From: Acidimicrobiaceae bacterium
Lineage (GTDB): Bacteria > Actinomycetota > Acidimicrobiia > Acidimicrobiales > RAAP-2
DNA length: 35,385 bases
NCBI GenBank assembly: GCA_025350565.1
Contig: JANXXO010000090.1
Location: forward strand, 1 to 35,385
Direction of reading: 5' to 3'
Every line of letters begins with the position of its first letter. Positions within the stretch are counted from its first letter, which is position 1. Shown in pieces: positions 1 through 35,385 of this stretch. The notes beneath the pieces are model-generated. The model did not search any database, was not told the origin of the DNA, and saw only the letters and a program-made list of their open reading frames with translations. Made by a program: the position numbers and the translations under genes.

Positions 1-18
1 CCCGGTTCGTAGGCAGCC

Positions 19-239
19 GTGGGCGGCGTCCTTTGGGCAATCGTTCTCGTCCTCTTAGTGGGCTGTTGTATCTATAGTTTCGTGATCCGACGGCACGGTG
101 AATCCGAACGACCCGGTCCCACGTGGCGTCAGACCGACGAACTTTTCAACGATCCGTCCACGAATCGAGTGATGGGGTGTGGCACGATAAAAAGGGCGAG
201 CGACACTATGTTCCCGAGAGTAGAGGCAAGACAATCTAG
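19..239 (+). pseudogene. small single-pass membrane protein, frameshifted
   Basis: A GTG start opens a frame with one N-terminal membrane segment (about residues 3-23) and a short basic/polar tail containing FNDPSTNRVM. That frame then runs into unrelated sequence. One base out of phase, from position 177, the sequence reads VWHDKKGERHYVPESRGKTI and stops at TAG 237-239. The two halves join naturally as NRVM-x-VWHDKKGERHYVPE, which resembles short actinobacterial membrane proteins with a conserved 'RVW..(K/D)GERHYVPE' tail. The break lies in the G run 174-177, where one more G would restore a 73-residue protein. It is either a real frameshift or a homopolymer sequencing error. The function of this small family is unknown to me. 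It converges on the desaturase gene. Confidence 0.6.
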
Positions 240-280
240 TCGGCCCTTCGCCACCCGAATGTCTCAGGCGACGTTGCGAG

Positions 281-1231
281 TTAGCGAGCGGCGGCCGTTG
301 CACTACGCAATAACTGGAAATAGTTCTGAAAGGTAATCGCGTCGGTCACGTAGCCGGCCGCTTGGAGCTCCCGGTGGTACGCGGGAAGATTATGCCAGGG
401 CACGCCCATGTCGACGTGGTGAGCGAGGTGCCACCCCGTGTTGTACGGCACGAGCCAAAAGCGCGACAGCCAGTGCTGGCGAACATTATGCGTCGTGAGG
501 CGTCGGTCATCGCTTCGTCCCATTCCCCCGTGTTCGCCAATGGCTCGAATGCGATTGAGTACGCGCCACTGCGTCAACCAAGGCAGCCACCAGAACACCA
601 GGTAGGACCACCAGGCGCCAGTGCCCAGCCAGAAGAGCGCGGCCATCCCCAACTGAACGGCCAAGATCGAAGTCGCCACCTTGCGACTCTGCGACTTCGT
701 GGTCGCTCGCACGATGGACATGAAGTTCTTGTAACCCGAGATTCCTACGAGGTCACGAAGGAGCCGGCGTCGAAGATCGGCCGGCTCGCACGGGTAGCCG
801 CTGTAAAACGCGATGTCGGGCTCTTCGGGGCCGAACTCATCTTTGTGGTGCGCGAAGTGGGCGCGTCGGTAGATCGTGATGGGCACGAGGGCCGGGTAGG
901 CCACCAGCCATTTTCCCACCGCATCGTTCGCCCGCTTGTTCGTGAAGAGAAGTTTGTGCGCCGCCTCGTGCATGAGAATCGCGAAGCGGGCGTGCATTGG
1001 CCCCATCAAGATGAAGGCCACCAGAGCGGCGGCAACGCCAAAATGGACGCCGAAGTACGCAAGGAATACGCTCCAAAACCAGACCATGGTCACGGCGCGG
1101 ACGTTGCGCCAGTTCTCGATGCGGCGATAGTTCGTGCGCAACACGGGAACGGCCATGCCGTTGCCGAGCAGACGCGGCGTGGGAAGCACGTCGGGCAGTT
1201 CACTCGCTCGCGGCACGAGTTCAATGGTCAT
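281..1231 (-). CDS. fatty acid desaturase family protein
   Basis: This is a membrane di-iron fatty acid desaturase (PF00487 type) of about 316 residues. The three histidine boxes are complete: HEAAH (about residues 88-92), HFAHH (125-129) and HLAHH (268-272). They are separated by hydrophobic segments at roughly 47-78, 105-122 and 185-222. Such enzymes introduce double bonds into membrane acyl chains at the cytoplasmic membrane using O2 and an electron donor; the substrate and regiospecificity cannot be read here. The start at 1231 is chosen because TATGAT lies exactly six bases upstream, a leaderless arrangement, and the protein then begins cleanly. An in-frame upstream start at 1324 would overlap the neighbouring gene and adds a non-conserved extension. 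The small membrane protein upstream is on the same strand. Confidence 0.88.
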   Translation of the reverse strand: MTIELVPRASELPDVLPTPRLLGNGMAVPVLRTNYRRIENWRNVRAVTMVWFWSVFLAYFGVHFGVAAALVAFILMGPMHARFAILMHEAAHKLLFTNKRANDAVGKWLVAYPALVPITIYRRAHFAHHKDEFGPEEPDIAFYSGYPCEPADLRRRLLRDLVGISGYKNFMSIVRATTKSQSRKVATSILAVQLGMAALFWLGTGAWWSYLVFWWLPWLTQWRVLNRIRAIGEHGGMGRSDDRRLTTHNVRQHWLSRFWLVPYNTGWHLAHHVDMGVPWHNLPAYHRELQAAGYVTDAITFQNYFQLLRSATAAAR

Positions 1232-1237
1232 ACGACC

Positions 1238-1243
1238 ATCATA
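1238..1243 (-). promoter_or_regulatory. -10 box (TATGAT), leaderless promoter of the desaturase
   Basis: On the minus strand TATGAT is followed by six bases and then the ATG at 1231. There is no Shine-Dalgarno sequence in front of that ATG, so the transcript probably begins at or next to the start codon. Confidence 0.5.
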
Positions 1244-1302
1244 GGAAGGCGAGGTCGGCGACTGATGGCCAGCGCCGGCGACGAACGAATCCCGTCCGGG
1301 GT

Positions 1303-1689
1303 TCAGCGACCGTCGGTGACCCACGCCTCAGTTGAGGCGTCCGGAGTGCCGTGGTCGTCGTCGAGCGACTCGCTAGTGATTACGTACTTTGTTTTTGCCC
1401 ACGTTCGGGGCACGGCGTGCAACTCGCCGTGGAGGTCCAATCGCGCGCGTCGCGCGATCATGGTGAAGGCAATGATGACAATAAGAACGCCCGACACCAC
1501 GAAGACAAATCCTTCGAGGTAGGACAACAGTGTTTGGGCGCACAGCGCGTCAATTCCAGAACTGGCGCCGGCGCGCGCACCGGTGAGCGGCGCACAGGTA
1601 CCAACTTGGGAATGCGTTCGCGCGAGCGTCCACATCCCAAAGACCACCAGGGCCAGTCCTACCCCAGTGACGGATTTTCTCAGTGACAT
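1303..1689 (-). CDS. small two-pass membrane protein, function unknown
   Basis: A 128-residue protein with hydrophobic segments at about residues 8-23 and 57-79. The external loop between them holds two cysteines (C32, C50) that could form a disulfide. A basic/acidic cytoplasmic tail follows. The start is supported by a GGGGAAGG ribosome binding site a few bases upstream of ATG 1689. I recognise no family. The gene lies directly upstream of, and on the same strand as, the desaturase, which appears to have its own -10 box. Confidence 0.6.
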   Translation of the reverse strand: MSLRKSVTGVGLALVVFGMWTLARTHSQVGTCAPLTGARAGASSGIDALCAQTLLSYLEGFVFVVSGVLIVIIAFTMIARRARLDLHGELHAVPRTWAKTKYVITSESLDDDHGTPDASTEAWVTDGR

Positions 1690-1909
1690 CGGTACCTTCC
1701 CCTTGCGATTTTCGTCGAATGACTCGTGATACCTACGGATGATGTCAGGTCAGGGAAGTTCCGATTTCGTAACGACGGTGCACCGAATTCACAGAACTCC
1801 CGACCGAGTCCCTGCGAACGCAACTGGAACACTATGTTGAGAGGCCCAAATCTGCGTGTACGAACACTCAACAATGCCACAACTCACTGCGCATGAGAGG
1901 TGATGAGCA

Positions 1910-2821
1910 CTAGTCGTTGCGATGCGTCTCCTCGCGGAAGAAGTCCGCATTGGTCACGCTCGCCGAGAGTTCCCAAAGTTCTCGTGCGGTGGCCACGTCG
2001 TGCGCTCGTGATGAGGTCCCTTGAATCTGTGGATAGCCGCGCAGGTGGCCGAGGCCATCGGGCCCCACGTACGACCCACCGGGGAGATCGTAGGTCGACG
2101 CGTAGAGGGTGGGCAACGCACCGCGTACGTCATCATTGAGCAAGTACTGGGAGAGACGACTCAGCACCGCGAGTCCGCCTCGGGCGTGGGCCACCAGATT
2201 CGTCCTCGCCACACCGGGGTGCGCCGCGACCGCCCGCACGCCGCTCCCGACCGCGGTGAGCCGGCGCTGCAGTTCGAAGGTGAAAAGTAGATTGGCCAAC
2301 TTCGAATCGCGATAGGCCTGCATCGCGACGTAGGGACGGTGGTCGAAGTTGATGTCGTCAAAGCGAATTCGACCCTGCCGGTGCAGGATCGACGACACCG
2401 TCACGACCCGCTTCGTAATGTGCGGCAACAAGAGATTGGTGAGGGCGAAGGGACCGAAATGGTTGGTGCCGATGTGCAACTCAAAGTCATCCGGAGTCCG
2501 AAAGGCCGGAGCCAGCATGATGCCCGCGTTGTTGATCAAGATATCGAGGTCGCCGCGCCACGACGCGGCGAAAGCACGAACCGACTCCAGATCGGCGAGA
2601 TTGAGTTCTCGCACTTCCGTGTTGCCATCGATGGAGTCGGCGACCGCCATTCCTTTGGACACGTCGCGTACGGCCAAGATGACGCGCGCGCCGACTCGCG
2701 CCAGCTCGCGCGCGTCGACGACTCCTAGCCCGTTGGACGCCCCGGTGACGACGACCGTTTGTCCCGAAAGATTGGGAAGGTGAGCCGCAGTCCACCTCTT
2801 CGCACTCACGCGCTGGCGCAC
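1910..2821 (-). CDS. short-chain dehydrogenase/reductase (retinol dehydrogenase-like)
   Basis: A classical Rossmann-fold SDR oxidoreductase of 303 residues. The cofactor motif TGASNGLG is at about 26-33, NNAG at 97-100, the catalytic Ser in VTVSS near 143, and the YxxxK pair at Y170/K174 (YRDSK). The 'INFD' and 'YRDSKLANLLF' stretches are typical of the retinol dehydrogenase/WW-domain oxidoreductase-like group, which is often longer than core SDRs. The substrate is unknown. The start is uncertain: GTG at 2821 or GTG at 2809, both just before the conserved LPNLSGQTVVVTG. It stands alone between a 220-bp spacer and the esterase gene. Confidence 0.85.
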   Translation of the reverse strand: MRQRVSAKRWTAAHLPNLSGQTVVVTGASNGLGVVDARELARVGARVILAVRDVSKGMAVADSIDGNTEVRELNLADLESVRAFAASWRGDLDILINNAGIMLAPAFRTPDDFELHIGTNHFGPFALTNLLLPHITKRVVTVSSILHRQGRIRFDDINFDHRPYVAMQAYRDSKLANLLFTFELQRRLTAVGSGVRAVAAHPGVARTNLVAHARGGLAVLSRLSQYLLNDDVRGALPTLYASTYDLPGGSYVGPDGLGHLRGYPQIQGTSSRAHDVATARELWELSASVTNADFFREETHRND

Positions 2822-2951
2822 CCCACACGTCGTTCGGATCTCACCACGTCAGCCCTCCCTCCTCGGTACCACGTACCAAGCCTAGAAATGAGCCTGCGCC
2901 ATCATGACCCGTTCGATTCTTCTTGGAAACCCCCAACGCTGTCACGCAACC

Positions 2952-3869
2952 TCAGCGCGATACGAACCGAAGCGAGGGGGGCTCTTGCTCGAGAAAGAAG
3001 GGTTCCGTATGACAGCCGGCGGAAAAGACCACCCGCGCGCGGTGCAGAACATTCGCCAGCGCCACGACCCCGGGGTGAAACGGGTCATCGGCGCCCGAAG
3101 CAACCCGCACGGCGACCCCGGTCAACTCCGCGACGTGCGCGATGACGTCGCCGTCGTCGAAAGCTTTCTGCGAAGCGAAGGCGTTGGGATTCGCGGCGCG
3201 CGCTTGGTCGTAGGACGTCCAGACGGCAGGACTAATGGCCGCCACCTTCGACACGAGTCCCCTGTTTCGTTCGGCAATCGCGAGCGCGCCGTAGCCACCC
3301 ATCGAGACCCCCATCATTCGAATGCCAGAACTCCCACGACCGAGGCCTCGGCGCTGACAAAGCGGAATGAGCTCGTCCACCACCATCGCCATTGGGTCGT
3401 CGCCAGGGTGGGGATTCCAGTAGCCGTTTCCCCCGTCAACGGTCACCAGAGCGACGGGATTCATCGCCGCCCCGTGGTGGGTGATCGCCACGGCTTGGGC
3501 TGGCGACATGCCGAAGAGCGCGGTGTGATGGTTGTTCGAAAAGCCGTGCAACACCACCACCAGCGGTAGTTCGTCGCCAACGTGGTGATGGGGCGGATAG
3601 GCGATGGTGTAGCCCACCGAGCGCCGGCGAGCCTTGGAGGAAAACTGCCCCGAAAGCGACGGTCCAAGGGGCGCGAACGACAGGACCGTCGGCGCGGTAT
3701 CGCAACCCCCGCTGAGTTGGTCCAGGGTCTGCTTGCCCGGCAACAGACCGTGCGCCACCAGTTCGACACCGGTGACGCCCGCGACAGCCACGACGCCAAT
3801 GCCGGCCACCACTGACTTCAATACGGTTCGTCGGGTAAGTCCCCTCGGCCTGCGCAGTCCTTCCGACAT
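2952..3869 (-). CDS. Tat-exported alpha/beta-hydrolase esterase
   Basis: A 305-residue alpha/beta hydrolase of the esterase D / antigen-85-like group. The N-terminus carries an RR motif (TRRTVLK, about 12-18) followed by a hydrophobic stretch to about residue 36, consistent with Tat export. The nucleophile elbow is GVSMGG (Ser189). The acid is probably D261 or D262 in GADDPFHPG, and the histidine is H287 in GCHTEPFF. VVVLHGF near 104-110 forms the oxyanion region. It probably hydrolyses or transfers acyl esters outside the membrane; the substrate is unknown. ATG 3869 is chosen because it places the Tat motif at the N-terminus. Further upstream ATGs (3923, 4160) extend into low-complexity Arg-rich sequence overlapping the divergent gene. 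Confidence 0.8.
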   Translation of the reverse strand: MSEGLRRPRGLTRRTVLKSVVAGIGVVAVAGVTGVELVAHGLLPGKQTLDQLSGGCDTAPTVLSFAPLGPSLSGQFSSKARRRSVGYTIAYPPHHHVGDELPLVVVLHGFSNNHHTALFGMSPAQAVAITHHGAAMNPVALVTVDGGNGYWNPHPGDDPMAMVVDELIPLCQRRGLGRGSSGIRMMGVSMGGYGALAIAERNRGLVSKVAAISPAVWTSYDQARAANPNAFASQKAFDDGDVIAHVAELTGVAVRVASGADDPFHPGVVALANVLHRARVVFSAGCHTEPFFLEQEPPSLRFVSR

Positions 3870-3952
3870 TCCCGACACCACTTTCAAGTAAACCGCAGCC
3901 CCGAGCATCGTAACCGTCGCCATTTGAGAATTTTTCTGGAATCGCCGAGCGA

Positions 3953-3958
3953 TACTCT
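3953..3958 (+). promoter_or_regulatory. -10 box (TACTCT), leaderless promoter of the methyltransferase remnant
   Basis: TACTCT is followed by six bases and then ATG 3965, with no Shine-Dalgarno sequence. The promoter has survived although the gene body has not. Confidence 0.45.
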
Positions 3959-3964
3959 TGGCCA

Positions 3965-4200
3965 ATGTCCTCGCCGAACACGGAAGAACGTCGTCTCTCC
4001 TTCGGTCGGGCCGCGCTCGACTACGCCACCTATCGTCCTTCCTATCCGCGCGCGGCAGTCGACTGGGTGCTTTCGGGCGCCTCGCGTCGCGTCGTTGAGA
4101 TCGCCGACGTCGGGGCCGGTACCGGCGCACTGTCGAGTCGAACGGGCCGAGTTTGGGCACTGTACGCCGACGTCACCCGACGCGATCGTGGGTGACGTCC
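3965..4200 (+). pseudogene. class I SAM-dependent methyltransferase remnant with internal deletion
   Basis: The first 50 codons match the start of methyltransferase type 11/12 proteins: RRLSFGRAALDYATYRPSYP, then VDWVL, then the SAM motif I as DVGAGTGALSS. The frame then ends after 76 residues. From about 4143 another frame reads RAEFGHCTPTSPDAIVGDV, which looks like the C-terminal part of the same family, where a 'hxhxTTPDAVVxxV' stretch is usual. The natural protein is about 250 residues, so some 150 or more residues between motif I and the C-terminal piece appear to be missing, and the junction (about 4115-4143) is out of frame. The gene should be inactive. The downstream part now abuts the DGPF/ECF42 promoter. 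Confidence 0.65.
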
Positions 4201-4239
4201 ACCTACCGGGCGCGCTCGGGGAAAAGTTGAGGACGAAGG

Positions 4240-4266
4240 TGTCGATTTCGCGCCACCGCGAACGTC
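4240..4266 (+). promoter_or_regulatory. ECF42-type promoter (TGTCGA-N17-CGTC)
   Basis: TGTCGA at 4240-4245 is followed by 17 bases and CGTC at 4263-4266. The published ECF42 target motif is TGTCGA at -35 and CG(A/T)C at -10, usually before the DGPF gene linked to the sigma factor. Here it lies about 50 bp upstream of the DGPF start, as expected for an autoregulated operon. Confidence 0.7.
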
Positions 4267-4277
4267 GATAGTGATGT

Positions 4278-4296
4278 GAGGCTCAACGGGAGCCTC
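4278..4296 (+). promoter_or_regulatory. 5' untranslated hairpin before the DGPF gene
   Basis: A perfect 7-bp stem (GAGGCTC / GAGCCTC) closes a 5-base loop (AACGG). It lies between the predicted transcription start (about 4272) and the ribosome binding site (4304-4309), so the mRNA would begin with this hairpin. It could stabilise the transcript or affect translation; its role is inferred only. Confidence 0.5.
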
Positions 4297-4314
4297 GAGG
4301 AAAAGGGGGCCATC

Positions 4315-4662
4315 ATGGCGCAGTACTTACTACTTATCTACGGTGACGAAGGTTCGGCCAGTCGAGCGGGCGATGAGGCAATGGGAAAGCTCATGGCCGA
4401 TCACGACCGTTTCGGTGAGACGAACGGTGCGTGCCTGCGCGGCGGCAACGCACTCGAAGCATCATCGACGGCCACCACCCTTCGAAAGGGTCCTTCGGGT
4501 GAGGTAGCGGCGACTGACGGACCATTCGCCGAAACGAAAGAAGCGATCGGTGGCTACTACGTCATTGAGGCGAGTGACCTGGACGCTGCCCTGGCAATTG
4601 CCAAGCAGGTGCCCGCTCCTTTCGGCGGGGTGGAAGTGCGCCCGATTAGGGACATGAGCTGA
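4315..4662 (+). CDS. DGPF (YCII-related) protein, partner of the ECF42 sigma factor
   Basis: A 115-residue YCII-related protein beginning MAQYLLLIYG and carrying the name-giving DGPF motif at residues 68-71 (ATDGPFAETKE), followed by GGYYVIEASDLD and EVRPI near the end. Proteins of this family accompany ECF42 sigma factors across Actinobacteria and other phyla. Their biochemical role is unsettled, although the fold is a ferredoxin-like dimeric alpha+beta barrel. The start is fixed by AGGGGG at 4304-4309, five bases before ATG 4315. The stop overlaps the likely start of the sigma factor, which implies translational coupling. Confidence 0.88.
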   Translation: MAQYLLLIYGDEGSASRAGDEAMGKLMADHDRFGETNGACLRGGNALEASSTATTLRKGPSGEVAATDGPFAETKEAIGGYYVIEASDLDAALAIAKQVPAPFGGVEVRPIRDMS

Positions 4663-5915
4663 CCGTCGATTGCGACCACACGCGACCGGCGGTTCTCGCC
4701 GCCGTGGCGAACGCCCATCGACACGAGTGGGCGTTCGTCCTGGCGGCGACCGTGCGCATCACTCGGGACTTCGACGTCGCGGAAGAGTGCGTCCAGGACG
4801 CCTTCGCGAAGGCGTTAGCGACGTGGAGCGAGCAGGGAGTACCCGCAAGCCCCGGGGCGTGGCTCACGACGGTCGCGCGCCGGCGCGCGATAGATCTGGC
4901 GCGCCGGCGCGACGTGGCGGAGCGCTCGAAGCGATTCCTCATTACCGATGTGGCCGGCGACGTTTCGCCCGAGGTGGGCTCAGTCGAAGACGATCGTCTT
5001 CGACTGATCTTCACCTGTTGTCACCCGAGTCTGGCTACCGATGGTCAAGTCGCCCTGGCCCTTCGGATGCTCTGCGGTCTCAGTACCGCCGAAGTCGCCA
5101 AGGCCTTTCTGGTGAAGGAGTCGGCCATGGCGGCGCGACTGACGAGAGCCAAGAAGAAGATCGCTATCGCACGCATTCCCTACCGTGTTCCGCGAGGCGA
5201 AGAACTTCGAGCGCGCACCGACGCCGTGCTCGTCGTGATCCATCTTCTCTTCACGACGGGCCACACGTCGCCGGTCGGTGAACTGCTCACCCAAGTCGAC
5301 CTCGTCGAACGATCACTCGATTTGGCGCGAATGTTGGCGGGTCTCTTACCCGACGACGCCGAAACATCGGGCCTGCTCGCCCTGATTCTGCTCACCGACG
5401 CGCGCCGCGGTGCCCGAGTGGGACACCGCGGAGAATTTCTCGCCCTCGCCGAACAAGATCGGAGCCAGTGGCACCGTGCGTCGATCGACGAAGGCCTGCA
5501 CTTGGTCGGCCAGTCCATTCGCCGGGGTCGACCGGGACGTTTTACTTTGATGGCGGCGATTGCCGCCGTGCACGCCAGCGCCGAGCACTGGGATGAAACG
5601 GACTGGGCCGAGATCGTGGGTCTTTACGACCTTCTCCTGAAAGCTTGGCCCTCGCCCGTGGTGGCCCTCAATCGTGCCGTGGCGGTCAGTTTCGCGAGTG
5701 GCCCGTTGGCCGGACTCAACGCGCTCAACGAACTAAGCGCTGAACCGCAACTGAGTGCGTATCCGTACATGGCGGCCGCTCGTGGTGATTGCTACTTCCG
5801 CCTCGGCCGTCTCGACCAAGCGCGCGACGCGTTCGAAGAAGCGGCCATCTTGACAGAAAACGGGGTGGAACGCGCCTACCTACTCTCTCGAGTCGATGAG
5901 CTCACTCTCAAGTAG
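4659..5915 (+). CDS. ECF42-group RNA polymerase sigma factor with C-terminal extension
   Basis: The protein starts with an ECF sigma core. Region 2 holds DVAEECVQDAFAKAL and GAWLTTVARRRAIDLARR. The linker has DDRLRLIFTCCHP, characteristic of this group, and region 4 has LCGLSTAEVAKAFLV. A long C-terminal helical extension of about 200 residues follows, typical of ECF42 (tetratricopeptide-like, needed for activity). It probably directs transcription from the TGTCGA-N17-CGTC site ahead of the DGPF gene. For the start, GTG 4704 cuts off a plausible N-terminus. The same frame runs back through TVDCDHTRPAVLAAVANAH to a CTG at 4659-4661. That CTG overlaps the upstream TGA and sits six bases after AGGGA, so a CTG start is proposed, giving 418 residues. 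No anti-sigma gene is present. Confidence 0.87.
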   Translation: MTVDCDHTRPAVLAAVANAHRHEWAFVLAATVRITRDFDVAEECVQDAFAKALATWSEQGVPASPGAWLTTVARRRAIDLARRRDVAERSKRFLITDVAGDVSPEVGSVEDDRLRLIFTCCHPSLATDGQVALALRMLCGLSTAEVAKAFLVKESAMAARLTRAKKKIAIARIPYRVPRGEELRARTDAVLVVIHLLFTTGHTSPVGELLTQVDLVERSLDLARMLAGLLPDDAETSGLLALILLTDARRGARVGHRGEFLALAEQDRSQWHRASIDEGLHLVGQSIRRGRPGRFTLMAAIAAVHASAEHWDETDWAEIVGLYDLLLKAWPSPVVALNRAVAVSFASGPLAGLNALNELSAEPQLSAYPYMAAARGDCYFRLGRLDQARDAFEEAAILTENGVERAYLLSRVDELTLK

Positions 5916-5929
5916 CACGACGAAGGACT

Positions 5930-6169
5930 TTGGACCTCAATCAGCACGAACCGGCGGGGCCGACGCCGACCTACGCTTCGAGAAGAGACGACATCGCTGA
6001 TGTGCTCTTGGTGGCTGGAGGTGCTGTGAGTATTGCTCTTGCCGTGGCCCCCGACACCCGGGCCGAGACCTTTGATGACTTCGCGGTGGACGAACGCTTC
6101 GACTTCGCGATGTACTTCTGGTACGACGACGCGGCGCCAGTGCGCGACTACGACAGCGTCGTTTGCTGA
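5930..6169 (+). CDS. possible small acidic protein, unrecognised
   Basis: A 79-codon frame from TTG 5930 with an acidic C-terminal half (ETFDDFAVDERFDFAMYFWYDD) and a hydrophobic patch near residues 24-40. Codon use resembles genuine genes here. However, the start is weak: GAAGGA lies only two bases before the TTG. The 3' end also overlaps the convergent TetR gene by 22 bases. It could be the tail of a decayed gene. I recognise no family. Apart from this, the 232 bp between the sigma factor and tetR show nothing. Confidence 0.25.
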   Translation: MDLNQHEPAGPTPTYASRRDDIADVLLVAGGAVSIALAVAPDTRAETFDDFAVDERFDFAMYFWYDDAAPVRDYDSVVC

Positions 6170-6771
6170 ACCCTCTTCTTCGTGATCTGCACGAAGAAGT
6201 CGCGAATGAGCGTCGGGGAAAGTCCCAGCGACGGCGAGCCGGTGGTGATGACTTGTCCGACCGATGCGGCCCAAAAGACCGCGGTCACGGCTTTGGCCTC
6301 AATGGTCTCGTCGACCCAACCGTGACGTTGCGCTCCTTCAACGACCGCGATCCATCGATGGAACTGGATGTCCAAAAGGTCACAAAAGTGGGTTCGGGTA
6401 AAGGGGTCGGACCACACGTCACTCAGCAGATCGAGAATCCCCCACTCGTTACCTGAATGACCAGCCGACCAGGACATGACGAGGTTCTCCTCGATGCCCG
6501 ACCAGAACGCGCCTTCGTCGCCCTCGGCCACCGCGGTCTCGATACCCGAGAGCACGATGTGGATTGGCTCGACCGTCACGAAGTAATTCGCCATTTGCAC
6601 TTCGGCAATTAACTGAGTCCGGCTATCAAACAGTTCTTCCACGACCGACAACGCAAGGTCGGCTCGCTCGGCGACGTTCTCGAAGACCACGCCTTTACTT
6701 CCCTTTTCTTGAATAATCGCGGCGGCCACGAGGAGAATTTTCCTTCGAGCAAAGGGGTCGTCGTTGAACAC
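6148..6771 (-). CDS. TetR-family transcriptional regulator
   Basis: About 207 residues with an N-terminal TetR helix-turn-helix over residues 8-55 (ARRKILLVAAAIIQEKGSKG, then VFENVAERADLALSVVEELF). A mostly helical ligand-binding and dimerisation domain follows, ending in TTLS. The ligand is unknown. GTG 6771 is preferred over GTG 6777, two codons earlier, because TAGGGT (6778-6783 on the minus strand) stands exactly six bases before 6771, matching the leaderless pattern of this window. The nearest same-strand neighbour upstream is the broken epimerase/reductase, so that gene or the regulator itself may have been the target. A small inverted repeat lies in the gap between them. Confidence 0.82.
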   Translation of the reverse strand: MFNDDPFARRKILLVAAAIIQEKGSKGVVFENVAERADLALSVVEELFDSRTQLIAEVQMANYFVTVEPIHIVLSGIETAVAEGDEGAFWSGIEENLVMSWSAGHSGNEWGILDLLSDVWSDPFTRTHFCDLLDIQFHRWIAVVEGAQRHGWVDETIEAKAVTAVFWAASVGQVITTGSPSLGLSPTLIRDFFVQITKKRVQQTTLS

Positions 6772-6777
6772 GCCCAC

Positions 6778-6783
6778 ACCCTA
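6778..6783 (-). promoter_or_regulatory. -10 box (TAGGGT), leaderless promoter of tetR
   Basis: On the minus strand TAGGGT is followed by six bases and GTG 6771. Confidence 0.4.
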
Positions 6784-6817
6784 CAGTTCGGGTCGTCGTC
6801 GCGTCTGTGAGATTTTC

Positions 6818-6829
6818 ACACTGAAGTGT
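6818..6829. promoter_or_regulatory. candidate TetR operator (ACACT-GA-AGTGT)
   Basis: A perfect dyad with 5-bp arms and a 2-bp spacer lies about 35 bp upstream of the predicted tetR -10 box. Autoregulation is usual for this family. The arms are short, so this is only a candidate. Confidence 0.3.
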
Positions 6830-6836
6830 TCGTAAA

Positions 6837-7630
6837 TTACAACGCGACTTCGAAGTTCGTTGGATGATGCCAGTTGATGAGCGCAGCCCGCTCTGCTGTG
6901 ACGTAGTCGTGTTCCACGAACCACCGCGCAGCGTCGAACAGTGCGAGCGAGGCCGGCCGCGACGAGTAGCCGATCTCGTTGCGAGCTCGGGCGTCGTCGA
7001 AGGTCATGGTCGTTAAGGCCATTTGGGCCGCCTCGAGATGCACTCGGGGTTTACGACCCATGAGGCCACCTTCGATGAGACTCGAAAGTCTCCCGGCGAT
7101 GAGTGGAACAACCGAAGGGAACCGTCGCTCTGAGGGCGCCAGACCCGTGATGTTCGAGAGCGTTCGCAACAGTTCGTTCATCGTCATGTTGTCGCCGCCG
7201 CAAACGTAACTGCGACCTTGTGAACCTCTCTCCAACGCGAGCAGGTGTCCGTTGGCTAGATCGTCGACGTGGGCGTCGTTCATGGCGGTATCGACGAAGC
7301 CGGGCATGCGACCGTTGAGGTAGTCGAGGACGACCTTGCCCGAAGGCGTGGGCCGATGGTCGTAGTGGCCGTGTGGCAGGGTGGGCAACACCAACACGAT
7401 CGGGGCGCCTTCGGCCGACAGGCGAAGCGCCTCACGTTCGGCGACGTATTTCGTCTGTTTGTAGTTTCCGTGGGGGTGTGAGAGATCGGCAACGTCGTCC
7501 TCTGTGGACGGTGTCCCGGCCCTCGTCCTCCACAGCCCGAGCGTCGCCGCCCGGTTCGAGTACCGCCGTGACCTCGACGCCGCGCGCGAGGAGGGCTCGG
7601 GTGACGGCGGAGCCAATGAAACCGGCGGCG
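6837..7630 (-). pseudogene. NAD-dependent epimerase / dihydroflavonol-reductase-like remnant
   Basis: The C-terminal two thirds is clearly an extended SDR of the HpnA/dihydroflavonol-4-reductase type: VADLSHPHGNYKQTKYVAE (catalytic Y and K), then LPTLPHGHYDHRPTPSGK, the VDTAMNDAHVDDLANGHLLALE stretch and GRSYVCGGDN. The 5' part is damaged twice. Directly after the stop of the upstream gene, one frame reads AAGFIGSAVTRALLARGVEV and on to LEPGGD, the Rossmann glycine motif and first strand. It lacks a start codon and the usual first residues (M-x-x-LVTG). At about 7545-7550 this jumps, out of frame, to ATLGLWRTRAGTPSTEDD, which normally lies some 80 residues further on. The nucleotide-binding half is therefore mostly gone, and a start at 7616 reads nonsense first. 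Confidence 0.75.
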
Positions 7631-9541
7631 CTACGCCTGGTTGTAGCGGACCTGGCAGACCTGTCCGGTCGCGAACCTCAGCGTGAACGTGAAGACCCCC
7701 TTGCGCGAGTGGGGGCGGACAACGACAATGACGGTCAGTCGGTTGCCGGTGTCGTTCGTCACGATGACAATGGTGCCCTTGTGGCTCGTGATCGAGGGTC
7801 GTCCGAAGAAACCATGGCCCACGATGACCATCGTGGTTGACTGCCCGGCCACCGCGTGACCCATGACGCGTAGAGCGACCGGCGCCGGCGGCAGGGTGGT
7901 GGTCGTGGTGGTCGTGGTGGGAACGGTGGTGGTGGGTGGGACGAACGCCGTCACGTTGAGCGTGAAGGTGAAGGCACCGACGTCGCCGGTGGTATCAGAC
8001 GTGGTTCCTTTCGCGACGTACGTTCCCGCGTTGAGGAGACCGTCGGTCGTCACGACGCCGGTGGCGCTGACCACCAGGTGAGGTTGGCCAGTCGTTTCGA
8101 CGAACGTCACCGCCCCGAGATTCGCGCCAACGGCGAGTTGATGCGTGAAGGTCAACGAGTTGTTCGACGTCACGGTGGCGGCGAGCGGCGTCCGTTGCGC
8201 CAGCGCCCCCACCGTCAACAAGAAACTAAACGTGCCCACGTCGCCCGACGTGTCAGTTTCGGTACCGGCGACCCGATAAGTGCCATGGACGAGCGGGCCT
8301 TTCGTGGTGATCAGCCCGGTGGGACTGACCAGCAACGAGGGGGCACCCTTCGTTTGGGTGTACGTGACGACCCCGACGGGATTGGTCACGGTCAGTTGGG
8401 AGGTGTACTTGGGCGAGCCCGAGACCTTAACCGTGCCCCTCAAAGCCGAACTCTGAGAGAGCATGCCTACCGAGAGGGTGAAAGAGAAGACGCCAGTGTT
8501 ACCTTGCGCGTCAACGGTCGTGCCGGTGGTGAGGTACGTGCCCGCTGCGATTGGCCCACTGGTCGTCACCACACCGGTCGAACTGACGATCAGTGACGGA
8601 GACCCCGAGAGTTCACTGAAGGTCACGGCTCCGCTGTTATTCGTAACGAGGACTTGGTTGCTCGACGTCGCCGACGCGCTCAAGGAGACCGACGCGGTCG
8701 CGGGAGTGTTCAACAGACCACACAGGTAATCACCGTCGAGTCCGAGCGAGGGGTACTGGACCATTCCGGTTCGACCACCGAGAAAGGACGGAATGGCGCA
8801 CTGGGCCACCGCGCTGGTCAGTGAACCGGGCCCGGGTATCCACAGGGAGTACGCGGAGAACGCCGTCACCTGGAGTCCCATGATCGCGCGCCACATCGAC
8901 GAGGCCGTGTACACCCCGACTGACTTCACCCCCATGCTGGTGAGAAAGTCGGCCATTCCCAGCACCGACGCCTGATCGTTGGTGTAGGCCAACGTGGTCG
9001 CTCCGTTGATGGTGATGCGCGCCTCCCAAGGGTTGGCCGTTTCCACGTCCAGCCACCAGTTCGCGGCCTTCGCGTCGGCTGTCGGGGACGCTGAGCCGTC
9101 CGCACCTTCGGCCGCCACCGCCGCACCGTAGGATGCGCGCGCGGCGTTCCAGCCGTAGTCGTACGAACAGGCGGCCGTGTTCGCCCCGTGACAGATCTTG
9201 GGGAGTGCCTGATTGGTGGGCCACGCGGCATCGTTGACCGGTCCGGGATTACCGGAGTTGACGTAGAAGGCTGGAGCGGCGTTGGTGGCCGTTTTCGCCC
9301 ACAGCAACTCCTTCGCCAAACACTTGTTCACGGTGAAGTTCTTCCCGTTGTTCACCCCGACGACCGCCAGTCCGGGCGCCACGGGGAGCGAACTGGTGCA
9401 CTGAGGAAAGCTGACGTCGAAACCGACGGACGTCGCGGGAACCGTCGACGAAGCCCCGGCGGGCAGTTCAATGAAGCTGGAGAAGCAGACCAGCAAAGCT
9501 GTAGCGATAAGCGCCACGCGCTTCTTTAGGTGCACAAACAC
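7631..9541 (-). CDS. secreted GH25-like protein with three beta-sandwich repeats and Thr-rich linker
   Basis: An exported multidomain protein of about 636 residues. A signal peptide (basic KKR, then ALIATALLVCFSSF) ends near PAGAS. Next is a TIM-barrel-like domain opening VGFDVSFPQC and containing WWLDVETANPW, the D-x-E pattern of GH25-type lysozymes, together with several cysteines. Three tandem repeats of about 85 residues follow, each with VTF/VTY..G-P-LVVS-TGVVTT-G, GTY, and TF-F-L-V. Then come a PTTTVPTTTT-type linker and a C-terminal domain ending CQVRYNQA. A role in cell wall binding or hydrolysis is inferred. GTG 9541 is chosen because it gives a proper signal peptide and has TAGGCT eight bases upstream. 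TTG 9586, overlapping the preceding stop as TTGA, is the alternative. Confidence 0.78.
   Translation of the reverse strand: MFVHLKKRVALIATALLVCFSSFIELPAGASSTVPATSVGFDVSFPQCTSSLPVAPGLAVVGVNNGKNFTVNKCLAKELLWAKTATNAAPAFYVNSGNPGPVNDAAWPTNQALPKICHGANTAACSYDYGWNAARASYGAAVAAEGADGSASPTADAKAANWWLDVETANPWEARITINGATTLAYTNDQASVLGMADFLTSMGVKSVGVYTASSMWRAIMGLQVTAFSAYSLWIPGPGSLTSAVAQCAIPSFLGGRTGMVQYPSLGLDGDYLCGLLNTPATASVSLSASATSSNQVLVTNNSGAVTFSELSGSPSLIVSSTGVVTTSGPIAAGTYLTTGTTVDAQGNTGVFSFTLSVGMLSQSSALRGTVKVSGSPKYTSQLTVTNPVGVVTYTQTKGAPSLLVSPTGLITTKGPLVHGTYRVAGTETDTSGDVGTFSFLLTVGALAQRTPLAATVTSNNSLTFTHQLAVGANLGAVTFVETTGQPHLVVSATGVVTTDGLLNAGTYVAKGTTSDTTGDVGAFTFTLNVTAFVPPTTTVPTTTTTTTTLPPAPVALRVMGHAVAGQSTTMVIVGHGFFGRPSITSHKGTIVIVTNDTGNRLTVIVVVRPHSRKGVFTFTLRFATGQVCQVRYNQA
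7949..8689 (-). repeat. three tandem ~85-residue Ig/cadherin-like repeats in the secreted protein
   Basis: Three successive units share the pattern VTF-x5-G-x-P-x-L-V-S-x-TG-V-TT-x-G-x4-GTY-x3-G-x9-G-F-FTL-V. The units have diverged from each other, so the duplications are not recent. Confidence 0.7.
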
Positions 9542-9549
9542 GTGAGTAA

Positions 9550-9555
9550 AGCCTA
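9550..9555 (-). promoter_or_regulatory. possible -10 box (TAGGCT) of the secreted repeat protein
   Basis: On the minus strand TAGGCT is followed by eight bases and GTG 9541. The spacing is slightly longer than the six bases seen elsewhere here, so this is less certain. Confidence 0.3.
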
Positions 9556-9582
9556 CGGGTTGGCGACGGTGAGCGGGTGTCG

Positions 9583-10350
9583 TCAAATAACTGGTGAAAG
9601 TCCTCCGTCGATACTGATCCCAATACCGGTGAGATAGCTCGCTCGAGGCGACAGGAGAAAGGCGGCCAGATCGGCGAATTCATCGGCGCGCCCAAAGCGA
9701 CCGAGCGGTATTCGTGCGCTGGTCGACGTTTTGGCGTAATACTCCTCCACCGAAACATTCTCCTCGGCCGCTCGACGGACCCACTGTCCCGATTCAATCA
9801 ATCCAATCAGCAGTGCGTTCACCCGCACGCCGCGCACGCCCACCTCGTTGGCGAGGGACTTGGTGAGCGCGAGGCCGGCCAATCGCGAGGCCGACGAAGG
9901 CGTCGTTCCGGCGTGGGGCGTGCGCGCGAGAATTGCCAGCACGTTGAGAACGCAACCTTGCGTCACCTCCAATGCCGGTAGCACTTGGCGAGAAGTGTGG
10001 AGGGCAGAAATGACCTTCAACTCGAAGTCCTCACGCCACTCTTCGTCCTTGGATTCCACCACCGGCGTGCCGGCCGAGCGCCCCGCGTTATTGACCGCGC
10101 CGTCCAACCTTCCAAAGCGCGTAAGTGTCGTGGATACGAATTCGTCGATCTGGTCGGTGTTGGTGACGTCGGCGCGAAAGCAGAGCGCGTCAGATCCGAG
10201 CACGTCCTGGGCCCGCGCGAGTCGGTCCTCATCTCGTCCACAGACCGCAACGTGCGCACCCTCCCCGACGAGGCGCTGCGCCAACGCCAGGCCGAGTCCG
10301 TCGGTCCCCCCGGTAATGAGAAAGGCGCGGTCGGTCAGTTCGAGATCCAT
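9583..10350 (-). CDS. SDR-fold protein lacking the catalytic Ser-Tyr-Lys residues
   Basis: A 255-residue SDR with the cofactor motif ITGGTDGLG (about 12-20), NNAG at 87-90 and the C-terminal YLTGIGISIDGG of 3-oxoacyl-ACP-reductase-like enzymes. At the active site the usual N-V-S-S is NVLA (136-139), and the YSASK signature is replaced by SSASR (152-156). The Ser, Tyr and Lys are therefore all absent, although the surrounding fold is intact. A subgroup of SDRs with S..R in place of Y..K is known, and its members may be inactive or atypical reductases. ATG 10350 is the natural start. The stop overlaps the possible TTG start of the secreted protein downstream. Confidence 0.82.
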   Translation of the reverse strand: MDLELTDRAFLITGGTDGLGLALAQRLVGEGAHVAVCGRDEDRLARAQDVLGSDALCFRADVTNTDQIDEFVSTTLTRFGRLDGAVNNAGRSAGTPVVESKDEEWREDFELKVISALHTSRQVLPALEVTQGCVLNVLAILARTPHAGTTPSSASRLAGLALTKSLANEVGVRGVRVNALLIGLIESGQWVRRAAEENVSVEEYYAKTSTSARIPLGRFGRADEFADLAAFLLSPRASYLTGIGISIDGGLSPVI

Positions 10351-10650
10351 GCCCGCATCCTAGGAAATCTCCCCAGAATCGCCCCGCGAGACGGTGGGCG
10401 TCACAAAAAATGACGGCGACGGGGACGCCAAGCCGGCCAGTCGACAGATTGTAAGGAAATCTTCACTTTGTTCAAGAAGCACGGACCAGGACGTTCAACA
10501 CTTGGAATAGACCGACTGGAAGCCTGGTGATCGGAAGGTGCGTCGCTCAAGGTTTTCCCGTCGCTGTGGAAATTTTGAGCCCGCGTTGATTTTCAAATGA
10601 CAGAGTGCACGTTCGCGCTAACGGGCACCAACCGGACTCGAGGAGGATCG
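10351..10650. other. 300-bp intergenic region
   Basis: This lies between divergent genes (the SDR on the minus strand and a Thr-rich protein on the plus strand). It must hold their promoters, but no convincing -35/-10 pair or operator stands out. A TGTCGA on the minus strand (about 10441-10446) has its CGTC 19 bases away rather than 17. Confidence 0.5.
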
Positions 10651-11115
10651 ATGGAACAGCTGCGTGCCTTCACTTCGTGGATAACAACCGGAACCGTCAC
10701 ACTCGCACTCGCGGTGTCAATTGTCGTGGCCCATCGTGTGGTGGCTCCGCCGACGCAGGTGGTCGCGGCGTCCAGCGTCGTGGCGACCACCACCACCCAA
10801 CCCGCGCCGACTCGAACTGCGCCGATATCCGCGACCGTGGTGAACGCGGCGACGCACCACGCAAATTCACCGTCGCCGACGCGCGTGGTCGCGTTAGCGG
10901 AACTTCCCGTCACCACGACCGAAGTCGCCACCACCGTGCTGGCAACGACCCCCTCCACGACGCCGTCGACCACTACCTCGACCACGCCAACGACGTCAAC
11001 CACGTCAACGACGTTGACCACCATCCCACCTATGAACGCCGTGACCACGACCACGCAGCCCCCTCACCGCGATGGCGGAGGAGGAAGTGATGACGGCGGT
11101 TCCGGTGACAATTAA
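10651..11115 (+). CDS. Thr-rich membrane-anchored or secreted protein
   Basis: A 154-residue protein with one N-terminal hydrophobic segment (about 10-30) that serves as a signal anchor. A long extracytoplasmic Thr/Ser/Pro/Ala region follows, with runs such as TTPSTTPSTTTSTTPTTSTT, and a Gly/Asp-rich end (GGGGSDDGGSGDN). No enzymatic domain is visible. Such mucin-like segments usually span the cell wall or act as glycosylation targets. The start is fixed by AGGAGG just before ATG 10651. The next Thr-rich gene starts 24 bases after its stop, so the two are probably co-transcribed. Confidence 0.7.
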   Translation: MEQLRAFTSWITTGTVTLALAVSIVVAHRVVAPPTQVVAASSVVATTTTQPAPTRTAPISATVVNAATHHANSPSPTRVVALAELPVTTTEVATTVLATTPSTTPSTTTSTTPTTSTTSTTLTTIPPMNAVTTTTQPPHRDGGGGSDDGGSGDN

Positions 11116-11139
11116 GGCGGCGCACCAGGCGGGTGGCAC

Positions 11140-11727
11140 ATGAAGGAAGTGCTCGCGTCGCCCCAACCTCGCCGACACCGCTTCACGCGAGTTCGCCAAC
11201 TGACGCAGATGATCTTCATCGGCGCGGGAATCGTCTCGGGATTTGTCGTCAGCAACTTCGCTCACGAGGCGAGCGCCGCCAGCACCTCGACCGCGGTCAC
11301 GGTACCAAAGGTCACGTCGCCACAAACCGCGACAACATCCACTACCGCGCCGCGCCAACGAACGCCCCACGGCGCTGGCGCTGGCGCTGGCGCTGGCGCC
11401 AAGAGCGGTACCCACTCGCGCACCGCGGGTGGGTCGACGAAGAGCACGACCGCTTCGTCGGTCACCGCTACGACGAGACCTTCATCGACGCCCTCCACGA
11501 GCCGCTCGACTGCAACGGGCGGGGCGGCCAGTCCGGCCACCGTGCCGGTGACCAGTACCGCGACGACGCCGGTAACGACGGTCCCTGTCCCCTCACCCAT
11601 CGTTCCCCCCACCACGGCGCCCAAGGCGCCGGTGACGACGGTTCCCTACACACCGCCCGTACCCGCGCCCGTGACCACCACGACCGTGTGCACCTCCACG
11701 CCGTCCGGTCACGTGACGTGTACCTAA
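11140..11727 (+). CDS. Thr/Ser/Pro-rich secreted protein with (Gly-Ala)5 repeat
   Basis: A 195-residue exported protein. A basic N-terminus (RRHRFTRVRQ) precedes a signal peptide (IFIGAGIVSGFVVSNF) with a cleavage-like HEASA-AS. The rest is low complexity: Thr, Ser, Pro and Ala with a GAGAGAGAGA segment near residues 78-87. It ends CTSTPSGHVTCT, whose two cysteines may form a loop. No domain is recognised. It follows the other Thr-rich gene by 24 bases, and its last four bases overlap the convergent beta-propeller gene. Structural or surface-linked roles are inferred only. Confidence 0.65.
   Translation: MKEVLASPQPRRHRFTRVRQLTQMIFIGAGIVSGFVVSNFAHEASAASTSTAVTVPKVTSPQTATTSTTAPRQRTPHGAGAGAGAGAKSGTHSRTAGGSTKSTTASSVTATTRPSSTPSTSRSTATGGAASPATVPVTSTATTPVTTVPVPSPIVPPTTAPKAPVTTVPYTPPVPAPVTTTTVCTSTPSGHVTCT
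11371..11400 (+). repeat. hexanucleotide microsatellite (GGCGCT)4-GGCGCC
   Basis: Five 6-bp units in perfect register encode (Gly-Ala)5 inside the Thr-rich protein. Being a multiple of three, copy-number change would keep the reading frame. Confidence 0.8.
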
Positions 11728-13136
11728 CCAGCGTTGAACATTCGAAAGGCTTCGACTCGATTCGCGCTAGGTGCGAGTAAGAGGCCGTCACCCACGCTCG
11801 GGGTCGCGAAGTGATTGACCGGCGCGCCAAGACTGACTCGTTGTCGGCCGGTCCCCGTGGACGGATTGAGGCCGTAGAGCACTCCATCGTGACCAATGGA
11901 CCACACCAAGCCCCCCGCAATGATTGGTGGCCCTCCGCCTGATGAGGCGGACCATAGAAGGCGCAGCCGGGGTGCCGTGGCGCTCACGCGAACTGCGATG
12001 GTGCCCGTCAAGCAAGGAAGATACACCGTGGTGCCATTAATCGCTCCACCGCCGTCAATGTCGTCACCACAGCCCGACGCCAGGCTTGCCAGTTCGTGGC
12101 CCACGCTACCGAGCCGACGACCGTTCAAGAGATAAATGATCCTCGACTTGCCGGCGATGACCACTTGTCCGTTGCTCAACAGCACCGGTTCCATGCTCAT
12201 GTCGAGATCGCTGGCGTTATTTTGGGGCCACGAACTGGGCGCGAAAAATTGACGCAGGCGCATGGTAGCCGTCAGCTCCAGCACCGAATCGCTGTCGTCG
12301 TAGGGTTGGCCGCTTTGGTTCACCGAACCGTTGCCGACACTTACCCACACGTTGCCGTGGCCGTCGACGGCCGGTGCGGCCCCGCCCATCCACACGGCGC
12401 CTTGACTGTTGCCCGGCGCCGCGTCCACCGTGAAGTAGTTGGCGTGACCTGACGTTTCGGGCACCGAGACGACGCGCCCACGATAAGCGGCGCAGTCGCC
12501 GTAGTTGCCACCGAACCCGAAAATGACGCGCCCCTGATCAAGGGTGAGTCCGGTTCGTTGCAACAGAGCCACAGAGACCGAGCCCGGTGGATCAATGTCG
12601 CGCGACAGTCGCAGGGCGCCCGAATCGGTGTTCAGTCCCACCAGGGCGTGTTCTGATTGACCGCGTACCAATTCGTTCGCCACGACGAAGAGCTCATGAC
12701 GCACGCTGTCGATCACTGGCGTGCCCGTGATGCCTACTTCCGGAGTGATATTGCCGCACGGCAACTGCGAGGACGGGACCGCCTTCGCGAGGTGGCGACT
12801 CCAAACGACACGGCCGGTCGCGGCCGCGAGCGCGTAGACCGTGTTGTTCTCGGTCGCCACGTACACGTTGTTACCAAAGACCAGTGGCTCGCCGTAAAGT
12901 GCGCCGTCGAGCGATGGTGAGGTCCACAGCCGTCGTCGGGTGTCGACCGACGAAAGTCCCATCGCCTTGCCACTACCGGCGGGGTCACCGTGATACACCG
13001 TCCACGATGACGTCGCGAACGAGGAGGCTGACGATCGCGCGACGCCCGCGTACGCACCCGCCGTCGCCAAGAACAGGGCGACGGCGACCCGCACGTTTCC
13101 GACGCCGCGAATCCGGCTCACAGTTGGCATCGGCAT
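11724..13136 (-). CDS. secreted PQQ-like beta-propeller protein
   Basis: A 470-residue protein with a signal peptide (VRVAVALFLATAGAYAG, about 15-32) and then a WD/PQQ-like beta-propeller. Repeated blades show features such as W-T-Y-H-G-D-AGSG, NNVYVATENNTVYALAAATG, GTPVIDSV and GLVWSIGHDGVLYGLNPSTG. Eight-bladed propellers of this kind include quinoprotein dehydrogenases, BamB and many scaffolds. PQQ/Ca ligands cannot be confirmed, so it may be a binding or scaffold protein. Several cysteines (in LPCGN, YGDCAAY, ASGCGDD and LPCLTG) suggest disulfides outside the cell. The start is ATG 13136 or the ATG at 13130. It converges on the Thr-rich gene with a 4-base overlap. Confidence 0.75.
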   Translation of the reverse strand: MPMPTVSRIRGVGNVRVAVALFLATAGAYAGVARSSASSFATSSWTVYHGDPAGSGKAMGLSSVDTRRRLWTSPSLDGALYGEPLVFGNNVYVATENNTVYALAAATGRVVWSRHLAKAVPSSQLPCGNITPEVGITGTPVIDSVRHELFVVANELVRGQSEHALVGLNTDSGALRLSRDIDPPGSVSVALLQRTGLTLDQGRVIFGFGGNYGDCAAYRGRVVSVPETSGHANYFTVDAAPGNSQGAVWMGGAAPAVDGHGNVWVSVGNGSVNQSGQPYDDSDSVLELTATMRLRQFFAPSSWPQNNASDLDMSMEPVLLSNGQVVIAGKSRIIYLLNGRRLGSVGHELASLASGCGDDIDGGGAINGTTVYLPCLTGTIAVRVSATAPRLRLLWSASSGGGPPIIAGGLVWSIGHDGVLYGLNPSTGTGRQRVSLGAPVNHFATPSVGDGLLLAPSANRVEAFRMFNAG

Positions 13137-13152
13137 CGCGTGGAGGTGATAT

Positions 13153-13212
13153 GTGAAGTGTACTTACCGCGACCTTCGCTCTCCCCCGCACCGGCACCGA
13201 AAGTCCGAATGA
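13153..13212 (+). CDS. possible 19-residue leader peptide
   Basis: A strong ribosome binding site, GGAGGTGAT (13142-13150), precedes GTG 13153 and a 19-codon frame (VKCTYRDLRSPPHRHRKSE) that ends 18 bases before the M15 peptidase start. It could be an upstream leader peptide. It could equally be chance, since the peptidase gene has its own -10 box inside this interval. Confidence 0.2.
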   Translation: MKCTYRDLRSPPHRHRKSE

Positions 13213-13218
13213 TGGAAG

Positions 13219-13224
13219 TACTGT
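13219..13224 (+). promoter_or_regulatory. -10 box (TACTGT), leaderless promoter of the M15 peptidase
   Basis: TACTGT is followed by six bases (TTGACA) and ATG 13231, with no Shine-Dalgarno sequence. Confidence 0.5.
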
Positions 13225-13230
13225 TTGACA

Positions 13231-13920
13231 ATGTCGCGCACGTTCGTCACGTCCACACTTGCGCGAAGTTCCTTACGGTTCGCGGTCGTTCCCCTCTTCC
13301 TCGCCAGCTCGTGGTTCGCCTCATCGACGGGAGCGGCGACCACGAATCTGCCTCCATTCACGGTGAGTGTCTCGACGGTGACAGCAGCGACCTTGGGTCG
13401 CACCTGGCATCACGGCTGTCCCGTCGCGCCGGCCGAACTGCGGCGCCTTCGACTTCGCTATGTCGACTTCCACGGCCACGCGAAGGAAGGGTCCATCGTG
13501 GTCAACGCTGCGGTGGCCCTGGCGGTCACGCACGTCTTCGCGTTGCTGTACGCGCACCGTTTTCCGCTTCGATCGGTGATTCCCGAATCGCAGTTTCGAG
13601 GTTCTGATCCGGCGTCGATGGCGGCGGACAACACGTCGGGCTTCAACTGTCGTTACGCGGTAGCCAACGGTGCGTCCGTATGGTCCGTGCACGCGTACGG
13701 CGCCGCGATTGACGTCAATCCCGTGCAAAATCCTTACGTCTTTAACGGCGTGGCCCAGCCGGTCGGCGGCCGGGCCTACCTCAACCGTCGGGTCCATCGC
13801 GCCGGCATGGCGGTCCCGGCCGGCGTGCTCACTAGCGCATTCGCTTCCGTAGGGTGGCGGTGGGGAGGACGATGGGTCGATTCACCGGACTACCAGCATT
13901 TCTCCGCGACCGGAGGTTGA
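13231..13920 (+). CDS. secreted M15-family (VanY-like) peptidase
   Basis: A 229-residue exported protein. The signal peptide (LRFAVVPLFLASSWFASSTGA) is cleaved near residue 36. The C-terminal domain carries the zinc signature of M15 peptidases: SVHAYGAAIDVN (H154, D161) and SPDYQHF (H223). A GFNCRY segment (about 137-142) precedes the zinc motif, as in the L-Ala-D-Glu / D,D-carboxypeptidase group. It probably trims peptidoglycan stem peptides outside the membrane. It overlaps the following L,D-transpeptidase-like gene by 49 bases, which points to coupled expression of two cell-wall enzymes. Confidence 0.82.
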   Translation: MSRTFVTSTLARSSLRFAVVPLFLASSWFASSTGAATTNLPPFTVSVSTVTAATLGRTWHHGCPVAPAELRRLRLRYVDFHGHAKEGSIVVNAAVALAVTHVFALLYAHRFPLRSVIPESQFRGSDPASMAADNTSGFNCRYAVANGASVWSVHAYGAAIDVNPVQNPYVFNGVAQPVGGRAYLNRRVHRAGMAVPAGVLTSAFASVGWRWGGRWVDSPDYQHFSATGG

Positions 13921-14639
13921 CGCACGCGGGCCTCACGCTCGCTCTGGTCGCGGTACTGGTGTGCACGACTCCGTTGGGTGCGACCGCCGCGCCGGTCCAA
14001 CCGAGGCTTTCGCCGACGTGTGACGCCACGGCCGACTCCATTGCGGGCACCGGTACCAGTCAGCAACTCATCACCGTGATCGCGGCGACGCCACGCTCGA
14101 CGAGTGCCTCACTGGAGCTCTACCAACGCGTGGGGGCCTGTTGGCGGGCCGTGGCGGGACCGTTCGCAGCCTTCGTTGGGTCGCACGGCCTCTCCTCGCA
14201 CAAGCACGAAGGCGACGACACGACGCCCCTGGGACTGTTCGCCATCCAGTCGACCATCTACGGGAGTAATCCCAACCCCGGCGTTCGCTTTACGTACCAC
14301 CGCCTGGTCTGTGGCGACTGGTGGGACGAAGATAGTCGCTCGGGCCTGTACAACCACTTCGTGCACCTTCCCTGTGGCGCGGCGCCTCGCTTCGCGGGCG
14401 ACTCCGAGGCACTCTGGAAGATCCGGCCCCAGTACGAGTACTTCGCCGCCCTTGCCTATAACCGCTCGCCCGTGGTGCCCGGTCGAGGTTCAGCCATCTT
14501 TTTGCACGTGAGTAAGGGCCATCCGACCACCGGTTGTGTGAGCGTGGCCACCGACGAACTGTTACGCGTGCTGCTGGCACTTCGTCGCGGTGATCACCCG
14601 CTCATCGACATCACGACCCCCCAACTCCTGGGTCAGTGA
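13872..14639 (+). CDS. secreted L,D-transpeptidase-like (YkuD) protein
   Basis: A 255-residue exported protein with a signal peptide (LTLALVAVLVCTTPLGATAA, to about residue 40). The catalytic domain ends in the YkuD-type signature HVSKGHPTTGCVSV, with H212 and the nucleophile C222. TTPLGLFAI near 117-125 is also typical of this family. Related enzymes crosslink peptidoglycan (3-3 links) or attach proteins to it. It lacks a LysM or Ig-like domain. ATG 13872 has GGGGAGG directly upstream. Two extra cysteine pairs are visible. Its overlap with the M15 peptidase gene suggests joint action on the wall. Confidence 0.8.
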   Translation: MGRFTGLPAFLRDRRLTHAGLTLALVAVLVCTTPLGATAAPVQPRLSPTCDATADSIAGTGTSQQLITVIAATPRSTSASLELYQRVGACWRAVAGPFAAFVGSHGLSSHKHEGDDTTPLGLFAIQSTIYGSNPNPGVRFTYHRLVCGDWWDEDSRSGLYNHFVHLPCGAAPRFAGDSEALWKIRPQYEYFAALAYNRSPVVPGRGSAIFLHVSKGHPTTGCVSVATDELLRVLLALRRGDHPLIDITTPQLLGQ

Positions 14640-14747
14640 CTGAACTCAGTGGGTGCGGGTCATCTCAAGTCGGGACTGAACTGCAAGGGATGAGGTCGAA
14701 TACCATCCCCATCAGCGTCACGATAGCCACGCAATGGGCGCAACTTA

Positions 14748-14755
14748 TTACGTAA
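14748..14755. promoter_or_regulatory. short palindrome TTACGTAA upstream of the aldo/keto reductase
   Basis: An 8-bp perfect palindrome, AT-rich against a GC-rich background, about 65 bp before the gene. It may be a regulator site. Evidence is weak. Confidence 0.2.
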
Positions 14756-14776
14756 GGGTGAACTCAGCGGGCATCG

Positions 14777-14790
14777 TCGCGGGCCCGCGA
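14777..14790. promoter_or_regulatory. 14-bp perfect palindrome TCGCGGGCCCGCGA
   Basis: The palindrome ends 18 bp before the -10 box (14809-14814) of the aldo/keto reductase, so it covers the -35 region. A repressor could bind here. A long GC palindrome can also arise by chance in such DNA. Confidence 0.35.
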
Positions 14791-14808
14791 ACTCGTTTCG
14801 TGCGCCGT

Positions 14809-14814
14809 TACCAT
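14809..14814 (+). promoter_or_regulatory. -10 box (TACCAT), leaderless promoter of the aldo/keto reductase
   Basis: TACCAT is followed by six bases and ATG 14821, with no Shine-Dalgarno sequence. Confidence 0.5.
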
Positions 14815-14820
14815 GGGCAC

Positions 14821-15852
14821 ATGACCAACTACGTTCCGGCGGACAATCGCTACGACGCCATGACCTATCGCCGCTGCGGTCGTAGCGGTATTCAGTTGCC
14901 CGCAATTTCGTTGGGCCTCTGGCACAATTTCGGCGATGATCGCGCGCTCGATCTACAAAAGGCGATTGTTCGCCGGTCCTTCGATCGCGGCGTCACGCAC
15001 TTCGACCTCGCCAACAACTACGGACCTCCTTACGGCGCGGCGGAGATCAACTTCGGCAGGATCCTGCGCGACGATTTCGCCGGACGTCGCGATGAGTTGC
15101 TCATCTCGTCCAAAGCCGGGTGGGATATGTGGCCCGGTCCGTACGGCGACCTCGGCTCGCGCAAGTACCTGCTCGCCAGTCTCGATCAAAGCCTCACTCG
15201 TCTGGGACTCGACTACGTCGATATCTTCTACCACCACCACTTCGACGTCTCGACGCCAATAGAGGAGACCATGGGAGCGCTCGACTCCGCCGTTCGCCAA
15301 GGCAAGGCCCTGTACGTCGGCATCTCGTCGTATTCGGACGAGCGCACCAAGCAAGCGATAGCCATCCTGCGCGACCTGGGTACCCCACTTTTGATCCATC
15401 AGCCCTCCTACTCCTTACTCAACCGGTGGATTGAGGACGGACTACTGGACGTTCTCGACGAACAGGGCGTGGGGTGCATTGCCTTCTCCCCCCTCGGCCA
15501 GGGTCTCTTGACCGACCGCTACTTGAACGGCGTTCCCGAGGGGTCACGCGCCACGAAGGACCAGTCGTCCCTGTCGCCCGACATGTTGAGCGACGAGAAT
15601 CTCGATCACGTGCGCGCTCTCGCCGTCATCGCTCGCGAACGCGGGCAGTCCATGTCACAGATGGCGATCGCCTGGGCACTACGCAACCCGACCGTGACGT
15701 CGGTCGTTCTTGGGGCGAGCAGCGTTGCACAGATGGATGACAACCTCGACGCGCTGAACAACCTGGACTTCAGTGACGACGAGTTGGCCCGCATTGACCA
15801 GCACGCGGTTGATAGCGGTATCGACCTTTGGCGCGGTCCCGCGTCCGAGTAA
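14821..15852 (+). CDS. aldo/keto reductase (YghZ / glyceraldehyde-3-phosphate reductase-like)
   Basis: A 343-residue NADPH-dependent aldo/keto reductase. The N-terminus YRRCGRSGIQLPAISLGLWHNFG, the motif HFDLANNYGPPYG (catalytic D62 and Y67), and SSKAGWDMWPGPYG (K98) match the YghZ/Mgr branch (AKR14-like), which reduces methylglyoxal and L-glyceraldehyde 3-phosphate. The full family length is present, including SVVLGASS near the C-terminus for cofactor phosphate binding. It stands alone, with its own leaderless promoter and a palindrome in the -35 region. A detoxification role is inferred from the family. Confidence 0.9.
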   Translation: MTNYVPADNRYDAMTYRRCGRSGIQLPAISLGLWHNFGDDRALDLQKAIVRRSFDRGVTHFDLANNYGPPYGAAEINFGRILRDDFAGRRDELLISSKAGWDMWPGPYGDLGSRKYLLASLDQSLTRLGLDYVDIFYHHHFDVSTPIEETMGALDSAVRQGKALYVGISSYSDERTKQAIAILRDLGTPLLIHQPSYSLLNRWIEDGLLDVLDEQGVGCIAFSPLGQGLLTDRYLNGVPEGSRATKDQSSLSPDMLSDENLDHVRALAVIARERGQSMSQMAIAWALRNPTVTSVVLGASSVAQMDDNLDALNNLDFSDDELARIDQHAVDSGIDLWRGPASE

Positions 15853-15872
15853 CTGGCGGACGGCGACGTTGC

Positions 15873-17341
15873 TTACAGGTGTTCTTCCATTTGCGTCAAT
15901 TCGAGCAACTGAGCCTGACGATCAAGTTTCGACGGCATCTTGAAATAGGGTGCACCGCGCCACCAGTACCAGGCCATGGGAATGAGTCCAAGCCCCATGG
16001 CACCCAGACCGACAATCAGTTCCACTCGGTTGAGCGTCGGTATGGCTTGATAGAGGAGATAGAACATGAAGACCGCTCCCGCGAGGGGCCAAAGACCGAT
16101 GAAGAGAAAGTTGCCCACCGAGGTGAACAGCTGTCGGCGATACAAGATGACGACGGAGAAACCGGCCAAACCGTAGTAAATGCAAATCTGAATGGCGATG
16201 GCGTAGTAGCCGTCGGTCAAGATGTTGCCGACGGAACCAATGTACTGACTGCCCACGAACAGCAGTAACGAGATCACGGTGACCGCCATGGTCGCCGCGA
16301 AGGGCGTCTTACGCGTCGGGTGCGTGTGGCCGAGAATTTTGGGGAGCGTGTGGTCGCGGCCCATCGTGAAGAGTGTCCTCGTCACTTGGATAAGGGTGGT
16401 TTCGAGCGTGGCCACGGTGGACAACAACAGCGCCACGATGAGTAACTTGCCGCCGAGTCCCTTCCACACCGCCTGACCGAGGTTGTACATGAAGTCAGCG
16501 ACGTTGCTCGAGTTGGTCAGTGTCTTTGGTGGCAAGACCATGTTGGACGCTACCGTGAACATTTCGAAGAGCAGAAACACGACGAAGGTGGCGAGCAGTC
16601 CGCCGAGTCCCGACGTTTTTTTCGCGTTCTTGGTCTCCTCGTTCAGGTTCGCCGTGACGTCCCATCCCCAGAAGTAGAAGGCCGCGAGGAGGGCGCCAGC
16701 GACGAAGCCTTGCGACGCGTGCGCGTGGAAATCGAGGGCGAGAACCAATGCCACGAGAAATTGGTTACGTGCTTCGCGTGAAAGAGGGCCAACAGGCCGA
16801 AGAGCACGAGCAGGAACACCTCGACCGTGGACATGAGAATTTGGACCTTCACCGTGACCGTGACCCCCATCGCCACGGCAATCACCATGGCGAAGAAGAA
16901 AACGGCGCCGAGAATGGTGACCGGGCCCGTCTCTTTATAGAGCGAGGTGGAGAAGAGGCGAAGCACACTGGAACCGGCGGGGAAAGTGGCAATCACCATG
17001 AAGATCAGCGCGGAGACGATGAGGGCCCAACCCGAGAGGTAACCGAGAAACGGGTGCAACGCACGGCGGACCCACGAGTACGCGGCGCCCGCGTGCGAAT
17101 CGTCGCGGCTGAGGTAACTGAAGGCCCACACGATGCCGAACATGAAGATCCCGCAGTAGAGCAAGGCGGCGGCGGCGCCGTAGGCGACGGCAAAGAAGAG
17201 CGCTCCGGTCGTCGCGCCAATCGAATAGGCCGGCGCCGAACCAGCGATGCCCATGATCATCGAGTCAAAAAGTCCGAGGACCCCGGGCCTCAATTGGTTC
17301 TCAGTGGAAGGACCCTCGTCGCGCTCCGCGACGTCGGCCAT
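15873..17341 (-). pseudogene. APC-family amino acid permease, frameshifted
   Basis: The N-terminal half (from ATG 17341, with an AGAGGT ribosome binding site) holds the opening helices of an APC-superfamily permease: GVLGLFDSMIMGIAGSAPAYSIGATTG, then YLSRDDSHAGAAYSWVRRALHP. It reads well to WHWFSPS. The frame then degenerates, while the next frame continues naturally as DFHAHASQGFVAGALLAAFYFWGWD and runs to the C-terminus ending QMEEHL. Both halves are good, so one base has been lost near 16731-16738, where the plus strand reads ATCGAGGG. Restored, it would be about 490 residues with about 12 membrane helices. The substrate is unknown (amino acid or amine). It is either a sequencing error or a fresh pseudogene. 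Confidence 0.8.
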
Positions 17342-17385
17342 GCCTACCTCTTTCTATTGATCGGTCACCCTCAAGACTGAATTGA

Positions 17386-17398
17386 GTACGAAACGTAC
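17386..17398. promoter_or_regulatory. dyad GTACG-AAA-CGTAC upstream of the permease
   Basis: A perfect inverted repeat with 5-bp arms and a 3-bp spacer, 45 bp from the permease start, in the 170-bp gap between the divergent permease and glycosyltransferase genes. It is a candidate operator for either gene. Confidence 0.35.
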
Positions 17399-17512
17399 CA
17401 TGCCAAATCCACGACTTTTGTCGCCGAGCGCGGGTCCGACCGTCGCCGGAGCGTTAAATTTGGTGGGGCGTAGATTCCTACGTTCGACGTTCCCGAGCGA
17501 AAGTACCCCTGC

Positions 17513-19243
17513 GTGCCAGTCCTGCAACGATTCGACCTCGACGGCGAGTCCACCAAGCGCCTCATCTCGGACAAGGAGATGAGGCGCCGTTGGGCAAAGT
17601 TCCACGGCGACATGCACCATCTCTCGGGTAAATGGTGGCAACGATTTCTCGGACGCATCCTGGGTGAGGACACGTGGCGTTACAAGATCGCTCGGACGTT
17701 CGGTCGCCCTCCACTTCGGGCCTTTCGCCGACTGCGCGCGCGTCCGCACCGCGCGACCGCGGTTCGTTTGGCCGTGCCCCTCGTGCACGACGCGTCGATC
17801 GTGTTCCCGAAGTACTACTCGCCCAGGAACGCCCTCCGCTACGTGAACGCCTCGCTCCTCGACGTGCCGCTCGACGACGTCGAGATCGTCATCATCGATG
17901 AAGGGATCGACCCCTCGCCGACGTCGATCATCGAATATCTGAACGACAGACTCCGAAGGTCGACCAAGACCTGGTTGATGCTGAGCGACGTCACATCGGA
18001 CGACAACGACCGCAGTACCGCGCTCAGGGCCCTGCTGAGCGCCCAAGGAGTGAATGACGACATCGTCTTTGCCGACGAGACCGGGCCGAACGTCTTCAAA
18101 CCAATCTTTCGCAGCGCCGCGGTCTCGCCCCATACTTTGCTCAGTTACAACATGGTGGGACGACCGGCCCTCCTGCGCATTGCCATCATCCTCGCTCACG
18201 ACGGATTCAGCGGCGACGCTGGCTGGGCATTCGAACACGACCTCTACCTACGCCTCCTCGAAGGTGGGGCCAGGTTTCACCACGTCTCACTCGTGCTGCC
18301 GTCGGGGCGACCAGTCATTGCCTTTGAGCGTTCGCACATTGATGACGACACCCGCCGCGTCGTGCAACGGGCACTCGGCCGGCGAGGAGTGACGGGCAGT
18401 GTGCAGGCGGGCGCACTAGCGGGACTGGTCGACTGGCGACTCGATCCGCCCACGCCCGCGCCGTCCATCGACATCATCATCCCTACCCGCGACCGCATTG
18501 ACCTCGTGCAGCAGTGCATCGAGGCCATTGAATCGCTCACGACCTACCAGAATTACGACATCATCTTGTTGGACAACGATTCTGTTGAGCCGGCCTCGCT
18601 GGAGTACTTTGCGCACACGAAGTACCGCGTCGTGCCTTGCCCCGGCCCGTTTAATTACGCCAAAATCGTCAATCGCGGTGTCGCCCAGTCGAGCGCCGAC
18701 TTCGTGCTGACCCTCAACAACGACACCATCTTGCAGACGCCCGATTGGCTGGAACAAATGGTCTCGCTGGCCTCCCTGGCCGACGTGGGCATTGTCGGCG
18801 CGTGTCTGCTCAACCAATACGGCCACCGCGAGCACGAAAGCATCATCATCTCGCCGTACCCCCAACACCTGCGAACCGACTCGAACTATCCCCACGTCGA
18901 CCAGTTCTCCTTGGCCGTGCGCGATGTGGCGGCGGTGACCGGTGCCGTCCAATTGGTGGAGCGAGTCTTTTGGGAATCGCTCGGGGGGATGGACGAGCGA
19001 CTGGCCGTGACGATGAACGACGTTGATCTGTGCCTTCGAGCGCAGTCCGATGACCACTTCGTGGTCTATACGCCCACCGTGCAACTCATCCATCACGTGA
19101 GCTCATCGCGCGGTACGCTCGATCCACTCGAGGACCGCAACCGGTTCATTCGACGCTGGGACATCTTCGGTACTTTCAAGGACCCTTTCTTTCCCCAGCC
19201 ACTTCTCCTGCTCGGTGAGACGATGTACTACCTGCCTCGCTGA
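17513..19243 (+). CDS. tandem GT2-family glycosyltransferase
   Basis: A 576-residue cytoplasmic glycosyltransferase. The C-terminal half is a clear GT2 (GT-A fold) domain: SIDIIIPTRDRIDLVQQCIEAI (about 318-339), ILLDNDS, LTLNNDTILQTPDWLEQM (DXD-like NND at 402-404), GIVGACLLNQYG and MNDVDLCLR. The N-terminal half resembles a degenerate second GT2 domain (SYNMVGRPALLR, then EHDLYLRLLEGGARFHHVSLVL). Such tandem enzymes build cell-surface glycans from nucleotide sugars. GTG 17513 is the first start of the good frame. A YfhO-like membrane protein gene follows 45 bases later. The long antisense frame here is a codon-bias shadow. Confidence 0.82.
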   Translation: MPVLQRFDLDGESTKRLISDKEMRRRWAKFHGDMHHLSGKWWQRFLGRILGEDTWRYKIARTFGRPPLRAFRRLRARPHRATAVRLAVPLVHDASIVFPKYYSPRNALRYVNASLLDVPLDDVEIVIIDEGIDPSPTSIIEYLNDRLRRSTKTWLMLSDVTSDDNDRSTALRALLSAQGVNDDIVFADETGPNVFKPIFRSAAVSPHTLLSYNMVGRPALLRIAIILAHDGFSGDAGWAFEHDLYLRLLEGGARFHHVSLVLPSGRPVIAFERSHIDDDTRRVVQRALGRRGVTGSVQAGALAGLVDWRLDPPTPAPSIDIIIPTRDRIDLVQQCIEAIESLTTYQNYDIILLDNDSVEPASLEYFAHTKYRVVPCPGPFNYAKIVNRGVAQSSADFVLTLNNDTILQTPDWLEQMVSLASLADVGIVGACLLNQYGHREHESIIISPYPQHLRTDSNYPHVDQFSLAVRDVAAVTGAVQLVERVFWESLGGMDERLAVTMNDVDLCLRAQSDDHFVVYTPTVQLIHHVSSSRGTLDPLEDRNRFIRRWDIFGTFKDPFFPQPLLLLGETMYYLPR

Positions 19244-19276
19244 GGTCAGTCGACCGAGTGCGTTCATTGGCTCTTG

Positions 19277-19282
19277 TAACCT
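19277..19282 (+). promoter_or_regulatory. -10 box (TAACCT), leaderless promoter of the YfhO-like gene
   Basis: TAACCT is followed by six bases and GTG 19289. The intervening GAAGGG could instead act as a ribosome binding site, but it directly abuts the GTG. Confidence 0.4.
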
Positions 19283-19288
19283 GAAGGG

Positions 19289-21544
19289 GTGACGTCAGCG
19301 TGGAACCAGTTCCTCCTCTTTTATCGGCGCCTTCCAACTTCGACCATCCCGATTCTCGCGGTGATTATGGCGGTCATGATCGGCAACGGTCTCTACTTGG
19401 TGGGCGAGTCGAACACCAACACCATCTCGTGGACGGCCAGTATCTCGACCATTATCTGCCACGTCACCTGCGGGCGCCCCATGATCGACCCGAACGTTGG
19501 TTTCATTACCCAACCACTCGGTCACCTCGCGGCGATGGACCTACTTCACGGCCACCTTCCGTGGTGGAACTATTTCGAGGGCTTGGGCCAACCTCTCGTC
19601 GGTGAGATGCAGGCGGCCGCTCTCTTTCCTCTCACCTTGTTGTTCGCGCTGCCGGCGGGGCTGTTGTTTTTTCACATCAGCCTCGAAATCATCGCCGGTG
19701 TCTCGACCTACTTCCTCGCCAAACGCTTGGGGCTCCCTATGCTCTTCGCGACCACCGCCGCCATCCTCTTTTCCTTGAACGGCACCTACGCGTGGCTGGG
19801 CAACGCGGTGCTCAACCCGGTGGCCTTCTTACCCATGCTGCTGCTCGGCATCGAGATGATCTTCGACTCGACCAACACCAAGAACAACAAGGGTTGGTAC
19901 CTCTGCGCCATCGCCGTAGCCCTCGCCTTCTACGCCGGATTTCCCGAGGTGGCCTATTTCAACGGACTCTTTGCGCTCGGCTGGGCGCTGGTTCGCTTGT
20001 TCCAGATACCGTCGGTCGCCCGGCGCGTGGCCCTTGGTCGTTTGGCCGTCGGCGGAGCCGTGGGCGTGGCCCTCTCCCTTCCCGCCTTGGTGCCTTTCGC
20101 CGACTTCACGAAGGTCGCCAACATCGGGCACCACACCGCGGCGATTGACGGCTCGTCGCGCATCTCCGTGCAGGCGGTCCAGCTCTTCTTCGACCCCTAC
20201 GTCCACGGCACGCTCTTCTCCAATCCCAATCTCGCCTACGTGTGGGGCGGCGTGGGCGGATATTTCACCGCGAGCGTCGGCGCGCTGGCGTTGTTGGGGC
20301 TCTTTGGCAAGACGCATCGTCCGCTGCGGTTGTATCTCTTCGGCTGGACGTTCGTCGGACTCTTCGGCGCGTGGGACTTTCTCGGCGTGCGCAGGGTATG
20401 GAATCTCATTCCGCTCATCAAAAACGTCTCCTTCGGCCGCTACATCATGGTGAGTTGCGAACTCTGTTTCATATTGCTCGCCGCCTTCGGCCTCATGGAC
20501 CTCGCGACCAGTAAGAAGGCGAAGCGACTCTTCACCGCGACCTCCTCGGTGATGTTGCTCGGACTGGTGTCAATCGTGATTGCTGCTCGCCAACTCAACC
20601 GTGGCGTCATCCTTACCAGCCACCGCGAGCGCATCATTTTTGCCTTGCTCGCCGCCATTCCCTTTCTGGCGGTCGGCGCGTTACTCGTCCTCGGACGGTT
20701 TACGCAGAAAAAGTGGACCCCGGCCCTGGTGTCGCTCGTATTGATCGGGGAGTCATTCCTGATCTTCGGGGTCCCCTCGGGCGAGGCGGCCAAATACGTG
20801 ACCGTTGACACGGCGCCCATTACCTTCCTCCGGACGAACGAGGGACAGGAGCGATTCCTCGATTTCGCCGTCTTGACCCCTAACTGGGGCTCGCAGTACA
20901 ACCTCAACGCGCTCAACGCCATTGACTTACCGTTCCCCGGAAAGTTCAGTCGTCTCATCGAGACCCAACTCTTCCCCGGACTCAGCCCTTCCAACCAATT
21001 CGTCATTCATAACGGCATTACCGGTCTGAACGCCCAACAGACCGAGTTGATCGACCACTTCAAGGCGTACGAAGGGGCCTCCGTGAAGTACCTGTTGTAC
21101 CCGACGGCGCTCCCGATCATGAGCGGGCTGACCACGCTCGGGGTGCGCAAAGTCTTCTTCGACGCCAAGACCACGATTTACGAACTGCCCAGCCCGCGAC
21201 CATTCCTCTCGACGAAGTCACCGTCGTGCACGGTCGTCTCGACGAACGTCGACGAAGCGACGGTGCACTGTCCGAGCGGTGGTTCGACGCTGATTCGAAC
21301 CGAGTTGTCCATGGCCGGTTGGGTGGCCAAGGTGAACGGCCAAGCCGTCGCCATGACCACCAGCGACGGCGCGTATCAAGCGGTGCGGGTACCGGGTGGG
21401 ACGTCAAAGGTCACCTTTAGCTTCTTGCCGCCGCACGAACGAGACGCGGGCCTCATCGGGCTGCTGGCCGGACTGTTCCTCATCGCGACCTGGTTCTACG
21501 AACGCCTCGTCCTCTCGCGAAAGCGTTCGCCCAACGTCCAGTGA
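19289..21544 (+). CDS. YfhO-like polytopic membrane protein (GT-C type)
   Basis: A 751-residue membrane protein with a dozen or so hydrophobic helices over residues 20-500. A large periplasmic-type C-terminal domain follows, then a last helix (GLIGLLAGLFLIATWFYERLVL) and a basic tail. The first external loop, with LLHGHLPWWNYFEGLGQPLVGEMQAAALFP, is characteristic of YfhO/GT-C-like proteins, which use polyprenyl-linked sugars to glycosylate surface polymers. The GWVAKVNGQAV stretch near the C-terminus is also usual in YfhO. The sugar and acceptor are unknown. Its TGA overlaps the next gene's GTG (GTGA), so translation is coupled. The GT2 upstream may supply its substrate. Confidence 0.82.
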   Translation: MTSAWNQFLLFYRRLPTSTIPILAVIMAVMIGNGLYLVGESNTNTISWTASISTIICHVTCGRPMIDPNVGFITQPLGHLAAMDLLHGHLPWWNYFEGLGQPLVGEMQAAALFPLTLLFALPAGLLFFHISLEIIAGVSTYFLAKRLGLPMLFATTAAILFSLNGTYAWLGNAVLNPVAFLPMLLLGIEMIFDSTNTKNNKGWYLCAIAVALAFYAGFPEVAYFNGLFALGWALVRLFQIPSVARRVALGRLAVGGAVGVALSLPALVPFADFTKVANIGHHTAAIDGSSRISVQAVQLFFDPYVHGTLFSNPNLAYVWGGVGGYFTASVGALALLGLFGKTHRPLRLYLFGWTFVGLFGAWDFLGVRRVWNLIPLIKNVSFGRYIMVSCELCFILLAAFGLMDLATSKKAKRLFTATSSVMLLGLVSIVIAARQLNRGVILTSHRERIIFALLAAIPFLAVGALLVLGRFTQKKWTPALVSLVLIGESFLIFGVPSGEAAKYVTVDTAPITFLRTNEGQERFLDFAVLTPNWGSQYNLNALNAIDLPFPGKFSRLIETQLFPGLSPSNQFVIHNGITGLNAQQTELIDHFKAYEGASVKYLLYPTALPIMSGLTTLGVRKVFFDAKTTIYELPSPRPFLSTKSPSCTVVSTNVDEATVHCPSGGSTLIRTELSMAGWVAKVNGQAVAMTTSDGAYQAVRVPGGTSKVTFSFLPPHERDAGLIGLLAGLFLIATWFYERLVLSRKRSPNVQ

Positions 21545-21753
21545 GCGGCGTCACGATTTACGGTGTCGGGGCGGTTGGTTTCATGATGGTCATGTACGCC
21601 TTGGAGTCCAAGGGTCGTGCGTTCGTGGCGCTCTTCGCCCTCGGCTGCGTACTCTCCAGCGTCTACGGCTTCCTCTCGGGGGCCTGGCCCTTCGGAGTGG
21701 TCGAGTTGATCTGGACCTTCGTCGCGCTGCGTCGTTGGCAAACCACCTCGTGA
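21541..21753 (+). CDS. small three-helix membrane protein
   Basis: A 70-residue hydrophobic protein with three predicted helices (about 4-20, 28-48 and 50-64) and the ending VVELIWTFVALRRWQ. This resembles small actinobacterial membrane proteins of unknown function that end 'VE.IW..VALRRW'. GTG 21541 overlaps the upstream TGA by four bases, and its own TGA is overlapped in the same way by the next GTG. It is therefore embedded in a coupled operon and may be an accessory subunit of the YfhO-like protein. Confidence 0.7.
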   Translation: MSGVTIYGVGAVGFMMVMYALESKGRAFVALFALGCVLSSVYGFLSGAWPFGVVELIWTFVALRRWQTTS

Positions 21754-22355
21754 TCCGATCGCGGTGGTGGGTGGCTTTGGCCCTCGTCGCCACCTCGATC
21801 GCCTCCGCGCCGGCGGGCGCCGCGACGAGCCCGGGGTCACTCCCCCAGACCCACGTGGAACCGTCCTTTGGGGTGCCGCTCACCCGCGAGATGACCCTGC
21901 TCGCTTCGTCCCTCGCGGGCTCGACCGACGTCGCTCGGCGCGTCTTTTTCCCCGAACCGGCCTACATACGCATGAAGACCGGCAAGATCGCCGAGCCGGC
22001 CAGTGACTGGCGGAATCGACTCTACGGCTTCTTCCTGCTCGACGTAGGTGCGTATCACCGTCGCCTCGCCACGTCCCACACGACCTTCCTTCGCGTCGAG
22101 GCGAACCCCAGTTACGCGAAGTGGATACCCCCGGGGGCGTGCGAGAACACAATCGGCTACTGGCATGAACCGAATGTGCGTTTGGTTTTTCGCCGGGCCC
22201 GCGCCGTCGTGTCCGTGCTGGTCGCCTCGCTCATCTCGTGGCGTGGCGTCTGGTACGTCGTGCACCTCGGACCGAATCCCCGTCCCGTGGACGTGGGGAC
22301 GGTCGACGGCTACCAATTCGGCGCGAGCGTACCCGGTCCCGGTGGAGGATGTTAA
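21750..22355 (+). CDS. secreted protein of unknown function, last gene of the YfhO operon
   Basis: A 201-residue protein starting at GTG 21750 within the GTGA overlap. A typical signal peptide (RSRWWVALALVATSIASAPAGAA) is followed by a hydrophilic domain with FPEPAYIRMKTGKI, several aromatic residues, and two cysteines (in PPGACENT and at the extreme C-terminus, GGGC). I recognise no family. The overlapping start/stop pairs tie it to the YfhO-like protein and the small membrane protein, so it may act on the same glycan outside the membrane. Its 3' end converges on the CapA-like gene. Confidence 0.65.
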   Translation: MIRSRWWVALALVATSIASAPAGAATSPGSLPQTHVEPSFGVPLTREMTLLASSLAGSTDVARRVFFPEPAYIRMKTGKIAEPASDWRNRLYGFFLLDVGAYHRRLATSHTTFLRVEANPSYAKWIPPGACENTIGYWHEPNVRLVFRRARAVVSVLVASLISWRGVWYVVHLGPNPRPVDVGTVDGYQFGASVPGPGGGC

Positions 22356-22409
22356 AGCACGGCGCCCGTCGGAGCCCGCTCTACCGCCGAGGAACCTTCG
22401 ACGCCACCC

Positions 22410-23594
22410 TCAGCCTGAGGTGAAGCGAATCGTGCCGTCCTTCGCAATGACGACCGCCTGGGCGCCAAAGTCTTCACGCGACAACTGGTTCACGAACGTC
22501 GCCGATGCCCGGGTGGGGTCAACGAAGGCCTGACCAATCGCGCTCAGGCGTACCGAGGTGAACGTGCCGCTCACGAACGATCCGGCCGACGTGAGCGACA
22601 CGTGCAAGATGCCCGAGAGCGCGAGGTCGCCACTGGTGGAGAAGTTTTCGTAGTTCTCGAAATCGCCGAGGCTGTAGGCAATCAAGTGGCCGCGGTACCA
22701 CTCCATGCCGCGAAGCACGTGCGGGCCGCTGGCGAGGACGAGGTCGGCGCCCGCGTTGATGGCGTCATGGGCAAAGAGGTAGGGATCGCCTCGGTTCTCG
22801 CCGAGGAAGTACTCGGTGGTTCGCGTCACGTGATCGGCGCTGGAGCCCTCGGCGCCGGCGTGCATATAGACGACGACTACCGGGGCCAGGCGACGAGCCC
22901 GGGCGACGAGTTGGTGGGCGGCGGCGAAGTTCAAGAGGTTATTGGTGGTGGCGTAGGGCGCGAAGTCCACGAACGCGACCTTGGTCGCACCTTCACGAAC
23001 GACGGCGATTTGACCGGGCAGCCCGGCCTGCGCGATGCCCGAGGCCCGAAGGACCTGCGACGTTTGTAGCACTCCCTGAGTCCCAAAGTCGTACGAGTGA
23101 TTGTTCGCACTGTTCATTACGGTGAAGCCGACCGATCGGTAGACGGCGGCGAACGAAGTGGGGACGCGAAAGGCGAAGCATTCGCTGTCACCCGCTACGC
23201 ACTTGGAGTTCGTCGCCGAGGTGAAGGTGCCTTCGAGGTTCCCAAAGACGATCGGCGCGGCCAGTGCGGTCTTCACCGGTGCGAAATACGCGTTGGGGTT
23301 GACCGGCACTCGAGGGGAGTTACCCAGTTCGGTGTCACCCACCGCCGACAACGAAATAGTCACGGGGCGAACAGGTACGGTCGTCGTGGTCGAGGGAACG
23401 GTGGTCGTACCCGCGATGGTCGTCGTGGTCGTACCGGAGAGCGTGGTGGACGTGGTGTCGCCGGTCACGACGTTGGCGGCACCCACCGCGCCTACGGTCC
23501 CGACCACCACGACCAACGAGCCCCAAATCGCGGTTCGTCGAAGCCGCGAGCCAGTTCGTACGCGTTGGGCGCGAACCGAATGACGCCCTACCAC
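22410..23594 (-). CDS. CapA-family (poly-gamma-glutamate synthesis-like) membrane-anchored protein
   Basis: A 394-residue protein with an N-terminal membrane anchor (about 22-42), a Thr-rich linker (TTTTTIAGTTTVPSTTTTVP), and then a PGA_cap metallophosphatase-like domain. Key features are GDTELG (D87), FGNLEG (E121), NSANNHSYDFG (N164, H166), YMHAGAEG (H245, E249), SGPHVLRG (H292) and YSLGDFENY. CapA itself takes part in poly-gamma-glutamate capsule export, but most actinobacterial homologues are unassigned, and no capB/capC is present here. GTG 23594 overlaps the end of the preceding gene by seven bases, so both are translated from one mRNA. Confidence 0.85.
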   Translation of the reverse strand: MVGRHSVRAQRVRTGSRLRRTAIWGSLVVVVGTVGAVGAANVVTGDTTSTTLSGTTTTTIAGTTTVPSTTTTVPVRPVTISLSAVGDTELGNSPRVPVNPNAYFAPVKTALAAPIVFGNLEGTFTSATNSKCVAGDSECFAFRVPTSFAAVYRSVGFTVMNSANNHSYDFGTQGVLQTSQVLRASGIAQAGLPGQIAVVREGATKVAFVDFAPYATTNNLLNFAAAHQLVARARRLAPVVVVYMHAGAEGSSADHVTRTTEYFLGENRGDPYLFAHDAINAGADLVLASGPHVLRGMEWYRGHLIAYSLGDFENYENFSTSGDLALSGILHVSLTSAGSFVSGTFTSVRLSAIGQAFVDPTRASATFVNQLSREDFGAQAVVIAKDGTIRFTSG

Positions 23595-24565
23595 GGTTGC
23601 GGCTCACCGGGTCGCCGCGAGATGAACACCGCGAAGAAGTCCTTCGTGCTCGGGGTGAGAAAACGGTTCGGCACCTGATTGGGGTTCGGCACGAAGAGCG
23701 AGGCGCCACGAGCGCCGGGTCCGCCGTAGGTGACGAAGATGGGCCACTCGGGATTGATGTCTAGTTCCATGGCGCGCACCACATGCAGCTGCACCAATAT
23801 CTGCGCGAGGGATGACGAGGTCTGGGCCGGCGCCGCGACGTACAGCAGGTTGCCATTCGCGTCGACGCCAATCGCCGTTCGCCACACCGCCGAAACGCCC
23901 CCGAGGGTGACGCCCCAGAGTTGGTTGTCGTTCGACGCCAGTGTGGGCCGGTAATTGTTCACCAGCAATTGGAGATTTTGGCGCGCCATCACGATCTGGG
24001 GTCCCGGCGTGGCTCCCCCGGTCCACCGCGTGATGTTGACGTGACCATTGGCGTAACGAACCACGGTCGCGAGACCATCAACCATGGGGTGATAGAGGGT
24101 CTGGTGGGCGTAAAAACCGGCCGGCCCGTCGGCTTCGTAGAAGCCGGAGTTGAACGTTGCGAGGAGGCGACCTACGGCGGTCGCCGGCACCGCTTGGGGA
24201 CCGCGGTTGAGCGTCGTCGGCCCGGGGCCTTTGATGCCGAGGTAGAGCGCCAGTACGGTCGCGTCCGTGCGGACCCACGCGGCGTACGCCACGACGGTGG
24301 GGACGGCCGCATTAGGCGCGAAACTCGTGGTCAGAATCGCTGGGACCGGGCGAAACCAGGTGTCCACTTGACGCCACGGGTGACAGATCAGTGGCGCGGT
24401 CGCGGTCGCCGCACGGATGCAGACCGGTTTGGGCACAACCGCGGCAGCGCGGTGCGTCGAGGACACCAACTCGGTCGCCGTCGCACGCACGGTCAGGTCG
24501 CTGAGCGTAGCGCCGCCACCGAGGACGATCGCCACTACCAGCGCTGACAGTACTGACTTTCGCAT
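23588..24565 (-). CDS. exported phosphodiester glycosidase domain (NAGPA/DUF2233) protein
   Basis: A 325-residue protein with a signal peptide (VLSALVVAIVLGGGATLS). Its body resembles the NAGPA/DUF2233 fold: LATFNSGFY, GVTLGGVSAVWRTAIGVDANGNLLYVA, ELDINPEWPIFVTYGG. This family includes the human 'uncovering enzyme' and bacterial exopolysaccharide-associated proteins such as YngK relatives. It may cleave or bind glycosyl phosphodiesters in surface polymers. ATG 24565 has GAGAGAG upstream; the frame runs further back to 24619 but without a signal-peptide start. It is the first gene of a two-gene operon with the CapA-like gene. Confidence 0.78.
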   Translation of the reverse strand: MRKSVLSALVVAIVLGGGATLSDLTVRATATELVSSTHRAAAVVPKPVCIRAATATAPLICHPWRQVDTWFRPVPAILTTSFAPNAAVPTVVAYAAWVRTDATVLALYLGIKGPGPTTLNRGPQAVPATAVGRLLATFNSGFYEADGPAGFYAHQTLYHPMVDGLATVVRYANGHVNITRWTGGATPGPQIVMARQNLQLLVNNYRPTLASNDNQLWGVTLGGVSAVWRTAIGVDANGNLLYVAAPAQTSSSLAQILVQLHVVRAMELDINPEWPIFVTYGGPGARGASLFVPNPNQVPNRFLTPSTKDFFAVFISRRPGEPQPW

Positions 24566-24593
24566 AACTCTCTCTCGACTACGGCTTCGGTCA

Positions 24594-24599
24594 ATTCTA
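24594..24599 (-). promoter_or_regulatory. possible -10 box (TAGAAT) of the glycosidase/CapA operon
   Basis: TAGAAT on the minus strand lies 28 bases before ATG 24565, giving a short leader with the GAGAGAG ribosome binding site. No clear -35 box is visible. Confidence 0.3.
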
Positions 24600-24705
24600 C
24601 GAATGATCGTCCATCGCAACGGGGCACCGTAGGAGACGCACCCGACTACGTTGCTAGAAGAGTGAAGGAGACAGCGCGTCCGGGGTGCCCACGCGCGCGA
24701 TCTGC

Positions 24706-25488
24706 ATGAGTAACCGAATCGATGACATTGACCTTTCGAAATCCCTCGGCGCCGAAGAGGCCGACCGGCGGGTGGTAGCGGCCCAACATCGATTGACGCA
24801 GTTGCGACTCTTCTCCGCCGGGCTACTCGAGCCTCCCGGCGTGGGACCGGGTCTGGTCGTGATCTTCGAAGGATTCGACGCCGCGGGCAAAGGGGGTGCC
24901 ATTCGACGACTAACCCAGAGCATCGACCCCCGCCACGTTCGGGTAGTCCCCATTGGTCCCCCGTCAGCCGAGGAACTGCGCCACTTCTTCCTTTGGCGGT
25001 TCCAGTCCTCCCTTCCCGGGCGAGGCGACATGACGGTCTACGACCGATCGTGGTACGGACGGCTCCTCGTGGAGAGGGTGGAAGGACTCATCGACAAAGC
25101 GACGGCGAAAGAGTCGGGTCAACAGATTGTTGACTTCGAGCAGATGTTGGTGAGCGCCGACATGACCCTCGTAAAGTTCTGGCTGCACATCTCGGCCGAC
25201 GAACAGCTGGCGCGGTTCAACGAACGAGCGAACAATCCCCTCAAGGAGTGGAAACTCACTCCCGACGACTGGCGCAATCGCGAACATCGCCCCGCCTATC
25301 TGAAGGCGGTGGCGGACATGGTCGAGATGACCGACCGACCGCACGCTCATTGGGACCTCATCGCGGCCGAGAGCAAACGGTACGCGCGCGTCGCCGTGCT
25401 CGAAACTCTGATCGACCGCTGGACGCACGACCTGCACCGTCGCGGTCTACGGGTGCCCGAGGCCCGCGAGGGCGACTACCTCAAATAA
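24706..25488 (+). CDS. ppk2: polyphosphate kinase 2 family protein
   Basis: A 260-residue PPK2. Walker A is GFDAAGKGG (about 56-64) with K62. The lid/Walker B region is VYDRSWYGRLLVERVEG (D113, R114), followed by the family stretch KFWLHISADEQLARFNERANNPLKEWKLTPDDW. PPK2 enzymes transfer phosphate between polyphosphate and nucleotides. Class I members phosphorylate nucleoside diphosphates and others use monophosphates; the class cannot be settled by eye. ATG 24706 is used, with an in-frame GTG at 24685 as alternative. It stands 36 bases before the LLM oxidoreductase and may share its transcript. Confidence 0.9.
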   Translation: MSNRIDDIDLSKSLGAEEADRRVVAAQHRLTQLRLFSAGLLEPPGVGPGLVVIFEGFDAAGKGGAIRRLTQSIDPRHVRVVPIGPPSAEELRHFFLWRFQSSLPGRGDMTVYDRSWYGRLLVERVEGLIDKATAKESGQQIVDFEQMLVSADMTLVKFWLHISADEQLARFNERANNPLKEWKLTPDDWRNREHRPAYLKAVADMVEMTDRPHAHWDLIAAESKRYARVAVLETLIDRWTHDLHRRGLRVPEAREGDYLK

Positions 25489-25524
25489 CGGGTTACGACG
25501 GAGTCGAATCTGGAAGACTCTGGC

Positions 25525-26478
25525 ATGGACTCTCGCTACGGCATCACCATCCCCTTCGACGGCGTTCCCCTTCTCGAACATAAAGAATGGTTCCACAAAA
25601 TCGCTGACCTCGGTTACACCGACCTCTGGTCAGCCGAAGTCGACGGCGCGGACGGCTTCACGCCCTTACTGCTCGCCGCGATTTGGGAACCGCGACTCCA
25701 GTTGGGGGTCGCGGTCACGCCGGTCTTCACGCGGGGCGCTGGCCTGTTGGCGATGAGCATCGCGGCCGTCGCTGAGGTCGCCGAGGGCCGCTTCACCATG
25801 GGTCTGGGCGCGTCCAGCGAGCCAGTCGTACAGCGCTGGAACGGGGTCAAATACGAGAAGCCCTACGCGCGAACGCGTGACGTCCTTCGCTTCGTGCAGC
25901 GCGCACTCGACGGCGAGAAGATCGACGAAGTCTTCGAGACCTTCGAGGTGCACGGCTTTAAACTCTCGCGTCCGGTGGCCGTTCGTCCGCCGCTCCTCCT
26001 GGGAGCTCTTCGCCCGGGCATGCTGCGTCTCGCCGGCACCCAGGCCGACGGCGCCATCCTCAACTGGCTGAGCGCCGACGATGTGGCGCAGTGTCGCGCG
26101 GAGGTGGGCGAAGGAAAGACCATTGCCGCGCGTCTCTTCGTCATCCCCACGCCGGACGCCGAGACGGCGCGCTTGATCGGGCGACGGATGATTTCGTCGT
26201 ACCTGACCGTGACGGCGTACGCCGAATTCCACCGCTGGCTCGGTCGCGGACCGGCGTTGCAGCCCATGTGGGACGCCTGGGCCGCCGGGGACCGCAAGCT
26301 CGCCAACGCCGTCATTCCCGATTCGGTGGTGGACGAACTGATTATTCACGGATCCTACGAAGCCTGTCGCGACCACGTCGCTCGCTACATCGACGCCGGC
26401 GTACACATTCCGACGTTGGCGATCATCCCCTTCGGCGTCGACCTCCAGGAGGCGGTCGAAGGTTTGGCGCCGCGTTAG
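25525..26478 (+). CDS. LLM-class oxidoreductase (probably F420-dependent)
   Basis: A 317-residue TIM-barrel luciferase-like monooxygenase. The pattern YGITIPFDGVPLLEHKEWF, LGYTDLWSAEVDGADGFTPL, LGVAVTPVFTRGAGLLAMS, GRFTMGLGASS and RPPLLLGALRPGMLRLAG matches actinobacterial F420-dependent LLM enzymes. Members oxidise or reduce diverse substrates with F420 or FMN, and the substrate here is unknown. The C-terminal SYEACRDHVARYIDAGVHIPTLAIIP is typical. ATG 25525 is clear. Its TAG overlaps the stop of the convergent acyl-CoA dehydrogenase by two bases, leaving no room for a separate terminator. Confidence 0.85.
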   Translation: MDSRYGITIPFDGVPLLEHKEWFHKIADLGYTDLWSAEVDGADGFTPLLLAAIWEPRLQLGVAVTPVFTRGAGLLAMSIAAVAEVAEGRFTMGLGASSEPVVQRWNGVKYEKPYARTRDVLRFVQRALDGEKIDEVFETFEVHGFKLSRPVAVRPPLLLGALRPGMLRLAGTQADGAILNWLSADDVAQCRAEVGEGKTIAARLFVIPTPDAETARLIGRRMISSYLTVTAYAEFHRWLGRGPALQPMWDAWAAGDRKLANAVIPDSVVDELIIHGSYEACRDHVARYIDAGVHIPTLAIIPFGVDLQEAVEGLAPR

Positions 26479-27785
26479 ACCGATTCGGCCTCGAGGAACT
26501 CCAGCATGCCGGCAAACTTCTCCTTCGCGGCGATGGTCCGGGCCGGAATGAACTCACTGGGCACTTCGGACGGCGAGTAGTTCTTCAAGGCGTGGCGGGC
26601 CACGGTCTGGCGATGCACTTCGTCGGGACCGTCGTAGATACGCGCCGCGCGAGCCCATCGGTACATCCGCTCAAGCGGCATGTCGGTGGAATAGCCGAGC
26701 GCTCCGTACGTCTGAATCGCCCGGTCGATCACGTTGTGCAAAACGGTCGCGCCGTAGTACTTGATCATGGCGATTTCGTCGCGCGAGGCCGATGCCCCCA
26801 CCTGGTCCATCTTCCACGCGGCGTGCAGGGTCATCAATCGTGCGGCGTGCATTTCGGCGCGACTGTCGGCGATCCAGTTCTGCACGGTCTGCTTCTCGGA
26901 CAGTAACGAGCCGTGCGTGAAGCGACTGACCGCGCGCTCGCACATCATGTCGAAGGCCCGCTGACTCTGTCCGAGCCAGCGCATGCAGTGGTGAATTCGA
27001 CCCGGTCCGAGTCGCGCCTGGGCGAGCAAGAAGCCCTAGCCTTCCGGTCCAATAAGGTTCTCGCCCGGCACTCGCACGTCCACGTAGCGAATCTCGGCGT
27101 GATTACCAAAACGTCCGTAGTGGTTGTCGGGGTCGTCCATTGAACCCACGTCGCGCACGATGTCGACGCCAGGGCTGTCCACGGGCACCACGAACATCGA
27201 CGAGCCTTGGTAGGGGTGCACGTCGGGATTGGTGACGGCCATCACGACCAGAATGTCGGCCACCGATCCGTTGGTCGTGTACCACTTGTGACCGTTCAGA
27301 ACCCACTCGTCACCGTCTTTGGTGGCGCGCGTCTTCAAGAGACGGGGGTCACTGCCCGCCGTCTCGGGTTCGGTCATCGAGAAACCGGAGCGAATGGTGC
27401 CGTCGAGGAGAGGCTGGAGCCATCGTTCGCGGATGTACTCCTGACCCGTCATCTCCATGCCCGCCGCCAACAGCTCGGCGTTGCCCGAGTCCGGCGCGTT
27501 ATTGCCAAAGACGACCGGACCGTAGGGCGTCTTACCGAGGATCTCGTGCATGAGGCCGAGGCGAACTTGCCCGAAGCCCATGCCACCCAAGTCGGTGGGT
27601 AGGTGGGCCGCCCAAAGGCCGCGCTCTTGCACCTCGCGCTGCATGGGCTTAATGAAGGCGAGTGCTTGATCGTGGCTCAGGTCCAGCGTCTCGATCGGGG
27701 TGATCTCTTCTTGCACAAATTCACGCATCCAGGCGAGTTGCTTTTCGAATTCCGGTTCCGTTTCAAAGTCCCAGGCCATTGGCAC
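26475..27785 (-). pseudogene. acyl-CoA dehydrogenase interrupted by an in-frame amber codon
   Basis: A full-length acyl-CoA dehydrogenase (about 436 codons) is present in one frame, but codon 250 is TAG (27036-27038). The N-terminal part has FSMTEPETAGSDPRLL (FAD/acyl-CoA binding), WVLNGHKWYTTNG and VPGENLIGPEG. After the TAG the same frame continues GFLLAQARLGPGRIHHCMRWLG, and later RAIQTYGALGYSTDMPLERMYRWARAARIYDGPDEVHRQ. At the TAG the family usually has Q or E (GPEGQGF / GPEGEGF), one base from TAG. The protein would be cut before the C-terminal helical domain, so a truncated product should be inactive. It is either a point nonsense mutation or a sequencing error. ATG 27785 is preceded by GGAAGG. 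Confidence 0.88.
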
Positions 27786-27852
27786 CTACCTTCCAAAGGC
27801 CACTCTACGCCGTGGCCTCATGCGGCTCGAAGGGACTTAGGACCCTCTCTCC

Positions 27853-27858
27853 TACACT
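27853..27858 (+). promoter_or_regulatory. possible -10 box (TACACT) of the riboflavin synthase gene
   Basis: TACACT lies 24 bases before GTG 27883, giving a short leader that includes the AAAGGA ribosome binding site. No convincing -35 box is visible. Confidence 0.35.
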
Positions 27859-27882
27859 GGACGACGGAACGAAAGGAACGAC

Positions 27883-28398
27883 GTGGCGAAGAAAAATGCG
27901 ACGAAAGACCGCACCGCACCGGTGCGCATCGGCGTCGTCGACACTATGTTCGCGCGCTACGACATGGGTGGCGCCGCCCGCGCCGAGTTGACGTCATGCC
28001 CCGGCTACGACGAGACGTTCGTCGTGGTCGCACGCACCGTACCGGGTTTCAAGGACCTGGCGGTCGCGGCCAAGAACATGATCGAGCGCGACGGGTGCGC
28101 CATCGTGATCGCTCTCGGTATGCCCGGCAGCGCCGCGGTCGACAAAGTCTGCGCGCACGAGGCCTCCCAGGGCATCATGCTGGCCCAGCTGATGACCTCC
28201 ACCCCCATCCTGGAGGTCTTCGTCCACGAGGACGAATCAGACGACCCCGAGGTGCTCGCCAAGGTCTTCGACGACCGCTCACGCAAGCACGCCAGGAACG
28301 CGTACTGGATGCTCTTCGACCCCGACCAGCTCGCTCGTCGCGCCGGTCAGGGCGTTCGCCAAGGCTTCGACGACGCCGGGCCACTCACGACGCGTTGA
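27883..28398 (+). CDS. ribC: archaeal-type riboflavin synthase
   Basis: A 171-residue protein matching the archaeal riboflavin synthase family (RibC, paralogous to lumazine synthase and unrelated to the bacterial two-domain RibE). Conserved blocks are all present: GVVDTMFARYDM (about 17-28), RTVPGFKDLAVAAK (51-64), GCAIVIALGMPG (71-82), DKVCAHEASQGIMLAQLM (87-104), EVFVHEDE (111-118) and GQGVRQGFDDAGP (155-167). The enzyme dismutates two 6,7-dimethyl-8-ribityllumazine molecules to riboflavin. GTG 27883 follows AAAGGA. The neighbours (acyl-CoA dehydrogenase, LLM oxidoreductase) are flavoprotein-type enzymes, but no other rib gene is in the window. A short lysine-rich N-terminal extension precedes the conserved core. 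Confidence 0.9.
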   Translation: MAKKNATKDRTAPVRIGVVDTMFARYDMGGAARAELTSCPGYDETFVVVARTVPGFKDLAVAAKNMIERDGCAIVIALGMPGSAAVDKVCAHEASQGIMLAQLMTSTPILEVFVHEDESDDPEVLAKVFDDRSRKHARNAYWMLFDPDQLARRAGQGVRQGFDDAGPLTTR

Positions 28399-28423
28399 GT
28401 CGTCAACGTGGTGCCCGTTTCGG

Positions 28424-28429
28424 TAGGCT
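28424..28429 (+). promoter_or_regulatory. possible -10 box (TAGGCT) of the thiolase gene
   Basis: TAGGCT lies 10 bases before the dyad operator, so transcription would start at about 28436, just ahead of the operator. Confidence 0.4.
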
Positions 28430-28438
28430 CTCCTGGCC

Positions 28439-28454
28439 GTTACTTGTAAGTAAC
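28439..28454. promoter_or_regulatory. 16-bp dyad operator GTTACTT-GT-AAGTAAC
   Basis: Perfect 7-bp arms with a 2-bp spacer, AT-rich in GC-rich DNA, sit between the predicted transcription start and the ribosome binding site (28459-28464) of the thiolase. Size and symmetry fit TetR/FadR-type regulators of acyl-CoA metabolism. The site is placed to block transcription. Confidence 0.65.
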
Positions 28455-28469
28455 CATTAGGAGGATCAC

Positions 28470-29678
28470 ATGCCCGAAGCCGTCATTGTTGCGACCGGTC
28501 GCACCCCCATCGGGCGGGCCTTTAAGGGCACCCTCGTCGACATGCGCCCCGACGACCTGACCGCCCTCGTCGTACGCGCCGTGCTCGCCAAGCTGCCCTC
28601 CCTCGACCCCCAGAGCGTCGAAGACTTGATGGTCGGCTGTGGTCAACCGGCCGGTGAGTCGGGCTTCAACATTGCGCGCGTGGCCGCCCTCCTCGCCGGA
28701 CTGGACAACGTGCCGGGCGTCACGGTGAATCGCTACTGCTCGTCGTCTCTGCAAACCATTCGCATGGCCGCCCACGCCATCCGCGCCGGCGAAGGTGACG
28801 TGTTCATCGCGGCCGGTGTCGAAACCGTCTCGCGATTCGCCAGCGGTGCCTCCGACAGCGGCAAGGCGACCAATCCGTTGTTCAGTGACGCCATGGAACG
28901 CACGGCCAAGCGGTCCGAGCGCGTCGGCGAGACGTGGAGCCCGCAACCGGGCCTCCCCGACATCTACATCGCGATGGGCCAGACCGCCGAGAACGTGGCC
29001 GAGTACGAGCAGGTCTCTCGCCGAGAGATGGACGAGTTCGCGGTGCGCAGTCAAGAGTTGGCGGTCGAGCACCAGGCGAACGGCTTCTTCGAACGCGAGA
29101 TCGTGCCCGTCACCTTGCCCGACGGCACCGTCATCACCAAAGACGACGGCCCGCGCGCCGGGACGACTTTGGAGAAGCTCTCGTCGCTGCAGCCCGTCTT
29201 TCGCGAAGGTGGCACGATCACCGCCGGCAACGCCTGTCCGTTGAACGACGGGGCCGCCGCGGTCGTGGTCATGAGTGACACGAGGGCCAAGGAGCTCGGC
29301 ATCAAACCGCTGGCGCGCATTGTGGCGAGCGGCGTGAGCGGACTCAACCCCGAGATCATGGGACTCGGTCCCGTCGACGCCTGTCGCCAGACGTTGCGAC
29401 GCGCCGGCATGACCATTGACGACATTGACTTGGTGGAGATAAACGAGGCCTTCGCGGCCCAAGTGATCCCGAGCGCCAAGCACCTCGGCATCACCCTGGA
29501 CAAGCTCAACATCCGCGGCGGGGGCATCGCGCTCGGCCACCCGTTCGGTATGACCGGAGCGCGCATCATGACCACGCTGCTCAACTCGCTCGAGGACTCC
29601 GGGAAGCGCTTCGGCATGGAGTCCATGTGCGTCGGTGGTGGCCAAGGAATGGCCATGATCGTCGAACGCCTGGACTGA
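28470..29678 (+). CDS. acetyl-CoA C-acyltransferase (thiolase)
   Basis: A 402-residue thiolase, full length. The nucleophile is C90 in VNRYCSSSLQ. NEAFAAQ, GGGIALGHPFGMTGAR (H357) and CVGGGQGMAM (C387) complete the active site. This subgroup catalyses acyl-CoA cleavage or condensation in beta-oxidation, and the biosynthetic or degradative direction is not evident. ATG 28470 has a perfect AGGAGG five bases upstream. A 16-bp dyad operator in the leader suggests repression by a TetR-like regulator responding to acyl-CoA. The acyl-CoA dehydrogenase nearby, on the other strand, fits a fatty acid or sterol side-chain theme. It ends in a strong hairpin. Confidence 0.93.
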   Translation: MPEAVIVATGRTPIGRAFKGTLVDMRPDDLTALVVRAVLAKLPSLDPQSVEDLMVGCGQPAGESGFNIARVAALLAGLDNVPGVTVNRYCSSSLQTIRMAAHAIRAGEGDVFIAAGVETVSRFASGASDSGKATNPLFSDAMERTAKRSERVGETWSPQPGLPDIYIAMGQTAENVAEYEQVSRREMDEFAVRSQELAVEHQANGFFEREIVPVTLPDGTVITKDDGPRAGTTLEKLSSLQPVFREGGTITAGNACPLNDGAAAVVVMSDTRAKELGIKPLARIVASGVSGLNPEIMGLGPVDACRQTLRRAGMTIDDIDLVEINEAFAAQVIPSAKHLGITLDKLNIRGGGIALGHPFGMTGARIMTTLLNSLEDSGKRFGMESMCVGGGQGMAMIVERLD

Positions 29679-29693
29679 TCCAGTCCAGGCGTT
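29665..29693. terminator. 12-bp perfect stem-loop between convergent genes
   Basis: The arms AACGCCTGGACT and AGTCCAGGCGTT pair perfectly around a 5-base loop (GATCC). The structure begins inside the last codons of the thiolase and includes its TGA. It sits in the 48-bp gap facing the alcohol dehydrogenase, so it can serve both strands. There is no T-run after it, as is common in Actinobacteria. Confidence 0.7.
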
Positions 29694-29726
29694 AACGACC
29701 GTTGATCGCGTGAGCGAGCACGTTGG

Positions 29727-30779
29727 TTAGTGAATGAGCACCTTCAGCGCGTCGTACTTGGCGGCGTTGCCGAAGACGTCGTAGGCCTCAATCATCTGGT
29801 CGAAGGCGAACTCGTGCGTGACGAACTTTTCGGCGGGCAGTTTCTTGCCTTCCACCAACTTCAGCAACATGCCGAGCGTGTTCGTGTTGACCAAGCCCAT
29901 GGTGATGTCGATGTTCTTTATCCACAGTTCGTTGAGTTTCAGGTCAACGGACTTGCCGTGGACGCCGATGTTGGCCACGTGGCCCCCGGGACGAACAATC
30001 TCGGTGGCCATGGTAAAGGTCAGGGGAACGCCCACGGCCTCGATGGCGACGTCGACACCGGCGCCGTCGGTGAGGGCCAGCACTTGCTCTTTCCAGTCCG
30101 ACTCACCCGAGTTGACCGTGTCGGTCGCTCCGAATTCGCCGGCGCGCTTGAGACGGGCACTGTCGAGATCGATGGCGATGACCTTGGACGGTCCGTACAG
30201 GCGCGAGGTCATGACGGCCGAAAGACCAACGGGACCCGAACCAATGACCGCGACGACATCGCCGGGCTGCACCTGTCCGTACTGCACGCCCATTTCGAAA
30301 CCGGTCGGCAGGATGTCGGAAAGGAGGATGCCCTCGGCGTCGCTCATGTCCGCGGGAATCTTGTAGACCGAATTCTCGGCGAAGGGCACGCGAACGAGCT
30401 CGGCCTGGGTTCCGTCGATCATGTAACCGAAGATCCATCCGATGCCGGCGACACCTTCGTCGTCGAGACAGTGACTGTAGAGACCTTGGCGACAGTTCGA
30501 ACAGCGACCACACGAACTCACGCACGACAAGATGACCTTGTCACCGACGGCCAGTTGCGTCACGCCACTGCCGATCTCGGTGATTATCCCTACGCCTTCG
30601 TGACCGAGGATCCGTCCCAGTTCGACTTCGGGTACGTCGCCCTTCAAAATATGTAGGTCGGTGCCGCAGATGGTGGTGGCGAGCATCTTCACGATCACGT
30701 CGGTATTTCGCAGAATCTTGGGGTCGGGAACATCTTCCCAACTCTTCAGGCCGGGACCTTTGTAGACGAGTGCCTTCAT
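29727..30779 (-). CDS. zinc-dependent alcohol dehydrogenase family protein
   Basis: A 350-residue medium-chain dehydrogenase. The catalytic zinc ligands are C38 (TICGTDLH), H60/E61 (GHEG) and probably D155. The structural zinc lobe has C90, C93, C96 and C104 (SCGRCSNCRQGLYSHC). The nucleotide-binding motif is GSGPVGLSA (about 180-188), followed by an acidic residue in AIDLDS, which suggests NAD+ use. The C-terminal region is complete. The substrate is an alcohol or polyol, not determinable here. ATG 30779 has GAAAGAAG upstream. A gap of about 200 bp separates it from the Trm112-like gene upstream; apart from a weak CTGGAT/ATCCAG repeat, nothing was seen there. Confidence 0.9.
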   Translation of the reverse strand: MKALVYKGPGLKSWEDVPDPKILRNTDVIVKMLATTICGTDLHILKGDVPEVELGRILGHEGVGIITEIGSGVTQLAVGDKVILSCVSSCGRCSNCRQGLYSHCLDDEGVAGIGWIFGYMIDGTQAELVRVPFAENSVYKIPADMSDAEGILLSDILPTGFEMGVQYGQVQPGDVVAVIGSGPVGLSAVMTSRLYGPSKVIAIDLDSARLKRAGEFGATDTVNSGESDWKEQVLALTDGAGVDVAIEAVGVPLTFTMATEIVRPGGHVANIGVHGKSVDLKLNELWIKNIDITMGLVNTNTLGMLLKLVEGKKLPAEKFVTHEFAFDQMIEAYDVFGNAAKYDALKVLIH

Positions 30780-30981
30780 GTCAATCTTCTTTCATCGAGT
30801 AGCGCGTGGCTGGATGCCGCACGAAGATCCAGAAGTGGCCGAACCATCGGTCATTCCAGGTCCTTCTGCGAACCTAGAGCGCTCTCGGACCCCGCTGGCA
30901 GGGCCAAAAGTCATCATTGCCTCGTCGTACACCGCCTCGAGTGAGCGAACGACGACGGGCACAGGGCCGAGCCGGGCGGAG

Positions 30982-31206
30982 CTACTTGCCCGTTCGCACG
31001 ACGCTGGGATCGCTCGCCCACGCGTCGTGCTCGGCGTCGGTGACGGGTCGACTCTCGTCGGGCAGCAACACCGCAATGGAACCGCGCACTTGGTACACGA
31101 CGCGCAGGCGCGGGTTGTAAAGGACGTTGTCCGCGGGTACGTACAGCAGTTCGCCGTGGTCCACGGGGTCTTCGAGCAGGGCCAATAGGAAACTATCGAG
31201 GGCCAC
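30982..31206 (-). CDS. Trm112-like (UPF0434) small protein lacking zinc cysteines
   Basis: A 74-residue protein with the actinobacterial Trm112 pattern: FLLALLEDPVDHGELLYV, then NVLYNPRLRVVYQVRGSIAVLLPDES. The usual CP.C/CPEDKG zinc corner reads DPVDHG here, and no cysteine occurs anywhere. The fold is therefore probably kept without zinc, as in other actinobacterial members. Eukaryotic Trm112 activates methyltransferases; bacterial relatives are mostly uncharacterised. GTG 31206 follows AAAGG. It lies 38 bases downstream of the large membrane protein gene on the same strand, so the two are probably co-transcribed. Confidence 0.75.
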   Translation of the reverse strand: MALDSFLLALLEDPVDHGELLYVPADNVLYNPRLRVVYQVRGSIAVLLPDESRPVTDAEHDAWASDPSVVRTGK

Positions 31207-31244
31207 CGGTCATGCCTTTCGTCGTCACGTCGCGAACACTCACT

Positions 31245-33695
31245 CTAGTTGCGAGTGAGTCGACGCCTCCGAAGGAACATGACGAGGTACGCGAACCCGG
31301 CGAGCGCGACCAGGTCACTGATGATGTTGCCAATAGTGAGGTAGGGCGTGCTCCCGTAGGTGAGCGTGACGTCGTTGGAGGTCGGTACGACGACCATCAG
31401 GTTGGGACTCACGCGGTAGGGACCGGTGGCGCCCGCGGCATGCCAGCGAGGGAAGTACGAGATCTTCACGAGCACGGGAACGCCCACCTTGTCAACGTGG
31501 AAGGCAATGCGCTGGTCACCCACGACGACGTGACTCACCACGACCTTCGCCAACTGCTTCGAGCGCGTCATCTCGGTGATCGACGAGGTGCGCGGCCAAT
31601 TCGAGGGACCACTGGTCGCCGCCACCGTCGACTGCAGATTGGGCGTGAGCCACCACGTCTCGTTGGCGTCGAGCCAGCCCACGCGGCTGGAAATACCCGA
31701 CACGACGTTGGGCAAGGACTTCATCGCGACCACCAAGGGACTCTTCGCGATCTCGTAGACCTTCCACGTGACCCCTGGGGTTGGCCACGCTTTGGTCTGG
31801 GCGACGAGGGTGAGGTCGCGGTCACGGTTGGCCTGCGCGATGATCGCTGGCGAGTACGCCACGTAGTACTTCACGCCCAACATTTGGAGGTGACGTACGC
31901 CGAAGGCCACGTCGAGTTGACCGTACTTCAGTCCGACCATAGGGTCACTCGGTCCGACGCTCAGTTCGGCCTGATTGAGGAGGTGGTACGGCGTCGTGGC
32001 GGAGGACTCGAAGTAGAGACCCTCCATGGAGTCAATGCAGTTGTTCGTCCAGTACGGCATGAGCATGAGGGCCATTGGCGTGCCGAAACGGTTCTCGTTC
32101 GCGTTGTACTCCCACATGGCGCGACCGCAACCGTGCTGTGCGCCGACCGTATTCATGGTCGTCATGAGGTCGTTGTACTCGGGCCACGCGGCCTTCGCCT
32201 GATAACCGGAGTAGTTCCACTGCGCCCAACTGGCTACTTGATTGCCACTGACGCGCAGGCCAATCGCGCTGGCCGACCACGGATTGAGGCCCGGCACCGT
32301 GGTCAAGAGACCGAGAATGAGTACGGCGAACGTCGCCTTGACGGCGCGACGTGACGTCTTCGCACCGTGATCGATGTCGGATTCGTCGAGCGCTGGCTGA
32401 AAGGTCGCGTCACTGACGTAGCGTTCGTGGTCGACGTCGGCGAGCGCCGCCGGTTCAGGTTGGGCGGTCGCACCCAGTTCGCCCGGCGCGGCTTCGTGTT
32501 GGAAGCTAAAGCGACTGCCCCCCACTTGGACGACGAAACGGCCCAGACTGTTCGCTTCGCGGTGGGCCCAGCGCGCCAGCGCATAACCGATGAGCCACCC
32601 GGCGCTCAGGTGCATCGTGATGTACCAGAACGGGACCAACCGTTCATTCCAGATTACGTTTTGCGGATCGAAGACGAAGGCGGCGATAGCGAGGACGGTG
32701 AGGGTCGTCAGCACCATGCCCAAACGGTCTCGAACCCAGAAGGCGACGCCGAGGGCAATGATGGCGAGCAAGATCACCCAGCGGTCGCCGCCCCCACCGC
32801 CGGTGGCGTTGAACCAGCCCAACGTCGTGAAGATTGAGTGCAAGGTGCTCACGGAATCGTTGGTGTAGCCCATGGAGTTGGTGTACTGCTGGGTCGTGAT
32901 GAACGACAGCAACCACCACGCCGACAGCCCCGCGGAGAGGAGACCGGCCCCTACGGCAAATCGCAGCGGTCGCGAGAAGTCGCCGGTCACGTCGTCGCGA
33001 GGATCACCCATGCCCCGACGCTGCAAGAGTTCGAAGATCACCAGCACCGCGACCGCTTCAATGGTGAAGAACCACGGCAGGACGTGCGCGGCCAGCGTCA
33101 GACTGAGCGCGATCGCCGCCATCCAGTAGCCCTTGCCCGTGCGCACGCCGCGCGCGAAGAGTCCAATGGTGAGCAGGCTCAGCGCCAGCGACAAGGAGAA
33201 CGCGTACTCCCCGGCCATGGAGGAAAAGAGGTTCCCACCGTCGATGGTGAAGGAGGCGTCGAAAAGGAAGGGCAGCGTGGCGACGGCCAAGGCCGCCGGC
33301 ACGGGACGGGGCGCCTTAAACAGCCGACCGAGCAAGTACGCGGTAATCGGCATCAAGACCGAACCCATGATGGTGGCGAGTTTAAAAGCCACGGCGAAGC
33401 TGATGAGGTAACTGGCGAACGTCGCGATGACATCGGGCAGCACGAAGTAATACGTGTACGCCGGCATGCCGTCGAACCACCCGGGATACCACGGCGTCAG
33501 GTTGAAGAGGTTGCCCTGGGATTTGAGGTAGGAAGGGACCACCATGTGCGAGCCGGTATCGCCGCCGGTAATGAGCGAGCCCGAGAACAAGAGGTTGGGG
33601 TGTAGCTCCCACACGGTGATCACGATGACCGCCAGGATGACCGCGACGTCCAGGCGTGCGCCGGGCGTGTTGTGTTTGCGTAAACGTTCGAGCAT
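31245..33695 (-). CDS. large polytopic membrane protein (GT-C-like, PTPS-related type)
   Basis: An 816-residue protein with about eleven hydrophobic helices in the first 500 residues, a large extracytoplasmic domain (about 500-780) and a final helix near 785-805 followed by RRRRL. The first external loop has SLITGGDTGSHMVVPSYLK and the next has WYPGWFDGMPAYTYYFVLPD. These motifs are shared by the '6-pyruvoyl-tetrahydropterin synthase-related' membrane domain and GT-C glycosyltransferases, where an acidic loop residue is catalytic. A glycosyl-transfer role at the cell surface is inferred; the substrate is unknown. The ATG overlaps the stop of the CPBP protease by one base (TAATG). It parallels the YfhO-like protein at 19289. 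Confidence 0.75.
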   Translation of the reverse strand: MLERLRKHNTPGARLDVAVILAVIVITVWELHPNLLFSGSLITGGDTGSHMVVPSYLKSQGNLFNLTPWYPGWFDGMPAYTYYFVLPDVIATFASYLISFAVAFKLATIMGSVLMPITAYLLGRLFKAPRPVPAALAVATLPFLFDASFTIDGGNLFSSMAGEYAFSLSLALSLLTIGLFARGVRTGKGYWMAAIALSLTLAAHVLPWFFTIEAVAVLVIFELLQRRGMGDPRDDVTGDFSRPLRFAVGAGLLSAGLSAWWLLSFITTQQYTNSMGYTNDSVSTLHSIFTTLGWFNATGGGGGDRWVILLAIIALGVAFWVRDRLGMVLTTLTVLAIAAFVFDPQNVIWNERLVPFWYITMHLSAGWLIGYALARWAHREANSLGRFVVQVGGSRFSFQHEAAPGELGATAQPEPAALADVDHERYVSDATFQPALDESDIDHGAKTSRRAVKATFAVLILGLLTTVPGLNPWSASAIGLRVSGNQVASWAQWNYSGYQAKAAWPEYNDLMTTMNTVGAQHGCGRAMWEYNANENRFGTPMALMLMPYWTNNCIDSMEGLYFESSATTPYHLLNQAELSVGPSDPMVGLKYGQLDVAFGVRHLQMLGVKYYVAYSPAIIAQANRDRDLTLVAQTKAWPTPGVTWKVYEIAKSPLVVAMKSLPNVVSGISSRVGWLDANETWWLTPNLQSTVAATSGPSNWPRTSSITEMTRSKQLAKVVVSHVVVGDQRIAFHVDKVGVPVLVKISYFPRWHAAGATGPYRVSPNLMVVVPTSNDVTLTYGSTPYLTIGNIISDLVALAGFAYLVMFLRRRRLTRN

Positions 33696-34444
33696 TAGTG
33701 ACCGGACCGCTGGCTCACCAGGGCGGCAATCGCGACGCCATTAAAGGACACGTGGGTCACGATGCTCGGGATGAGCCGGCGCGTACGCCAGACCAGGGTC
33801 GCGAGGATGAGGCCGAGGAAGAAGAGTCCGGCGAATTGCAGCGGTTCGCCGTGGGCCAGCGCAAAAAGCGCCGCACTCGTGAGTACGGCCAGTACCACTG
33901 CGCCACGGGAGCCCCCTTTCGCGCCACCTTCGCTCAACGCACGAAAGAGCACGCCACGAAAGAGCCATTCTTCCATTATGGGCGCCAAAATCAAAGTCAT
34001 GACTATCAGGACCACGAAGGTCGGCCCGCGCGTCGAGCCGAAAAGATGGTGCTCGGGCTTGTCGAGATGGGCGAGGTGAAAAGGGCGATAGGCGAGATCG
34101 ACCAGCAACTGGGCGCTAACCCCGAGCACCACGTAGGAAAGGTCACTCACCCGGGGTCGCCACTGGCTCGCGAGATTGGTGAGGTTTCCGTAGGCGTAGG
34201 CGTAGAAGATGGCGGCCCCAAAGCCCACCCAGAGGCCGAGCAGTCCCAGCACGTTCGCCCACCACGGTGGCGCACTCGCGCGCGACAATGCGTTCAGTCC
34301 CCCCGGGAAATGCGTGACGGCGACGCCGAGCGCTTGGAGCAGTGCGGCGACGATTTCGCCGCCTAAGAATCCAATAAACCCTGCCACGACGATTGCGAGC
34401 AGTCGCGGTTTTTCCAGCGGTTCGGCGCTGAGCAGTGAATCCAC
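33695..34444 (-). CDS. CPBP-family intramembrane metalloprotease
   Basis: A protein of about 249 residues with some eight hydrophobic helices and the CPBP (CAAX/Abi) signature: EEWLFRG (E160, E161, R165 by the longer start), H200 in ALAHGEP, and HVSFN (H233, N237) near the end. Bacterial members cleave membrane proteins or modify peptides; targets are unknown. GTG 34444 is preferred over TTG 34450 because TAGGGT lies eight bases upstream and no ribosome binding site exists. It is divergent from ftsH, another membrane protease, and its stop overlaps the start of the large membrane protein. Confidence 0.83.
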   Translation of the reverse strand: MDSLLSAEPLEKPRLLAIVVAGFIGFLGGEIVAALLQALGVAVTHFPGGLNALSRASAPPWWANVLGLLGLWVGFGAAIFYAYAYGNLTNLASQWRPRVSDLSYVVLGVSAQLLVDLAYRPFHLAHLDKPEHHLFGSTRGPTFVVLIVMTLILAPIMEEWLFRGVLFRALSEGGAKGGSRGAVVLAVLTSAALFALAHGEPLQFAGLFFLGLILATLVWRTRRLIPSIVTHVSFNGVAIAALVSQRSGH

Positions 34445-34452
34445 AAACAATT

Positions 34453-34458
34453 ACCCTA
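34453..34458 (-). promoter_or_regulatory. possible -10 box (TAGGGT) of the CPBP gene
   Basis: TAGGGT on the minus strand is eight bases before GTG 34444. Confidence 0.3.
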
Positions 34459-34509
34459 ATCTGCGACGACTTTTCCCCAGGTGCAAGTAGAGATGTTGCT
34501 CGTCACCTC

Positions 34510-34515
34510 TAGGCT
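34510..34515 (+). promoter_or_regulatory. -10 box (TAGGCT), leaderless promoter of ftsH
   Basis: TAGGCT is followed by six bases and GTG 34522. No Shine-Dalgarno sequence is seen. Confidence 0.45.
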
Positions 34516-34521
34516 GTTGTG

Positions 34522-35385
34522 GTGAGTAACGCGCCCAATCAGCCGAATAACTATAAGAAGTATCTGCCCGGGGGTGAACAACCAATGGCCCCCGACGCGC
34601 GCCGTCGCGTCTTGATGACCTTGGGTGTCGTGCTGCTGCTGGCGCTGGTGTTGGCCGCCACCATCTTCAAGCCCACCCACGTGAAGACGCTCTCGTACTC
34701 CCAACTCCTCAAAGACGCCGCCCACCACAAGGTGACGAACGCCGTCATCAATTCGGGTACCGGCACCATCTCGGGCGAGCTCAAGAACGGGACGAAGTAC
34801 ACCACCAATGGGCCGTCCACGGTCATTGGCAGCGACATCACCCGACTGCGCACCACGGACAACGTCAAGGTCACCTTCTCGAGCCCCAGCAGCATTCTGG
34901 GTCTCTTACTGCCCTACTTCATCTGGATTCTGCTCATCGTGGCGTTCATGTGGTTCATCAGTCGCCAAGCCAAGGGACAGATGCAGGGCATGATGTCGGT
35001 TGGTCGCTCCAAGGCGAAGCTCTTCAACGTCGACCGACCAAAGACGACCTTCGAGGACGTCGCCGGATACTACGGCGTCAAGCAAGAGATCAGCGAAGTC
35101 GTCGAATTCCTAAAGACCCCCGCGCGCTATTCGCAGATTGGCGCCTTGATCCCCAAAGGCATCTTGTTGGTCGGCCCCCCCGGTACGGGAAAGACCATGC
35201 TCGCGCGGGCCGTGGCCGGTGAAGCGGGCGTGCCCTTCTTCTCCGTGACAGCGTCGGACTTCATGGAAATGTTCGTCGGCGTGGGCGCGAGCCGCGTTCG
35301 CGACCTCTTCGCCACGGCGCGTAAGCAGGCGCCGGCCATTATCTTCATCGACGAAATCGACTCCATTGGTCGCAAGCGTGGCGCC
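34522..35385 (+). CDS. ftsH: ATP-dependent zinc metalloprotease FtsH (3' end outside the window)
   Basis: The first 288 codons of FtsH. A short hydrophilic N-terminus precedes TM1 ([20 protein letters not shown]), then a small periplasmic domain, TM2 ([21 protein letters not shown]), and the start of the AAA+ domain: [20 protein letters not shown], Walker A GPPGTGKT, the pore-loop region [17 protein letters not shown] and Walker [12 protein letters not shown]. The HEXXH protease domain lies beyond the window. It degrades misfolded or regulatory membrane proteins. GTG 34522 is chosen from the six-base -10 spacing. GTG 34519 and ATG 34585 are in frame. Confidence 0.93.

Follow-up and report, generated by a model that had tools for sequence, protein, structure and literature searches.

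Enzymes of the archaeal RibC family dismutate two molecules of 6,7-dimethyl-8-ribityllumazine, the product of the lumazine synthase RibH, to yield riboflavin and 5-amino-6-ribitylaminouracil, which is the RibH substrate. The same name has another meaning in the E. coli nomenclature, where RibC is the classical trimeric enzyme. The same usage is found in mycobacterial papers (PMC12855090). The archaeal riboflavin synthase is a homopentamer whose sequence is unrelated to that of the trimeric enzyme (PMC10366380). Classical trimeric RibE (TIGR00187) performs the same reaction at the same pathway step as RibC but is unrelated to it in both sequence and fold. That RibE is the normal bacterial enzyme, as stated in the preliminary description of the present locus, holds true but is overstated, as roseoflavin-producing Streptomyces have already been reported to carry RibE2, an archaeal-like, additional synthase copy attributed to horizontal transfer (PMC11039241). 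In the part of the literature searched, no report was found of a bacterial lineage that relies on RibC alone.

Identity and genomic setting of the ribC product

The window, i.e. the whole stretch of 35,385 nucleotides analyzed, belongs to an Acidimicrobiales metagenome-assembled genome (MAG) of 2.05 Mb in 98 contigs, with 93.8% completeness and 1.45% contamination. It encodes an archaeal-type RibC at 27883..28398 on the + strand, in a gene with a GTG start, a TGA stop, and a product of 171 aa. A ribosome-binding-like stretch read in the sequence (GAAAGGAAC; 27872..27882, +) abuts the GTG start. In an NCBIfam profile search the protein matched TIGR01506 (ribC_arch) with 183.2 bits (E 2.7e-54; model positions 2-151 of 151), the curated equivalog cut-off being 100.55 bits; the classical RibE model TIGR00187 was not among the models matched. 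The nearest solved structure was that of the riboflavin synthase of Methanocaldococcus jannaschii (PDB 2B98/2B99; E 2e-49), also of the TIGR01506 family, which shares all signature blocks with the window protein and 53.6% identity over 153 residues (2B98). The blocks DT.FAR, TVPG.KDL, ALGMPG, DxxCAHEA, EVFVHE, and RQGxxDAGP were present in the window RibC and nearly invariant across 24 homologues. Comparison of the window gene with 14 homologues yielded dN of ~0.12-0.24 and dS of ~0.8-2.5, a ratio well below 1 that indicates purifying selection. The similarity far exceeds what chance would give, the gene is conserved, and the observation is confirmed. The preliminary description had reported an archaeal-type RibC in a bacterial genome on the strength of the blocks ALGMPG, DKVCAHEAS, EVFVHEDE, and RQGFDDAGP; all four are in the open reading frame, and the profile match upholds the assignment. 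Judged by its family and by its 54% identity to the solved archaeal enzyme, the protein would assemble as a homopentamer. Unlike the M. jannaschii gene, ribC is found here in a bacterial host with bacterial ribD-ribBA-ribH, and within this genus its product carries a short basic tail. This Lys/Arg-rich N-terminal extension of ~14 residues (27883-27925) precedes the conserved core and is genus-specific (window, L132, L135, and L176), being absent from other families.

The genes flanking ribC are bacterial in kind according to Pfam, as the preliminary description had also noted. An acyl-CoA dehydrogenase gene, assigned by Pfam and synteny, is divergent from ribC (26475..27785, -), a luciferase-like flavin-dependent monooxygenase conserved as a neighbour within the genus is encoded at 25525..26478 (+; PF00296), and a thiolase of the acetyl-CoA acetyltransferase family is encoded at 28470..29678 (+; PF00108/PF02803), the latter being the conserved downstream neighbour in the family. 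The other scanned neighbours were a zinc alcohol dehydrogenase and one gene without a Pfam match. The acyl-CoA dehydrogenase gene contains an in-frame TAG at 27036-27038 (-), where 26 of 36 relatives have Ser; this is either an assembly error or a sign of a young pseudogene. Scans of the window and of six loci surrounding rib genes detected no Rfam element, e.g. an FMN riboswitch.

This gene arrangement is widespread among the uncultured soil and freshwater bacteria that make up the RibC-bearing group. Of the 80 named loci in Acidimicrobiales MAGs, most have acyl-CoA dehydrogenase and/or thiolase genes adjoining ribC, the acyl-CoA dehydrogenase doing so in families f1, f9 (L122), and f112 (L179, L180) and in genus g262 of family f101 (L184, L185). 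Neighbours shared across families suggest a single gain at one site followed by vertical descent. Every named relative (71-86% identity) was a MAG of actinobacterial or Acidimicrobiales assignment, although depositors had labelled a few as Acidobacteria.

Distribution of RibC and RibE and the closed ribE slot

The genome search for ribE and ribH suggested in the preliminary description returned no classical RibE (TIGR00187 profile; genome 93.8% complete) and a ribH in one operon with ribD and ribBA. This operon (fmt-rpe-ribD-ribBA-ribH) is located away from ribC, and its ribD and ribBA share 4 bp at the position that ribE occupies in most sister families. Both flanks of this slot were visible in 21 of the 23 RibC genomes examined, and in these 21 the ribD-ribBA gap ranged from -4 to 170 bp and enclosed no ribE. 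A gap of 609-774 bp containing ribE was found in 6 of the 7 RibE-bearing genomes examined, including G654, which has both synthases. The exception, G644 (f101/g368, L205), encodes RibE on another contig and has a closed ribD-ribBA slot (125 bp), a pattern that would fit a relocated or re-acquired RibE.

Within the genus, none of the 36 congeners had a TIGR00187 match. RibC was above cut-off in 30 of the 37 genomes, own genome included, and RibH was present in 36 of 37. One further genome, G028, carries ribC split into two frames (L126:4476-4980), reflecting a frameshift or a sequencing error. Six congeners had no RibC match (G001, G008, G012, G013, G015, and G018). In G001 and G008 the thiolase neighbour lies at the very edge of a contig, so that ribC was evidently lost to an assembly gap. 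This explanation covers those two only; of the other four, G013 is 80% complete, and G012, G015, and G018 are small genomes (1.4-1.5 Mb; 96-97% complete) that lack RibC as well as RibE. Of these three, G012 and G015 have kept ribD-ribBA-ribH with no recognisable synthase (L124 and L127 are among the loci of the small congeners), while G018 also lacks RibH, which suggests riboflavin auxotrophy.

When 298 genomes of the order were compared, 45 had RibC above cut-off, 180 had RibE above cut-off, and 74 had neither. The two occurred together in a single genome (G654), compared to 27 expected under independence (Fisher p ~2e-19, a descriptive value that counts related genomes and is uncorrected for phylogeny). 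RibC was found in nine families (f1, f9, f28, f106, f110, f112, f115, f126, and f127), in one genus (g262) of f101, a family in which RibE was seen in other genera, and as a divergent copy in f14. The f14 protein, from G654 (L190:7462-7959), has 45% identity, scores 120 bits, and reads CAGDAS in place of CAHEAS, and its genome also has a normal RibE operon. Such divergence may mean that this copy does something else, possibly a new function; the open frames scanned near it had no NCBIfam match.

The preliminary description had left it open whether this lineage replaced its synthase or carries both. With RibE missing from the own genome and from all congeners, and with the slot empty, replacement is well supported and the carrying of both is not. 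The best reading of these sequence comparisons is that, through non-orthologous displacement, RibC would act alone as riboflavin synthase in nine or more families of the Acidimicrobiales. The gene very probably encodes the host's riboflavin synthase, by family homopentameric and dismutating, which would have displaced the unrelated trimeric RibE after gain of ribC and loss of ribE in an ancestor of several families. RibBA and RibD would provide the two precursors, RibH would join them, and RibC, whose putative activity gains indirect support from its mutual exclusion with RibE across the order, would complete riboflavin. In the presumed course of gain and loss, ribC would have been acquired beside the acyl-CoA dehydrogenase gene in the ancestor of several Acidimicrobiales families, and ribE would have been lost from between ribD and ribBA, leaving a closed-up ribD-ribBA-ribH elsewhere in the genome.

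Origin of the gene and alternative readings

In trees built without RibH, M. jannaschii fell inside or next to the bacterial RibC set, with long branches and unstable placement, and a constraint holding the Acidimicrobiales RibC together was not rejected (p-AU 0.59). Rooting with RibH set the bacterial RibC (Acidimicrobiales, Streptomyces, and G654) apart from M. jannaschii at only 90/72. Since the archaeal RibC compared was one sequence, that of M. jannaschii, the donor cannot be named and the direction of transfer is not settled; an archaeal origin of the Acidimicrobiales ribC is likely but unproven. Of the two histories offered in the preliminary description, an overlooked bacterial branch of RibC is borne out by its presence in at least nine Acidimicrobiales families, while a transfer from archaea was not established.

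A different origin is possible, if doubtful, for a working synthase of this kind: bacterial RibC may be old or may have moved between bacteria, archaea not being the direct donor. Such a history agrees with the displacement of RibE by RibC in all respects except origin. It draws on the separation of all bacterial RibC from M. jannaschii in the RibH-rooted tree, but the support there is modest, the archaeal sequence single, and the branches long. Furthermore, the other Actinomycetota genomes sampled all lacked RibC, an argument for a late gain; among 345 genomes sampled from the class and 396 from the phylum, every RibC above cut-off lay within the Acidimicrobiales. The viral contigs and phages searched had no RibC.

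The displacement of RibE by RibC was also weighed against an accessory role. The RibE2 proteins of S. davaonensis, S. berlinensis, and S. camelliae (plasmid NZ_CP115301) are bacterial members of the same family with 61% identity to the window RibC, and the roseoflavin-type locus of S. camelliae was the source of the one bacterial RibC in the plasmid collection. A similar accessory synthase, raising flavin supply beside a normal RibE, would fit this identity, the location of ribC outside the rib operon, and the flavoenzyme genes nearby. However, Streptomyces RibE2 is an extra synthase in the rosB antibiotic cluster, whereas here RibC is apparently the sole synthase and sits among housekeeping genes. 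The co-occurrence with RibE and with rosB/ribXY typical of the roseoflavin RibE2 was not observed: RibE was absent from the own genome and any congener tested, the ribE slot is closed, and the scanned neighbours include no ros genes. An accessory role is therefore improbable and was rejected.

It is less probable still that the window protein is a RibH-like lumazine synthase paralogue with no riboflavin synthase function. RibH (TIGR00114) is a distant homologue sharing the RibC fold, and the only Pfam family matched by the window protein was DMRL_synthase (PF00885, 52 bits). In contrast, TIGR00114 gave 28.6 bits, below its cut-off of 84.6 bits, vs. 183 bits for TIGR01506. The genome encodes its own normal RibH elsewhere as a separate gene, with ~26% identity to the window RibC in the best segment (E 0.07). 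In a tree of 14 RibC and 8 RibH proteins the families split at 100/100, with the window gene and M. jannaschii on the RibC side; a placement inside the RibH family, named in the preliminary description as counter-evidence, was not recovered. Lumazine synthase identity was rejected on the basis of this tree and the profile scores. Finally, a binning artefact, in which an archaeal or foreign contig had entered the MAG and RibE was merely missing from the assembly, has a negligible probability even for a 93.8% complete source genome of 98 contigs, and MAG contamination was rejected, as ribC and its neighbours recur in dozens of MAGs generated by separate studies, the flanks of ribC are bacterial, and RibE was found in 0 of 37 genus genomes with the operon slot closed. 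In addition, ribC occurs in assemblies of 3-7 contigs and also on contigs 0.5-1.2 Mb long, so that binning error is ruled out as the general cause.

Implications for riboflavin biosynthesis in the Acidimicrobiales

Differences were also observed in RibH, in a loop that may bear on cage formation. The loop motif GTKAG/GGKSG was found in the RibH of four RibE families (f2, f6, f10, and f14) and was absent from all RibH examined from RibC genomes (L119 and others), with insertions in f9, f28, and f106. The motif is missing from other RibE families too, and the correlation between loop and RibC is confounded by phylogeny. One scenario, unlikely and put forward tentatively, is that a single ancient acquisition of archaeal RibC replaced RibE, upon which a RibE-loaded cage would have been unneeded and RibH would have drifted from the cage-forming loop. 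As for the genomes with neither synthase, either certain lineages no longer make riboflavin or they have another route or synthase.

The enzyme family and its job are known and the host is unusual; this is a lineage-wide instance and no new kind of system, and standard annotation would already name ribC correctly. What is new is an archaeal-type enzyme that appears to be its host's only synthase, together with a ribE slot that has closed. The displacement of RibE by RibC would be a clean case in which an essential biosynthetic enzyme gave way to a non-orthologous one, the two classes being otherwise assigned to different domains, and in which the empty slot in the operon, the new location of the synthase gene, and the RibE-bearing sister families are all visible. 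The textbook and review statement of a trimeric synthase in bacteria (PMC10366380) needs an exception. Furthermore, auxotrophy calls from genomes that seek RibE alone would wrongly score these lineages as riboflavin auxotrophs.
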